Source of the DNA: an uncultured Pelagibacteraceae bacterium
GTDB lineage: Bacteria > Pseudomonadota > Alphaproteobacteria > Pelagibacterales > Pelagibacteraceae
Length of the DNA stretch: 64,000 nt
Assembly (NCBI GenBank): GCA_902607585.1
Contig: CACLKP010000001.1
Span: 1-64,000, forward strand
Reading direction: 5' to 3'
This document shows positions 1-64,000 of this stretch, one piece after another; the first letter of the stretch is position 1; the number at the start of each line of letters is the position of its first letter. The notes under the pieces are model-generated. The model searched no databases and was not told the DNA's origin. It saw nothing but the letters and a program-made list of their open reading frames with translations. A program made the position numbers and the translations under genes.

Positions 1-141
1 TGCACTAGTATGTAAAATATTAATATTTAGTATTCCATTTGTAATTTTTTGTTTATTTAACCAATTCAGAGTTTCTTTTGTAAAATCATATAACCCTTGA
101 CCTTTTGTTTTTATATTTATGTCATGAAAAACTTGCTGCAT
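1..141 (-). CDS. YjbQ/UPF0047 family protein, partial (runs off window start)
   Basis: Not in ORF track. Reverse-strand translation MQQVFHDINIKTKGQGLYDFTKETLNWLNKQKITNGILNINILHTSA matches the YjbQ N-terminus (G-x-x-x-Y-D-x-T ... HTSA). Confidence 0.8.
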   Translation of the reverse strand, partial: MQQVFHDINIKTKGQGLYDFTKETLNWLNKQKITNGILNINILHTSA

Positions 142-143
142 TA

Positions 144-461
144 TTAACTCTTCGTTTGTTCTTCTATCCATTTTTTAAATTCAATATGAGCTGATTTGAT
201 TGGAAAAGCTGAAACAGCAGGACACTCATAACTATGCTCATTAGTGATAAACTGCATTGCTTTTTTTACCTTGGATTGAGAGGTTTTTACTATCATTGAA
301 CATTCCTTGTCCATCATGGTTTTTTTTTTCCAAACATAGGTTGAATAAATAGTTGGAATAATATTTGTACAAGCGGCCAATTTATTCTTTACTAATTTAC
401 CACCTAATCTTTGGGCTTCTTTCAGAGATCCAAACGTTACATATATAAAATAAACTTTCAT
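144..461 (-). CDS. cutA: CutA-like divalent cation tolerance protein
   Basis: 105 aa with LAACTNIIPTIYSTYVWKKK and ECPAVSAFPI, typical of CutA. Confidence 0.88.
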   Translation of the reverse strand: MKVYFIYVTFGSLKEAQRLGGKLVKNKLAACTNIIPTIYSTYVWKKKTMMDKECSMIVKTSQSKVKKAMQFITNEHSYECPAVSAFPIKSAHIEFKKWIEEQTKS

Positions 462-490
462 TAAATGACTTATTTCTATTCTTTAATTAT

Positions 491-832
491 CTACTTTACC
501 TGAATATTATGCATTGTATTTATTATAACTACACCAACGATAATTAACGTAAGCCCAATGATTGTAGGAACGTTAGGTATTTGATTATATTTAAAAACTC
601 CAATGATGGTTATAGCGGCAATTCCCAGTCCTGACCAAGTAGCATATGTTATTCCTACCGGTATGTACCCAACCACATGTGACATGAAATAATACGAAAA
701 ACATATAGTTATTAAGCAAATTATAGTTGGCAACCACCTTGTAAAACCTGCTGTGTCTTTGACAAGACTAGTTCCAGTAATTTCAAGAACTATAGCAAAA
801 CCAAGAAATATATAGGCGTAAGTAAGGTTCAT
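491..832 (-). CDS. SMR family multidrug/guanidinium transporter (EmrE/SugE-like)
   Basis: 113 aa, four TM segments, AYIFLGFAIVLEITGTSLVK and GITYATWSGLGIAAITIIG motifs. Confidence 0.9.
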   Translation of the reverse strand: MNLTYAYIFLGFAIVLEITGTSLVKDTAGFTRWLPTIICLITICFSYYFMSHVVGYIPVGITYATWSGLGIAAITIIGVFKYNQIPNVPTIIGLTLIIVGVVIINTMHNIQVK

Positions 833-1036
833 TTTTTATAATTTAAGTTACCCTCTATATATATACATCTCTACACACATAGAATATGGGGACAATAACA
901 TCCATTTTTGCCTCGCCTTGACAATCTTGACAACAAATAAATTAGTGTGGAAAACCTCAGAAATGGCGTTTTTATTGAGTTTTGGACATTATTATTATCT
1001 AGATATCTATATATGGTGTGATAATAACATCTATAC

Positions 1037-1076
1037 GCCACTGATAGTTGATTCGGTGGCACTTGTTTAAACAAGT
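1037..1076 (+). promoter_or_regulatory. Structured 5' leader upstream of small membrane protein gene: GCCAC/GTGGC inverted repeat then 16-nt perfect palindrome ACTTGTTTAAACAAGT
   Basis: Direct reading: GCCAC 1037-1041 pairs with GTGGC 1056-1060; palindrome at 1061-1076; SD-like GGGAGGTG follows just before the ATG at 1098. Confidence 0.5.
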
Positions 1077-1097
1077 AACCAAAGGGAGGTGTTAAGT

Positions 1098-1313
1098 ATG
1101 AAAATGCTTGCAGGATTTACGGGTACAGTAAGAAGCTTAACCCATGTGGTAATTGCACTACTTGGATTAGGTATCGTTGTATCACTTCTTGGTGGAAACG
1201 TTCCATTCGTAAGTGGCATTGCTGACAATATTGTTGGTTTAGTTCAGTCACTAGGTGATGCAGGAATAGTCGGCTTAATAGCTGCTATTATTATATTAGG
1301 TTTTTACAAATAG
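1098..1313 (+). CDS. Small hydrophobic membrane protein, first of tandem paralogs
   Basis: About 71 aa from ATG at 1098 (SD GGGAGGTG upstream; track GTG start is 9 nt earlier). Two hydrophobic segments; LGDAGIVGLI motif. Confidence 0.7.
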   Translation: MKMLAGFTGTVRSLTHVVIALLGLGIVVSLLGGNVPFVSGIADNIVGLVQSLGDAGIVGLIAAIIILGFYK

Positions 1314-1324
1314 ATTTTTTAATC

Positions 1325-1357
1325 CGTTAGTTTTTCCCTCTTAATAATTAACTAACG
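1325..1357 (+). repeat. Inverted repeat CGTTAGTT...AACTAACG in intergenic region
   Basis: 8-bp arms at 1325-1332 and 1350-1357, 17-nt loop. Confidence 0.5.
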
Positions 1358-1370
1358 TTTAAAAACCTAG

Positions 1371-1403
1371 CTACCCTGGCCTAAGACTTTGAGGCCAGGG
1401 TAG
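1371..1403 (+). promoter_or_regulatory. Strong intercistronic hairpin (12-bp perfect stem)
   Basis: CTACCCTGGCCT-aagactttg-AGGCCAGGGTAG; perfect 12-bp GC-rich stem in AT-rich DNA. No adequate U tract follows. Confidence 0.75.
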
Positions 1404-1430
1404 AAAGTTTAAATAAGTGAAAGGAAATAT

Positions 1431-1667
1431 ATGAAGGCATGGATTATAACGATTAGAAACTATTTAAGACAGTTTATGGAGCTTGGTGTCCTTTTGTTAG
1501 GTGTTTCTGTTATTGCTGAAATACTGTTTGGACCAAATGTTGCTTTTTTAGGTTCACAAGTAACAGCAAATTTAATCACGTTGTTAAATAGCCTAGGAGA
1601 TCAAGGTATAGCTGCCTTAATAATTGTCTTTGCGGTAATAATTACGTATCGAAAGCTATTAAAATAG
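1431..1667 (+). CDS. Small hydrophobic membrane protein, second of tandem paralogs
   Basis: 78 aa; aligns to the 1098-1313 product (LLG..VI/V..LLGGNV.F ... NLI/IVGL..SLGD.GI.ALI). Confidence 0.7.
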   Translation: MKAWIITIRNYLRQFMELGVLLLGVSVIAEILFGPNVAFLGSQVTANLITLLNSLGDQGIAALIIVFAVIITYRKLLK

Positions 1668-1681
1668 TTTTTATATTTTAA

Positions 1682-2092
1682 TTATTTTGAATAACGACTA
1701 AACTTAAGTAGTGTATTGTTAAGTTTATAATAGTCGAGCTTTCCTTTAACAAATATATTTTTTGTTGTTTTTAATTTGGTTGGGTTTTGAAACATTCCTG
1801 CTGCAATTGAAATGTCATCACTTCCCAAAAATTTGAAAAAAATACTAGCTCCACATTTATTGCAAAAACCACGTCTAGCTTTTTTAGAAGATTTAAACCA
1901 TTTTAAAGTTCTTTTTTTTATGAACTTAATATCTTTTTCGAGAGCATTTGTATAAGCAGCATAGTTGCCATGAGTTTTCATACATTGTCTACAATGACAA
2001 TTTGAAACATGACGAAGAGGTCCTTTTATTTTTAATTGAATTCCGCCACAAAGGCAGCTTATTATTTTGTTATTTCCGCTAGACATAACCAA
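1682..2092 (-). CDS. GFA family (glutathione-dependent formaldehyde-activating enzyme/CENP-V-like) zinc-binding protein
   Basis: CLCGGIQLKIKG, NCHCRQCMKTHGNYAAY, GFCNKCGASIFF motifs. Confidence 0.88.
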   Translation of the reverse strand: MVMSSGNNKIISCLCGGIQLKIKGPLRHVSNCHCRQCMKTHGNYAAYTNALEKDIKFIKKRTLKWFKSSKKARRGFCNKCGASIFFKFLGSDDISIAAGMFQNPTKLKTTKNIFVKGKLDYYKLNNTLLKFSRYSK

Positions 2093-2187
2093 GCCTCCAC
2101 ATCCTTATGTTAAACAATTCTATTTCCAATTCAAATAAAATATGATTAGCTAATGACAAAAAAGGATATTTTTTATAAAGTTGATCC

Positions 2188-3015
2188 ATGGATGTAAAAT
2201 TACTTTCTGGAGCTTTAGGAGCTGAAATAAGTGGTATAGATTTAAAGGATACTTCTATAAAAAATTTTGAAAAAATTAATAAGTTACTTTTAGAACATAA
2301 GGTTATTTTTTTTAGGAACCAAAATATTACTGCAGAAGAGCAGTTAGCGCTAGGAAAACATTTTGGACCACTTGAAAAACACGTTTATGTAAAAGGTCGA
2401 GACGAGTATCCAGAAATTGTTAGAATTATTAAAAAACCAAATGAAAAAAATCAATGGGGTGAAAATTGGCACAGCGATGTTAGCTATAATGTTAAACCCA
2501 CAAAAGCGGTAATCTTAAGATCTATTAAAATACCTCCTGTAGGTGGTGATACAATGTTTGCAAATATGGAACTTGCTTGGGAAACGCTAGACAAAAATCT
2601 TAAGGAAAAAATTAAAGATAAGAAAGCTGTTCATAGTTCTTTAGGTGGAGCATTTTTTACAGATGACTATGAAGCAATGGAAAGTAACGGAAATCATACT
2701 GAGTACACAAACGAACATCCAATTGTTCGAACTCACCCAGAAACAGAAAAAAAAATATTGTTTGTGAATTGGACTTATACCAAAAAAATAATTGGTTTGG
2801 AAAAAAAAGAGAGTGATGAAATTTTAGAAAAAATATTTGAACATCAAGCAAGATTAGATTTTACTTGTCGTTTTAGATGGACGGAAAATGCAGTTGCAAT
2901 ATGGGACAACAGAAGTGTGCAGCATTATGCTATATCAGATTTTTTTCCAGGAAGAGGTCTGGGCCACGAAAGAATAATGGACAGAATAGCCATTGAAGGT
3001 GATCGACCTAATTAA
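2188..3015 (+). CDS. TauD/TfdA family 2-oxoglutarate/Fe(II) dioxygenase
   Basis: HSD...WDNRSVQHYA...R facial-triad context; N-term GALGAEISGIDL. Confidence 0.9.
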   Translation: MDVKLLSGALGAEISGIDLKDTSIKNFEKINKLLLEHKVIFFRNQNITAEEQLALGKHFGPLEKHVYVKGRDEYPEIVRIIKKPNEKNQWGENWHSDVSYNVKPTKAVILRSIKIPPVGGDTMFANMELAWETLDKNLKEKIKDKKAVHSSLGGAFFTDDYEAMESNGNHTEYTNEHPIVRTHPETEKKILFVNWTYTKKIIGLEKKESDEILEKIFEHQARLDFTCRFRWTENAVAIWDNRSVQHYAISDFFPGRGLGHERIMDRIAIEGDRPN

Positions 3016-3024
3016 TTTTTAAAG

Positions 3025-3561
3025 ATGAATATAATTGATCAAATTATATCTTCTTATTCGAATAATAAATCTCTTTACATGGGTGAGAAAGTTACAATTG
3101 CTGAACATATGATACAAACTGCTATGCTTGCTGAAAAAAATAATTGCTCAAGTAGTCTTATTTGTTCAAGTTTATTGCATGACTATGGACATTTTATTTT
3201 AGAAAATCCTGATGACTTAGTCAGCAAAGGAAAGGATGGGAAGCATGAAGATGTAGGTTATGAATTTTTAAAGAAATATTTTGTACAAAACGTCGTAGAA
3301 CCAATCAAGTATCATGTTAAAGCAAAAAGATATTTAACAAGAGAGGTGATATATTATCGAATGCTTTCCGAAGCGTCAAAAGTAAGTTTGAAATTACAAG
3401 GTGGAATTATGGACGATAAAGAGGCAAAAAAATTTGAAGGTAATGAATTTTTTGAAGATTCTATCAAATTAAGAAAATTTGATGAAGGAGCCAAAAAAGC
3501 TGACTTAAAAATTAAATCAATAAACGAATATAAAAATCTTTTATCTTCCAAACTGATATGA
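3025..3561 (+). CDS. PhnZ-like HD-domain oxygenase
   Basis: LYMGEKVTIAEHMIQTAMLAEK ... SLLHDYGHF ... HVKAKRYL ... LSEASKVSLKLQGG resembles PhnZ; Y-x-x-E ten and seven residues before the first metal His is retained. Confidence 0.75.
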   Translation: MNIIDQIISSYSNNKSLYMGEKVTIAEHMIQTAMLAEKNNCSSSLICSSLLHDYGHFILENPDDLVSKGKDGKHEDVGYEFLKKYFVQNVVEPIKYHVKAKRYLTREVIYYRMLSEASKVSLKLQGGIMDDKEAKKFEGNEFFEDSIKLRKFDEGAKKADLKIKSINEYKNLLSSKLI

Positions 3562-5144
3562 GATTTGACTATATAATTATTGGAGCTGGATCAGCTGGTT
3601 GTGTTCTTGCAAATAGAATATCCGAAAACAAAAACAATAAAGTTGCAGTTTTTGAAGCTGGAAGGTCGAGCGATATTTGGAAAGTCAAAATGCCTCTTGC
3701 TCTGTTGTACACAATGCATGATCCAAAATATAATTGGAAATATTATTCTGAGCCAGAGCCTTATTTAAATAATAGAAGATTGTTTTGCCCTAGAGGAAAG
3801 ATGATCGGAGGAAGCTCAGCTCATAATGGAATGGTTTTTGTTAGAGGAAATAAAAACGATTATGAAAGATGGGAAAGCTTTGGACTAAAATCTTGGTCCT
3901 ATGACAAAGTTCTTCCTTATTTTAAAAAAATTGAGAATTGGTCGGAAGGAGAAAATCAATATAGAGGTTCCTTAGGGCTGCTCCCAGTTAATCAATCTAA
4001 GAATAGCAATCCTTTGTTTAAAGCTTTTTTAGGTGCCGCTTCTGAAGCCGGGCATAAAATTAACCCAGATATGAATGGAGAATTTCAAGAAGGGTTTGGA
4101 ATGTTTGATACCACAATTCATAATGGTGAGAGAGCCAGCGCATCAAAGTATTATTTAAATCCTGCAAAGAACAGAAAAAATCTAAATATTTTTTCCAACT
4201 CATTTGTTGAAAAAATTATTTTTGATGGAAAAAAAGCTATTGGTATTGAGGTAAAAATTAAAAATAGAATAGAAAAAATTTATGCTGAAAAAGAATTAAT
4301 TTTAAGCGGTGGATCAATTAATTCACCTCATTTATTAATGCTTTCAGGTATTGGGGACGCAGATCATTTAATAGAAAAAGGAATAAATGTTGTTCATGAT
4401 TTAAAGGGAGTTGGAAAAAATCTTCAAGATCATTTAGAAACATACATTCAACAAGAATGCAAAACTTCGAATACTCTTTATACCTACACTAAACTAATTC
4501 CAAAAGTAATCGCAGGTATTCAATGGTTTTTATCTAAATCTGGACCTTGTTCTCAGTCATATTTGGAAGCAGGAGGATTTGCCAAATCCTCTCCTGAAAG
4601 AGAAATATCAAATATTCAATTTCATTTTTTTCCATCATTTGTTATTGACCACGGCTTAGTAAATCCAAGTTCACACGGTTATCAGTTGCACGCAAGTCCA
4701 AATCATCCAAAAAGTAGAGGATCAATTACACTTAATACATCTAATCCATATGATTATCCTAAAATATTATTTAATTATTTAGAACATGAGGATGATTTAA
4801 AACAAACCAGAGAATGTATTCATGTTGCAAGAAAAATTTTATCCCAACCCTCTTTTATAAAACATGCAGGAAAAGAAGTGGGTCCTGGTAGCGATGCACA
4901 ATCAGATGAACAGTTAAATAAATACATCAGGTCAAAAGCAGAAACAGCTTATCATCCTTGTGGTACATTAAAAATGGGAGTTGATAAAATGGCTGTAGTC
5001 GATGAAAACTTAAAAATTCACGGACTACAAAACATAAGAGTAGTTGACGCATCTGTGATGCCAGAAATTCCCAGCGCAAATTTAAACGCACCCACTCTTA
5101 TGATTGCTGAAAAAGCTTCTGATATAATTATAAACAGGAATTAA
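3558..5144 (+). CDS. GMC family oxidoreductase (choline/alcohol dehydrogenase-like)
   Basis: [20 protein letters not shown]-like FAD motif; [14 protein letters not shown]; C-term [25 protein letters not shown]. Confidence 0.93.
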   Translation: [528 protein letters not shown]

Positions 5145-5187
5145 TCAAATGTTTTTTCCGTGGCAAAAAAAATAGAAAAAAGAATGA

Positions 5188-5826
5188 ATGTTTCTTAACA
5201 AAAATAATAATGATCTAATTAAAGAACTAAAAGGAAAAGGAATAGATAAAAATATATTGGATGCTATGAGAAAAGTTGCACGTGAATTATTTGTTAATGA
5301 AGTTTCTTTTCGATACGCTTATGAAAATATTGCACTGCCAGTTGAATGCGAACAAACCATAAGCCAACCTTATGTGGTAGCCTACATGATTGACTGTTTA
5401 AAATTAAAAAAAACCGACAAGGTTTTAGAAGTTGGAACCGGAACAGGATATCAAACAGCAATTATTTCCTATTTGTGCCAAAAAATTTGCACAATTGAAA
5501 TATTTGATAAATTATTTAATCAAGCAAAAATAAACATTGGTAAATTAGGAATTAAAAATGTAATTCATAAACTTGGTAATGGAGCAAATGGGTGGGGAGA
5601 AAAAATTCTATTTGATGCGATTATAGTCAGCGCAGCCTCAGAAAAAATTCCTTTAAAATTACTACAAAATTTGAAAGACCATGGAAAATTAATTATTCCA
5701 ATAAAATATTCGTCGGGGAATCAAAAATTAAAATTAATAAAAAAAAATAGCGAGAGTAGTTTTGATCAAAAAGAATTATTCGATGTTAAATTTGTTCCCC
5801 TTTTAAACAAAAATATTGAACAATAA
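5188..5826 (+). CDS. pcm: Protein-L-isoaspartate O-methyltransferase
   Basis: EQTISQPYVVAYM, VLEVGTGTGYQTA motifs. Confidence 0.92.
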   Translation: MFLNKNNNDLIKELKGKGIDKNILDAMRKVARELFVNEVSFRYAYENIALPVECEQTISQPYVVAYMIDCLKLKKTDKVLEVGTGTGYQTAIISYLCQKICTIEIFDKLFNQAKINIGKLGIKNVIHKLGNGANGWGEKILFDAIIVSAASEKIPLKLLQNLKDHGKLIIPIKYSSGNQKLKLIKKNSESSFDQKELFDVKFVPLLNKNIEQ

Positions 5827-5828
5827 AC

Positions 5829-6107
5829 ATGAAAAAACATATTGTCATCACTGGCAAAGTTCAGGGAGTTGGTTTTAGGTATTGGTTATATCAAGCTGCA
5901 AAACAAAGAAATATAAATGGCTGGGTTAGAAACAAAATTTCTGGTGAAGTTGAAGCTCTCCTAATTGGTGATGATGTAGAAATAGATAATCTTATCAGAC
6001 TATGTGAAAAAGGCCCCCCTTCCTCAAAAGTAACAAAGATCAAAGTCCAGAATTATCAAAAGGCATTCCTAAAAAAATCTTTTGATATAATTAATAATGA
6101 TAGCTGA
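5829..6107 (+). CDS. acyP: Acylphosphatase
   Basis: ITGKVQGVGFRYWLYQAA ... GWVRNKISGEVEAL. Confidence 0.95.
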   Translation: MKKHIVITGKVQGVGFRYWLYQAAKQRNINGWVRNKISGEVEALLIGDDVEIDNLIRLCEKGPPSSKVTKIKVQNYQKAFLKKSFDIINNDS

Positions 6108-6110
6108 TAT

Positions 6111-7097
6111 CTATTTTTTTAAATTGATGCTGATAAGGCAAATTATCTCAAACATTACAGCAGCTGCAACCATTGAGGTTATATTATTCGGGCTATCTTT
6201 TGTTGGCATTAAGCAAGCTACATCTCCGCCAATTACATTTCTGCCTTTTAAACTTTGAAGCAATTTTCTAGCTTCATCCATATTAAATCCTCTAAAGGCT
6301 GATTCTATATTCGCTACTCCAGGAGCTACGGTTGGATCCAAACAATCTAAATCAAAAGTAACGTAAATTGGATTGTCTCCTAATCTATCTAAAATCATTT
6401 TAGAACATTTTTCATGTCCTAGTTCATTATATTCATCCATAGTTATAACCTGATATCCAATATCATAACTTGCTTGCAACCAATCTAAAGTTCTTGGATT
6501 TCCTCTTATTCCAATTTGTGTACTAGTTTTTGGATCAACATTTCCTTGTTTAACAAGATATGAAGCCCAGTGTGCAGCAGATTTTTTTGCACCTAAAAAA
6601 TGATCTAGTTTTTCATAACAATCTGTATGAGCATCAAAATGAACCATGCTAATTTTTTTACCTTTCGTTAATTTAGAATTTTTTTTTGCTAAACTTTGTA
6701 ATATTCCACCAGTAATCGAATGATCACCCCCGATTGATACTACTGGTTTTTCAGCTTTTTCGATATGATCGTAAAAACTTGAAATTCTCTCAATACATTT
6801 TTCATTATCATTTGCTTCTGGAAAAGGAACATCTCCTAAATCATGAATTTTATTTCGTTGCCATGGATCTATCCCATATTGAAGGTGAGATCTTCTTAAC
6901 ATGGCTGAAATATTTCTTACTGCTCTTGGGCCTAGATGTTGGTCTCTTTCTGTTGTTCCATTACCTGTACTGTGTGGCACTCCTACCAGGGCTATATCGC
7001 AGTTCATTGGATCAGGATCATTTTTACATCTAAATAGAGTTGGTATACCCCACCAATAAAGAGTCTCCATCATTATTTGATCTTCTTTTGAAATCAT
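6111..7097 (-). CDS. Ureohydrolase (agmatinase/guanidino-acid hydrolase family)
   Basis: GGDHSI, HFDAHTDCY, FDLDCLDP metal-binding motifs. Start moved to MISKEDQ (7097); the track's N-terminal extension is low-complexity and overlaps the divergent gene. Confidence 0.9.
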   Translation of the reverse strand: MISKEDQIMMETLYWWGIPTLFRCKNDPDPMNCDIALVGVPHSTGNGTTERDQHLGPRAVRNISAMLRRSHLQYGIDPWQRNKIHDLGDVPFPEANDNEKCIERISSFYDHIEKAEKPVVSIGGDHSITGGILQSLAKKNSKLTKGKKISMVHFDAHTDCYEKLDHFLGAKKSAAHWASYLVKQGNVDPKTSTQIGIRGNPRTLDWLQASYDIGYQVITMDEYNELGHEKCSKMILDRLGDNPIYVTFDLDCLDPTVAPGVANIESAFRGFNMDEARKLLQSLKGRNVIGGDVACLMPTKDSPNNITSMVAAAVMFEIICLISINLKK

Positions 7098-7167
7098 GAA
7101 TTTTATATTACAACATAAAAAAAATATAAAGAAGGTAAAAATCTTGATATAGCTTCCGAAAGTTCTT

Positions 7168-8112
7168 ATGAAAAATAATAATCCTAAAGGCATTATTCTC
7201 ATCTTGTTGGGTATGTTGGTTTTTTCAGTACAAGATTCGATTATGAAATACATTTATAGCTTTGTATCCTTGTATGAAGTTTATTTAATAAGAACATTAG
7301 TAAGTTTTATAATTATTTTATTATTTCTAAAAATTACAAGAAAACCAATTGTATTTAGAACACAATATCCAATGTTAACCTTTTGCAGAGTTGTACTTTT
7401 CTTCTTTGGATTCAGTTCTTTTTATATCTCTCTAACGGTATTACCTTTGGTTACCGCTACAGCTTTATTCTTTGTAACCCCTTTTTTAATTACAATATTT
7501 GCAAAATTTTTTTTAAAAGAACAAATAGGACCTAGAAGATGGTTAGCCGTCACAATTGGTTTTATTGGGGTGTATGTAATATTAAATCCAAACTTTGATA
7601 ATTTTGATTATATGAGTTTAACACCTATTTTGTGTGCATTTTGTTACTCATTATCCATGATTATAATAAAAATAACTTCAGAAAAAGATAGTGTATATAC
7701 ACAAACATTCACATTTTATATTGGTGCAATAATTATTAGTGTAAGTTTTTATTTCATTTTTGGTGATGGTCAATACAACACAATAGATCATCCGGCTTCT
7801 CAATTTATTTTTCGTGAATGGTTCAACAATCTAGAAGCTTCTATATTTTTAATGGTTGTTACTGGTTTTACAGCATCTGTTGCTTTTCTTTTTTTATTTT
7901 CAGCTTATAGAATAGCATCGCCTGCTGTGGTGTCTCCTTTTGAATATTCAATACTTATATGGTCTTCCCTTAGTGGATGGTTTTTCTTTAATGAAATACC
8001 AGACTTAAAAACAATAATTGGAATAATTTTAATTGTATGTGGAGGTATTTATATTTTTATCCGTGAAAAGGCCCAAGATCAGTCTATTGCAACTGAAAAA
8101 CCACTAAGATAA
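7168..8112 (+). CDS. EamA/DMT family permease
   Basis: 10-TM profile with duplicated EamA repeat. Confidence 0.88.
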   Translation: MKNNNPKGIILILLGMLVFSVQDSIMKYIYSFVSLYEVYLIRTLVSFIIILLFLKITRKPIVFRTQYPMLTFCRVVLFFFGFSSFYISLTVLPLVTATALFFVTPFLITIFAKFFLKEQIGPRRWLAVTIGFIGVYVILNPNFDNFDYMSLTPILCAFCYSLSMIIIKITSEKDSVYTQTFTFYIGAIIISVSFYFIFGDGQYNTIDHPASQFIFREWFNNLEASIFLMVVTGFTASVAFLFLFSAYRIASPAVVSPFEYSILIWSSLSGWFFFNEIPDLKTIIGIILIVCGGIYIFIREKAQDQSIATEKPLR

Positions 8113-8574
8113 TTATTTTTTTAATTTTCCTGAGAAAACCAGTTTATCGGTATTAAATTTAGAAGAATTATTTTTTACAAAATCATCCATAATTTTTATC
8201 CTGTCGAGATCAAACTCAACAACTTTTCTTTGACTAAGATCCACATATAAAGACAAAACTTCATTTGTAGCGGCAAGATATTTTTTTTCTTTATGGAACA
8301 TAGAAAGTCTGTAATGAATCCTTTTTTTGTCATGATCAATATAAGTTACATGGGTTTCGACTTCTTCCCCCAATTTAACTTCCTGATTATATATTGTATG
8401 CATTTCTGCTACAAAAGTAGTTTTTTTGTCCTTTTTAGCAGACTCTCCTCCCATATTAAAATTATCTAACATAACGTCAGCGGCTATATCAAAAATACGC
8501 ACATAGTAAGCCACATTTAAGTGATTATTATAATCTGTATATTCTTTTATTACCTTTTCTGTTTTTAAAATCAT
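8113..8574 (-). CDS. 4HBT/hot-dog thioesterase (candidate betainyl-CoA thioesterase by context)
   Basis: TDYNNHLNVAYYVRIFDIAAD thioesterase motif; divergent neighbour of BKACE gene. Confidence 0.75.
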   Translation of the reverse strand: MILKTEKVIKEYTDYNNHLNVAYYVRIFDIAADVMLDNFNMGGESAKKDKKTTFVAEMHTIYNQEVKLGEEVETHVTYIDHDKKRIHYRLSMFHKEKKYLAATNEVLSLYVDLSQRKVVEFDLDRIKIMDDFVKNNSSKFNTDKLVFSGKLKK

Positions 8575-8608
8575 GTTCGTTTAATATAGTATATTTTCTA
8601 AAAAAAAA

Positions 8609-9496
8609 ATGAACAATAAAGTATTCGTCTCTTGTGCAGTAACTGGATCGGGTGATACCGCAAAAAAACATCCTGATTTACCTAAAACACCTGAACAAAT
8701 AGCTAAGGCTGCAATCGATGCCGCAAAAGCGGGGGCTGCTATAGCTCACATACATGTAAGAGAGAAAGATGGAGCTCCTAGCAGAAGATTAGAATTATAT
8801 AAAGAAGTTGTTGATAGAATTCGTTCTAGCGATACAGATGTTATTTTAAATTTAACTACAGGTATGGGGGGCGATTTAGATATTGGACAAGGAAAAAATC
8901 CTTTAGAGTTCGGTCCATTAACAGATATGGCAAATGTTATGGAAAGAATTGCTAATGCAGAACAATTCTTACCAGAAATATGTACACTGGATTGTGGAAC
9001 TTTAAACTTTGGAGACAGTTCTGTAATTACAGTAAACACTCCTAATGATTTAAGAAAAGCTGCAAAAAGATTACAAGAAATAAATGTCAAACCTGAAATA
9101 GAAGCTTTTGATTTAGGAAATATGTGGTTTGGTGCTCAATTATATAAAGAAGGCTTATTGAATGATCCTCCAATGTTTCAAATGTGTCTTGGTATACCAT
9201 GGGGCGCTCCTGCTACAACTTTAGCTATGCAAGCGATGAAAGATGTGATGCCAAAAGAAGGTATCTGGTCAGGCTTTGCAATTTCAAAAAACGAAATGCC
9301 TTTTGTTGCCCAAACTGTGGTCATGGGAGGAAACCCAAGAGTGGGACTTGAAGATAATTTGTATTTATCTAAAGGAAAACTAGCCACCAATGCTCAATTG
9401 GTTGAGAAAGCAATTAGAATTGTTAACGACCTTGGGGTATCAACGATGACTCCTGCAGAAACTAGAGAAAAACTAAAACTAAAAAACTATAAATAG
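8609..9496 (+). CDS. BKACE family beta-keto acid cleavage enzyme (DUF849; candidate 3-dehydrocarnitine cleavage enzyme)
   Basis: VSCAVTGSGDTAKKHPDLPKTPEQIAKAAIDAAKAGAAIAHIHVRE is characteristic of DUF849/BKACE. Confidence 0.92.
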   Translation: MNNKVFVSCAVTGSGDTAKKHPDLPKTPEQIAKAAIDAAKAGAAIAHIHVREKDGAPSRRLELYKEVVDRIRSSDTDVILNLTTGMGGDLDIGQGKNPLEFGPLTDMANVMERIANAEQFLPEICTLDCGTLNFGDSSVITVNTPNDLRKAAKRLQEINVKPEIEAFDLGNMWFGAQLYKEGLLNDPPMFQMCLGIPWGAPATTLAMQAMKDVMPKEGIWSGFAISKNEMPFVAQTVVMGGNPRVGLEDNLYLSKGKLATNAQLVEKAIRIVNDLGVSTMTPAETREKLKLKNYK

Positions 9497-10341
9497 TGAT
9501 TAGTATAAACGAAATAATAAATTTAGAAAAATACCCTATAAATGACACTGGATCTTTAAAATATAGGGAATTAACTAATTATACTAGAAAACAACTTAAT
9601 GAGGATGGTTGCTGTGTTCTTCCTAATTTTATTAGACTAGTTTCTGTTAGAAAAATGAAAGATGAAGTGGATAAAAACTTAAGTAAAATTTATTTTACAA
9701 GCGATAAACATAATCCCTACTTTACAAAAGACGATAAAACTCTTCCAGAAGATCATCCAAAAAGAATATTTACTGTTAGACAAAGTGGTTACTTAAATTC
9801 AAATGACTTAGAAAAAGATTCAGATCTAAATAAGTTTTATGATTTAGAAGAAATGCTAAAATTTGTATCAGATAGTCTTGAAATATTTCCTCTTTACACA
9901 TGGGCAGATCCTTTGGGAAAAAACCCATATAGTGTTATGCATACTGATCACTATTTTCCTTGGCATTTTGACGGTAATGAATTCACTTTAAGCATTTTGG
10001 TACAAAAAACAGAAAAGGGAGGATTTTTTGAGTATGCTCCAGATATAAGAAGTAAAGATAATGAAAGTTTTGAAGAAGTTGGCAAAGTTTTAAAAGGTAA
10101 CAGAAAAAAAGTTAAATCTTTAGATTTGAAACCTGGTGATCTGCAAATTTTTAAAGGAAGATTTTCAATGCACCGAGTAACAAAAATCGAAGGTAAAACA
10201 TCCAGATATATTGCTTTACCATGTTATGTAAAAGATCCTTTAAAGATTAATAAACCTGAGCATTCTAAACAAGTTTATGGAAAAGCCTTGCCAATTCATT
10301 TCGAAAGAGAGAATATTCAAGGAGATGGATTAATAGACTGA
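9496..10341 (+). CDS. 2OG-Fe(II) oxygenase superfamily protein
   Basis: PWHFDGNEFTLSILVQ ... GGFFEYAPDIR ... LKPGDLQIFKGRFSMHRVTKIEGKTSRYIAL; HxD...H/R arrangement. GTG start. Confidence 0.75.
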   Translation: MISINEIINLEKYPINDTGSLKYRELTNYTRKQLNEDGCCVLPNFIRLVSVRKMKDEVDKNLSKIYFTSDKHNPYFTKDDKTLPEDHPKRIFTVRQSGYLNSNDLEKDSDLNKFYDLEEMLKFVSDSLEIFPLYTWADPLGKNPYSVMHTDHYFPWHFDGNEFTLSILVQKTEKGGFFEYAPDIRSKDNESFEEVGKVLKGNRKKVKSLDLKPGDLQIFKGRFSMHRVTKIEGKTSRYIALPCYVKDPLKINKPEHSKQVYGKALPIHFERENIQGDGLID

Positions 10342-11072
10342 TGAGAAGAAATATTAATGAAGCTGAGTGGAAAGTAAGAGTAGATCTTGCGGCTATGTTT
10401 AGACTAACTCATATGATGGGTTGGGATGATACTATTTGGAATCATATAACGGCAAGAACACCTGGAACAGATCATACTTTTTTTATGCATCAATTTGGAC
10501 TTGTTTACGAAGAAGTAAAAGCCTCTAATTTAATTAAAGTAGATGAAAATGGTAAAGTTTTAGAAGGACCTCACGATGTTAATACAGCAGGTTTTGTAAT
10601 TCATAGTGCAGTACATTTAAATCATCCAAAAAATAAATTTGTTTTTCATGCTCATCCTCCAAAAGCCTTGGCTGCGACATCATTAAAAAATGGAATCCCT
10701 CATTTAGTTCAAGACTCCTCAATGCTTTATGGAAAGGTTGGTTATCATGATTGGGAAGGATTATCTGTTGATAAAGATGAGAGATTTAGAATAGCTGAAA
10801 ATCTTGGAGAAAATAAAGTTTTAATAATGAGAAATCATGGTTTATTAACTGTTGGAGAAACCGCAGGAGAGTCATTTATGAATATGTATTACGCAGTAAG
10901 AATGTGCGAAGTTGCTGTTCAAGCTCAAAGCTCTGGTTTGGAATTAAAGTCTGCTAGTAAAGAATTATGGGAAAAATCTCAAAAACAATATAATGCTTTT
11001 TTTCCAGGTGTAAGTGAATGGCCAGCCTTACTCAGAAGATGTGATGCCGTGGATTCATCTTACAAAGAGTAA
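10341..11072 (+). CDS. Class II aldolase/adducin family protein
   Basis: WNHITARTPGTDHTFFMHQFGL, FVFHAHPPKALA, LIMRNHGLLTVGETAGE motifs. Confidence 0.92.
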   Translation: MRRNINEAEWKVRVDLAAMFRLTHMMGWDDTIWNHITARTPGTDHTFFMHQFGLVYEEVKASNLIKVDENGKVLEGPHDVNTAGFVIHSAVHLNHPKNKFVFHAHPPKALAATSLKNGIPHLVQDSSMLYGKVGYHDWEGLSVDKDERFRIAENLGENKVLIMRNHGLLTVGETAGESFMNMYYAVRMCEVAVQAQSSGLELKSASKELWEKSQKQYNAFFPGVSEWPALLRRCDAVDSSYKE

Positions 11073-11074
11073 TC

Positions 11075-12013
11075 ATGATTAAAAATGTTGCCGTTATAGG
11101 CACTGGAGTGATTGGTGCTGGCTGGATTATTAGATGTTTAGCCCACAATAAAAAAGTTGTTGCCTTTGATAAAGATCTAAAATTAAAAAAAAGATTAATT
11201 GCTGAGATAAAACGTACTTGGCCATATGTAAAAAAATTATTTAACAAAAAAAGACTCAATCTTAAAAATTTTAAATACGTTACTTCAATAAAAGAAGCTC
11301 TGAAAGAAGCTGACTTTATTCAGGAATGTGCAACTGAAAATTATAGAATAAAAACTAAGTTAATGAGTATCATTGGAAAATACTCAAAGCCTAATGCTAT
11401 TATTTCATCAAGCTCATCTGGATTACTTCCAACAAGAATATATTCTAAATGTAAAAATCCAGCGCGAACAATGATTGGACATCCTTTTAATCCTGTTTAT
11501 ATGTGCCCAGGAGTTGAAGTTGTACCTGGAAAAAAAACTAAAAAAATTTTTCTAAATAAAGCTAATAAATTTTACAAATCAATATCAATGAACCCAATCA
11601 TGGTAAAAAAAGAATTACCTGGTTATTTGGCAGACAGACTTCAAGAAGCTTTGTGGCGAGAAGCTTTGCATATAGTAAATGAAGGTTATGCATCAACTAA
11701 AGATTTAGACAGATCAATTGAAGATGGACCAGGATTAAGATGGTCATTAATGGGAATATTTTTAACTTATCATTTGGCTGGAGGTAAAGCTGGAATGAAG
11801 CATATGCTTGAACAATTTGGTCCTGCATTGAAATTACCTTGGACTAAATTAAAAGCTCCAAAACTTTCTAAAAAATTATCATCAAGAGTTATCTCGGGAA
11901 CCAAACAGCAAGCTAGAGGGAAATCTGTTGCTATGATTTCTAATATAAGAGACGAATACTTAGTTAACCTTCAAAAACTTAGAAAAAAATACGAAAATAA
12001 AATTAGAAAATGA
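11075..12013 (+). CDS. 3-hydroxyacyl-CoA dehydrogenase-family protein (candidate L-carnitine dehydrogenase)
   Basis: VAVIGTGVIGAGWIIRCLAHNKKVVAFD; PARTMIGHPFNPVYMCPGVEVVPG; carnitine/BKACE neighbourhood. Confidence 0.8.
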   Translation: MIKNVAVIGTGVIGAGWIIRCLAHNKKVVAFDKDLKLKKRLIAEIKRTWPYVKKLFNKKRLNLKNFKYVTSIKEALKEADFIQECATENYRIKTKLMSIIGKYSKPNAIISSSSSGLLPTRIYSKCKNPARTMIGHPFNPVYMCPGVEVVPGKKTKKIFLNKANKFYKSISMNPIMVKKELPGYLADRLQEALWREALHIVNEGYASTKDLDRSIEDGPGLRWSLMGIFLTYHLAGGKAGMKHMLEQFGPALKLPWTKLKAPKLSKKLSSRVISGTKQQARGKSVAMISNIRDEYLVNLQKLRKKYENKIRK

Positions 12014-13230
12014 CTTCCATAAATAACCTAAGCGATATTGTAAATAATGGCCTTTGTATAGGTTGTGGCCTTTGTCAAAGTGTTGCTGGAAAAGATAAGA
12101 TAGAAATTTCAATGACTCCCAAGGGTAGACTTGAACCAAAGGAAATCAGTAAAATTAGTCCAGAAGTTTTTAAAAAAATAGTAAATGTTTGTCCCGGAAC
12201 GATTGTAGAAGGACTTCCTAAAGAAGAAGTTACATCTAATACTGAACATAATCTCGTGTGGGGCTACTACTTATCTCTTTGCTACTCATGGTCTACCGAC
12301 AAGAAAATAAGATTCGAAAGCTCAACAGGTGGTTTGCTAAATGGACTATCAATTTATTTGCTTGAGTCAAAAAAAGTAAAATTTATTATGCACACAGCTG
12401 CTAATCCAAAAAAACCAATGAGAAGTTTACCAAAATTTAGTTATAGCAAAGAAGAGCTTTTAAGTGGTGAAAGTAGATCAAGATATGGTCCAGCAGGAAC
12501 ATTGGAAAGATTTCATGAAGCCCTTGATTTAGATGAACCTTTCGTTTTTGTTGGTAAACCTTGCGACATCAGTGCAATTAGACAATTATCAAAAAGCGAC
12601 CCAAGAGTTAACAAACAGTGCAAATATTTGTTAACTTTAGTATGCGGAGGATTTGCTGAATTTACAAAAGCGCAAGATTTTATTGAAAGTTTTAAAGTGA
12701 AAGAAGATGAATTGTCTATTTTTAGATATAGAGGATTCGGAAATCCTGGCAGAATGTATATTAAAACAAAAGATGGTCGTGAATATGATAGGGAATATAA
12801 TTCTTTTTGGGGAGAAGAATCAACGTGGAGAGTTCCTTTTAGATGCAAAATTTGTCCTGATGCCATCGGTGAAAGCGCAGACGTCGCTGCTTTAGATACA
12901 TGGAGAGGTGGTTCACCTAAAGGAGAAGATGAGGGTTTCAATGCTGCTATTGTAAGAACAAAAAAAGGATTGGATTTAATGGATGACGCAGCCAAAGCTG
13001 GTTTTATCCATGCTGGAGATAAATTAAAAATAGAAGATATTGATGATTTTCAACCTCATCAGGTTAATAAAAAAAAAGCAGTTTATGCCAGACACCTCGG
13101 AATGACAAAAAATGGTTTACCTACTATCAATACAAAGGGATTAAGAATTAAAGAATTATACAAGTTAAATAACGAAGATTTTAATAAAAAAGAAGAATTA
13201 GGAGTTAGTAAAAGAATTAAAAAAATCTAA
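12010..13230 (+). CDS. Coenzyme F420 hydrogenase/dehydrogenase beta-subunit (FrhB)-like Fe-S flavoprotein
   Basis: CIGCGLCQS, ESSTGGLLNGLSIYLL, SRYGPAG, FVGKPCDISAIRQL, CKICPDAIGESADVAALDTWRGG. Confidence 0.85.
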   Translation: MTSINNLSDIVNNGLCIGCGLCQSVAGKDKIEISMTPKGRLEPKEISKISPEVFKKIVNVCPGTIVEGLPKEEVTSNTEHNLVWGYYLSLCYSWSTDKKIRFESSTGGLLNGLSIYLLESKKVKFIMHTAANPKKPMRSLPKFSYSKEELLSGESRSRYGPAGTLERFHEALDLDEPFVFVGKPCDISAIRQLSKSDPRVNKQCKYLLTLVCGGFAEFTKAQDFIESFKVKEDELSIFRYRGFGNPGRMYIKTKDGREYDREYNSFWGEESTWRVPFRCKICPDAIGESADVAALDTWRGGSPKGEDEGFNAAIVRTKKGLDLMDDAAKAGFIHAGDKLKIEDIDDFQPHQVNKKKAVYARHLGMTKNGLPTINTKGLRIKELYKLNNEDFNKKEELGVSKRIKKI

Positions 13231-14015
13231 TCTAATCTTATTGCATTACCATCAACACCAATTATTTGACCTGATATTCTTTCAGCCTCATCAGAAATTA
13301 AAAATGCACACATCTTTCCTATATCATCTTCATAAACCCAACTATTCATTGAAGCCATTGAAACAAATTCATTTTCTATTTTTTTTGTTGAAACTTTTGT
13401 AAATTTTGCTTTATCTCTTATCACTCTTTTCATTCGATCGCCTTTAATAGTTCCTGGGCATATTGCATTTACTCTAATTTTATATTTACCAAGCTCCATT
13501 GCTAAAGTTTTTGTCATACCAACTATAGCCCACTTGCTCGCTGCGTAAGGTGATCGTAAAGGAAAACCCATAATTCCTGCGCCAGAAGAAATATTAATTA
13601 TTGAAGCGCTTCTTGTCTTTTTTAAAAGTGGTATGGCTAGTTTGCTAAAATAAAAATGACTATTTACATTAACGTGTAATGTTTTTTCCCATTCGCTGGA
13701 ATCTAATTTTTCAATTGTGCTTGTCGGACCAGCAATTCCAACATTATTGATTAAGGCATCTAATTTTTTGAATTTCTTTTTAACCAATTGAAAAAAATCT
13801 ATTACTTCCGTTTCATCAGACGCATCAACTTCTGAAACAAAAATTCGTTTATTGTACGATGGATGTTTCTTAAGTTTATTTATCGCCTTAGGATCAATAT
13901 CACATAAATAAACGGAAGCACCTTTTGCAACACAAACTTTTGTTATTGCCCACCCTATTCCAGAAGCTCCAGCGGAAATTATGATTTTTTTATTTTTTAA
14001 AGTATTACCCAACAT
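13227..14015 (-). CDS. SDR family oxidoreductase
   Basis: ISAGASGIGWAI; NNVGIAG; YAASKWAIVGMTKTLAMELG. Confidence 0.92.
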   Translation of the reverse strand: MLGNTLKNKKIIISAGASGIGWAITKVCVAKGASVYLCDIDPKAINKLKKHPSYNKRIFVSEVDASDETEVIDFFQLVKKKFKKLDALINNVGIAGPTSTIEKLDSSEWEKTLHVNVNSHFYFSKLAIPLLKKTRSASIINISSGAGIMGFPLRSPYAASKWAIVGMTKTLAMELGKYKIRVNAICPGTIKGDRMKRVIRDKAKFTKVSTKKIENEFVSMASMNSWVYEDDIGKMCAFLISDEAERISGQIIGVDGNAIRLD

Positions 14016-15076
14016 TAAGTTTTGGACTTAGTCAAAACATCAGCTTTGGACTTAGTTAAAGCAACGGACAATTCTTTTTCAGTAATATATCCTTTTACAT
14101 TGCCACTTTTATCAACTACTTCAACTGTTGCCGGTGTGAGGCAAACCTTGGGTAAAAACTCATCTAAAAAAGAATCTTCGTTAACTTTAATGGTATTCGA
14201 ATTCTTTTCTTTCCGGCCTTTAAATTTCTCTGGAGTTATCATAATTATTTTAGCTTTAATTACTTTTGCACGATTTACGTCTTTTACAAACGCAGCAACA
14301 TAATCGTCCGCAGGTTTCATAATAATTTCAATCGGTGTTCCAATTTGAACTACACGACCATGATTTAAAATTCCTATATGATCTCCTAATTTTAAAGACT
14401 CGTCCAAATCATGGGTAATAAATACGATTGTTTTTTTTAATTCTGCTTGTAATTCTATAAGCTGTTTTTGCATGTCGCTACGAATAAGCGGATCCAGCGC
14501 ACTGAAAGCTTCATCCATCAACATAATGTCAGTATTAGTTGCTAATGCTCGAGCAAGACCTACTCGTTGTTGCATGCCTCCAGATAATTGATTTGGATAT
14601 TGGTGTTCAAAACCAGTTAATCCCACAGATTCAATTTTTTCCATTGCAACTTTATTTCTCTCGTTGGGTTCTTTTCCTTGGACCTCAAGACCATAACCAA
14701 CATTTTGAATTACAGTTTTGTGTGGAAACAGTCCAAAACGTTGAAAAACCATGCTCATTTTATGTCTTCTAAAATCAATTAAATTTTTCTGATCTAATTC
14801 CATAACATTCGTTCCCTCCACCAAAACCTCTCCTGAGGTTGGATCAATTAATCGGTTAATGTGGCGAATAAGCGTAGATTTTCCTGATCCAGATAAGCCC
14901 ATACATACAAAAGTTTCACCCTCTTCTACTTTAATAGATACATCATCAAGTCCAACTGTATGTCCTGTTTTCTCTAGGATTTCTTCTTTTGTAGCTCCGT
15001 CTTGCACCATAGGCAGAACCTTGGAAGGGTTGTCTCCAAAAATTTTATAAACATTTTTTACTTCAATCTTTGACAT
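14015..15076 (-). CDS. proV: Glycine betaine/proline ABC transporter ATP-binding protein
   Basis: Walker A MGLSGSGKSTLIRHINRLIDPTSG, signature QLSGGMQQRVGLARAL, CBS-like C-terminus. Start set to MSKIEVKN. Confidence 0.92.
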   Translation of the reverse strand: MSKIEVKNVYKIFGDNPSKVLPMVQDGATKEEILEKTGHTVGLDDVSIKVEEGETFVCMGLSGSGKSTLIRHINRLIDPTSGEVLVEGTNVMELDQKNLIDFRRHKMSMVFQRFGLFPHKTVIQNVGYGLEVQGKEPNERNKVAMEKIESVGLTGFEHQYPNQLSGGMQQRVGLARALATNTDIMLMDEAFSALDPLIRSDMQKQLIELQAELKKTIVFITHDLDESLKLGDHIGILNHGRVVQIGTPIEIIMKPADDYVAAFVKDVNRAKVIKAKIIMITPEKFKGRKEKNSNTIKVNEDSFLDEFLPKVCLTPATVEVVDKSGNVKGYITEKELSVALTKSKADVLTKSKT

Positions 15077-16094
15077 TAAATACCTTTTTTTTCTGAGTTC
15101 TTTCTTGAATTTTTTCACCATAAGACTGGGTAATTCTATCGAAAATAATAGCTAGAAGTACAATTGCAATTCCTGCTTCTGTAGCCATACCTACATTAAG
15201 TTGTTGTAGTCCAAGCAAAACTTCGTCGCCAATTCCTCTGGTACCGATCATCGAGGCAATAACAACCATCGCCAATGACATCATGGTACATTGGTTAATT
15301 CCCTGCATAATATTAGGTAAAGCTAAGGGAATTTGAACACCCCAAAGTGTTTGTTTTCTGCTAGCCCCAAAAGCCTCTGATGCTTCAATAACCTCTTTAT
15401 CAACTAATCTGATACCAAGATCTGTCAATCTTATAAGTGGCGGCACGGCATAAACAAAAATTGCAATGATGGCTGGTACAGCTCCTAATCCAAATAACAA
15501 AATACCTGGAATTAAATAACAAAAACTTGGAATGGTTTGCATTAAATCAAGTATAGGCAGTAAAGCATTTCTTACTTTCTTATTTCTTGCCATGGCAATT
15601 CCAATTGGAATTCCCACAACTATACAAAGCAACATACCAATAAGCACAATGCACGTTGTCATAATACATTTGTCCCAATACCTTGGGCTTAGAAAGCCTA
15701 GGAAAAAAGTGCAAAAAGCTACAGCAATAGTAGTGTTTACTTTTCTTCCGCTTGCAAAATAAGTAATAAAAATAACCATTGCTATAACTAAAGGCCAAGG
15801 TAAACCCACTAAAAAATCTTTCATTGAAGTATACATTCCAAGTAAAAAATTATTTATTCCTTCAAAAAAGACTCCATAATTTACAATTAACCAATCAAAA
15901 CCTTTATTCAGTGGTTGCATCAAAGGAAAATCAAGCCATTTCGGCCAATTCCCCAACCAGGAAAAATCGTTAAATATATCTGTAAAATGTTCGGGCTTGT
16001 ATCTAGGTTTAGCAGAACGATAGCCAATAATAATGACTGCTATAAACATAGCTCCAAGAATAATTGGTTTCAAATATCTTTTATACTTCAGCAT
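15063..16094 (-). CDS. proW: Glycine betaine/proline ABC transporter permease
   Basis: Permease EAFGASRKQTLWGVQIPLALPNIMQGINQ motif; synteny with proV/proX. Confidence 0.92.
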   Translation of the reverse strand: MLKYKRYLKPIILGAMFIAVIIIGYRSAKPRYKPEHFTDIFNDFSWLGNWPKWLDFPLMQPLNKGFDWLIVNYGVFFEGINNFLLGMYTSMKDFLVGLPWPLVIAMVIFITYFASGRKVNTTIAVAFCTFFLGFLSPRYWDKCIMTTCIVLIGMLLCIVVGIPIGIAMARNKKVRNALLPILDLMQTIPSFCYLIPGILLFGLGAVPAIIAIFVYAVPPLIRLTDLGIRLVDKEVIEASEAFGASRKQTLWGVQIPLALPNIMQGINQCTMMSLAMVVIASMIGTRGIGDEVLLGLQQLNVGMATEAGIAIVLLAIIFDRITQSYGEKIQERTQKKKVFNVKD

Positions 16095-16103
16095 TTTCTT
16101 ACT

Positions 16104-16135
16104 AAAAAAACTAAGAGCCCTATAAGGGCTCTTAG
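16104..16135 (-). terminator. Rho-independent-type hairpin between proX and proW
   Basis: Minus strand: CTAAGAGCCC-ttata-GGGCTCTTAG followed by TTTTTTT (10-bp perfect stem, U7). Confidence 0.8.
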
Positions 16136-16158
16136 TTCATAAATTTATTAACTAAAAA

Positions 16159-17184
16159 TTAAAGCGAAGCTTTAACTTTTTTCTTAACATCGCCTGGAAC
16201 CCACTTCTCCCACATATTATTATTTTTTAAGAAGTTTTTAGCAGTATCTTCCATATCTCCGCCAGATTCATCCATGTAGTAAGCAAGTGATTTGTTTACA
16301 GTTGCAGTTGGTAATGTGTAATTCTTAATGAAATCAAGAATTGGTTTGTTTTCAGCTTTATTTGCAAATGTAGTAGACGCAGCTTTGGTTAAAGACATAT
16401 TAACGTATTCACATGCGCAAGTTGGTTTATACACATCAGGACCATTTGCCTTAATGTCTTCAACAACTTTTGTCATTTCATCCCAGCAAGCTTGATCATA
16501 TTTAGGTTCTTCTAATTTAACTAAATCAACCTTACCCATCAAACCCGTTGGCGTCCAATAGTACGAAAATACTGGTTTTTTCTTTTTAAATGCACCAGCT
16601 ATTGCGGCATCCAAAGCTCCACCTGAACCTGGATCAAAGTTGGTATAGAATTCATCTAGACCATAAACTTTGTGCTTCACTAAGTTAATAGTGTAACAAG
16701 TCCAACCCGAAATACAGCTTGTCATTCTGCCTTTTCCAGGTGCCTCAGGATCAGCAAAAAGTTTTGCTATTTCTGCACTCTTCATGTCATCAACATGTTT
16801 TAAATTATATTTATCAGCAGTAGGTTTATCTACGTAGAATCCTTGAGTAGATGAAGGAGTGTTAACTCCAAGTTCAATAATAGTTCCTTTTGAAAGGTTG
16901 TCTTCTATTAGTTGAACCAAATTATCTCTCCAAACCTCTGTTATAATATCAATTTGTTGGTCGAAAAGAGCTGCCATAATTGGAGTAGTACTTCCCTTAG
17001 TTACTTGCACTTCACAACCATATCCTTTTTCAAGAATATAGCTTGCTATTGCAGTATGTACGTTAGCACTATCCCAGTCGAAATCTCCCAAATGCACTTT
17101 ACATGCAGCATTAGCACTAGTTGTACCTAGAGCCATTACCCCTGCAAATACAAATGAAAGTAATAGATTTTTTAGAAATTTCAT
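16159..17184 (-). CDS. proX: Glycine betaine/quaternary amine ABC transporter substrate-binding protein
   Basis: Signal peptide; OpuAC domain with CKVHLGDFDWDSANVHTAIASYILEKGYGCEV. Confidence 0.9.
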   Translation of the reverse strand: MKFLKNLLLSFVFAGVMALGTTSANAACKVHLGDFDWDSANVHTAIASYILEKGYGCEVQVTKGSTTPIMAALFDQQIDIITEVWRDNLVQLIEDNLSKGTIIELGVNTPSSTQGFYVDKPTADKYNLKHVDDMKSAEIAKLFADPEAPGKGRMTSCISGWTCYTINLVKHKVYGLDEFYTNFDPGSGGALDAAIAGAFKKKKPVFSYYWTPTGLMGKVDLVKLEEPKYDQACWDEMTKVVEDIKANGPDVYKPTCACEYVNMSLTKAASTTFANKAENKPILDFIKNYTLPTATVNKSLAYYMDESGGDMEDTAKNFLKNNNMWEKWVPGDVKKKVKASL

Positions 17185-17310
17185 GAATTTCCCTCCCTTT
17201 TATTAGTTTAAACTGGCGTATTACAACGTGAAATGATCTAAAAAACAACCCTTTAGTGGTCAGAAATAGTCCATACGTAAGAGTGTTTTTTTCAATTTAC
17301 AAAATACTGA

Positions 17311-17327
17311 TTCAATTATTAATTGAA
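17311..17327. promoter_or_regulatory. Inverted repeat TTCAATTA-T-TAATTGAA in the divergent proX / dioxygenase intergenic region (possible operator)
   Basis: Perfect 8-bp arms with 1-nt spacer; AT-rich, so chance occurrence is plausible. Confidence 0.35.
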
Positions 17328-17362
17328 TTGAAAATTTAGTAAAATAAAATAATCATATTTTT

Positions 17363-18490
17363 ATGACAAGAAATATTTCAAAGATTTCTCTGAATGGTTC
17401 TGGGTTTGATGTTGAATGGAGCGATGGAGAAAAAAGTAATTTTAATTTCATGTGGCTAAGAGACAATTGTCCAACAGCTCGTGACAAAGATTCAAGACAC
17501 AGAATGTTTAATTTATTAGAAGTTTCGACAAATATTGCTCCTAAACAATTTAAAATTAACACAGAAGGTAAATTAGAAATAGAATGGAATGAAGGAAATC
17601 ATACTAGTTATTATGATCAAAAGTGGCTTAGAGAAAATTGTTACACAATTAATAACAAAAAAAAATATATTTCACCTTACAATTTGTGGGACAATTCACT
17701 CAATTCAAAACTTTCAACCATACAAATAGAACACGATGAAATAATGAACAGCGATAAAGGACTGATAAAATACCTTGAACTACTTCATTATAGTGGAATA
17801 GCAATTGTTAAAAACGCTCCAATAGAAAAGAAGTCTGCTTTCCCAGTCTTAAATAGAATAGGCAGTATAAGGGAAACTTTTTTTAAAACTCCATTTGAGG
17901 TTATTAATATTCCAAAACCTAATAACTCTGCTTATACAGCGCATGCATTAAGAAATCATATGGATTTACCTTGGTTTGAAATGCCTCCGGGCTATCAATT
18001 TTTACATTGCTTAATTAATTCTGCTGAGGGAGGTCAATCTTCTGCTGTAGATGGTTTTGCAGTTGCTGATTATATAAGAAAGAATGAAAAAGAAATTTTT
18101 AAAACTTTAGTGAGTATACCTCTTAAATTTAAAGATAACGATTATACACAAGAATCAATTAGGATTTTTCACGCACCAGCTATTACTTTGACAAAAGATA
18201 ATGATTTTAATGATATTAGATTTAGTGTTGCAACAATGGATACATTAGATTGTCATCCAGATGAAATGGAAAGAGTTTATAAAGCTCATCATAAGTTAGG
18301 CAATTTATTACATGATGAAAAATTTGTAATTAAGTTTAGACTTAACCCGGGAGATATCTTTTCTTTTAATAACAGAAGAGTTTTGCACGGCAGAACAGAA
18401 TTTGATCCAAATTCGGGACATAGACATTTACAAGGATATTATATCGATAGAGATGAAATTATTGGTAGATTAAATTTTCTAAAAAAATAA
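17363..18490 (+). CDS. Gamma-butyrobetaine hydroxylase/TmpA-like 2OG-Fe(II) dioxygenase (DUF971 + TauD)
   Basis: FMWLRDNCPTARDKDSRHR N-terminal domain; NHMDLPWFEMPPGYQFLHC; FNNRRVLHGRTEFD...RHLQGYYIDRDE. Confidence 0.88.
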   Translation: MTRNISKISLNGSGFDVEWSDGEKSNFNFMWLRDNCPTARDKDSRHRMFNLLEVSTNIAPKQFKINTEGKLEIEWNEGNHTSYYDQKWLRENCYTINNKKKYISPYNLWDNSLNSKLSTIQIEHDEIMNSDKGLIKYLELLHYSGIAIVKNAPIEKKSAFPVLNRIGSIRETFFKTPFEVINIPKPNNSAYTAHALRNHMDLPWFEMPPGYQFLHCLINSAEGGQSSAVDGFAVADYIRKNEKEIFKTLVSIPLKFKDNDYTQESIRIFHAPAITLTKDNDFNDIRFSVATMDTLDCHPDEMERVYKAHHKLGNLLHDEKFVIKFRLNPGDIFSFNNRRVLHGRTEFDPNSGHRHLQGYYIDRDEIIGRLNFLKK

Positions 18491-18492
18491 TC

Positions 18493-19140
18493 TTATAAAT
18501 TCTCAAATATTAAATTATTATTTTTACTATATTTTTTAAATTCTGATTTTTTTTTAATTGTGTAATAATATTTTTTAATTTTTAAATCTTGAATATTTTT
18601 ATTTTTTAAAAAAAACTTATCCAAGATTAAACAATCAATTTTTTTATTATTTGATTTTTTAATAATTGTTTTAACACTTGTAGGAGGTGAAAAAGACAAT
18701 CCTACTTTTGTATTACTTTTTATTTTTAACAAATTATAAATATTTTCATGTTTGAAAGAAATAAATACACATTTTAAAAATTTAGATGTTTCTTTCAATA
18801 ATTTTCGTAACAGTTTTTTCGAGAAAGTTGGTTTTATTTCAATAAATAAAGGATACTTATTTTTTGAAGTTTTAAGTAAATCTTTTAAAAGGGGAATTGG
18901 TTTTTTATTTTGAGTACTTATTTTTTTAATTTTAGAATAATCCATATTCTTCACACTTTCTTTTTTTTTAAAAATTCTATTTAAGGTAAAATCATGAAAG
19001 CAAATAAATTCATGATCTTTTGTGGCATGGATATCGGTTTCAATTCCGTATCTTTTTTTAAATGAATACCTAAAAGCAGGAATTGTATTTTCATTAAATT
19101 TTTTTTTTGCCAGACCACGATGAATATAGTGCGTAGTCAT
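18493..19140 (-). CDS. Glycerophosphodiester phosphodiesterase family protein
   Basis: HRGLAKKKFNENTIPAFRYSFKKRYGIETDIHATKDHEFICFHDFTLNR. Confidence 0.88.
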   Translation of the reverse strand: MTTHYIHRGLAKKKFNENTIPAFRYSFKKRYGIETDIHATKDHEFICFHDFTLNRIFKKKESVKNMDYSKIKKISTQNKKPIPLLKDLLKTSKNKYPLFIEIKPTFSKKLLRKLLKETSKFLKCVFISFKHENIYNLLKIKSNTKVGLSFSPPTSVKTIIKKSNNKKIDCLILDKFFLKNKNIQDLKIKKYYYTIKKKSEFKKYSKNNNLIFENL

Positions 19141-19146
19141 ACAAAA

Positions 19147-19953
19147 TTATAAAACAGGTTTAAGAATTTTAAGGATCTTTTTGTGCAATATATAACTTGA
19201 GCTTACTAATATACTTCCGCCTGCTTTCGGGTCTTTGCCTTTCCAGTTTGTTATATGCCCCCCCGCATTTTTGACCAAAGTTATTATTGGGTGAATATCC
19301 CATATTTTATTACGACATTGTAAAACCACATTAAGTTTTCCCTCACATAATTGACAATAGCTCAAAGCATCAGAACATGGATATCTCATGAGTCTTGTCA
19401 ATTTTGAAATTTTCTTTTGTTCTTCTAAGGATAGGTAACCGAAAAAATTCCCTGATATTTTTGAATTATTTAATGATTTTGATTTTACTACTTTAAGTTT
19501 TTTAAATTTATTATTTTCTACTAAATAAGAGTTATTATTTGTGCCTGTAATATAATATTTTTTTAGCATGGGAAAATTAACTAGGCCAAAAGTTGGTTCG
19601 TTTTTATAGTTAACGCTTATTAAATTGCTCCAAGTCGGACTTCCAATAACAAATGATCGTGTTCCGTCGATTGGATCGATGATCCATGAAAATCCACTTT
19701 TTGATTTTTTTACTTTAAATTCCTCACCCACAATTCCATCTTTGGGAAATTTTTTTGCAATTTCTTTTCTTAAAAATATTTCTATAGATTGATCAATATT
19801 TGTAACTGGGTCAAAACCATTGCTTGTTTTAGATTTATTGTGCAGTTTAAATTTGCCTGCTAATTTTTTAAAATATAGTTTGTTAATTTTTTTGGGAAGT
19901 GAATTTAAAAATTTGTAATATTTTAATTGATCTTTTTTACTAATTTTATCCAT
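19147..19953 (-). CDS. Inositol monophosphatase family protein (histidinol-phosphatase-like)
   Basis: GEEF, WIIDPIDGTRSFVIGSPTWSNLI, IWDIHPIITLVKNAGG. Confidence 0.9.
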   Translation of the reverse strand: MDKISKKDQLKYYKFLNSLPKKINKLYFKKLAGKFKLHNKSKTSNGFDPVTNIDQSIEIFLRKEIAKKFPKDGIVGEEFKVKKSKSGFSWIIDPIDGTRSFVIGSPTWSNLISVNYKNEPTFGLVNFPMLKKYYITGTNNNSYLVENNKFKKLKVVKSKSLNNSKISGNFFGYLSLEEQKKISKLTRLMRYPCSDALSYCQLCEGKLNVVLQCRNKIWDIHPIITLVKNAGGHITNWKGKDPKAGGSILVSSSYILHKKILKILKPVL

Positions 19954-19960
19954 TAATAAA

Positions 19961-21391
19961 TTATTTCCAACCTGTTATAGCTTTTACTTCTAAAAATTCA
20001 TTTAGACCCCAGATTCCACCTTCACGACCATTTCCAGATTGTTTGTATCCTCCAAAAGGCGCCCCAACATCTGCTCCTTGACCATTAATAAAAATTGTTC
20101 CTGCTCTCAATTTTCTGGCAACTCTTTTAGCTTTTTCTTTATCTTCAGTTTGTAGGTAATTTCCAAGTCCATATGAAGTGTCATTTGCTATTGCAATAGC
20201 TTCTTCCTCAGTTTCAAATGGAATAATAGAAAGCACAGGTCCAAATATTTCTTCTCTTGCAATTCTCATATCATTATTTACATCAGTGAAGATTGTTGGT
20301 TTTACAAAATAACCTTTATTAAGACCATTAGGTAAATCAGGTCCACCTGTAGCTAATGTTGCACCTTCTTTTATTCCAACATTTATAAGATTTATTACTT
20401 TGTCATACTGAACTTTTGAAACTAGTGGTCCAATGTGATCACCTTTTTTTGATGCTACATCTACTTTAATTTTATTTGCTTCATCTACAGCTTCTTTAAC
20501 AGCTCTTTCATAAATTGGTTTTTGAACTAACATTCTTGTTGGCGCATCACAAGATTGTCCTGAATTGCTCATTACATGTCTTACACCGTCTCTTACTGCA
20601 TTTGGATAAGAGTCTGCAAAAACTATGTTTCCACCTTTTCCACCTAATTCAAGGGTAACTTTTTTTATTGTGTCAGCTGCATTTTTTTGAATTAATTTTC
20701 CAGCTCTTGTTGAGCCTGTAAACGAAACCATATCTATATCAGAATGACCAGAGATATGATTTCCAACAACCTCTCCATTACCATTGACTAAGTTAAAAAC
20801 ACCAGGAGGAAAACCAGCTTCATCAATCATTTCTGCAAACAAAATGCCAGATATTGGAGCTATCTCAGAGGGTTTTAATATCATCGTGCAGCCAGCAGCT
20901 AATGCAGGAATAACTTTTAATACAATTTGGTTCATTGGGAAGTTCCAAGGTGTTATTAACCCACATACTCCAATAGGCTCATATCTAATGTGATTATTAG
21001 ACTTAGGATCAAATTGATGTTCAAAATTAAAATCTTTTAAAATTTTTATTGTGTTTTTCGAAATATCAGCACCCATTTTTGTGTGAATTTCTGAAGCATA
21101 ATCCAACGGAGCTCCCATTTCAGTTGATTGTGCTTTGACCATCTCATCCCATCTTCTATTATAAATTTGATCAAATTTTTCCAACAAGCTTAATCTTTTT
21201 TCTTTACTAGTTTCTCTCCAAGTTTCGAATGCATTTTTAGCAGCACTGATAGCTTTGTCAGCGTCTTCTATTGATCCAAGAGATATAATTGCAAAAGGTT
21301 CCTCAGCTGATGGATCAATAACTTCAAAGTTATTTGGTTTAGAAGGGGATACCCATTTACCATTTATATAAAAATTTTTTTTCTCAATCAT
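19961..21391 (-). CDS. NAD(P)-dependent aldehyde dehydrogenase
   Basis: ITPWNFPMNQI, VTLELGGKGGNIVF, SGQSCDAPTRMLV, EEIFGPVLSI. Confidence 0.95.
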   Translation of the reverse strand: MIEKKNFYINGKWVSPSKPNNFEVIDPSAEEPFAIISLGSIEDADKAISAAKNAFETWRETSKEKRLSLLEKFDQIYNRRWDEMVKAQSTEMGAPLDYASEIHTKMGADISKNTIKILKDFNFEHQFDPKSNNHIRYEPIGVCGLITPWNFPMNQIVLKVIPALAAGCTMILKPSEIAPISGILFAEMIDEAGFPPGVFNLVNGNGEVVGNHISGHSDIDMVSFTGSTRAGKLIQKNAADTIKKVTLELGGKGGNIVFADSYPNAVRDGVRHVMSNSGQSCDAPTRMLVQKPIYERAVKEAVDEANKIKVDVASKKGDHIGPLVSKVQYDKVINLINVGIKEGATLATGGPDLPNGLNKGYFVKPTIFTDVNNDMRIAREEIFGPVLSIIPFETEEEAIAIANDTSYGLGNYLQTEDKEKAKRVARKLRAGTIFINGQGADVGAPFGGYKQSGNGREGGIWGLNEFLEVKAITGWK

Positions 21392-21414
21392 AAAAAATTA
21401 TTGTAGCACAATAA

Positions 21415-22356
21415 TTATATTTCATAACCTTTTTCTTCAGGTTCGTTATCAATTAATTCACTAGGAAAACCTTTTGCCCTTAAATTAATATTACATGCAT
21501 CTTCTAATCTTTTTACAATCATTGATGACCATGATCGAGAGCCGTATTTTTTTTGTCCTTCTTTAAATATGTTAAAAATGATTGGAGACACCTCAAGAGG
21601 AATATGATGCTTTTTGGAAATAGCATTGAAAATTCCTATGTCTTTAACAACCAAATCCATTGTAAAACTAATATTGTAGGAGCCGTTCAAAATTACCTGA
21701 CTTTCTGTTTCGTGAACAAAAGAATTTCCCGACGAAATTTTTATTGCTTCATAAGTAGTTTTAAGATCCATGCCTGATTTTTTTGCAACCGTTAATGCTT
21801 CACCTATTGAAACTAAGTTAACTGAAGCTAGATAGTTAGTAATAACTTTTAAAACCGAAGCTGAGCCTAATTTTCCGGTATGAAGAATTTTTTTTCCCAT
21901 AACAGTTAATACTGGTAATATTTTTTCAAAAACTTTATGTTCACCTCCAACAAAAATAGAAACATTTCCTGTAGCTGCGCGGTGACATCCTCCGCTAACA
22001 GGACCATCGAGGGGTGTCGCTCCTTTATTTTTGACTAATTGACCTAATCTTTTTACTTCAGATTCATCAGTGGTGCTCATTTCTAGCCAAATTTTACTTT
22101 TTGAAAGTCCATTAATAACACCGTCTTGAGACTCCATGACCTCAGAACAAACCGATGGAGAAGGAAGACATGTTATTATTAAATCAACTTTTTGAGCTAA
22201 TTCTTTCGGTGAATTGCTAGCAGACGCTCCTTTTGTAACAAAATCTTTTGTTATAGAAGAATCCAAATCGATAACGGATAAATCATACTTGTTACGTAAC
22301 AAACTACCAGCTAATTTTCCTCCAACATTGCCTAAACCTATAAAACCAACCTTCAT
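21415..22356 (-). CDS. Beta-hydroxyacid dehydrogenase (3-hydroxyisobutyrate dehydrogenase family)
   Basis: MKVGFIGLGNVGGKLAGSL; DGPVSGGCHRAATGNVSIFVGG. Confidence 0.9.
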   Translation of the reverse strand: MKVGFIGLGNVGGKLAGSLLRNKYDLSVIDLDSSITKDFVTKGASASNSPKELAQKVDLIITCLPSPSVCSEVMESQDGVINGLSKSKIWLEMSTTDESEVKRLGQLVKNKGATPLDGPVSGGCHRAATGNVSIFVGGEHKVFEKILPVLTVMGKKILHTGKLGSASVLKVITNYLASVNLVSIGEALTVAKKSGMDLKTTYEAIKISSGNSFVHETESQVILNGSYNISFTMDLVVKDIGIFNAISKKHHIPLEVSPIIFNIFKEGQKKYGSRSWSSMIVKRLEDACNINLRAKGFPSELIDNEPEEKGYEI

Positions 22357-22368
22357 TTTTACCTCCGA

Positions 22369-23514
22369 TCATTTTTTCTTTAACATTGTAGAAATTGTCG
22401 ATAAGAGTCCATCTTTATCAACATAACATCCTTGTAACCAACGTGTTCCAACTCCCGAATAAGCTGTTCGCGCATGAAGAACTCTAGTATTATCAGTTAT
22501 AAAACATTCTCCTGGATTCAATTTAAAATTAACTGCTAATGTGGGATCATTGATAATATCTGAAAATGCACGATAAGCTTTATAGTAATTCTCCATATTT
22601 TCATAGGGAACGTCAGTGATAGGTGCTGCAGAACGATTATTAAAACGAATTGCTATTAATTCGCCATCGGGCGACAGTTCAATCATTGGTCGACGAGATT
22701 GTAGATGAGCTCCTTTATCTCCATTATATTCAAAACGCGCGCAGTATTTAGATAACAAGTTAAAATAATCAGAATTTTTATCTTTAAGATGTATGGCTGC
22801 ATTAAAACCATCTACGAGAGTTGAATCTCCTCCTGAAACAGAGTTTTCCAAACAATAAAGAATTTGTATGGTTGGAACTGGATCTCGGTAAGGATTATCT
22901 GTATGTGCCTGCAAACCAAGATTTGTGTAAGCTAAATTAATCGCATTTATTTCTGATCTAACTTCAAACCATTTACCATAATTGGTTTCACGAATGTAAC
23001 CGAATAAATCAGCTATTTGAATAAGCGCTCCAGATTCTGTTTTGCCTCCAGTCATTTTCGCACAGCCATAACGATAGAGTGATTTTAGCCATTGAAGAAG
23101 CAAAGTTTTATCAGATCTGGCAGTTTTATAATCAACACTTGGAATATGCTTGGACAAATCCTTTCCCCAGATTTTCAAATCAGAAGAGATCCAACCTTTT
23201 TTATTATGTTGTTTTGTATCATAACTGTTAACTTCCAACCAGTTTGCGGAAAATGAAACATTTTTTTTTTCAGGTAAAAAAGTTAAGAATATATTTTTTC
23301 CATTAGCGTCAAGACTCGCAGTTTCAATGTAATTGTCAATTGGTATGTCCGAAAGAGTAATTAAACGTTGTTTATTATTAACGTCTCGCGTTTTTGCATC
23401 CAAAGCATTATCGCGTAACCACGTAGAATGATAACGTACACTACTTCCATCTTTGCGCTGTAGAATTATGGACTTTCCAGAATCAATTACTTTAATTGAT
23501 TTAAATGAATGCAT
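22369..23514 (-). CDS. Gamma-butyrobetaine hydroxylase/TmpA-like 2OG-Fe(II) dioxygenase, second copy
   Basis: YHSTWLRDNALDAKTRD; LQAHTDNPYRDPVPTIQILYCL; ITDNTRVLHARTAYSGVGTRWLQGCYVD. Confidence 0.88.
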   Translation of the reverse strand: MHSFKSIKVIDSGKSIILQRKDGSSVRYHSTWLRDNALDAKTRDVNNKQRLITLSDIPIDNYIETASLDANGKNIFLTFLPEKKNVSFSANWLEVNSYDTKQHNKKGWISSDLKIWGKDLSKHIPSVDYKTARSDKTLLLQWLKSLYRYGCAKMTGGKTESGALIQIADLFGYIRETNYGKWFEVRSEINAINLAYTNLGLQAHTDNPYRDPVPTIQILYCLENSVSGGDSTLVDGFNAAIHLKDKNSDYFNLLSKYCARFEYNGDKGAHLQSRRPMIELSPDGELIAIRFNNRSAAPITDVPYENMENYYKAYRAFSDIINDPTLAVNFKLNPGECFITDNTRVLHARTAYSGVGTRWLQGCYVDKDGLLSTISTMLKKK

Positions 23515-23524
23515 TTCTTCTTCA

Positions 23525-24382
23525 TTATTTTTTTTTTGGTTTACTAAATAATATCATGCCAACTCCAAAAACTATAATTGTTCCTCCTAAAAACACTTGT
23601 TTAGCGGGTTCTTCTCCAAGTAAAAAAATTGCTGTTAACAATCCTGTTACTGGAAGTAATAACAAAACAGGCATAATTTTATTAACTGGATGCTTCCTTA
23701 AAACATAATACCAAGCACCATAAGCAATTGGTTGCATAATAAATCCAAGATAGATTACAGTTATCCAGCTATAAAAGTTTGCAGATAAAATATATTGAAT
23801 TGGGTTTCCATTAACAATAGTTGATATAAGTATTAGTAGTGGGCCTGAAAATACGCATAACCAAGTCATTAATGCAAATGCACCAATTTTTTTACTGAGA
23901 GGTTTTGCCATAACTGCTCCAAGTGACCATGTAAATGCACCAGATAAAGTTAGTAGTACACCGAAGTACTTACCTTCCAGATTGGGGGCACCTGTTAAAA
24001 TAAATACCCCGATAAAAGCAATTGCTAAACCAATTAAATTTTTTATTTTTGGAATTTCTTTTAATAAGAAAAAAGCAATCAATATTCCAAAAGGAACTTC
24101 TAATTGAACAAGAAGAACAGCTGAAGATGCGTCAATAATATTTAAACCATTATAGGTTAAGCCATATTGTAAAGTGCTACCAATAAATGAAACCTTAAAC
24201 AAATCTCGAAATAATCCTTTAGGCATAGGAAACCACCACACAAGAATTAAGGCTGGTATAGTAAAACGCAAACCCATCAGTAAATAAGGTGGGAAATGTT
24301 GCATTGCTGGTTTAGCAACTACAAAACCAAAACCCAAAAGAATGGGTACTGATATGGCTATTAAAATATCGCGAAAACTCAA
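23525..24382 (-). CDS. EamA/DMT family permease
   Basis: 10-TM EamA pattern; VLLVQLEVPFGILIAFFLLKE. Confidence 0.87.
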   Translation of the reverse strand: MSFRDILIAISVPILLGFGFVVAKPAMQHFPPYLLMGLRFTIPALILVWWFPMPKGLFRDLFKVSFIGSTLQYGLTYNGLNIIDASSAVLLVQLEVPFGILIAFFLLKEIPKIKNLIGLAIAFIGVFILTGAPNLEGKYFGVLLTLSGAFTWSLGAVMAKPLSKKIGAFALMTWLCVFSGPLLILISTIVNGNPIQYILSANFYSWITVIYLGFIMQPIAYGAWYYVLRKHPVNKIMPVLLLLPVTGLLTAIFLLGEEPAKQVFLGGTIIVFGVGMILFSKPKKK

Positions 24383-24395
24383 ATCTTGTTCTCGC

Positions 24396-25586
24396 TTACT
24401 TTATAGGAATTCGTTTTTTAGGATCATAGAAAGGCAGAGGTACAACTTTAGCCTTTAAATTTGCATAGGGAGATCTAATTACAAATTCTGTATCATTTTT
24501 TGCATAATCAATGGGTATAAAAGCATATCCAATATTTTTCTTTAATCTTGGTGAAAAACACTTTGATGTAACATAACCAATTTCTTTTTTATCATCGAAT
24601 ACAGGCCAATGATCAGGAACAAAGTATCCGGGTGTATATTGTGGTGGAACAACTTTGCTTATAGGGTCTCCAAGAATTTCTATACCAACTAATTTTCTTT
24701 TAATTCCTTCTTTTTTAATTTTTTTAAGCGCTTCTTTGCCTACAAAATCAGCTTCCATTTCAAGATCGACTAATCTATCCATTCCAATTTCAAAAGGGTT
24801 ATCTGTAACTCTCATATCCTGAAAATATGAAAAGATTCCAGCTTCTACTCTTCTAATTTGTGAAGGGCCAGTTGGAGCTATCTTGTGTTGCTTGCCAGCA
24901 GCCATGATTTTTTCATATAAATCCGCGCCTCGTTTTCCATCTCTAAGATAAACTTCATAACCAATCTCACCGCTCCATCCTGTTCTTGAAACAACCACTG
25001 GTATTCCGTTTAAATCAGTCTGCTTACACCAATAATATTTTAAATCATTGATCCAAGATCCGAATAAATCATTCATTAATGCTCTTGATTTTGGTCCTTG
25101 CACTTGTAGTGGTGAAACATCTGGTTCCTTTAATTCAATATCATATTTATCTTTACCAGCAACACCCATTGCCCAAAGTAAAAGATCACTATCCGAAATT
25201 GAATACCACCAATGGTCTTCGGCTAATCTCAATAATATAGGATCACTAAGAATACCACCTTCATAATTAGTATTTAAAACATATTTACATTGGTTTATTT
25301 CACAACTTGATAAGTTTCTTGGTGTCAATAGCTGTGTAAACTTTGATGCATCTGGTCCTGTTATCTCCACTTGACGTTCAACAGAAACATCCCAAAGAGT
25401 AACATCATTAACCAGACTCCAAAAATCTTCTTCTGGGGTGTTATAATAAACCGGAAAATACATGTGATTGTATGTTGTATATTCTTTACAACCCCACGCT
25501 AAGGTGGATTCAAAAAATGGTGACTTTCTAATTCTTGTACCAAACCCCAGATGAGGTTTCGGCGGCGTGTTCGTTCTTGTTGCCAT
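24396..25586 (-). CDS. GcvT-family tetrahydrofolate-dependent aminomethyltransferase (DmdA-like)
   Basis: EYTTYNHMYFPVYY...DVTLWDVSVERQVEITGPDA...NDPILLRL-type GcvT/DmdA sequence; GWSGEIGYEVYLRD. Confidence 0.75.
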   Translation of the reverse strand: MATRTNTPPKPHLGFGTRIRKSPFFESTLAWGCKEYTTYNHMYFPVYYNTPEEDFWSLVNDVTLWDVSVERQVEITGPDASKFTQLLTPRNLSSCEINQCKYVLNTNYEGGILSDPILLRLAEDHWWYSISDSDLLLWAMGVAGKDKYDIELKEPDVSPLQVQGPKSRALMNDLFGSWINDLKYYWCKQTDLNGIPVVVSRTGWSGEIGYEVYLRDGKRGADLYEKIMAAGKQHKIAPTGPSQIRRVEAGIFSYFQDMRVTDNPFEIGMDRLVDLEMEADFVGKEALKKIKKEGIKRKLVGIEILGDPISKVVPPQYTPGYFVPDHWPVFDDKKEIGYVTSKCFSPRLKKNIGYAFIPIDYAKNDTEFVIRSPYANLKAKVVPLPFYDPKKRIPIK

Positions 25587-25647
25587 GAATCTCCCTTTGA
25601 AATTTGGAATATGCTTTATTTCATTTTAGTTGTCTAGATAAAATCGT

Positions 25648-28080
25648 TTAGGCTCTTAATTTTTGATTGTTTGGATCGTAGACAACTTTATCGAGTATTT
25701 TTGTTTTTCTTCTTTGACCTTGAATTTCTATTTCTAAACTTCCACTATTTGCTAAATCTGATTTTACGTAAGCAAATGCTAGACTTTTTTTGGTTCTAAA
25801 ACCATATCCTCCTGAAGTTACCACTCCTACTACTTTATTATTATGATAAACAGGTTCATTCCCCCTTGCGTCAGCATTATCAACATCCACCTCTAGATAA
25901 ACTATTTTTATATCAACTCCTGATTGAATTTTTTTCTGCAAGGCTTTAGCTCCAAAAAAGTTATTTTTTTTCTTTAAATTAAAAAATCGATCCATACCAG
26001 CTTCCACAAGACTAATCTCTCCGGTTAATTCAGCTCCCCACCCTCTATATGCCTTTTCCATTCTCAAGGAATTCACTGCGTAAGTTCCAAAATTAATTAT
26101 ATTTTCTTTTTTACCAACCTCGAAGATTGAATCATATAATAACTCCATTTGACACATAGGGTGATGAAGTTCCCAACCTAATTCTCCAACATAATTTACT
26201 CTAAGTGCTCTTACAGGAATTTTGTTAATTAAAATTTCTTTACCCTTAAGCCAAGGAAAATCATTATTATTTAAATTTTGAGAAGTCAATTGAGACAACA
26301 CCTTTCTCGATTTTGGTCCTGCTAAAACCAGAACCCCATAATCTTTAGTAACGTTTTTTATATTCACTTTTTCTTCTTTACTAAGATGTCTGTTAAACCA
26401 GTCAAAATCTCTAATTTCAGAAGCTGTTGATGAAAGAACGTAAAAAATATTGTTTGGAAAACGAGTTATAGTTAATTCGCTCTGGATACGGCCCTTTGAA
26501 TTAAGCATGTGTGTCAAAATAATACTTCCATCTTTCTTGGGTATCCGGTTTGCACACAATCTTTCTAAAAATGTTTCACTATCTTTCCCAGAAATTTCAT
26601 ATTTTGCAAAAGTGCTTAGGTCTAAAACGCCGACACTATTCTGAACATTTTCACATTCTTTTTGAACATAAGTAAAAGCATTTGTTCTTTTAAAACTATA
26701 TTCTTCTTTCATTCCCTTTTTTGCAAACCAGCATGGTTTTTCCCAGCCATAAGAATCTAAATACATAGCTCCTGATTCTTTTAATTTATTATAAATAGGT
26801 GTTTTTTTCATAGGTCTACCAGTTTCTATACTTTCATTTGGCAGGGGAGTGAAATACATTCTTCTGTATTGATCTGAAGATTTTTTAATTACGTAATCTT
26901 TATTTGCCCAACTCATATATCTTCTAGGTTCAAATTCCAGCATATTGATATCTGCATCACCATAAGTCATCCATTGAGCCATATATTTTCCGGCTCCTCC
27001 TCCTTGAGCAATACCAATGCTAGCACCACAAAACATCCAAAAATTTTTTAATCCTGGTGCTGGTCCAGCAAGAAAATTATCATCTGGTGTATGAGTAATG
27101 GGACCGCAAATAATTTTTTTAATTCCAACATCTTTAAATTGGGGTATTCTATCCATTCCAATATTTAAATGTTCTTCAATCCTATCAAGTTCCGGTTCCA
27201 GCAATTCCATATCAAATTTCCAATCCATTCCATTTAATGCCCAGCACTTTGTGTTTTTTTCATAAGGACCAATTAGCAAACCTTTTCCTTCCTGCCTTAA
27301 ATAAGCTGAAGCCATTGGATCTCTTACAACTGGTAACTCTTTTTCTAATTTTTTAATTGCTGGATGTTCATCGGTAACTAAATAGTGATGAATCATATTA
27401 ATGGATGGTATATTCTTTAATCCAACCATTTGCCCAACTTCAGGTCCATAACTTCCGGCTGCATTAACTACATGCTCACAAATAATATCTCCTTTTTCGC
27501 TTATTAATTTCCATTCTCCTGACGGGAGCAATTTAATATCAGTGACTCTATTTTTCCTATATATTTTAGCACCATGATTTCTAGCTCCTTTAGCCATGGC
27601 GTTCGTTGTGCTTGTTGGATCGGTATGTCCATCTTCTAGTGTATGAAATGCACCGATAATTCCATCTAATTTTATAAAGGGATGTACTTTTTTAATTTCA
27701 TGAGTTGATATGATCTCTGCTGGTGCTCCCACGTTGTCTAAAATTCCTTTTACATATTTAAACCAATCTAAATCTTCTTTTTTGTAAGCCAGCCTTAAAC
27801 TTCCACAATCATGAAATCCAGTGGATTGTTCCGTTTCTTTTTCGAGTTTTTTATAAAGATTTGTAGATTCTAAATGAATTTTAGCTAGATTATAACTTCC
27901 CATCATTTGTGGACATTGACCAGCAGCATGCCAGGTTGATCCTGATGTCAGCTCACCTTTTTCTAATAAAACCAAATCTTTCCATCCTTCTTTGGCTAAA
28001 TGATAAAGTAAACTTACTCCCATAATTCCGCCGCCAATAATACCTACTTTTGCATGTGAAACTATTTTATCTTCTGGCAT
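25648..28080 (-). CDS. Dimethylglycine/sarcosine dehydrogenase family FAD protein with C-terminal GcvT domain
   Basis: VGIIGGGIMGVSLLYHLAKEGWKDLVLLEKGELTSGSTWHAAGQ; C-term GcvT signature. Start set to MPEDKIVSH. Confidence 0.9.
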   Translation of the reverse strand: MPEDKIVSHAKVGIIGGGIMGVSLLYHLAKEGWKDLVLLEKGELTSGSTWHAAGQCPQMMGSYNLAKIHLESTNLYKKLEKETEQSTGFHDCGSLRLAYKKEDLDWFKYVKGILDNVGAPAEIISTHEIKKVHPFIKLDGIIGAFHTLEDGHTDPTSTTNAMAKGARNHGAKIYRKNRVTDIKLLPSGEWKLISEKGDIICEHVVNAAGSYGPEVGQMVGLKNIPSINMIHHYLVTDEHPAIKKLEKELPVVRDPMASAYLRQEGKGLLIGPYEKNTKCWALNGMDWKFDMELLEPELDRIEEHLNIGMDRIPQFKDVGIKKIICGPITHTPDDNFLAGPAPGLKNFWMFCGASIGIAQGGGAGKYMAQWMTYGDADINMLEFEPRRYMSWANKDYVIKKSSDQYRRMYFTPLPNESIETGRPMKKTPIYNKLKESGAMYLDSYGWEKPCWFAKKGMKEEYSFKRTNAFTYVQKECENVQNSVGVLDLSTFAKYEISGKDSETFLERLCANRIPKKDGSIILTHMLNSKGRIQSELTITRFPNNIFYVLSSTASEIRDFDWFNRHLSKEEKVNIKNVTKDYGVLVLAGPKSRKVLSQLTSQNLNNNDFPWLKGKEILINKIPVRALRVNYVGELGWELHHPMCQMELLYDSIFEVGKKENIINFGTYAVNSLRMEKAYRGWGAELTGEISLVEAGMDRFFNLKKKNNFFGAKALQKKIQSGVDIKIVYLEVDVDNADARGNEPVYHNNKVVGVVTSGGYGFRTKKSLAFAYVKSDLANSGSLEIEIQGQRRKTKILDKVVYDPNNQKLRA

Positions 28081-28141
28081 GTTTTTTCTCTCAACATTTA
28101 TTATATAATATGAACCATAACCTACAAGGTGATAAGCTATA

Positions 28142-28705
28142 ATGGATATGAAAAAAGTTAAATTTACGCAAATGAAAGACGGCACAAAAGAAGATTACCT
28201 TCTTTTAGAAAAACATGAAAAAAAATTTATAGAAGAAACACCGTCACGAATATTAAAATATATGAGTAGCTTAACTTCGACTATCGAAGGTTATCAAGTA
28301 TCAAGATTAGAACATTCACTTCAATCAGCCACTAGAGCTTTACAAGATAAAGCTGAAGATGAAATGATTGTTGCAGCTTTATTACACGATATTGGAGACG
28401 AACTAGCATTTCATAATCATTCTGAATTTGCTGCGGCTGTTTTAAAACCTTATGTAAGTGAAAAAACTCACTGGATAGTAGAAAAGCATGGAATTTTTCA
28501 ATTGTACTATTACGCTCATCATCTAGGATATAATAAAAATGAAAGAGAAAGTTATAAGGGACACAAATATTACAAAGATACAATTGATTTTTGTGAAAAC
28601 TGGGATCAAAAATCATTTGATCCTAACTTTAAATCATTAACTCTTAAAGATTTTGATCCTTACGTTAAAAAAATATTTAACAGAACGCCATATGCGCAAA
28701 TTTAA
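28142..28705 (+). CDS. HD-domain protein (predicted phosphohydrolase/oxygenase fold)
   Basis: LEHSLQSATRAL...AALLHDIGDELAFHNHSEFAAAVL...VEKHGIFQLYYYAHHLG. Confidence 0.85.
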   Translation: MDMKKVKFTQMKDGTKEDYLLLEKHEKKFIEETPSRILKYMSSLTSTIEGYQVSRLEHSLQSATRALQDKAEDEMIVAALLHDIGDELAFHNHSEFAAAVLKPYVSEKTHWIVEKHGIFQLYYYAHHLGYNKNERESYKGHKYYKDTIDFCENWDQKSFDPNFKSLTLKDFDPYVKKIFNRTPYAQI

Positions 28706-29073
28706 ATACCTTTCTGAATTGCAGAATAAATAGCTTCTTTATCTGTTTGCCCAACTATACGAGCAGCCTCATCACTCCCTTTATAAACAACAATAGTAGT
28801 CCAAAATTTAATGCCTAGTTTTTGAGCTATATCTTTATTTTTGCTTTGTTCGTAGCTTAAAAAAACAATATCTTTAAATTCTTTTTCAGCTTGATCTAAA
28901 ATTTTGGTTTGTTTGTTGCATGTACCGCACCAAACTTCATAGGAATTGACAACTATTGTTTTTCCGGAAGCTTTTGCGTTTTCGAAAACTTCCTCTGAAA
29001 AATTAGTCTTCTTTTCAACTGCATTTGCTGATAAGCAAACAAATAAAAATATAGTAACAAATAATTTCCTCAT
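28702..29073 (-). CDS. Thioredoxin-fold periplasmic protein
   Basis: Signal peptide; NSYEVWCGTCNKQTKILDQAEKEF. Confidence 0.8.
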   Translation of the reverse strand: MRKLFVTIFLFVCLSANAVEKKTNFSEEVFENAKASGKTIVVNSYEVWCGTCNKQTKILDQAEKEFKDIVFLSYEQSKNKDIAQKLGIKFWTTIVVYKGSDEAARIVGQTDKEAIYSAIQKGI

Positions 29074-29151
29074 AACTTTTTATAACATATTTAGCTTATT
29101 TTTGATTGTCTTATTGCCTTAAAAAAGTGTTAATCTTCTGTTAAATTGCAA

Positions 29152-29745
29152 ATGATGAACGAATATATAAAATCTATTATGAGTCGGGATCCTGCTGCTA
29201 AATCTAGTCTAAGCATAATATTGACTTATCCTGGGGTTAAAGCAATTTTTTTTCATCGAATAGCAAATTTTTTCTCTAAAGCTGGATTTGCTTTAATTGC
29301 AAGAATCGTTTCCCAATTTTCAAGATTTCTAACTGGAATAGAAATACACCCGGCAGCAAAGATAGGGAAAAACTTTTTTATTGATCATGGAATGGGTGTA
29401 GTTATAGGAGAAACTTCTGAAATTGAAGATAACGTAACTCTTTACCATTCCGTCACTCTTGGAGGAATATCACCTAGTATTAATTCAGGTGAACAAAGAG
29501 GAGTTAAACGTCATCCAACTTTAAAAAATAATGTTGTGGTAGGGTCTGGAGCACAAGTTTTAGGACCAATCATAGTTGCAGAGTTTGCTAAAATTGGTGC
29601 AAATGCTGTGGTCACACGTGATGTACCGGAGCATGCTATTATGGTTGGGGTGCCAGCAAAAAATATTAAAACCAAATCTGAGACTAAAGATACTTCATTT
29701 AAACCCTATGGGATTACTGATGAAGATGATATTCCTGCTTGTTAG
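29152..29745 (+). CDS. cysE: Serine O-acetyltransferase
   Basis: Hexapeptide repeats: [44 protein letters not shown]. Track start (TTG at 29146) replaced by ATG. Confidence 0.93.
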
Positions 29746-29773
29746 GGATATAAAATTTATGGATAGTGATTAA

Positions 29774-30775
29774 ATGAAAAATACATTCAACAATTTCGTT
29801 GATGGTATAGGAAATACGCCTCTCATTAGATTAAATGGTCCTTCAGAATTAACTGGTTGTAATATTTATGGAAAAGCTGAATTTTTAAACCCGGGTGGTT
29901 CAGTTAAAGATAGAGCAGCTTGGGCTTTAATCAAAGATGCGGAGGGAAAAAAATTAATCTCCAAGGGAGGAACTATTGTCGAAGGAACTGCAGGAAATAC
30001 TGGAATTGGATTATGCTTAATTGGAAATTCTAGGGGTTACAAAAGCATTATTGTAATGCCCGAAACTCAAACTCAAGAAAAAAAAGATATTCTCAAATCT
30101 ATTGGTGCTGACTTACGTTTAGTTCCGGCAAAACCTTATAAGGATCCAAATAATTATGTAAAATATTCAGGAAAACTTGCAGAGGATTTAAAAAAAAATA
30201 ATTCTCAAGGTGTGTTTTGGGCAAATCAATTTGACAATACTGCTAATCACAAAGGCCATTACGAAACAACTGGACCAGAAATTTGGGATCAAACAGAAGG
30301 TAAAGTTGATGCTTTTATTTGTGCCTCAGGAACGGGAGGAACCATCGCTGGAGTAGGTAAAGCGCTTAAGGAAAAAAATAAGAATATTAAAATTGTCCTA
30401 TCAGATCCAAAAGGATCTGCTCTTTATAATCACATCAAACATGATGAATTAAAAATAGAAGGAAAGTCAATTACTGAAGGTATAGGTTCCAGCCGTGTGA
30501 CTAAAAATTTTGAACAAGCTCCAATTGATGACGCATATTCCATAAATGATCATGATGCCTTAACAGTTTTGTTTGAATTATTGGAAAAAGAAGGTTTAAG
30601 TCTAGGCACAAGCACAGGTATCAATGTTGCTGGTGCTATAAAATTAGCCAATGATTTAGGTCCCAATCATACCATTGTAACAATTTTGTGTGATAAGTCT
30701 GATATATATCGCAGCAAGTTGTTCAATAAAAAATTTTTAACTGAAAAAGGGCTTCCTTGTCCAAAGTGGTTATAA
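29774..30775 (+). CDS. cysK: Cysteine synthase family PLP enzyme
   Basis: IGNTPLIRLN, NPGGSVKDRAAW, EGTAGNTGIGL, SGTGGTIAGVG. Confidence 0.9.
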   Translation: MKNTFNNFVDGIGNTPLIRLNGPSELTGCNIYGKAEFLNPGGSVKDRAAWALIKDAEGKKLISKGGTIVEGTAGNTGIGLCLIGNSRGYKSIIVMPETQTQEKKDILKSIGADLRLVPAKPYKDPNNYVKYSGKLAEDLKKNNSQGVFWANQFDNTANHKGHYETTGPEIWDQTEGKVDAFICASGTGGTIAGVGKALKEKNKNIKIVLSDPKGSALYNHIKHDELKIEGKSITEGIGSSRVTKNFEQAPIDDAYSINDHDALTVLFELLEKEGLSLGTSTGINVAGAIKLANDLGPNHTIVTILCDKSDIYRSKLFNKKFLTEKGLPCPKWL

Positions 30776-31138
30776 GCACGGTAAACCGTTATTTTTCCAA
30801 CCTTCACCTTCTTCACTTCCCATAAAACCATCAGAAATATTTATAGATTTATAATTTTCTCTGGATAACAGTTCTGCAGTAATTTGAGATCTTTCGCCTG
30901 ATGCACAAATAACCAAAACTTCATTGTCTTGATTAATATTGAAATTTTTAAATTCTTTTACAAAGTCGTAGAAAGCATCTCTTTTTATTTCCAAAAAATA
31001 GGTTTTTAATCCTATTTTATCTCCATCTGGTTTACCAATATTATCCCATTCTCCTTGTGTTCTCACATCTAGTAATACGCTCTTAGGATTATTTTTTACG
31101 TGATCCTTTAGCTCTTTACAGGTAATTTGTTTAATCAT
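30770..31138 (-). CDS. Rhodanese-like domain protein
   Basis: LLDVRTQGEWDNIG ... VLVICASGERSQITAELL. Confidence 0.92.
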   Translation of the reverse strand: MIKQITCKELKDHVKNNPKSVLLDVRTQGEWDNIGKPDGDKIGLKTYFLEIKRDAFYDFVKEFKNFNINQDNEVLVICASGERSQITAELLSRENYKSINISDGFMGSEEGEGWKNNGLPCL

Positions 31139-31148
31139 AATTTGTCTT

Positions 31149-31586
31149 TCATCTTCTAATAATTATTCTATTCACAAATTCTGTTAATAAAAATCCTCCT
31201 AGCAAGGATAATACAAAATATACCGAATAAGTATTTAATAATGCAAGAGATGATATTGCTGGGCCCGGACAAAATCCAGCCATACCCCACCCAACGCCAA
31301 ATATGCTAGAACCTATAATTAAATTTTTATCAATAGATTTTAAAGTTGGCATAGTAAAATTGTCAGCAAATAAAGGTTTATTTTTACTTCTAAATAAGAA
31401 AAATGCTGGAGCGCTTATAATAATAGCACCCATCATCACAAAAATTAAGGAAGGATCCCATAAACCAAATATATCAAGAAATCCTAAAACCTTTTCTGGA
31501 TTGATCATGTTAGAAACGGACAAACCAACACCAAAAATTATTCCACTTATAAAAGAAACAATTTTAGAAGCCATTTTTTTATCCAA
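31149..31586 (-). CDS. YeeE/YedE-type (DUF6691) membrane protein
   Basis: FISGIIFGVGLSVSNMINPEKVLGFLDIFGLWDPSL; GVGWGMAGFCPGPAI. Confidence 0.87.
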   Translation of the reverse strand: MDKKMASKIVSFISGIIFGVGLSVSNMINPEKVLGFLDIFGLWDPSLIFVMMGAIIISAPAFFLFRSKNKPLFADNFTMPTLKSIDKNLIIGSSIFGVGWGMAGFCPGPAISSLALLNTYSVYFVLSLLGGFLLTEFVNRIIIRR

Positions 31587-31992
31587 TCAACTTAACTGTA
31601 ATAATTGCTGTAATCATAAAAATGATCGTAGCTATAATAGATCTCACTGACAAAAGACTAATACCACAAATCCCATGTCCACTTGTACAACCTCTTCCAA
31701 TTTTTGTTCCTATGCCTACTAAAAAACCAGCAGTAATAATTATTGGTAGCGAGGAAGTTATTAAAAAAGGAATATCAATTTTTGTAAAAAATACATAAAA
31801 AATGGGCCCTAAAACTAATCCGATTATAAATAATAAATTATCAGTTCTGTTTTGTTTTGAAACAAGAGCAGCATTCACAATGCCACTAACACCCGCTAGT
31901 CGGCCGTTCCCAATAAAAAATATTATTACAGCAAAACCAATTATTATTCCTCCTAGGAAAGCAGATTGTGGTGTAAAATTTACAATATTCAT
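31579..31992 (-). CDS. YeeE/YedE family membrane protein
   Basis: GGIIIGFAVIIFFIGNGRLAGVSGI; GIGTKIGRGCTSGHGICGIS. Confidence 0.9.
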   Translation of the reverse strand: MNIVNFTPQSAFLGGIIIGFAVIIFFIGNGRLAGVSGIVNAALVSKQNRTDNLLFIIGLVLGPIFYVFFTKIDIPFLITSSLPIIITAGFLVGIGTKIGRGCTSGHGICGISLLSVRSIIATIIFMITAIITVKLIG

Positions 31993-32004
31993 ATTGTTTA
32001 ATCT

Positions 32005-33081
32005 TTAAGCTTTATCTTTATAATCTTTCTGATGTTTAGGAATTCTTTCATGAGTTCCAAACAAAAAATGATTAGACATTTTTTCTTTATATTTGCTAGC
32101 CGGAATTTTTAATCCAACCGCTTCTGCAACCTCTCTAATTAACATTGGATTTGCTCCACAGCAAACACCCAAATAATTTATACCAAGACCAAAGGCTTCC
32201 TTTGCAAATTTACCAATTTCATATCTATTGCATTGCATAGGATCCAGGGCTGTAGGAAATGGTGTTGCATGAGGTGTGTGACAGGCACATCCGTTATTAT
32301 CTGGTAGATTAAAAAAAGTTGGATGTTCTTTTGTTGTACGATAATTAACAGGCAAAGCAGCTACATGACATTTTAATGCTTTTCTAATTTCTTTAAGGTA
32401 AGGCATCATAGTAGCAGGGCCTCTAAAACAATTCATTCCCACCACATCTCCTCCTCTTTGTTCTAATTCTTTACAAGTATCTAAAATGGAAACACCATCT
32501 CTCATAATGTTTTCACCCATAGGAGCAATTGTAATAACACTGGGAAGTCCTGATTGTTTCATTGTTTTCAAAGCTGTGTAGGCTTCCTCTGCATAATAAA
32601 AAGTTTCACCAATTAATATATCTGCGCCCTCATCAACAGCCCATCCAACCATTTCTGAAAACATTTTTTCAACTTCTTTGTTTTGACTAGTGTCTTTATC
32701 ATTCCAAATATTTGAATTAGAAATGTTACCAGCCATCAAGTTAGGCTCAATTCCTTTTGGTGTATCGATAGCAACTTTTTTCGCTATTTTTAAAGCTGAT
32801 CTATTTAATGGCTCTAATAGTTCTTCTTTACCAATAACACGCATCTTTTCTCTGTGTCCATTATAAGTAAAAGCTTGAACGATGTCAGAGCCAGCATGTT
32901 GAAAATCTCTATGCAAATTTTCTAAAGCTTCTGGGTGGTCTAAAGAAACCATCGGAACAAATTCTCCGGATGCCATATATCCTCTTTTTTCAATTTCGAA
33001 AAGAAATCCTTCTGCACAAATCACAGGTCCTGAATTTAATCTTTCGATTAAATTTCTTTTTTTATCTTTATTATTACTCAT
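32005..33081 (-). CDS. bhmT: Betaine-homocysteine S-methyltransferase family protein
   Basis: Homocysteine S-methyltransferase: GETFYYAEEAYTAL, VGMNCFRGP, LGVCCGANPMLIRE. Start set to ATG 33081 with SD AAGGAGA; the track's GTG start (33120) lies in the structured leader. Confidence 0.9.
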   Translation of the reverse strand: MSNNKDKKRNLIERLNSGPVICAEGFLFEIEKRGYMASGEFVPMVSLDHPEALENLHRDFQHAGSDIVQAFTYNGHREKMRVIGKEELLEPLNRSALKIAKKVAIDTPKGIEPNLMAGNISNSNIWNDKDTSQNKEVEKMFSEMVGWAVDEGADILIGETFYYAEEAYTALKTMKQSGLPSVITIAPMGENIMRDGVSILDTCKELEQRGGDVVGMNCFRGPATMMPYLKEIRKALKCHVAALPVNYRTTKEHPTFFNLPDNNGCACHTPHATPFPTALDPMQCNRYEIGKFAKEAFGLGINYLGVCCGANPMLIREVAEAVGLKIPASKYKEKMSNHFLFGTHERIPKHQKDYKDKA

Positions 33082-33082
33082 T

Positions 33083-33124
33083 TTCTCCTTTTTAGTGCTT
33101 TGACAATATGTCAGGTGCACAATT
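33083..33124 (-). promoter_or_regulatory. SAM-V-like riboswitch overlapping the bhmT ribosome binding site
   Basis: Minus strand ..ttGUGCACCUGACAUAUUGUCAAAGCACUAAAAAGGAGaaaAUG: P1 GUGC/GCAC, UAUUG-CAA core, CUAAAAAGG containing the SD; CCU can pair with AGG. Confidence 0.65.
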
Positions 33125-33161
33125 TGGTTAAATACCTGGTTTTTAATTGAAATAAATTTTC

Positions 33162-33190
33162 AAAAAAAAACCACCGACTAAAGCGGTGGT
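33162..33190 (-). terminator. Rho-independent terminator in bhmT leader
   Basis: Minus strand ACCACCG-ctttagt-CGGTGGT then TTTTTTTT. Confidence 0.92.
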
Positions 33191-33200
33191 CAAGAAATGT

Positions 33201-33250
33201 CGCTTTAGCAGGATTTTTAAAGCGCCCGCAATCTGATTCAACTCGGCGCT
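33201..33250 (-). ncRNA. SAM-II-type S-adenosylmethionine riboswitch aptamer
   Basis: Minus strand AGCGCCGAGUUGAAUCAGAUUGCGGGCGCUUUAAAAAUCCUGCUAAAGCG; aligns across its length with the recalled SAM-II sequence CGCGCUGAUUUAACCGUAUUGCAAGCGCGUGAUAAAUGUAGCUAAAAAGG. Confidence 0.87.
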
Positions 33251-33258
33251 ATGTGTTA

Positions 33259-33287
33259 ATTAGACCATTCTAATGTATTATTGTCAA
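33259..33287 (-). promoter_or_regulatory. Sigma70-like promoter for bhmT
   Basis: Minus strand TTGACA-17 nt-TCTAAT immediately upstream of the aptamer. Confidence 0.8.
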
Positions 33288-33318
33288 ATACAATCTAAAT
33301 TAATTTAAAGGTTATAAC

Positions 33319-35265
33319 TTGAGTAATTTACTTAAAAACGAAAAGAGTCCTTATCTTAAACAACATGAGAATAATCCAGTCCACTGGTATCCATGGAATA
33401 AAAAAGCTTTAAATAAAGCTAAAGAACTAAAAAAACCTATTTTCTTAAGCGTAGGCTATGCAAGTTGCCATTGGTGTCATGTCATGGCACATGAAAGTTT
33501 TGAAGACAAAAATACTGCAGCTGTAATGAATGAAAAATTCGTTAATATAAAAGTGGATCGTGAAGAAAGACCAGATTTAGATAATGTATTCCAAAAAAGC
33601 TTGGCAATTTTAACGGGTACACCGGGTGGTTGGCCGTTATCGATGTTTTTAGATGAGAATGGAGTACCCTTTTCGGGCGGCACCTACTTTCCTCCTAAAG
33701 AAATGTATGGAAGGCCCTCATTTGTAAACATTCTTAATCAAGTTTCTGATTTCTATGCAAAAAATAAAGATAAAATTATCCAACAAGCTTCACAAATAAA
33801 AGATGTTTTCCAAAAAGATCAAAAAAAATCTTCTGTCATTGGCCAAAATTTAAATCCTCATCTTGAAGCTATGCTTAATTATATTGATTTTGAATGGGGT
33901 GGTTTTCAAGGAAGTCCAAAATTTCCACAGTTTTATGTATTTGAAAGTTTTTTACACTTTTATAAAAAAAATAAAAATAAAAAATTTTATGATGCTGTTA
34001 AAATTTTACTTAATAATGTCTGTTCAAGAGGATTATATGACCACTTGCTTGGAGGAATAGCTCGTTATTCAACAGACGACAGATGGATCGCTCCACATTT
34101 TGAAAAAATGCTTTATGACAATATTTTATTTATAAACTTATTGGGCCAATTTTACGTTCAAGAACCAAATGAATATTATAAAGAGAAACTTATACAAACC
34201 GTGGATTTCGTTAATAATTCATTTAAAAATAAAGAAAATCTTTTAGGATCTGCTTACGATGCAGATAGTGAAGGTGTGGAAGGCAAATATTATGTTTGGG
34301 ATGATAAAGAGTTAAGAATTATACTTGAAAAAGATTATGATCTTTTTGCTAAATACTATGACATTTCTGAAAATGGAAATTGGGAGGGAAAAAATATCCT
34401 AATTGAAAAAAGTATCAAGCCAACAAAAGAAGAAAATGAGAAATTGAAAAAAATAAAAAATAAGCTCTTAGATATAAGGGAAAAAAGACCAAAACCCTTT
34501 TTTGATGATAAAACCCAAATTGATTTAAATGCCTACTGGATAAGTACTTTAATTTTTGTTGCTGAAGTTTTTGATAAAGAAGAATGGAAAAAATTATCAT
34601 TATCAAATTATAATTTAATAAAAAATCTTACTAAGGATGAAGTATATCACTGTTACAAAGATAAAGACGGAGTAAAAGTTTTTCTTGATGATTATGCATA
34701 TCTTGCTCAACTTATGATTAATTTTTATGAGACCACTGGAGAAATTAATTATTTAGATGATGCAAAAAAAATAGTACAACAAACGTGGGATTTATTTTAT
34801 GATAAAGAAAATAAAATTCTTCAAAAAAATCCTATTAAACAGAATGATCTTTTTGTTCCGCCTTTAGATATAAATGACAGCAATATACCTAATGGTAACA
34901 GTGTATTTTTATTAAATTGCAAAAAACTTGAAGCAATAACTAACGATATTAAATGGCAAGGTATGACAAAAGAATTAATACAAAGTTTTCATTCATTTCT
35001 TAATTTAAAATCAACACAAATGACAAGCTATATTAAAAATTTAGACATGTGTGAAGAATTAACGACGTTTACTTTTTTTGGAGATATTAAAAAAATTAAA
35101 GAATTACAACAATTTGTTAAGAAAAATTATTTAAAATCCTCAACTTTAATTTACAAAGAAGATCCTAAAGAAAACTATTTAGTTGTTTGTAAAAACCAAA
35201 CCTGCTCGAATAAAATTAAAAGCATTGAAGAACTAAAATCTATTGCAAAAAATTATGTTATATAG
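33319..35265 (+). CDS. Thioredoxin domain-containing DUF255/YyaL family protein
   Basis: NLLKNEKSPYLKQHENNPVHWYPW; GYASCHWCHVMAHESFED; GGWPLSMFLDENGVPFSGGTYFPP. Confidence 0.95.
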   Translation: MSNLLKNEKSPYLKQHENNPVHWYPWNKKALNKAKELKKPIFLSVGYASCHWCHVMAHESFEDKNTAAVMNEKFVNIKVDREERPDLDNVFQKSLAILTGTPGGWPLSMFLDENGVPFSGGTYFPPKEMYGRPSFVNILNQVSDFYAKNKDKIIQQASQIKDVFQKDQKKSSVIGQNLNPHLEAMLNYIDFEWGGFQGSPKFPQFYVFESFLHFYKKNKNKKFYDAVKILLNNVCSRGLYDHLLGGIARYSTDDRWIAPHFEKMLYDNILFINLLGQFYVQEPNEYYKEKLIQTVDFVNNSFKNKENLLGSAYDADSEGVEGKYYVWDDKELRIILEKDYDLFAKYYDISENGNWEGKNILIEKSIKPTKEENEKLKKIKNKLLDIREKRPKPFFDDKTQIDLNAYWISTLIFVAEVFDKEEWKKLSLSNYNLIKNLTKDEVYHCYKDKDGVKVFLDDYAYLAQLMINFYETTGEINYLDDAKKIVQQTWDLFYDKENKILQKNPIKQNDLFVPPLDINDSNIPNGNSVFLLNCKKLEAITNDIKWQGMTKELIQSFHSFLNLKSTQMTSYIKNLDMCEELTTFTFFGDIKKIKELQQFVKKNYLKSSTLIYKEDPKENYLVVCKNQTCSNKIKSIEELKSIAKNYVI

Positions 35266-36112
35266 TGATCAAAAAAAAGGAATGTTGCTTGCCTTTACGG
35301 CAATCATGTTTATTACTCCAGATTCGCTTTTTATCAGATTGGCAAATCTTACATCTTGGAATCTGATTTTTTATAGAGGCTTTATCCCCTTTCTTGTTGT
35401 TTTTGTAGGTCTATTATTTGTTTATAAAACTAAATTTATTTCACAACTAATAGAAAATGGTTGGCATGGAATTGCTTACGCAAGCGTTTTTACCATAACA
35501 AATATCTTTTTTGTAATATCAATAGAAAACACCAATGTAGCCAATACACTAATTATGATTGCTTTAGCGCCTATGCTTTCTGCAGTAATTAGTTTTATTT
35601 TTTTAAAAGAAAACACAGATCAAAAAACATGGTTCGCCATAATTATTACTACATTAGCGGTGATCTACATTTTTAATGACTCCTTCGAAAGAGGTGATGT
35701 TTTGGGAAATTTTTTGGGATTAATTTGTGCTACAGGCTTAGCTGTTGGCGCAGTCATCATCAGATCTGCAAAAAAAATTAACCTTGTCCCCTCAGCAATG
35801 ATGGGTAAATTAATGGTAACACTAATTGCTCTTTTTTTTGCAGATAATTTAATTTTGAAAGGAAATGACACAATCATAATACCGCTTATGTGCATCATGT
35901 GTGTTGCAATACCTTTTGTTTTAATTACTTTAGCTCCTAGGTATATCAGTGCAGCTGAGGTCAACCTCTTCTTTTTGCTTGAAACTATATTAGGACCCAT
36001 TTGGGTTTGGTTGGTTATAAAGGAACAGCCCAGCACAGAAACAATCATTGGGGGAACTGTAATTATTGCTACAATTGCCATACATTCCGTTCTCAGCTTA
36101 AAAAAAACCTAA
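35243..36112 (+). CDS. EamA/DMT family permease
   Basis: NTNVANTLIMIALAPMLSAVISFIFLKE; 10 TM. Start overlaps the upstream gene. Confidence 0.87.
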   Translation: MQKIMLYSDQKKGMLLAFTAIMFITPDSLFIRLANLTSWNLIFYRGFIPFLVVFVGLLFVYKTKFISQLIENGWHGIAYASVFTITNIFFVISIENTNVANTLIMIALAPMLSAVISFIFLKENTDQKTWFAIIITTLAVIYIFNDSFERGDVLGNFLGLICATGLAVGAVIIRSAKKINLVPSAMMGKLMVTLIALFFADNLILKGNDTIIIPLMCIMCVAIPFVLITLAPRYISAAEVNLFFLLETILGPIWVWLVIKEQPSTETIIGGTVIIATIAIHSVLSLKKT

Positions 36113-36168
36113 TCTACTAAAATTACCCATTGCAATTATTATTCTGACAGCATACTTACTTTCCATCG

Positions 36169-37458
36169 ATGGGAAAATTACTACAAAACTCTTGGGCTCT
36201 TTTCACCGGCTACTTCGTGCTTATGGTTGCTCATGGATTCCAAGGAAACTTGCTTGGGGTCAGGTCTGTAATAGAGGATTTTAACTTCATAGCAGTGGGC
36301 ACAATGATGTCTGGATATTTTGTAGGATATTTTGCTGGAGCAAATACAATTCCTAAACTTGTAGGAAAAGTAGGACATATAAGAGTTTTTGCAGCTTTTG
36401 CATCAATGGCATCACTAAGTATTTTAATTCATGCAGTTTTCGTAAATCCAGTAGTGTGGACTTTTGGAAGGTTTATAACAGGTTTTAGTATTGTAGGTGT
36501 TTTTATCGTTATGGAAAGTTGGTTAAATGATCGAGCTAATAATAGAACACGTGGGCAGTTATTATCCATTTATATGTTTTTTAGTTTGATAGGATTATCA
36601 TTTGGAACTCTTTTATTAAATTTTAGCAGTCCTGAAAAATATGAACCATTTATATTAATTTCTTTATTGTTGTCTTTATCTTTAATTCCCATTCTGCTTA
36701 CGAAACGTAAAGCGCCTAAATTTAAAAAATTAGGATATATTGATATAAAAGGTTTATATAAAACTTCGCCACTAGGTACAGTAAGTATGTTCTGCACTGG
36801 AATTATACACTCAGCTCTATTTTCATTAGGAGCTGTTTATGCGGCTTCCATGAATTTTACTATTTTTGAAATATCTTTGTTAGTATTTGTGGTTACAGTT
36901 TCTGGTGGTGTATTTCAGTGGCCTGTAGGTTATTATTCCGACAAAAGTGATCGAAGAATAATAATAATTTTCTGCACCTTTTTTGCTGCACTATTTTGTT
37001 TTTTATCAATTTTCGCCTCTGGTACTTCATTAGAAAATATGTATATGGCAACAAGTGTAGGTGTAGATAAGATAATGTTTTTTATATATGTAGCTCTTTA
37101 TGCTGGAATGGCAATTCCATTGTTTACCCTAAATCTGGCTTATGTGAATGATTATATTCCTAAAGAAAAATTTGTTGCCGCTGGTGGAGGAATGCAAATT
37201 ATATTTGGAATGGGGGCTATGACTGGACCTATTCTCTGTTCATTGTTAATGATAAAATTTGGAACCAATGGATTTTTTGTTCATTTAGCAATTTTCCATT
37301 TAATTATTGGTGCCTTTGGTTTGTATAGAATAACTAAAAGAACTTACAAAGATAATCCAGAATCTACATTTACACCACTACCAAGAAATATTACTCCGCT
37401 AGGAATCGAGCTTGATCCAACAACCGGAGCAGATATATCAAGTTCTGATAAGAAATGA
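36169..37458 (+). CDS. MFS transporter
   Basis: 12-TM profile, GRFITGFSIVGVFIVMESWLNDRANNRTRGQLLSIYM. Confidence 0.9.
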   Translation: MGKLLQNSWALFTGYFVLMVAHGFQGNLLGVRSVIEDFNFIAVGTMMSGYFVGYFAGANTIPKLVGKVGHIRVFAAFASMASLSILIHAVFVNPVVWTFGRFITGFSIVGVFIVMESWLNDRANNRTRGQLLSIYMFFSLIGLSFGTLLLNFSSPEKYEPFILISLLLSLSLIPILLTKRKAPKFKKLGYIDIKGLYKTSPLGTVSMFCTGIIHSALFSLGAVYAASMNFTIFEISLLVFVVTVSGGVFQWPVGYYSDKSDRRIIIIFCTFFAALFCFLSIFASGTSLENMYMATSVGVDKIMFFIYVALYAGMAIPLFTLNLAYVNDYIPKEKFVAAGGGMQIIFGMGAMTGPILCSLLMIKFGTNGFFVHLAIFHLIIGAFGLYRITKRTYKDNPESTFTPLPRNITPLGIELDPTTGADISSSDKK

Positions 37459-37682
37459 ACAATGAAAATGCGTCTAAACTTTGGAAAATGATACAGGAAG
37501 CTGGTGATTATTTAAAAGGACAATTACCCGATCACCCTAATCATCCTAAAGGCAGAAATCCTTATGCCCACGTTGCAATATGCGTCAAATCAAAGTTTCA
37601 AAAAAGTTATAAGGATATTGAAGATGAAAAATTTCAAGAAGTTATTGATTACATTGAATTTTTAAAAAAAAATCCAAACTAA
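37455..37682 (+). CDS. Conserved hypothetical protein
   Basis: 75 aa, 4-nt overlap with MFS stop; GQLPDHPNHPKGRNPYAHVA. Confidence 0.65.
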   Translation: MNNENASKLWKMIQEAGDYLKGQLPDHPNHPKGRNPYAHVAICVKSKFQKSYKDIEDEKFQEVIDYIEFLKKNPN

Positions 37683-37691
37683 AAAATCTAA

Positions 37692-38594
37692 TTAATTTAA
37701 ACCGATAAAGCGTCTATTTCTTTTGGTATTCAAGCTATAATACAAAAGTGCAAAAGTAATAATACTTCCTCCAATTATTGTATTAGCTGTTGGAACTTCG
37801 TTGATACCAAAAATAGGTAACCAAACCCAAAAAATACCACCCAGAACCTCTGTCAAAGATAACAAAGTAAGATCAGCCGCAGGTAAATGTTTTGACCCTA
37901 GAGAATAAAGTATCATTCCTGAACAAACTAAAGTTCCGTGTAAAGCTGATAATGATGAATTTCTAAATGTAGTAAAAAAATTAGCATCGCTAAAAATTAA
38001 AACAAAAAAAGAAAATATCCCACAAAATAGTCCTGCAACTGCAACAGTTGTAAATGTTGGTGTATTTTTCCTCCACCTTAATGAAACAGAAAAAAATGAA
38101 AACCCTAATGCTGACAAAAGTCCAATCACTAAACCAAATAAAGTTCCAATTTCTCTACTATTAAAGGCCATAAAAATGATACCTGTTGCTGCAACAATTA
38201 TTGCTGTTAAAGTTGTATTTGAAACTTTTTCTTTAAGGAAAATGTAACCCAAAATTGCTGTCATAAAAGGCATCGCCGCCAACATCAAAAGTGTAATGGC
38301 CACTGTTGTATGAGTTATTGACCATATGAAACACATCATAGCGATTCCTAAACTTATTCCTCCAAGAATTCCTGAGGCTCCAATGTTTTTGTAATTTTCT
38401 ATAAATGACTTTCCTTCTTTTAAAAATAAATAAAAATTTATTAGTAAAAAAATAGTAAAGCCTCTAAAAAAGAGATACTGCCAAGGAACAGATTGTGCAT
38501 CTTCAATAAAGCGAACGACCAAAGCACCAAAAGACCAGAATATTCCTGCTATTAAAACAATTAAAATTGCTGAATCAACTTTACCTTCTTTCAT
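37692..38594 (-). CDS. EamA/DMT family permease
   Basis: HTTVAITLLMLAAMPFMTAILGYIFLKE; 10 TM. Confidence 0.87.
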   Translation of the reverse strand: MKEGKVDSAILIVLIAGIFWSFGALVVRFIEDAQSVPWQYLFFRGFTIFLLINFYLFLKEGKSFIENYKNIGASGILGGISLGIAMMCFIWSITHTTVAITLLMLAAMPFMTAILGYIFLKEKVSNTTLTAIIVAATGIIFMAFNSREIGTLFGLVIGLLSALGFSFFSVSLRWRKNTPTFTTVAVAGLFCGIFSFFVLIFSDANFFTTFRNSSLSALHGTLVCSGMILYSLGSKHLPAADLTLLSLTEVLGGIFWVWLPIFGINEVPTANTIIGGSIITFALLYYSLNTKRNRRFIGLN

Positions 38595-38598
38595 TTTA

Positions 38599-39054
38599 TT
38601 ATATTTTCTTTTTAGGTCTTAATGAATGTCCAGGAAGCCATTCTTCTTTGCCATCGGCATAGTGTTCTTTTTTCCATATAGGAGATTGATGTTTTACCTC
38701 CTCAAGAATATATCTACATATCTTAAATGCTTCATCTCTATGACCAGATCCAACAGCTATCAAAATGCTTATTTCACCGACAGGCGCATATCCTTTTGCA
38801 TGTTCCAAAAATATCTTGGCATTTTTATCAAATTTATTTTTTGCTTCATTACAGATCGATTGAAAAGATTTTATAACAGCTTGGTCATGAGCGTCATAAG
38901 TGACGGCTGTTACTTTTTTTCCACTATTTTCATTTCTTACTCTTCCAATAAAAATAGATTCGGCTCCATTTTTTTCAGATGCAATAAATGTTTTTGCTTT
39001 TTCTGAGGAAATTTTTTCTTCCTCTATTTTAACAAGCACAGTATGTAAATTCAT
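38599..39054 (-). CDS. moaE: Molybdopterin synthase catalytic subunit
   Basis: SIFIGRVRNENSGKKVTAVTYDAH; VGSGHRDEAF; PIWKKE. Confidence 0.95.
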   Translation of the reverse strand: MNLHTVLVKIEEEKISSEKAKTFIASEKNGAESIFIGRVRNENSGKKVTAVTYDAHDQAVIKSFQSICNEAKNKFDKNAKIFLEHAKGYAPVGEISILIAVGSGHRDEAFKICRYILEEVKHQSPIWKKEHYADGKEEWLPGHSLRPKKKI

Positions 39055-39320
39055 TAACCACCGCCAATAGGAGGAATAATTGAGATAAATTCTTTATCTT
39101 TTAATTTATAATTATCATTTACAACTTCATCCCTTTCGCTGAAAAAGGCTGCAGTCTTAGGTAAGTTTTCTAAATTACTTTTTAAATGTTTTTCAGAAAT
39201 AATTTTAGTTAAAATATCTCTAACCTTTTCTATATTTGAATTATTAGGTAATTGAATATTTAAAGTATCTTTATCACTTAATATTTTTGATGATCCATAA
39301 AGTTTTAGTTGAATTTCCAC
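39054..39320 (-). CDS. moaD: Molybdopterin synthase sulfur carrier subunit
   Basis: Ubiquitin-like, C-terminal IIPPIGGG. Confidence 0.93.
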   Translation of the reverse strand: MEIQLKLYGSSKILSDKDTLNIQLPNNSNIEKVRDILTKIISEKHLKSNLENLPKTAAFFSERDEVVNDNYKLKDKEFISIIPPIGGG

Positions 39321-39321
39321 A

Positions 39322-40311
39322 TTAACCGCCTGTTACATTCATATGCCTAGGAACAAATTGTTCATTTTCTTTTCTTTCAATAACAAAATCATGTCCTTTT
39401 GGTTTTCTTGAAATAGCTTCATATATGACGTGTTTTAGCAGTTGATCATTTTCACTTTTTCTCAAAGGCGTTTTTAAATCTGCCTTATCCTGTTGACCTA
39501 AACACATGTACATTTCTCCAGTGCAAGTAATTCTTACCCGATTACAAAGTTCACAAAAATTATGAGTATGTGGAGTAATAAAACCAATTTTTTGATCTGT
39601 TTCATGGCAATGTACATATCTTGCGGGACCTCCAGTTCTTAATGAATCTTCGGTTAAGCTATATTTTGTTTGTATCAAACTCTTAACTTCAGTTAGAGGC
39701 ATGTACTGGTCTGATCTTTTTTCCCCAATTTCACCCATTGGCATTACTTCAATAAATGTTAAAGAAAATTTGTTTTCACCACACCAATTCACTAAATTTA
39801 AAATTTCATTGTCATTAATTCCTTTTAAAGCCACCGTGTTAATTTTTATTTTTAATCCCGCTTTTTTTGCAATCATAATTCCGTTGATAACTTTATCTAA
39901 ATCACCATTACGAGTAATTTTTTTAAATTTTTTTTTCTCTAAAGAATCCAATGAAACATTAATTCTTCTAACTCCATTATCAAATAAATCTTTTGCATAA
40001 CGATCGAGCTGAGAGCCATTTGTAGTAAGCGTTAATTCTTCTAATCCTTGGTTCAGTTTTTTTCCAAGATTACTAAATAGTTGCATTATATTTTTTCGAA
40101 CTAGAGGTTCTCCTCCAGTAATTCTGAGTTTTTTTACACCAAGATCGATAAAAGTATTACAAAGTCTGTCCAATTCTTCTAATGACAAAACATCTTTTTT
40201 AGGTAAAAAATCCATATCTTCAGACATGCAATAATTACATCTAAAGTCACAACGATCTGTAACTGAAACTCTTACATATGATATTTTTCTTTTAAATGGA
40301 TCTATTAACAT
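39322..40311 (-). CDS. moaA: GTP 3',8-cyclase
   Basis: Radical [36 protein letters not shown]-terminal [20 protein letters not shown]. Confidence 0.95.
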
Positions 40312-40339
40312 AAATAAATTAAATCATAAAAATTATCTA

Positions 40340-41587
40340 TTAGCTACTAGGAATTAAAGGTACCCATTCAATAATATCGCCTGATTTGAATTGCCCTTTT
40401 CCACCTGGAAAGATGCCCCAACAGTTTGCTTTTACAAACGATTCGATTCTGTGAGATTGTTGTCCTTGCAGCACCTTTAATTCTCCCAACCCCTTAGCAT
40501 TAATATTTATTAAACATCTTGCAAAATGTGTAAAATTTTTTCGTTTTGAATATTTATTAATTAGTTTGGCTTTAAATTTTTTTTCTTTTAGCATTCCTAA
40601 ACTATTTCGCAACAACGGATAGACAAAAAAACGAAACCCTGCTGCACATGAAATAGGATTTCCAGGTAACCCGAAAAATAATTTTTCTTTTCTGTTAAAT
40701 TTAGCCAACATTATAGGTCGACCAGGTTTTATAGAAACACCTTTAAAATACGTTTTAAAACTAAGTTCATTTATTAGTTTTGGTATAAAGTCAAATTTGC
40801 CTGCAGATATTGCTCCTGAAGTTACAAATATATCAATATCTGATTTAAGTGATTTTTTAAGTTTTTCTTTGAGTTTTCTTTGTTCGCTGTCTTTTATAAC
40901 TCCACCATCTATTATTTGGTAATGCAAACTTTCTCCAAATGATGTGAAATAATGATTATTTGAATTACGAACCTGCCAATTTGATATATTTTTCTTTTTA
41001 TAATCTACAATTTCATCGCCAGTTCCAAAAAAAATTATTTTAGGCTTTTTTTTTACATATAAGTTCTTAATTCCAAGAGTAGTAAGAGCCATAATGTGTT
41101 TTGGTTGAATTAACTCACCTTTTTTTACTACTACATCTTTTAAATTATAATCTTCACCAGCAAATCGAATAAATGAAAATTTTTTTACTTCACTATCTAC
41201 AAAAATATGTGTTGGTTTTCTTTCAGATGGATAATATTTTATCTTTTCAACTGGTATAATAGAATCAAAGGGTTTGGGAACTATGCCACCTGTCATAATT
41301 TCTACGGATGAATTTTTAAGATAATTATTTATTTTTGGATTGTCGCCAGCTCCAATAGTTTTTAAAATCTTCAATTTCTTAACTTTTTTTTTAGATAGCC
41401 CTTTGGTTTCTTTAGCTAAAACTGCAAAGCCGTCGAATGCTGTGTTATTAGCTAATGGATTTGTCGATGGCGATAAGATGTTTTTTGCACAAACTCTATT
41501 TAAAGAATCTGATATAGAAATTTTTTCACTAGGTAGATTTAAAGAAACTTTATTTATTATTTTTATAGCCTCTTGGTATTTGATCAT
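40340..41587 (-). CDS. moeA: Molybdopterin molybdenumtransferase
   Basis: NTAFDGFAVLA, GDEIVDY, TSGAISAGKFDF, GLPGNPISCAAGF. Confidence 0.93.
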   Translation of the reverse strand: MIKYQEAIKIINKVSLNLPSEKISISDSLNRVCAKNILSPSTNPLANNTAFDGFAVLAKETKGLSKKKVKKLKILKTIGAGDNPKINNYLKNSSVEIMTGGIVPKPFDSIIPVEKIKYYPSERKPTHIFVDSEVKKFSFIRFAGEDYNLKDVVVKKGELIQPKHIMALTTLGIKNLYVKKKPKIIFFGTGDEIVDYKKKNISNWQVRNSNNHYFTSFGESLHYQIIDGGVIKDSEQRKLKEKLKKSLKSDIDIFVTSGAISAGKFDFIPKLINELSFKTYFKGVSIKPGRPIMLAKFNRKEKLFFGLPGNPISCAAGFRFFVYPLLRNSLGMLKEKKFKAKLINKYSKRKNFTHFARCLININAKGLGELKVLQGQQSHRIESFVKANCWGIFPGGKGQFKSGDIIEWVPLIPSS

Positions 41588-41588
41588 T

Positions 41589-42124
41589 TTAAATATTTAA
41601 AGCGTTTTTTATTTTTTTTGGCACTCCATCAGGATTAATCCATAATCCTTTTTTACCTCCTGATTTGACAAGCAATCTTGTGTTGGTAATTTTTAAATTT
41701 GGTTCAACAATTTTCGAAAGATCGTAAATTGCAAGAAGAGCTGAGTTCACTCCAGATAATGCTTCCATTTCAACACCTGTCTTAGAATTTGCAGAAACTA
41801 AACAGTAAACAATAATTGAATTCTTTGGTTCATCAATCTCTGTATGAATAGAAATATGGTCTAAAGGCAAAGGGTGGCAAAGGGGTATTAGTTCACTTGT
41901 CTTTTTAACTCCATTGATTCCAGAAACTTCTGCAATCGCAAGTGGATCGCCTTTGGGCATTTTTTGTTCTTAATCATTTCTATCACCTCAGAACTTAAAA
42001 TTATTTCTCCAACAGCAAGAGCCTTACGATGAGTAACTTCTTTACTGCTTACATCCACCATTTTATAGCCTGAGGACGAAAATATTTTATTTAAAGAATC
42101 TTGTAATTTATTATTTTTATTCAT
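41589..42124 (-). pseudogene. moaC: Cyclic pyranopterin monophosphate synthase, split by apparent frameshift
   Basis: N-terminal ORF 41888-42124 (MVDVSSKEVTHRKALAVGEI) and C-terminal ORF 41589-41960 (MPKGDPLAIAEVSGINGVKKTSELIPLCHPLPL) are two frames of one MoaC, meeting at an A6 run (plus-strand T6, 41960-41965). Confidence 0.85.
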
Positions 42125-42740
42125 TTTTTATCTTCTTACTTAATTTTTTCGCAAATTCTAAATCTTCTTTGGTATTAATGTTAAAAAACGGGTCATAATC
42201 TTTAAATGTAAATTCCAAATTTTTTATTTTGCTTTTTTCTGTCCAGTCCTGAACTTTTCTTACTTTTTTGTTTATCAAATCGTCTTTAAGTTTGTCATAA
42301 AGATCTAAGGACCACAAACCAAAAATATTGTGTTTACGTCCATGAGAGCTTGCACAAAGTATTAAAGATTCTTTTTTTTTCGACTCTTCAATAAAACTTT
42401 TTATAATACTTTCAGGAAAAAAAGGTGTATCGCATGGAAATGTAGCAATCCAAGAACACTTGCTCAAGTTCTCTTTTGCCCATTTCATTGCCGTAAGTAT
42501 ACCAACCAATGGACCCAGTTGTCCTTCGACGCAATCTTTAACCGTTGTTAAATTGTTTTTGAAAAAAAATTCATTATCTTGATTGGTAATTATAATTATT
42601 TTTTTTAAATATTTTTTTACTTTATCTAACGTATGTTCAATAAGTTTTTTATTATTGAGTTCAAGAAAGAGTTTATCTTTACCCATTCTTTTTGATTGTC
42701 CGCCAGCGAGGATAGCTCCGAGTATATTGTGTTCGCTCAT
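42117..42740 (-). CDS. mobA: Molybdenum cofactor guanylyltransferase
   Basis: ILGAILAGGQSKRMGKDKLFLELNNKKLIEHTL; start set to MSEHNILG. Confidence 0.92.
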   Translation of the reverse strand: MSEHNILGAILAGGQSKRMGKDKLFLELNNKKLIEHTLDKVKKYLKKIIIITNQDNEFFFKNNLTTVKDCVEGQLGPLVGILTAMKWAKENLSKCSWIATFPCDTPFFPESIIKSFIEESKKKESLILCASSHGRKHNIFGLWSLDLYDKLKDDLINKKVRKVQDWTEKSKIKNLEFTFKDYDPFFNINTKEDLEFAKKLSKKIKNE

Positions 42741-42782
42741 AAAACAAATTATAAATGTTAAGGAAAACACAATAAAGTTTAA

Positions 42783-43193
42783 ATGATAGATAAAGAAATC
42801 ATTAGAATAGCCTCAAATACCGAAAATCACGGTGCGCTTGATAATCACACTCACTTTTCAAAGTTAAAGAATTCAATATGTGGTGATGACATGAAAATTT
42901 ACCTAATTGTTGAAAACAATAAAATTACAAATTTTAAATATGAATGTGAGTCCTGCATATATTGCCAGGCCTCAGTGAGTTTATTGTCCAGAAAAGCCAA
43001 AAATAAATTAATTGAAAAAGTAAAAAATTTTTGTCAACAAGCAAACGGTTGCTTTGATAAAAGTGTAAATTCTTTTGACAAAGAATGGAAGGATTTTGAT
43101 AAGATCATGACAAAAAATAATATGTCAAGAAAGGAATGTTTATTATTGCCTATTAATACGATGCTTGATGCACTAAGTAAAAAATCTTTATGA
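42783..43193 (+). CDS. NifU_N/IscU-like iron-sulfur scaffold protein
   Basis: NSICGDDMKIYLIVENNKITNFKYECESCIYCQASVSLLS ... RKECLLLPINTMLDAL. Confidence 0.8.
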   Translation: MIDKEIIRIASNTENHGALDNHTHFSKLKNSICGDDMKIYLIVENNKITNFKYECESCIYCQASVSLLSRKAKNKLIEKVKNFCQQANGCFDKSVNSFDKEWKDFDKIMTKNNMSRKECLLLPINTMLDALSKKSL

Positions 43194-43699
43194 ATTTTAA
43201 AAAAATAATTTGTTGGCCTCCGTTATTGGGCGGTATCGGCGCAGCAGTCACAATTACTATTCTTGCTTATATAACCTTTCAATCTATTTTATCTGGTACT
43301 AATTATGGTCTTTGGTTAACTGCATCGTTTGGGTCGTCGGTCGTTGTTGTTTTTGGATATCCCGATAATGAATTTGCCCAACCAAAAAATGTATTATTTG
43401 GTCACCTGTTATGTGCTTTGGTGGGAATTATATTCGTAATGTTATTTAAAATTTCTCAAGATAGATCGATATTCTTTCTAACTATAGGTATAGCTGTAGG
43501 TATTTCTGTAATGCTTATGATGGCATTTAAAATTACACATCCGCCTGCAGGAGGAAATACAATTGTAGTAATGTTAACTCAAGATTCATTTCAATTTTTA
43601 ATATTTCCAATAATGGTCGGAGCAGTTACTATTATAATTGGAGGAGTGATTTACAATCATTTTATCTTAAAAAAAAAATATCCTCTGAAATGGTTATAG
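43190..43699 (+). CDS. HPP family membrane protein
   Basis: ASFGSSVVVVFGYPDNEFAQPKNVLFGHLLCALVG; THPPAGGNTIVVML. Confidence 0.9.
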   Translation: MNFKKIICWPPLLGGIGAAVTITILAYITFQSILSGTNYGLWLTASFGSSVVVVFGYPDNEFAQPKNVLFGHLLCALVGIIFVMLFKISQDRSIFFLTIGIAVGISVMLMMAFKITHPPAGGNTIVVMLTQDSFQFLIFPIMVGAVTIIIGGVIYNHFILKKKYPLKWL

Positions 43700-43700
43700 C

Positions 43701-44537
43701 ATGAACTCAAAATACAAAACTGTTAAATACAAACAAAATAAACCATCCAATATCGAAGATTTGGTATCAATTGAAGAACCTCTTGAAATGGTAGTTCGTT
43801 ATAAAAAAAAAAATGAATGGATTGATAATTCTATTTCAATAACAATGCGAACACCAAAAAATGACGAAGACTTAATTGTTGGTTTATTATTCTGTGAAGG
43901 AATAGTTAATAAAATTTCAGAAATTGAAAAAGTTGAATTTTTAGGAGATAAGGTAGGAAAATTCGATTTACAAAATAAAGTTCGAGCTACCTTAAATAGT
44001 GGCGAGAATCTTGACATCAAACATCTGAGAAGAAACTTTTTAACAAACTCAAGCTGTGGGGTTTGTGGAAAAACGTCGATGGACTCTTTAGAAATTATTT
44101 GCAAAACAAAGATAAACAAAGATGTTCCGAAAATTAAAAACTCTCTGATAACTAAAATTCCTGACCTTTTAAGACAAAGTCAATCTGAATTTTCCAAAAC
44201 TGGAGGAATACATGCCAGCGCATTATTTAACAAAGAGGGTAAACCATTAGTAATCAAAGAAGATGTTGGCCGCCATAATGCTTTGGATAAAGTTATTGGT
44301 CACAGTTTAAAAAATTCTATTTTTGATACTAAAAATCAATTTATAGCTTGCTCTGGTCGTTTAAGTTTTGAATTAGTTCAAAAAACTCTTATGGCTAACA
44401 TTGGGCTTTTAATGGGAGTGGGTGCGCCAACAAGTCTTGCAATAGATCTGGCAAAACGTTTTGATATGACTTTAATTGGTTTTGTAAAATCTGATAGCTT
44501 TAATATATATTGTGGTGAAAATCGTATTTTAAAATAA
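43701..44537 (+). CDS. fdhD: Formate dehydrogenase accessory sulfurtransferase
   Basis: SSCGVCGKTS; TGGIHASALFNKEGKPLVIKEDVGRHNALDKVIG. Confidence 0.95.
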   Translation: MNSKYKTVKYKQNKPSNIEDLVSIEEPLEMVVRYKKKNEWIDNSISITMRTPKNDEDLIVGLLFCEGIVNKISEIEKVEFLGDKVGKFDLQNKVRATLNSGENLDIKHLRRNFLTNSSCGVCGKTSMDSLEIICKTKINKDVPKIKNSLITKIPDLLRQSQSEFSKTGGIHASALFNKEGKPLVIKEDVGRHNALDKVIGHSLKNSIFDTKNQFIACSGRLSFELVQKTLMANIGLLMGVGAPTSLAIDLAKRFDMTLIGFVKSDSFNIYCGENRILK

Positions 44538-44544
44538 ATTTATT

Positions 44545-46202
44545 ATGTCAAAAAATATAAGTAAACTTTCAGGAAGAAAAGGTCTTAAAGACAATCTCTT
44601 TAAGCGAATGATTAATACAGCGAGCAAGAGTAAAAATGGTAAAGAAATTAAACAACTCGCTGAAGAATATCATGTTGGAATGTCAACTATTCACGGAGCA
44701 GAAAGTTTTTACGAATTTTTAAGACCTGAACATAAAGAAAAAAAGCATGGATATGTAATGGAAGTGCATGTATGTGCGCAGGAACACAAGGTAAAGTAAG
44801 AAAAAAATTATCTGAAAAATTGGGTGAGGACAAAATCGGTACGATGTTTTGTTTAGGTCATTGTTATGAAACTAGTTCTTTTCACTACAATGGTCATAAT
44901 TATTCAGGAAATGATATCGATCAAATTGATGAAATTATTAAAGGTAAAAAAACTAATACAAAAAATATTAATTCAGTAAGTCATGCTACAAAAAGTATAT
45001 TAATGGGTGAAAACTTGTCTACTGTTGAAAAATTTAAAGATTTACTATCACAAATATTAAAGAAAGATAAAAAAGAAACTCTTCAAACTATAACTGAATC
45101 AAATCTTTGCGGAAGAGGTGGCGCAGGATTTCCTACTGGCATGAAATGGAATTTTTGCAGTCAACAAAAAGTAAAAAAAAAATATGTCGTTTGCAATGCC
45201 GACGAGGGTGATTCTGGTGCTTTCTCTGACAGATATCTTTTGGAAGACCAGCCATTAAAAGTATTATTTGGAATGATAGTTTGTGGTTATATTATTGGAA
45301 GTGATGAGGGCGTTCTTTACATTAGAGGTGAATATCCTAAATCTATAGAAATTATTAATCGTACAATTAACGAGCTTAAAAAATTAAATCTTTTGGGTAA
45401 AGATATTTTAGGTACTGACTTTTCTTACGACTTATATATTTGCATTGGTCAAGGCGCTTATATATGTGGAGAGGAAACTGCATTAATAGCATCTATTGAA
45501 GGAAGACGAGCTGAAGTTGATGTTAGGCCACCTTATCCAACTGTAGAAGGGCTTTATAAAAAACCGACTGTGGTAAATAATGTAGAAACTTTAGCAGCTA
45601 TACCTGGCATATTAAAACATGGTGCAAAATCTTTTTCATCTATAGGAAATGTTAAATCCGCTGGTACAAAACTTGTTTGCTTGGATAGTTTATTTAAAAA
45701 TCCTGGTGTTTATGAAATGGATATGGGAACTCCTATGAAAAAAATCATTTATGATATTGGAGGTGGATTTATTAAACCCGTAAAGGCTTTACAAGTTGGT
45801 GGGCCACTTGGTGGCGTTATTCCAATTAAAGAAGTAGAAAAGTTAAATTTAGACTTTCAAGAATTTGCGAAAGCAGGGTTTATGTTGGGTCACGGTAGTA
45901 TTGTGAGCATTCCAGAAGACTTTAATATGATTAAATATATTCATCATTTATTCAAATTTAGTGCTGAAGAATCTTGTGGAAAATGTTTTCCAGGAAGACT
46001 AGGTTCTTATCGTGGTAAAGAAATGTTTGACCAAGCGATTAATAAAACAAACAAAATTCCAATAAAACTTTTAAACGAATTGCTTATTACTATGCAAAAA
46101 GGCAGCTTATGCGCTCTTTGTGGAGCTATTCCGTTGCCTATTCAGAACATACTTAAATATTTTACCGATGAATTTAAAACTGATATAAATCAAGAAGCTT
46201 AG
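44545..46202 (+). pseudogene. Formate dehydrogenase FdsG-FdsB (NuoE/NuoF-like) fusion with apparent frameshift
   Basis: ORF 44545-44799 ends in VHVCAQEHKVK*, while overlapping ORF 44772-46202 starts MCAGTQGKVRKKLSEKL...FCLGHCYE and continues into NuoF-type (GRGGAGFPTGMKW; GEETALIASIEGRRAEVDVRPPYP). One gene in two frames; -1 or +2 shift needed at about 44770-44785. Confidence 0.8.
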
Positions 46203-46209
46203 GGGAATA

Positions 46210-49005
46210 ATGAAAAACGGAAAAAACGGATCAAACGGAAAAGATCATAAAATTGCTTATATTGATGGTGTTGCCCATCAAATTAAATCTGGCCATACAT
46301 CTGTTTTAAAATTCGTGAGAGAACACGTTGGAAAAGATAAAATTCCAAGCTTATGTGACGATCCAAATTTAGTCCCTTATGGAGCGTGTAGAGTTTGTTC
46401 TGTCGATGTTGCTCTTAAGAAAGATGGACCAACGAAAACAGTTGCTTCTTGCCATACTCCGGTAACTGAAGGTTCTTATATTTTAACTAATAATGAAGAT
46501 TTAACAAAACTAAGAAAAAATATTGTTGAACTTGTTCTTACTGACCATCCAATGACATGTTCAACTTGCGAAGTTAATAATAATTGTGAATTACAAACTG
46601 TAGCTAACGATTTAGGTATAAACGAACACCGTTATAATAAACCAAAACAAAATAAAGGAATTCCAAAAGATACTTCGCATGCATATATGCGAATGAATTT
46701 AGATAACTGTATTAATTGTGGACGTTGTGTAAGAGCTTGTGATGAAATTCAAGGTTCGTTTGTTTTAACAATGAGCGGAAGAGGTTTTGAGTCAAAAATT
46801 ACCACGGATAACAACATGTTATTTGGTGACTCGTCTTGTGTGTCTTGCGGAGCATGTGCACACACTTGTCCTACAGATGCAATATCAGATGTTTTTGCAT
46901 CTAAATCAGCAAACTATGATGAAAAGGTAAGAACAACCTGCTCTTATTGTGGAGTGGGATGTAATTTAGAAGCATCAGTAAAAGATGGTAAAGTAGTTTC
47001 TATTGATACACCAAAAGAAACAGAGGTAAATGCAGGTCATACTTGTTTAAAAGGCAGATATGCATTTGGTTTCTATGATCATGCAGACAGATTAAGAAAT
47101 CCTCTAATAAAAAGAAATGGAAAGTTTGAAAAAGCATCTTGGGATGAAGCTTATGATTATATTAAGAACAAATTAGAAAAAATAATAAAAGAAAATGGTC
47201 CTGATGCTATTGCAGGTATTTCATCTGCGAGATGCACAAACGAGGAAAATTATGTTTTTCAAAAAATGATTAGAGCTACAATAGGCACAAATAATATTGA
47301 TTGTTGTGCAAGAATTTGTCATTCACCAACCGCATGGGGTATGCAACAAACATTTGGAACGGGAGCTGCAACAAATTCAACTGAGGACATTTATTTTGCA
47401 GATTTGTTCTTAGTTATTGGTGCAAATCCTACTAATGCACATCCTGTTACCGGTTCAAAAATTAAGCAACAAGTAATGAAGGGGAAAAAACTTATAGTTT
47501 TAGATCCTATAACAACTGAACTAGCAAGAATGGCAGACTATCATATTAGATTAAGACCTGGAACTAATGTAGCAGTTCTAAATATGATGATATATTTCAT
47601 TATAGAAGCTAAATTAATTAAAGAAGATTTTATTTTAAGCAGAACAGAGGGCTTTGAAAATTTCCTTAAGGAAATTAAAAAATTAGATATCGATCAATTA
47701 GCTAAGGCTGCTGGAGTTGATAAGCAGCAAGTAAAGGAAGCTGCTATTGCTTATGCAACTGCAAAAAATTCAATGGAGTTTCACGGTCTGGGAGTTACTG
47801 AACACGAACAAGGTTCAAAAACGGTAATGTTAATTGCTGACCTTGCAATGATTACAGGAAATATTGGAAGAAGAGGTGTTGGGGTTAATCCATTAAGAGG
47901 TCAAAATAATGTTCAGGGTGCTGCTGACATGGGCTGCCAACCACATCAAGGAGCGGGTTATTTTCCAGTTGCTGATAAAAAAATTCAAGATTTTTATACT
48001 GAAAAATATGGAGTTGTTCATCCAACAAAAGCTGGTTTAAAAATTCCACAAATTTTTGATGCAGCAATAAATAGAGAGGTAAGAGCAGTATGGATTATTG
48101 GTGAAGATGTTGTTCAAACGGACCCTAATAGTGCTCACGTTGCTAAGGCAATGAATGCATTGGACTTATTAGTGGTTCAAGAAATATTTATGAGTGAAAC
48201 TGCTAAACACGCAGATGTAGTTTTGCCTGGAACAACTTTCTTAGAAAAAGATGGAACTTTCACAAACACTGAAAGAAGGGTTCAAAGAGTTAATAAAGCA
48301 GCAGAACCTCTTCCAGGAACAAAACCAGATGGTCTCATAGTCACAGAAATGATGCAAAAACTTGGCTATAATCAAAAATTATATGATGCCGACGAAGTCT
48401 TGGCCGAAATTGCTGATGTAGTTCCTTTCTTCAAAGGTATAACTCGAGAAAGACTTGGAAAATTAGGATTACAATGGCCTGTAAAAGAAGATGGAACAGA
48501 TACAAAAATTCTGCACGAAAAAGAATTTAAATTAGGAAAAGGTAGAATTAAGTATTTTGACTGGAAAGAAAGTAGTGAATTAGAGAAAAACAAAAAAGAT
48601 TTTCCATTAATACTAACTACAAGTAGAGTATTACAACACTACAATGCAGCAACAATGACGAAAAGAACTAAAAATATTAAAATTGTGGATGAAGACATTT
48701 TGTTAATTCATCCAAAAGATGCAAAAAATAGAGAGTTAAACACAGGTAATGTTGCAAGACTTTATTCAGGAAGAGGTGAAGTTTCCTTAAAAGTTGAAGT
48801 TACTGAAAAAGTTAAAGAAGGCATAGTATTTACCACTTTCCATTTCCCAGAACACATGGTCAATATGGTAACGGGTCACGGGAAAGATGAAGAAACAATG
48901 TGTGCTGAATATAAAGTATCTGCTGTCGAAGTTCAAAAAATATCAAATCAATTTAAAACAGAAGTTTCAACTGAAAAAAATCAAGCTGAAGTATTGAAAG
49001 CTTAA
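46210..49005 (+). CDS. fdsA: NAD-dependent formate dehydrogenase alpha subunit (molybdopterin oxidoreductase with NuoG-like N-terminus)
   Basis: [2Fe-2S] and [4Fe-4S] ferredoxin motifs; TTCSYCGVGCNLEASVKDG; MNPLRGQNNVQGAADMG-type motif. Confidence 0.95.
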   Translation: MKNGKNGSNGKDHKIAYIDGVAHQIKSGHTSVLKFVREHVGKDKIPSLCDDPNLVPYGACRVCSVDVALKKDGPTKTVASCHTPVTEGSYILTNNEDLTKLRKNIVELVLTDHPMTCSTCEVNNNCELQTVANDLGINEHRYNKPKQNKGIPKDTSHAYMRMNLDNCINCGRCVRACDEIQGSFVLTMSGRGFESKITTDNNMLFGDSSCVSCGACAHTCPTDAISDVFASKSANYDEKVRTTCSYCGVGCNLEASVKDGKVVSIDTPKETEVNAGHTCLKGRYAFGFYDHADRLRNPLIKRNGKFEKASWDEAYDYIKNKLEKIIKENGPDAIAGISSARCTNEENYVFQKMIRATIGTNNIDCCARICHSPTAWGMQQTFGTGAATNSTEDIYFADLFLVIGANPTNAHPVTGSKIKQQVMKGKKLIVLDPITTELARMADYHIRLRPGTNVAVLNMMIYFIIEAKLIKEDFILSRTEGFENFLKEIKKLDIDQLAKAAGVDKQQVKEAAIAYATAKNSMEFHGLGVTEHEQGSKTVMLIADLAMITGNIGRRGVGVNPLRGQNNVQGAADMGCQPHQGAGYFPVADKKIQDFYTEKYGVVHPTKAGLKIPQIFDAAINREVRAVWIIGEDVVQTDPNSAHVAKAMNALDLLVVQEIFMSETAKHADVVLPGTTFLEKDGTFTNTERRVQRVNKAAEPLPGTKPDGLIVTEMMQKLGYNQKLYDADEVLAEIADVVPFFKGITRERLGKLGLQWPVKEDGTDTKILHEKEFKLGKGRIKYFDWKESSELEKNKKDFPLILTTSRVLQHYNAATMTKRTKNIKIVDEDILLIHPKDAKNRELNTGNVARLYSGRGEVSLKVEVTEKVKEGIVFTTFHFPEHMVNMVTGHGKDEETMCAEYKVSAVEVQKISNQFKTEVSTEKNQAEVLKA

Positions 49006-50109
49006 TTATAGAACATAAGGTTCTGTTCTTTTTTCTTTAGCAAAAATTCTATCCAAACTAAAACACGATAAATCTATAGTTTGGTACTTACCGGTCATAA
49101 TTAATTCCATCAAGCCTCTGCCAATTCCTGGCGCTTGCATTAACCCTCGACCAGTAAATCCTGTAGCCATAAATACATTTTCATATTTAGGGTGTTTGCC
49201 AACAATTGCGTTGTTATCTAAAGTGTTACAATCATAATATCCCGCCCAACCCCCAGTAAGTTTTAATTCTTCAAATGCTGGAATTCTGTTTGCTAAAGCT
49301 GGCCAAACCAACTCTTCAAAATCATTCCATTCGGGTTCTAAATCTGGTGCATCAAATTTAGAATTCGGAGAACCGGCAAGATACTCTTTACCCTCAGGCC
49401 TCCAGTATACTCCTGAAGGTAAGTCGCCTGTTAAAGGCATATCAGGATAATGCTTGGGGCATTTTACTCTGAACACAGTATGTTTTTGTGGTGCAACTGG
49501 AATATCATCTAGTAACTCTTTCGTCCAACACCCAGCGGCAGATACAATAGTTTTAGCTTTAATGTCACTTATTTTTTTAACATTTCCTTTTTCAAATTTT
49601 GCTCCTAATTCAGTAGCTTTATTTTTTAAAGCATTATGAAACATATGGGGATCTATCCAACCTTCAATTTTGTTATCAGTATAAGTTGCTGTCTCTAGTC
49701 CTTCTGGGTTTATCCAGCCAAAAACTTCTTTTAACTTAGTTGCCGGAATATTTTTTGTACCCGCATTACATGCTTTGTGATTTTTTAATGCCTCGTACTG
49801 TTCTTGAGCATGTTCTGGTCCAAATAGCAAAAGATAACCGTTCGGTACCAAGCTAGCAGTTGGGTTGGGATTATTTTTTGTTTTTAATGTATTGGAAATA
49901 TTAGAAATAAACTCTAAAGCAAATTTACCTAGATTAATGTTTTCTTTTTGAAAAAATTGTCTTCTAAACCCACCTAAAGATAATGGAAAAGATGCTTTTT
50001 TATAAGTAGGATCTCTTTCAATAACCCTTACCTTTCTACCTTCTTTTGATAAAAAATATGCTGTGGCTGCTCCAATAATTCCGCCACCAACAACCACTAC
50101 ATCATCCAT
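49006..50109 (-). CDS. DAO-family FAD-dependent oxidoreductase
   Basis: VVVVGGGIIGAATAYFLSKEGRKVRVIERD; ATGFTGRGLMQAPGIGR. Confidence 0.9.
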   Translation of the reverse strand: MDDVVVVGGGIIGAATAYFLSKEGRKVRVIERDPTYKKASFPLSLGGFRRQFFQKENINLGKFALEFISNISNTLKTKNNPNPTASLVPNGYLLLFGPEHAQEQYEALKNHKACNAGTKNIPATKLKEVFGWINPEGLETATYTDNKIEGWIDPHMFHNALKNKATELGAKFEKGNVKKISDIKAKTIVSAAGCWTKELLDDIPVAPQKHTVFRVKCPKHYPDMPLTGDLPSGVYWRPEGKEYLAGSPNSKFDAPDLEPEWNDFEELVWPALANRIPAFEELKLTGGWAGYYDCNTLDNNAIVGKHPKYENVFMATGFTGRGLMQAPGIGRGLMELIMTGKYQTIDLSCFSLDRIFAKEKRTEPYVL

Positions 50110-50140
50110 AAATCCCTTTTTTTGGGAAATATATCACAAC

Positions 50141-50611
50141 TTAATTAAGTATAAAAATGTAGAAATTTAAAACGAATGCATAACTTAGCCACATAAGATA
50201 GGGAGCCATCAAAAATGAACTAAGTTTATTTATTGGATAGTATAATTTAATCAACCAAATTACGAAAAAAATGATAATCGCAATTATTATTAAAGATACA
50301 AGTATTAAGTGAAGTCCGAAAAAAAATATACTCCAACTTCCATTAATAAGTAGGTGAATAAAATATATATATAGAATTTTTTCAACTCTTTTAGGATTTA
50401 TCCAAATTAACCAAATAGCAACTGACATTGATATATATAAAGTTATCCAAACTGGGGCGAAAACCCATTCAGGTGGATTAAACGATGGTTTTGCTATCAT
50501 AGAATACCAAGGCTCTTTATATAGATTAGTTACATAGCTTCCCCATGCAGAAGCTCCAAAGGCGAGAAGAGTAAATATTAATAGAGAAGTAATTTTTTTA
50601 GTTAAAGACAT
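50141..50611 (-). CDS. TspO/MBR family protein
   Basis: YKEPWYSMIAKPSFNPPEWVFAPVWITLYISMSVAIWLIW. Confidence 0.95.
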   Translation of the reverse strand: MSLTKKITSLLIFTLLAFGASAWGSYVTNLYKEPWYSMIAKPSFNPPEWVFAPVWITLYISMSVAIWLIWINPKRVEKILYIYFIHLLINGSWSIFFFGLHLILVSLIIIAIIIFFVIWLIKLYYPINKLSSFLMAPYLMWLSYAFVLNFYIFILN

Positions 50612-50616
50612 TTATT

Positions 50617-51333
50617 TTATGCTATTGCAGCTCGACCTCCATCTACTCCAATTATCTGTCCAGTAATCCATGAACTATCCTTTGATAAAAGAAACTTTGA
50701 TAAACTAGCTGCATCGGAACCTTCCCCTATTCTTTTTAGTGGGTGCATTTTTGCAATAGATTCTGCAATTTTAGAATTTTTAATTACAGCTTTTGCCATC
50801 TTTGACTTGGATAAACTTGGAGCTATACAATTTACCCTTATGTTAGGAGCAAGTTCAGCAGCTAAAGCAACTGTTAAACCTTCTACTCCAGATTTTGCAG
50901 ACGAAATAATGCTATGATTAATAAATCCTTTTTTAGCAGCAACTGTAGAGAATAATACAATAGACGCATTATTTCTTTTTAAATTATCTTGAAAACTTCT
51001 AATAATATCTGTTGCCGCCACTAGGTTTAAAACATAACTTGAAACAAAATCGCTGGCTTTAGTAATTTTTAAAGGCTTAATATCAATTGATCCAACGCAA
51101 TAAGCTATACCCAAAATTTCTGTATCGGATAATTCTGTTAGTAAATTTTTCGCAAAATCTATTTTTAAAACATCGCAAACAGAAAAACTATAATTGAGTT
51201 TATTTGCTAATTTTTTTAATTCTTCTTCGTTTCTTCCTATCAAATGACAATCTTTTTTTTCGTTATATAGTTGATCTGCTAAATTTGAGCCAATAGAGCC
51301 CGTAGCACCAAAAATAAGATATTTCTTACTCAT
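50617..51333 (-). CDS. SDR family oxidoreductase
   Basis: YLIFGATGSIGSNLADQL; GVEGLTVALAAELAPNIRVNCIAPS; GQIIGVDGG. Confidence 0.9.
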   Translation of the reverse strand: MSKKYLIFGATGSIGSNLADQLYNEKKDCHLIGRNEEELKKLANKLNYSFSVCDVLKIDFAKNLLTELSDTEILGIAYCVGSIDIKPLKITKASDFVSSYVLNLVAATDIIRSFQDNLKRNNASIVLFSTVAAKKGFINHSIISSAKSGVEGLTVALAAELAPNIRVNCIAPSLSKSKMAKAVIKNSKIAESIAKMHPLKRIGEGSDAASLSKFLLSKDSSWITGQIIGVDGGRAAIA

Positions 51334-51345
51334 TTAAAAAATCTT

Positions 51346-51516
51346 TTAAAATAAATTGATTCTAAAAAAATATATTAAAGACGGGACTGCTGTTGAGAAT
51401 AGAACTGCGGTAAAGGCAAAAAGTATACTAAAAATAAAACTATCTTTTGAGACTTTTGTTTTAGATATTGAACCTTCGCTAATCCAAGCATTTTCATCAT
51501 CATTATATGGGAACAT
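51346..51516 (-). CDS. Candidate small membrane protein (56 aa)
   Basis: Not in ORF track. Manual translation MFPYNDDENAWISEGSISKTKVSKDSFIFSILFAFTAVLFSTAVPSLIYFFRINLF*; one TM segment; 12 nt upstream of the SDR on the same strand. Confidence 0.5.
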   Translation of the reverse strand: MFPYNDDENAWISEGSISKTKVSKDSFIFSILFAFTAVLFSTAVPSLIYFFRINLF

Positions 51517-51610
51517 GGTTTGTTATATAATTATAGAAATTATTAATTCCATATACATCTTGTCGCACATTTTTTATTACATTTTTATTAAAACAGGTTA
51601 AGTTAGGGTT

Positions 51611-52366
51611 ATGTCACAAAAAGTTTGGATTACAGGAGCAAGTAGCGGAATTGGAAAAGCATTAGCAATAAAATTTGCTAATAAAGGATGGCAAGTTGCC
51701 GCATCTGCTCGAAGAGAAAATTTACTACAAGATTTAAATAATACTAATTCGAATATTCATTCATTTCCTTTAGATGTTAAAGATGAAGCTAAAGCTAAAA
51801 AAGTTTTTGAAAGTATAATAGAAAAATTTCAAACAGTAGATATTTGCGTTTTTTGTACAGGAATACACGACCCTGAATCTGAAAAAAAATTAAGTGGTGA
51901 AAAAATTAGAGAAATAATGGAAACAAATTTTTTTGGAACTTTAAACTGTATTATGGCGGTAAATACTTATTTTAGAGAAAAAAAAAGTGGTCACATTTCA
52001 ATAGTTTCTTCTGTTGCAGGTTACAGAGGTTTACCGGCGGCCTCGGGTTACTGTGCATCTAAGTCAGCTCTGACGAGCCTAGCTGAAAGTCTTTATTTCG
52101 ACTTTAAAAGACACAACGTAAGAGTTTCATTGGTAAGCCCTGGATTTATCCAAACTCCTATGACGGATAAAAATAAATTTCCAATGCCAATGATAAAATC
52201 TCCCGAATTTGCTGCGGAAAAAATGTTTATTGGTTTAACAAAAAAAAATGCATTTGAAATTCATTTTCCACTAGCTTTCACAATGATAATGAAATTATTA
52301 AAAATTATGCCCAATTGGTTATATTTTTTGTTGATAAAAAAAGGAATGAAAACAGTTAAATATTAA
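51611..52366 (+). CDS. SDR family oxidoreductase
   Basis: VWITGASSGIGKALAIKFANKGWQVAASARR; SVAGYRGLPAASGYCASKSALTSLAESL. Confidence 0.92.
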   Translation: MSQKVWITGASSGIGKALAIKFANKGWQVAASARRENLLQDLNNTNSNIHSFPLDVKDEAKAKKVFESIIEKFQTVDICVFCTGIHDPESEKKLSGEKIREIMETNFFGTLNCIMAVNTYFREKKSGHISIVSSVAGYRGLPAASGYCASKSALTSLAESLYFDFKRHNVRVSLVSPGFIQTPMTDKNKFPMPMIKSPEFAAEKMFIGLTKKNAFEIHFPLAFTMIMKLLKIMPNWLYFLLIKKGMKTVKY

Positions 52367-52890
52367 TCTTTTTGAAAAAATACAGTTAATTCCGCAACTT
52401 TTATTCCAAACTTAGTCATTGTAGCTCTATTAATAGCAACTTTCTCATCTTGCTTAAATATCCAATCATCAAAAGTAATTTTCATTTCCTTGCCCTTAAC
52501 AGGAACTAATAAAACATATTCAAATTTAAAAGCTGGTCCATAAGAATAACCTTTGGCCTTACCTACAACATCACCTGCTATTCCTTCATAGTTGTGTTCA
52601 TCAATTTTGTCTATTTTCCACTGTCTTTTTTGAACTTCGCCATCTGACCAGTAAAATTTCTCATTTAAAATTAATTGCTTCCCATCCCATTTTCCATTTA
52701 GATCAGCTGAAAATTGTCTTGTTACTTTACCAGATCTATTCTGTAAAATTCCCCAAGCCTTAACGTTGCCTGATAAATAGTCTTCTATAATTAGTCTTGG
52801 TTTTTGATCTTTAAAATCTATTGGTTTCATACCATTTCCTGAACAATTAGTTAATAAAAACGCAACTAATAAAGTAAATATAATTTTCAT
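52363..52890 (-). CDS. DUF3833 family lipoprotein
   Basis: Lipoprotein signal LLTNCSGNG; FKDQKPRLIIEDYLSGNVKAWGILQNRSGKVTRQFSADLNGKWDG. Confidence 0.88.
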   Translation of the reverse strand: MKIIFTLLVAFLLTNCSGNGMKPIDFKDQKPRLIIEDYLSGNVKAWGILQNRSGKVTRQFSADLNGKWDGKQLILNEKFYWSDGEVQKRQWKIDKIDEHNYEGIAGDVVGKAKGYSYGPAFKFEYVLLVPVKGKEMKITFDDWIFKQDEKVAINRATMTKFGIKVAELTVFFQKD

Positions 52891-52896
52891 ATTTAA

Positions 52897-54084
52897 TTAT
52901 TTATTACATAAAGAAAACTGAATTAAATCTATATTTTTTGACCTAAAACCAGCTTCACAATAAGAAAAATAAAAATCCCACATTTTTTTAAAATTTAGGT
53001 TAAAACCTTGTTTAGAAATAAGATCCCATGAATTTAAAAAGCGTTCTCTCCATTTTTGTAAAGTATTAGAATAATGTGTGCCACATAAATCGTATTGATC
53101 AATTTTTAAACCTGACTTGTCAGATAATTTATTTAAGGATTCTACTGAAGGCAAAAAACCACCTGGAAAAATATATTTTTGTATAAAATCTTCTTTTGCC
53201 CTATATCTATTATATAATTCGTTCTTAATAACAATAGACTGAATAGCTGCCCTTCCACCTTGGGATAAATTATTTTTAATAACATTAAAATATTTGTCTA
53301 AATATTTTTCACCTACAGCTTCAATCATCTCAATGGATATTATTATGTCATATTTTGTATTAACATCTCTGTAATCCATCATTTTGACATTTACTTTATG
53401 GTTCAATCCTTTTCGCCTAATTCTTTCTTTTGTAAAGAAAAATTGTTCTTTTGAAATTGTAATACAATCTAATTTAATATCATAATTTTCTGCAAGATGT
53501 TCCGCAAAACCGCCCCAGCCACATCCTATTTCTAAAATCTTGTCTCCCTTTGTTGGGTTAACCATATTGATTAATTTGTTATATTTATTAATTTGAGCTT
53601 GTTCCAAAGTTTCATTTGAAGAATTAAATATGCCACAAGAATAAGTTAGTGTTTTATCGAGCCAAGTAGAAAAAAAACCATTTCCTAAATCATAATGCTT
53701 AGATATATTTTTTTTACTTCTATCTTTTGTATTTCTTAATATATTATTTTTTAAGAGATTTTTAATTAATGAAAATTCAAAAAATCCAACAAACCCATGG
53801 GTCGTATTAATATTCTTGGCACTCAATTCTATTAAAGAGGTCAAATCTTCAGTTTCAAACTCACCTTTCATATAGCTTTCTGCTAGTCCTGAACTCCCTT
53901 TTCTAAGGATTTTGTAACAGAAACTTGGATCATTTATTTTTATTCTTGCTTTGAGTAAACTTTTATTATTACCAAAAAAATGCTCTTTTCCTTTTGAGTC
54001 AGTCAAATGTAAATATCCAAAAGAAATTTTTTTCAAATTCATAAAAACAAACTGATCAAAAAAACGGTGCAAAATTTTATTCAT
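52897..54084 (-). CDS. Cyclopropane-fatty-acyl-phospholipid synthase family SAM methyltransferase
   Basis: ISKHYDLGNGFFSTWLDKTLTYSCGIF; ILEIGCGWGGFAEHLAE; FIQKYIFPGGFLPS. Confidence 0.95.
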   Translation of the reverse strand: MNKILHRFFDQFVFMNLKKISFGYLHLTDSKGKEHFFGNNKSLLKARIKINDPSFCYKILRKGSSGLAESYMKGEFETEDLTSLIELSAKNINTTHGFVGFFEFSLIKNLLKNNILRNTKDRSKKNISKHYDLGNGFFSTWLDKTLTYSCGIFNSSNETLEQAQINKYNKLINMVNPTKGDKILEIGCGWGGFAEHLAENYDIKLDCITISKEQFFFTKERIRRKGLNHKVNVKMMDYRDVNTKYDIIISIEMIEAVGEKYLDKYFNVIKNNLSQGGRAAIQSIVIKNELYNRYRAKEDFIQKYIFPGGFLPSVESLNKLSDKSGLKIDQYDLCGTHYSNTLQKWRERFLNSWDLISKQGFNLNFKKMWDFYFSYCEAGFRSKNIDLIQFSLCNK

Positions 54085-54854
54085 TAATTCTCTATAGATA
54101 AATTATTTTTTATTTTTATTTTTCTTTTGACGTGTTTAACTCCTTTAATCCACAATCTAAATGCTTCAAAATGTATCGCTAAAATAACTTTAGCTGACAT
54201 TAATGGATGCTTTAAAAACTGAAAAAACAAGTTTTTGCTATTCAATTCAAGTCGTTTTCCAACCTGACAAGCAATAAGTAAAACTCCATCTAAATCAGCT
54301 TGTTTAATAAAAACATTCATATTATTTCCAGGTTTTAGCAATCTAAAGTTGTAAAATGTTTTCATTTCTATAAATGGGGAAACATAAAACTTTTTGTCAC
54401 ACCTATGTAAAATCAAATTGGAAGAGGTTGACGCTGGAAATACATAAGTGTGTTGTTCATTAAAAGTATTTTTTACTTCGTAAAGAATTGCTTTAAGTTG
54501 TGAGTTTTTGTCATAACAATAAAAAATACTTAAAGGATTAAAGACATAACCAAAAAAACGTGGAAAACAAAGTAACTTAATTGTTCCAGATTCAAAACTT
54601 ATTCTAGATTCAGCTAATACTTTTTTTACCCATTTGATCAGGCAACTACCATCGCGTGGGCCATGATCTGAATCATAAAAACTTAAGACATTAAATTTAT
54701 TGTAAGAAAAAAATTTTATTTCTCTCCCCAAATCTTTAACTTCGTTTAGATCAATTAACAAAGAAAAAGTTTTATAAGAAAAAAAATGTCTTTTAGGTTT
54801 AAATCTCCTATGGGTAACAAAACCTGAATATATGCAAGATGAAAAAAAACTCAT
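54084..54854 (-). CDS. DUF1365 family protein
   Basis: YSGFVTHRRFKPKRHFFSYKTFSLLIDL; RFFGYVFNPLSIFYCYD; NTFNEQHTY. Confidence 0.93.
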   Translation of the reverse strand: MSFFSSCIYSGFVTHRRFKPKRHFFSYKTFSLLIDLNEVKDLGREIKFFSYNKFNVLSFYDSDHGPRDGSCLIKWVKKVLAESRISFESGTIKLLCFPRFFGYVFNPLSIFYCYDKNSQLKAILYEVKNTFNEQHTYVFPASTSSNLILHRCDKKFYVSPFIEMKTFYNFRLLKPGNNMNVFIKQADLDGVLLIACQVGKRLELNSKNLFFQFLKHPLMSAKVILAIHFEAFRLWIKGVKHVKRKIKIKNNLSIEN

Positions 54855-56092
54855 AATTTGCTAGCCACATTTATAGCCGATTTCAATCCATCCTCGTGAA
54901 ATCCATAGCCAAAATAACTTCCGCAGAACCAACTATTATTTACCCCTTGTAACTCTGCAAGATATTGTTGTGATCTAATAGCTTTCATATCATAAAAAGG
55001 ATGGGTAAATTCAATTTTTTTTATAATTTTATTATTATCTATTTTTATAATTGGATTAAGTGTAAGAAAGTAATCTTTTGAAGTTTTTAAATTTTGCAAT
55101 TTATTTAACCAGTACGTGACACAATTTTTATTTAAATCATTTTTATCCAAAATTGAATTCCAACTTGACCATAAATTTCTATTTTTGGGCATAAAATAAA
55201 CATCAGTATGAAGATAAGCTAAATTTTTTTTATACTTAAAATTGCTTAAAAAATTTTTTTCTTTATCTGTGGGGTTTTGAATTAATTTTAATGTCTCATC
55301 AGCATGAGTTGAGAACACCACGTGATCGTAATCAAAATATTCATTGGAAGAACCGTAATATAATCTTACACTATTATTATTTCTATAAACCTTCTTAATT
55401 TGATAATTTTTAAAATATTCACCGCTAATCGTTTTCAAAACTTTATCTACATAAACTTTGCTTCTTCCAGTTACGGTATACCATTCAGGCCTATTTTTAA
55501 TTTTAAACAAACCATGGTTTTTAAAAAAATTCAAAAATAGAGACATCGGCATTTTTTGTGCAAAATCAGAAGGCATAGACCATATAGCCGCGACCATTGG
55601 AATAATGTGAAAATTTATAAAATAATTTGACATTTTTCTAGATTTTAAAAAATTACCTAGTGTCTGATCTTTACATTCGTTTTCTTTTATTTTCTCAGCT
55701 TCTCCGTAAAAAAATATTATATCTTTCAACATTTTAAAAAAATTAAAATTTAAAATATTATATTTATTAGAAAACAATCCTCTTAATCCGCTTCCTGAAT
55801 ATTCTATATTTGAATTTTTGACAGAAACAGAAAAAGACATATTGCTTTTTTCATAAGGTACCCGCAATGTACTGAAAAGCTTGACCAAGTTTGGATAATT
55901 AATTTTGTTAAATACAATAAAACCTAGATCAATCGAGATTAAATTATTTGGATTATTTGTTGGAATCTCAACAGTATAAGAGTGACCTCCAAAATGATTT
56001 TCTTTTTCAAACACATCTACTTTATGTTTTTTAGATAAAAAATGAGCAGCACCTAATCCGGATATACCTGAACCTATTACTGCAATTTTCAT
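54851..56092 (-). CDS. NAD(P)-binding/amine-oxidase-like FAD protein
   Basis: MKIAVIGSGISGLGAAHFLSKKHKVDVFEKENHFGGHSYT; C-term CGSYFGYGFHEDGLKSAINVA. Confidence 0.93.
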   Translation of the reverse strand: MKIAVIGSGISGLGAAHFLSKKHKVDVFEKENHFGGHSYTVEIPTNNPNNLISIDLGFIVFNKINYPNLVKLFSTLRVPYEKSNMSFSVSVKNSNIEYSGSGLRGLFSNKYNILNFNFFKMLKDIIFFYGEAEKIKENECKDQTLGNFLKSRKMSNYFINFHIIPMVAAIWSMPSDFAQKMPMSLFLNFFKNHGLFKIKNRPEWYTVTGRSKVYVDKVLKTISGEYFKNYQIKKVYRNNNSVRLYYGSSNEYFDYDHVVFSTHADETLKLIQNPTDKEKNFLSNFKYKKNLAYLHTDVYFMPKNRNLWSSWNSILDKNDLNKNCVTYWLNKLQNLKTSKDYFLTLNPIIKIDNNKIIKKIEFTHPFYDMKAIRSQQYLAELQGVNNSWFCGSYFGYGFHEDGLKSAINVASKL

Positions 56093-56118
56093 ATGTGATT
56101 AAGTACCAAATGATAAAA

Positions 56119-56988
56119 CTATTTTTTTTTAGGACTGAAAAAAAACTCAAATAAAATTGCTGAAATAATAATACTGCCTCCAATAATCACACTTGAAGGT
56201 GGTATCTCATTTATGAAAAGCCAAGCCCACAGTGGACCAAAAACTGCTTCGGTTAACATTAAAATACCCACTACAGCTGCTGGAGTAGTTTGAGATCCAA
56301 TAGTAATCATTATAAATCCAAAACCAATTTGAAAAGTTCCTGCTAAAAATCCTAAAAATAAGTCGTGAGACGAAACAGATAATTTGCCAGCTACTAAATA
56401 TCCGATTAAAGCAGCAAAAATTCCCGCAATAAATTGTGATGGAACCATATCCACTTTTGGATATTTTCTGACTATTACAATTAATACGGCAAATGAAATA
56501 GGCATTATAAATGCAACTATATTGCCAAAAAGTTGACTACTAGATTGAATAGATAAGGAGCTTCCAATTATAAGAAGAACACCGGACATGCCCACAATAA
56601 TTGAAATAAAAGTTATTAAATTAATTTTTTCCTTTAAAAAAATATATCCAAATAAAGCTAAAAAAATTGTTTCTGTTGAAATTATAAAAAGTGTATTAGC
56701 AACAGTAGTATGATACATAGCAAATACATAAGCAGAAAAGCCAATACCTAAAAATATTCCAGCTATAAGTCCAGGTAATCCAGATGTATGAAAAGATTTG
56801 AAGAAATTTTTTTTAAAAACAATTAATAAATATAAAGCTACAATAATTGAAAAAAAAGTTTGCCTCCAAAAAAGAATTTGCCACAAATTAGCGCCTTCAA
56901 AAGATTTTACAATTATACCACCAAAACTTAAGCATAACGCGCCTAGTAGTACTAAAACTGTGCCAGGAATTTTATTTAATAGTTTCAA
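56119..56988 (-). CDS. EamA/DMT family permease
   Basis: HTTVANTLFIISTETIFLALFGYIFLKEKIN; 10 TM. Confidence 0.88.
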   Translation of the reverse strand: MKLLNKIPGTVLVLLGALCLSFGGIIVKSFEGANLWQILFWRQTFFSIIVALYLLIVFKKNFFKSFHTSGLPGLIAGIFLGIGFSAYVFAMYHTTVANTLFIISTETIFLALFGYIFLKEKINLITFISIIVGMSGVLLIIGSSLSIQSSSQLFGNIVAFIMPISFAVLIVIVRKYPKVDMVPSQFIAGIFAALIGYLVAGKLSVSSHDLFLGFLAGTFQIGFGFIMITIGSQTTPAAVVGILMLTEAVFGPLWAWLFINEIPPSSVIIGGSIIISAILFEFFFSPKKK

Positions 56989-57959
56989 TTTATCTCTTTA
57001 ATATTTTTTATAATTTCTGAAATATTATTGAGATGTTCTTTATACAATTGCTCAGCCTCCTGCAACTCCACATTTTGAAACGAAATTTTTTCCCCAGGTA
57101 TTTTTTGTGCTAAAAAGTGATAATCCGCAGATATTACATTTGCTATTTTGGGATATCCTCCAATTGTAGGGTAGTCAGTTAATAAAACTATCGGTTGTCC
57201 GTCAGCAGGAACCTGGATTGCACCTTTAGTAATACCTTCCGAACGAATATTTGTGCTGACAGTATTTTTTATAGTTAAACCTTCCAATCGCATTCCCATT
57301 CGATCTGTTAGATTAGAAATTTTATATTCTTTTGAAAAAAAATCTTTTTGACTTTCTTTTGCAAAATAATCAAATTGAGGACCTTTTAAAACTCTAATTG
57401 TACTTTTGTTTTTTTTTGAAATCTTAGTTGAAAAATTTTTTTTATTTTTACTGTTTATTCTAATTTTTATTTTATCACTTATTTTTATTTTTTTTCCTTC
57501 GTTAGGCCCAATTTGAGCTCTGGATAAAGTAGAAACACTCTTGCAAAAAAATTTTATATCAAATCCTCCCTCTAAAGCCATATAGCCATAAGCTGATTGT
57601 CTGGTTGCTAAAATATCAATTTGATCTCCCTCATCTAAAGTATAAGTTCTATTACATTCTCCTTTTATTGTTTCTTGGTTTGATTTAATTATTTGAAATA
57701 GTACATTGCCTGTAATTGCAATTTTTGTTCTACCTTTAATTAATTTCAGCAAGGGTCCCTGATAGGCAAATTCTAAAACTCCTTCGTCTGAAGTGTTTCC
57801 TACTAAAGCATTTGCAATTGAAAATGACTCTAAATCCATGCTCCCTCCTGGGGTAACTCCGAGGTGTTGCATATGAAAACGGCCTTTATCCTGAAAGGTA
57901 GTGTTGATACCGGATCTTAAAACTTCAAAAAAATAATTACTCATTAAATAATTTTTCAA
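56985..57959 (-). CDS. pxpC: 5-oxoprolinase subunit C (biotin-dependent carboxyltransferase-like)
   Basis: VLRSGINTTFQDKGRFHMQHLGVTPGGSMD; ADGQPIVLLTDYPTIGGYPKIANVISAD. Confidence 0.93.
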   Translation of the reverse strand: MKNYLMSNYFFEVLRSGINTTFQDKGRFHMQHLGVTPGGSMDLESFSIANALVGNTSDEGVLEFAYQGPLLKLIKGRTKIAITGNVLFQIIKSNQETIKGECNRTYTLDEGDQIDILATRQSAYGYMALEGGFDIKFFCKSVSTLSRAQIGPNEGKKIKISDKIKIRINSKNKKNFSTKISKKNKSTIRVLKGPQFDYFAKESQKDFFSKEYKISNLTDRMGMRLEGLTIKNTVSTNIRSEGITKGAIQVPADGQPIVLLTDYPTIGGYPKIANVISADYHFLAQKIPGEKISFQNVELQEAEQLYKEHLNNISEIIKNIKEIN

Positions 57960-58728
57960 ACTCCTTTTTTGAAATTGATTGAAATTTAACTAAATCTCCT
58001 GGCGATAAAAGACACGGGCTAGATTCATTTTGCACATTAAAAAGTTTAGTGGGAGTTCTTCCTATTATATTCCAGCCTCCAGGACTTTCATAAGGATAGA
58101 TATTACAAAATTTTTCTACAATACCAACTGAACCTGCTGGTATTTTAACTCTGGGTGTCTTTAAACGGTTTAAAAAAAGTTTTGATCTTAAATCTCCCAT
58201 AAAAGGATGCCCTGGTACAAAACCAACCATGTAAACGAAAAAATCGGTATTTAAGTGAATATTTATAATTTCATCCTTATTCATTTTTAATGTTCTGCTT
58301 ACATTTCCTAAATCCATCTCAAAATCATAACAAACAGGAATTGTCCATTTTTTGCTATTTTGTGAAAAATTTAATTTGGAAAAATCTACTGATTTTAAAA
58401 AATCGATAATTTTAGAAGAATTTATTTTCTCAAGATCAAAATTAATAATTAATTTATTATATGATGGTGTATAATTTAATATTCCATTTAAATTGCCTTT
58501 TAAAACCTCCTTTTTCACATGGTGGAATAATTTAATAACACGAGTATTTATTTCTCGATTAACTTCTTCGCCAAAATCACAAACAACGCCGCAGTCACCA
58601 ATATTGCTTAGTTTCTTGATCATAAATTGATATAATAATTGGTATTCCTTATTAAATAAACTAAGGACTTGTAAGATGGAAATTAATATTAATTGTGATT
58701 TAGGCGAGAGTTCAAGGTTACATTCCAC
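57937..58728 (-). CDS. pxpB: 5-oxoprolinase subunit B
   Basis: VYMVGFVPGHPFMGDL; RVKIPAGSVGIVEKFCNIYPYESPGGWNIIGRTP. True start probably near 58624 (MIKKLSNIGDCGV). Confidence 0.9.
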   Translation of the reverse strand: MECNLELSPKSQLILISILQVLSLFNKEYQLLYQFMIKKLSNIGDCGVVCDFGEEVNREINTRVIKLFHHVKKEVLKGNLNGILNYTPSYNKLIINFDLEKINSSKIIDFLKSVDFSKLNFSQNSKKWTIPVCYDFEMDLGNVSRTLKMNKDEIINIHLNTDFFVYMVGFVPGHPFMGDLRSKLFLNRLKTPRVKIPAGSVGIVEKFCNIYPYESPGGWNIIGRTPTKLFNVQNESSPCLLSPGDLVKFQSISKKEFEKLFNE

Positions 58729-59449
58729 TGAAAATGACCCATTATTACTGAAAATTGTTAACTCAGCAAATATAGCTTGTGGGTATCACGCAGGCGATAA
58801 GCCAACTATGGAAAAGACCATTGAAATTTCAAAAAAAAATAATGTTAGTATAGGAGCTCATCCATCTTTTAACGATCCAGAAAATTTTGGAAGAAAAAGA
58901 CTTAATTTGCCTTCAAGTGAAATAAAAAAGCTAATTGTAGACCAAATTAACATTCTGTCTGATATTGCTCAAAAGACAGGAATGAAAGTCACGCATGTAA
59001 AACCGCATGGAGCTTTAAATAATATGGCATGCGAAGACTACGATTTAGCAAAAGTAATTTCTGAAACAATAATGCAGACTAATAAAGAATTAATATTTCT
59101 AGTTCCAACGGGATCTCAAATGGAAAAAGCTGGTAAAAAACTTGGAATGAAAATTGCAGCAGAAATATTTGCCGATAGAAATTATGAAGATGATGGAAAT
59201 TTAGTTTCAAGATCAAAAGACAATGCAATGATTATTGATCCAGAAATTGCAAAGAAACATGTTATTAAAATGGTGGAGAGTCAGGCCTTGAACTGTTATT
59301 CAGGAAAAAAAATTCCTTGTGAAATTGATTCAATTTGTGTGCATGGAGATGGTAAAAGCGCTGTAAGTACTGCCATGCAAATTAAAGAAGGGCTTGTAAA
59401 ATCTGGTGTGACTTTAAACCCCTTGGATAAAATGAAAAAATTTATATAA
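58676..59449 (+). CDS. pxpA: 5-oxoprolinase subunit A (LamB/YcsF)
   Basis: MEININCDLGES; NIACGYHAGDKPTM; GAHPSFND; HVKPHGALNNMA. Confidence 0.95.
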   Translation: MEININCDLGESSRLHSTENDPLLLKIVNSANIACGYHAGDKPTMEKTIEISKKNNVSIGAHPSFNDPENFGRKRLNLPSSEIKKLIVDQINILSDIAQKTGMKVTHVKPHGALNNMACEDYDLAKVISETIMQTNKELIFLVPTGSQMEKAGKKLGMKIAAEIFADRNYEDDGNLVSRSKDNAMIIDPEIAKKHVIKMVESQALNCYSGKKIPCEIDSICVHGDGKSAVSTAMQIKEGLVKSGVTLNPLDKMKKFI

Positions 59450-59465
59450 ATCAATTTAAAATTAA

Positions 59466-59975
59466 ATGGCCATTTTTAAAACAAATATTAAACTTTTGAT
59501 AATACTTTTTATTTTATTGGGATTATCTTTTCAACCTAATTTTGTTTATGCAGCAGCAAGCAGCGGAGACTCTAGCAGTGGTGCCTCGGATAAAGTGAAC
59601 TTATATAAAGCAGGAAAAAAATTAGTCCTTAGAGCAAAAAAGCTAGAAAAAAAAGATAAAATTGAAAAAGCAAAAAAACTGTATTTAAAAGCTTATAAAA
59701 AATTAGAAAAAGCTTACGCTAAAGATAAAAAAAATGCCGATATACTAAATTACTTGGGCTACACTTTAAGAAAAACTGGCGATCTGGAACAAGCAGAAAT
59801 TTATTATCTTAAAGGTTTAGAGTTGGACTCTAAACATTTGGGCATTAACGAATATCTGGGAGAACTTTATGTTCAAACAAATAGGATTGAACTTGCCAAA
59901 GAAAGACTTGAAGTTCTTAAAGGATGTAATTGTGAAGAATACGATGAATTAAAAGAACTTATAGAAGAAAATTAG
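59466..59975 (+). CDS. TPR-repeat protein with signal peptide
   Basis: Signal peptide; ADILNYLGYTLRKTGDLEQAEIYYLKGLELDSKHLGINEYLGELYVQTNR. Confidence 0.85.
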   Translation: MAIFKTNIKLLIILFILLGLSFQPNFVYAAASSGDSSSGASDKVNLYKAGKKLVLRAKKLEKKDKIEKAKKLYLKAYKKLEKAYAKDKKNADILNYLGYTLRKTGDLEQAEIYYLKGLELDSKHLGINEYLGELYVQTNRIELAKERLEVLKGCNCEEYDELKELIEEN

Positions 59976-59976
59976 A

Positions 59977-60360
59977 ATGCATATTGTAGAACTTTTTGGT
60001 CGAGTATTTCTTTCAGCATTATTTTTAATAGAAGGCGTTGGAAAACTTTTTACGCAAGAACAAGTCATTGCGTATATGGAAGACTATGGTGTGCCTGGTA
60101 TATTGTTTATTCCTGCAGTGGTACTTGAAATTTTATTTCCGCTGCTGCTCATAGTTGGTTACAAAACAAGACTTGCAGCATTGATAATGTCTTTATTTAC
60201 TTTGTCTGTAGCAATAATTTTTCACACAGACTTTAACGATGGAATGCAATTAACATTTTTTTTAAAAGACCTAGCAATCGCTGGAGGATTTATGATTATT
60301 GTTGCCTACGGATCTAATAAATTGAGTCTGGATCACCTTCTTAAATCAAAGTCGGGATGA
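59977..60360 (+). CDS. DoxX family membrane protein
   Basis: GRVFLSALFLIEGVGKLF; MEDYGVPGILFIPAVVLEILFPLLLIVGYKTRLAAL. Confidence 0.9.
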   Translation: MHIVELFGRVFLSALFLIEGVGKLFTQEQVIAYMEDYGVPGILFIPAVVLEILFPLLLIVGYKTRLAALIMSLFTLSVAIIFHTDFNDGMQLTFFLKDLAIAGGFMIIVAYGSNKLSLDHLLKSKSG

Positions 60361-60812
60361 GATCGAGTAATAAAAAAAAAACAGCAGATTATTACAAACT
60401 ATTTAAGCCCCAGTTAACACCACGGAAAATGTTAGAGATGGGTGTGTTTGGTGGTTCTTATTTTAATAATAAAATAAAAGAATATCCAAAATCATGGTTT
60501 AAAAATGCAAAACTGAGTAAAACTTTTGATGTAGAAAAAAACCGATTTAAAGTTAAAGCAGGTTTATCAAGAAAAGAATGGATGGATAAAGGATGGATTT
60601 ATAAAGAGGATCCTCTTGGTTGGTTTCAATGGTATTGCAGATTTAAAAACGGAAGACGCATTCCTCATATAGACGAAATTCAAATTAAAAGATGGAAAGC
60701 TTTCAAAAGACACGTAACGGCAATAAAAAAAAACTGTGAACCAGGCGATATTTATTGCAGAAGAAGACAAAGACAAGCAATTTTGCAATGGGCTTATAAT
60801 CCTTACATTTAA
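60357..60812 (+). CDS. Conserved hypothetical, Trp/Arg-rich
   Basis: 151 aa; MLEMGVFGGSYFNN...EYPKSWF; DPLGWFQWYCRFKNGRR; QIKRWKAFKRH; CRRRQRQAILQWAYNPY. Confidence 0.75.
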   Translation: MRSSNKKKTADYYKLFKPQLTPRKMLEMGVFGGSYFNNKIKEYPKSWFKNAKLSKTFDVEKNRFKVKAGLSRKEWMDKGWIYKEDPLGWFQWYCRFKNGRRIPHIDEIQIKRWKAFKRHVTAIKKNCEPGDIYCRRRQRQAILQWAYNPYI

Positions 60813-60837
60813 GTGATAGACTTAAACACAATATAAA

Positions 60838-61449
60838 GTGCTAGAAGAAACAGTAATATTTATTCAAATTATTTTTATAGACATAGTCATGGCTGCAGAT
60901 AATGCCATTATTATTGGCATGATCGCAGCAAATTTTGCACCAAAAAACAGAAGACAAATTATTATGTGGGGTGTTTTTGCTGCATTTATTTTCAGAGTTA
61001 TATTTGCTTTTTCCGCAACTTTTTTATTTCAATTTGCTTTTATTAAATTAATTGGTGGAATACTTCTTCTATGGATAGTTAATGAACTTAGACAAGATTT
61101 GTTTACTGTTAAAAAAATAAAATCTCCAACCAAACAATCTAAAGAACCCTCTTTTAGAAGTGGAGTTTATAAAGTTTTAATTGCTGATATTACTTTAAGT
61201 TTCGATAATGTTTTAGGAGTAGCTGGAGCGGCGAAAGAACACTATTTACTATTATTATTTGGTTTAGTTTTGTCAGTAATCTTAGTGGGAGCTTTAGCTT
61301 CATATTTTGCAAAATATATTCAAGACCACAAATGGGTTGGGTACGTAGGTCTAGCTGTAATTTTATTAGTAGCCGTACAATTAATTATAGGTGGTTTGAT
61401 TGGATACGAAGTACTAACAATCAACGAGCCTTTTGCTTCTTGGTTTTAA
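60838..61449 (+). CDS. TerC/YjbE family integral membrane protein
   Basis: IFIDIVMAADNAIIIGMIAANF; ADITLSFDNVLGVAGAA. GTG start. Confidence 0.92.
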   Translation: MLEETVIFIQIIFIDIVMAADNAIIIGMIAANFAPKNRRQIIMWGVFAAFIFRVIFAFSATFLFQFAFIKLIGGILLLWIVNELRQDLFTVKKIKSPTKQSKEPSFRSGVYKVLIADITLSFDNVLGVAGAAKEHYLLLLFGLVLSVILVGALASYFAKYIQDHKWVGYVGLAVILLVAVQLIIGGLIGYEVLTINEPFASWF

Positions 61450-61465
61450 TTCGAGCAGACTATAA

Positions 61466-61786
61466 TTATTTTGGCATTTTAGTTGCACCAGTTTCCATAT
61501 AAACAACTTTTCCATCTTTATATTTATAGTAAGTCATTACAGCTTCTTTATTTCCATCTTTATAACTTGTAAAAGCATGCCCGAATCCAACTTCATCATT
61601 TTCAAAAAGCACTCTAACTTTTTCCATTTGGACGTCTTTCATGCCTAGCCATTTTAAAATATCTTGTTTACCTAGTTTTTTTCCAGATGCGTGCATTAAA
61701 AATTGATAATCATCATGTATCAACTTTTCTCCAGCAGCAACGTCTCCATCGTTAACTATTTTTGCCATTTTTTCTATTATCGACAT
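61466..61786 (-). CDS. SnoaL/NTF2-like domain protein
   Basis: 106 aa: VNDGDVAAGEKLIHDDYQFLMHASGKKLGKQDILKWLG. Confidence 0.7.
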   Translation of the reverse strand: MSIIEKMAKIVNDGDVAAGEKLIHDDYQFLMHASGKKLGKQDILKWLGMKDVQMEKVRVLFENDEVGFGHAFTSYKDGNKEAVMTYYKYKDGKVVYMETGATKMPK

Positions 61787-61816
61787 ATTTCTTTCCTTTA
61801 GTTGTTTTATTAATCT

Positions 61817-62113
61817 TTATAGATTAACTTTACTCAATTCATACATTTGAACAACTTCGATACATTCATCGAAAATAGGTTTTGCTATCGGATTATTACC
61901 TGAAGCGAACTTCTTCATTTCTTCTTCATTATGAACTGAGACTTTAAACATAACATAACTTTTATCTGGTGCTATTGCTGGAACTGTTTTTTCAACATGA
62001 GCAATAGTTTTTCTTACTGCCATTCCTTCATCTGATTGCATAAATCCCATAAACTTTTCAAATTTTCCTTCGCCAGATTTAAGTTTTGCTATTGCAAGCA
62101 TTTCTTTTTCCAT
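61817..62113 (-). CDS. Small conserved hypothetical protein
   Basis: 98 aa, same strand and spacing as neighbours; no recognised family. Confidence 0.65.
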   Translation of the reverse strand: MEKEMLAIAKLKSGEGKFEKFMGFMQSDEGMAVRKTIAHVEKTVPAIAPDKSYVMFKVSVHNEEEMKKFASGNNPIAKPIFDECIEVVQMYELSKVNL

Positions 62114-62177
62114 ATTTTCCCCCTTTTTTTTATTCTTTTAATGCTAAGTGAATACTTATTGAATAGCAAATAAAAAA

Positions 62178-63683
62178 TCAAAATATACTGTTACTTGAAG
62201 TTTTATGTTTTTGAAGATCGGAAGTGACTTCAACGTTTAGCTTATGAAGTTCTGATTTACTCATTTGTTTTAGATTCTGAACATCTTCTAAAAATCTTTC
62301 AGATTCTTTTTGATCAACAATATTAGCCGTAAGTGTTTTAAACTTATTAATATAATTTTCTCTCTTAAATGGTTTTTTTCCATTAGGATGAGCATCAGCA
62401 ATACCAAGTTGATCTTCTATTTTTGAACCATCCTTCATTTTTATGATTACACGCCCTCCAAAACATTTTTTCTTCGGATTAGGATCGTGATATTTTTTTG
62501 TCCATTTTTTATCCTCAAAAGTCTTAATTTTTTTCCAAAGTTCAATTGTACTCTTTTTGTTTGATCTTTCGGAAGTATAAGAGTTGATATGATGCCAATT
62601 CCCATCTTCTAATGCTACTGCAAAAATATACATAATAGAATGGTCTAGTGTTTCTCTACTAGCATTTGGGTCCATTTTTTGTGGATCATTCGCGCCTGTA
62701 CCAATTACTTTGTGAGTATGATGACTTGTATGAATTTCAATTTTTTTGATATTGGAAGTATTATTAATTTTTTTATTTAAGCTTCTGGCTAAATCTATCC
62801 ATGCCTGCGCTTGATATTCTGCTGAATGTTCTTTGGTATAAGTTTCTAAAATAGCTTTTTTTTCCTCATTAATTTTTGGCAAAGGAACAGTATATTTTGC
62901 TTTAGGTCCAGAAAGTACATAAGCAATTACGCTATCTTCCCCTTCGTATATCGGACTCGGAGAACCCTCTCCTCTCATTGCTCTATCTACTGCTTCAATT
63001 GCTAGCTTGCCGGCATGTGATGGAGCAAACGCTTTCCAACTTGAAATTTGCCCCTTTCTCGATTGCCTTGTAGAAATTGTTGTATGTAAAGCTTGTTGAA
63101 TTGATTGATAAATTGTTTTTGTATCAAGTTTTAATAATGAACCAAGTCCTGCAGCAACACTGGGGCCTAAGTGAGCAATATGATCAATTTTATGTTTGTG
63201 TAAACAAATACCCTTAACTAAATTTACCTGAATTTCATATCCTGTAATAATTCCTCTAATCAAATCCATACCTGATAAATTTTTTTGTTGAGCTACCGCT
63301 AAGATCGGAGGAATATTATCTCCCGGATGACTATAATCAGATGCCAAAAAAGTATCATGAAAATCTAATTCTCTTACAGCAGTTCCGTTTGCCCAAGCTG
63401 CCCACTCACAATGAAATCTCTGATTCGAATTAATGCCAAAAACGGTTGCGCCATGCTCTCTTGGATGAGCCAAAGCCATATCTCTTGCTGAACTCACTGG
63501 TTTTCTTTGAAGAGAAGCTATTGCTACTGCAGCATTATCTATAATTCTATTAATAACCATATCAACGGCTTCTGCATTTAAAGGTGCATTATCTGAAGCT
63601 ATCTCAGCCATTTTCCATGCTAGCTGGTCTGCTTTTTTTAACTTTGCCGTTGAAGGATAAACTTTTACTTTAATTTTTCTCAA
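62178..63683 (-). CDS. prpD: MmgE/PrpD family (2-methylcitrate dehydratase)
   Basis: [58 protein letters not shown]. Confidence 0.93.
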
Positions 63684-63697
63684 TTTTCTTTCCCATT

Positions 63698-64000
63698 TTA
63701 TAATATATTTCTTAAAACATATTGGAGAATTCCGCCATTCTTATAATATTCAATTTCATTTGCGGTATCAATTCTACATAACAGTTTTATCCTTTTGCTC
63801 ACTCCATCTGCATATTTAATTTCACAATCAACTTCTTGCCTAGGTCTTACGCCTTTTTCAATATCAATGATGGTAAATAGTTCAGAGCCTTTTATATTTA
63901 ATTTTTTTCTGTCAAATCCTTCTTTAAATTGAAGTGGAAGCACTCCCATGCCAACTAAATTTGAACGATGTATTCTTTCAAAACTCTCGGCTATAACTGC
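63698..64000 (-). CDS. Aconitate hydratase, C-terminal part (runs off window end)
   Basis: [28 protein letters not shown], continuing past the track's start at 63949 to the window edge. Confidence 0.92.

Follow-up and report, generated by a model that had tools for sequence, protein, structure and literature searches.

Here, we present a family of small proteins, predicted to be two-helix hairpins of the inner membrane, that reaches beyond SAR11 (Pelagibacteraceae) into Crocinitomicaceae, one other alphaproteobacterium, and at least 111 marine viral contigs. We regard both the existence of this family and its spread as near certain. Its two members in the window (the whole 64,000-nucleotide stretch of Pelagibacteraceae DNA that was analyzed), P1 and P2, are best read as an operon for small inner-membrane proteins that arose by an ancient duplication. 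Relatives in phages and Bacteroidota, which were invisible to the preliminary description made from the window alone, change the picture most. The family is missing from Pfam, PHROGs, and NCBIfam, and also from a cultured-phage collection at the sensitivity used, yet its carriers include SAR11, marine Bacteroidota, and more than 100 marine viral contigs. A membrane protein carried on both sides, by hosts and by viruses, can show where the cell envelope is contested or taken over.

The genes and RNA elements of the locus, with the neighboring genes in the window, are as follows.

144 to 461: CutA
491 to 832: SMR transporter
1037 to 1060, + strand: hairpin in the 5′ leader of P1, GCCACTGA / TCGGTGGC, with a loop that ends in TGA; identified by covariation
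1061 to 1076, + strand: second, small leader hairpin, ACTTGTTTAAACAAGT; identified by alignment, mainly within the window's genus
1084 to 1091, + strand: Shine-Dalgarno sequence of P1, GGGAGGTG, read in the sequence; a G-rich Shine-Dalgarno is retained in nearly all loci
1098 to 1313, + strand: P1, 71 amino acids, predicted two-helix inner-membrane protein
1325 to 1357, + strand: intergenic hairpin 1, stem CGTTAGT / ACTAACG, with the C-rich loop CCCTC at 1336 to 1340
1371 to 1403, + strand: intergenic hairpin 2, 11-bp GC-rich stem CTACCCTGGCC / GGCCAGGGTAG, with no T run after it
1431 to 1667, + strand: P2, 78 amino acids, paralogue of P1
1682 to 2092: GFA-family enzyme
2188 to 3015: TauD-type dioxygenase

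The open reading frame at 1098 to 1313 encodes MKMLAGFTGTVRSLTHVVIALLGLGIVVSLLGGNVPFVSGIADNIVGLVQSLGDAGIVGLIAAIIILGFYK; an alternative in-frame GTG start at 1089 would add three amino acids. The preliminary description had proposed tandem paralogues, the first with a strong Shine-Dalgarno, and both points hold: GGGAGGTG lies 6 nt upstream of the P1 ATG at 1098, and the two products are identical at 21 of 63 positions (33%; E = 2e-8 in a single BLASTP comparison), with the family profile retrieving P1 and P2 at E = 2e-29 and 2e-28. No third family copy was found in the source genome, which is 55% complete. Elsewhere in the window, the sole Rfam match is a SAM-V riboswitch aptamer (33082 to 33146, − strand; 59.5 bits).

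Matches were found in 32 of 197 SAR11 family-level genomes, from 8 of 14 genera. Presence in SAR11 is thus patchy, but many of these genomes are incomplete. We retrieved 66 Pelagibacteraceae-type loci from genome contigs, two of which carry the deposited taxon labels “Proteobacteria bacterium” (L135) and “Rhodospirillaceae” (L144). Wherever the contig is long enough (62 loci), P2 comes directly after P1; in the remaining four loci, the contig ends no more than about 200 nt from P1. Flanking genes vary by subgroup, with SMR and either TauD or GFA in the window's genus and different genes elsewhere. Adjacency across such differing neighborhoods indicates a two-gene unit that is retained while its surroundings change. 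A dN/dS near 1 had been named as evidence against the pair; instead, median values are 0.137 for P1 (1551 pairs) and 0.149 for P2 (1309 pairs), indicating purifying selection.

In a tree of the family, all P2 sequences group in a single clade (support 100), and a split with support 93 sets P1 apart from everything else, which suggests that the duplication is older than the spread of the pair in SAR11, although the deeper branching order of proteins so short is poorly supported. One genome (G008) has lost P1 and kept P2 intact. At its locus (L171, 433 to 1083 and 1190 to 1426), the end of an EamA-like transporter gene is fused to the last P1 codons (AIIILGFYK), with P2 behind and an intergenic hairpin still present beside it. 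Assembly of P1 with P2 is thus not obligatory in this genome.

In every subgroup of the family, the two helices are hydrophobic, the termini basic, and the loop nearly devoid of lysine and arginine. An AlphaFold2 (AF2) monomer model of P1, built with 74 relatives, has helices at residues 2 to 30, 39 to 51, and 54 to 70 (mean pLDDT 81; pTM 0.51). Residues 39 to 51 form an amphipathic helix with the conserved pattern V..N...LV.SLGD.G, and conservation is very high in the loop and second helix. From the charge and hydropathy pattern and these helices, we predict an inner-membrane hairpin with both termini in the cytoplasm (N-in/C-in) and a periplasmic turn. The same features support the membrane-protein pair of the preliminary description.

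Neither P1 nor P2 has a match in Pfam, PHROGs, or NCBIfam, and a search of PDB chains with the family profile found none, so the statement that the pair has no recognized family stands for these collections, where we found no placement in a characterized family. Scans of 74 diverse members against Pfam and PHROGs gave only weak, scattered matches. DUF6366 (PF19893), for example, matched 17 of the 74 weakly (best E = 0.0031) and none of ten members on rescanning. A Foldseek search with the P1 model returned chance matches only and no meaningful structural relative.

Profile-guided scans beyond SAR11 found 44 viral contigs at first and then at least 111, together with two Crocinitomicaceae contigs and one other alphaproteobacterial contig. 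A single chromosomal copy is present in 23 of 101 Crocinitomicaceae genomes, some of whose MAG contigs might in principle be misbinned. At one such locus (L148), however, the neighbors are selU, selD, Maf, and guaA, which we take, from our reading of their translations, to be housekeeping genes; at another (L150), they were read as glmM, actP, and thiC. These relatives are also constrained, with dN/dS of 0.16 among phage copies and 0.13 to 0.15 among Crocinitomicaceae. The gene after the P-family gene in Crocinitomicaceae (L244 to L255) encodes a small, conserved protein that is anchored at its N-terminus and carries a PKD-like domain; several loci also have a TonB-receptor gene upstream. Another small membrane protein, of about 130 amino acids and without a Pfam family, is common to Crocinitomicaceae chromosomes and a phage contig and each time lies no more than a few kilobases from the P-family gene (L148, 4825 to 5223; L149, 942 to 1340; L051, 9057 to 9449).

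Among 50,697 phage records, tblastn with five family members found nothing real, although hydrophobic peptides may be masked by the low-complexity filter. We also searched two T4-like phages, Flavobacterium phage immuto and Microcystis phage Mel-JY01, with a profile and found no family member; two small genes next to gp21 that we translated from these records are unrelated. In some T4-like viral contigs, the P-family gene lies between a gp21-type protease gene and a scaffold-like gene; in other viral contigs, it precedes baseplate-type genes.

In 56 of 87 viral loci (about 83 distinct contigs, as four were sampled twice, and many are close relatives), the P-family gene touches a gene that we call d1, in several neighborhoods and in both orders. 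The d1 protein has a signal peptide, a C-terminal phenylalanine, and nine strands in an AF2 model (mean pLDDT 70). In Foldseek, it matches small barrels best, among them designed barrels, OmpA, OmpX, and Ail (E = 0.003 to 0.03), and there is a weak match to OMP_b-brl; matches at this level make the fold class likely and name no family. Thus, d1 is likely to be a secreted, small outer-membrane beta-barrel. A tblastn search of the 50,697 phage records with one barrel protein found nothing real, and no barrel gene was recognized beside the pair in SAR11 or alphaproteobacterial loci. The barrel is a concrete, testable partner for the P-family protein in phages.

We tentatively favor a reading in which the hairpin oligomerizes and has a non-lytic, accessory effect on the envelope; P1 and P2 would then be unequal partners. 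Each protein would run from a basic cytoplasmic N-terminus through the first membrane helix to a periplasmic, glycine-rich turn, and then through the conserved amphipathic helix in that turn and the second membrane helix to a basic cytoplasmic end. Such hairpins may pack as homo- or hetero-oligomers within the inner membrane and, from the periplasmic side, could alter its permeability or entry properties, which would make the family an envelope-modifying accessory and not a lytic protein. In phages, the P-family protein would work with the outer-membrane beta-barrel encoded next to it, one part per membrane, perhaps in superinfection exclusion or in protection of the infected envelope. The P1/P2 duplication of SAR11 would be a two-subunit version.

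This envelope-modifying role is favored by the adjacency of the barrel in phages and by the envelope-related neighbors in Crocinitomicaceae (the TonB receptor and the anchored PKD protein). A hairpin that is useful to both cells and phages, and that acts at the envelope, fits the facts. It is possible, if doubtful, that marine phages carry a previously undescribed two-membrane envelope module for envelope protection or superinfection exclusion, composed of an outer-membrane beta-barrel and an inner-membrane hairpin, whose inner half also occurs as a duplicated operon in SAR11 and a single gene in Bacteroidota.

The main rival, on grounds of size and topology, is a holin- or pinholin-like pore, a reading that we consider rather unlikely. 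The family would then be a class II holin of marine phages, with domesticated copies in SAR11 and Crocinitomicaceae that permeabilize the inner membrane on cue. In size, topology, and basic C-terminus, it agrees with class II holins (PMC9636201), and many phage copies lie in late structural blocks; in one lineage, the distance to an SLT hydrolase gene is three to four genes. In another lineage, a 163-kb viral contig (L198, 1965 to 5228) carries, in order, an amidase endolysin, a PF05105 holin, a four-helix protein, d1, and the P-family gene. This cassette, in which d1 and the P-family gene come just after the endolysin and holin genes, also suits a role in lysis and weakens the envelope-accessory reading. 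However, the cassette encodes a separate holin, whose PF05105 match is above its cutoff. The related phage immuto has holin and hydrolase genes and lacks the family, which indicates that the P-family gene is accessory to lysis there. Furthermore, no Pfam or PHROGs holin model matches any of the 74 members, and the chromosomal forms that are single copies are under strong purifying selection with no hydrolase recognized alongside. Most other viral loci are not beside lysis genes, and SAR11 loci show none.

We regard it as distinctly unlikely that the family is a small subunit with a regulatory or assembly role in a larger transporter or respiratory complex of the inner membrane, carried by phages to keep that complex working. 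The very high conservation of the loop and second helix would suit such a subunit, and the hairpins in the P1 leader and intergenic region are consistent with controlled expression. Phages are also known to carry host-type genes. However, from one SAR11 neighborhood to the next, no single transporter or respiratory gene stays with the pair, and the partner gene in phages encodes an outer-membrane barrel and not an inner-membrane transporter.

The long, structured intergenic DNA noted in the preliminary description is real: the 117-nt gap between P1 and P2 holds two covarying hairpins, and a further one lies in the leader (1037 to 1060). Across 44 loci, 84.9% of cells in the leader hairpin are paired, seven of its eight pairs show two-sided changes, and there are 54 two-sided cells compared with 16.8 in shuffles. 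For the gap hairpins (18 loci), 97.6% of cells are paired, 12 of 16 pairs show two-sided changes, and none of 500 shuffles scored as high; hairpin 2 alone has 98.5% of cells paired and two-sided changes in 9 of 11 pairs. Kinship inflates such covariation counts, but sliding the partner by one to three columns, a control that retains kinship, destroys the gap-hairpin signal. Across 41 genomes, the confident matches of a covariance model of the gap element all lie between P1 and P2, and we therefore rejected a dispersed repeat. The lack of a T run after hairpin 2 suggests a hairpin that stabilizes mRNA or sets a ratio, more than a terminator. Control of the P1:P2 ratio, probably by the intergenic hairpins, is suggested by the presence of covarying RNA hairpins in so compact a genome.

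Could RNA be the main product, with the 3′ region of P1 in the role of a regulatory RNA whose loop resembles an anti-Shine-Dalgarno, as in CcaF1-type loci? Covariation and the confinement of the element to the P1-P2 gap agree with this, as does CCCTC or a variant in the hairpin 1 loop at 46 of 62 loci compared with 3.9 in shuffles, although related loci are not independent. Nevertheless, we give the idea little credence. The motif is absent from the other 16 loci, and complementarity between the loop and P1's own Shine-Dalgarno is hardly above the shuffled level (5.45 versus 4.92 nt). We thus rejected a specific pairing between the two and call the loop generic C-rich. A search of Rfam for the pair's RNA found no match, a lax threshold adding only chance matches. 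Conservation of the protein extends to phages and Bacteroidota, in which we did not see the gap RNA.

A two-peptide bacteriocin, a form of the bacteriocin-like option in the preliminary description, would account for two small hydrophobic neighbors but is extremely improbable, since no exporter, immunity, or processing gene lies beside the pair (neighbors are SMR, CutA, GFA, TauD, and varied others; at other loci, flanking genes were sized and some named), no family matches, dN/dS is about 0.14 with a near-invariant loop, and the relatives are single copies inside phage genomes.

Several known systems resemble parts of this arrangement. Class II holins have two helices, an N-in/C-in topology, and a basic C-terminus (PMC9636201). 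The P family resembles those of the S21 type in its length of about 70 amino acids, two helices, predicted N-in/C-in topology, basic C-terminus, and presence in phages. It differs in that it has no sequence match to any holin family, has a separate holin encoded beside it in one lineage, occurs as a conserved chromosomal paralogue pair in hosts, and has a periplasmic loop that is among its most conserved parts.

The 3′ RNAs of CcaF1/DUF1127 loci have C-rich loops. These small-ORF loci of alphaproteobacteria yield UTR-derived small RNAs (PMC8625941, PMC10253847). P1 is likewise a small ORF followed by a structured 3′ RNA with a C-rich loop. However, P1 is a predicted membrane hairpin and not a DUF1127 protein, the downstream gene is its paralogue, and the P1-P2 RNA is defined here by its structure and covariation.

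The Imm-type superinfection immunity protein of T4 is a small, accessory, two-helix inner-membrane protein of T4-like phages. P-family proteins are also small, accessory, and predicted to span the inner membrane with two helices, and they too occur in T4-like phages. In contrast to Imm, they have chromosomal copies in SAR11 and Bacteroidota and an adjoining outer-membrane barrel gene, and none of the 74 members matches an Imm-type profile in the Pfam and PHROGs scans.

Spanins are encoded by adjacent genes with one protein per membrane: a coiled-coil i-spanin and a lipoprotein o-spanin. The P-family and d1 genes are similarly side by side, probably with one product per membrane, and lie in a lysis neighborhood in one lineage. 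Unlike an i-spanin, however, the P-family protein is predicted to be a two-helix hairpin with no periplasmic domain, and its partner is likely to be a beta-barrel.
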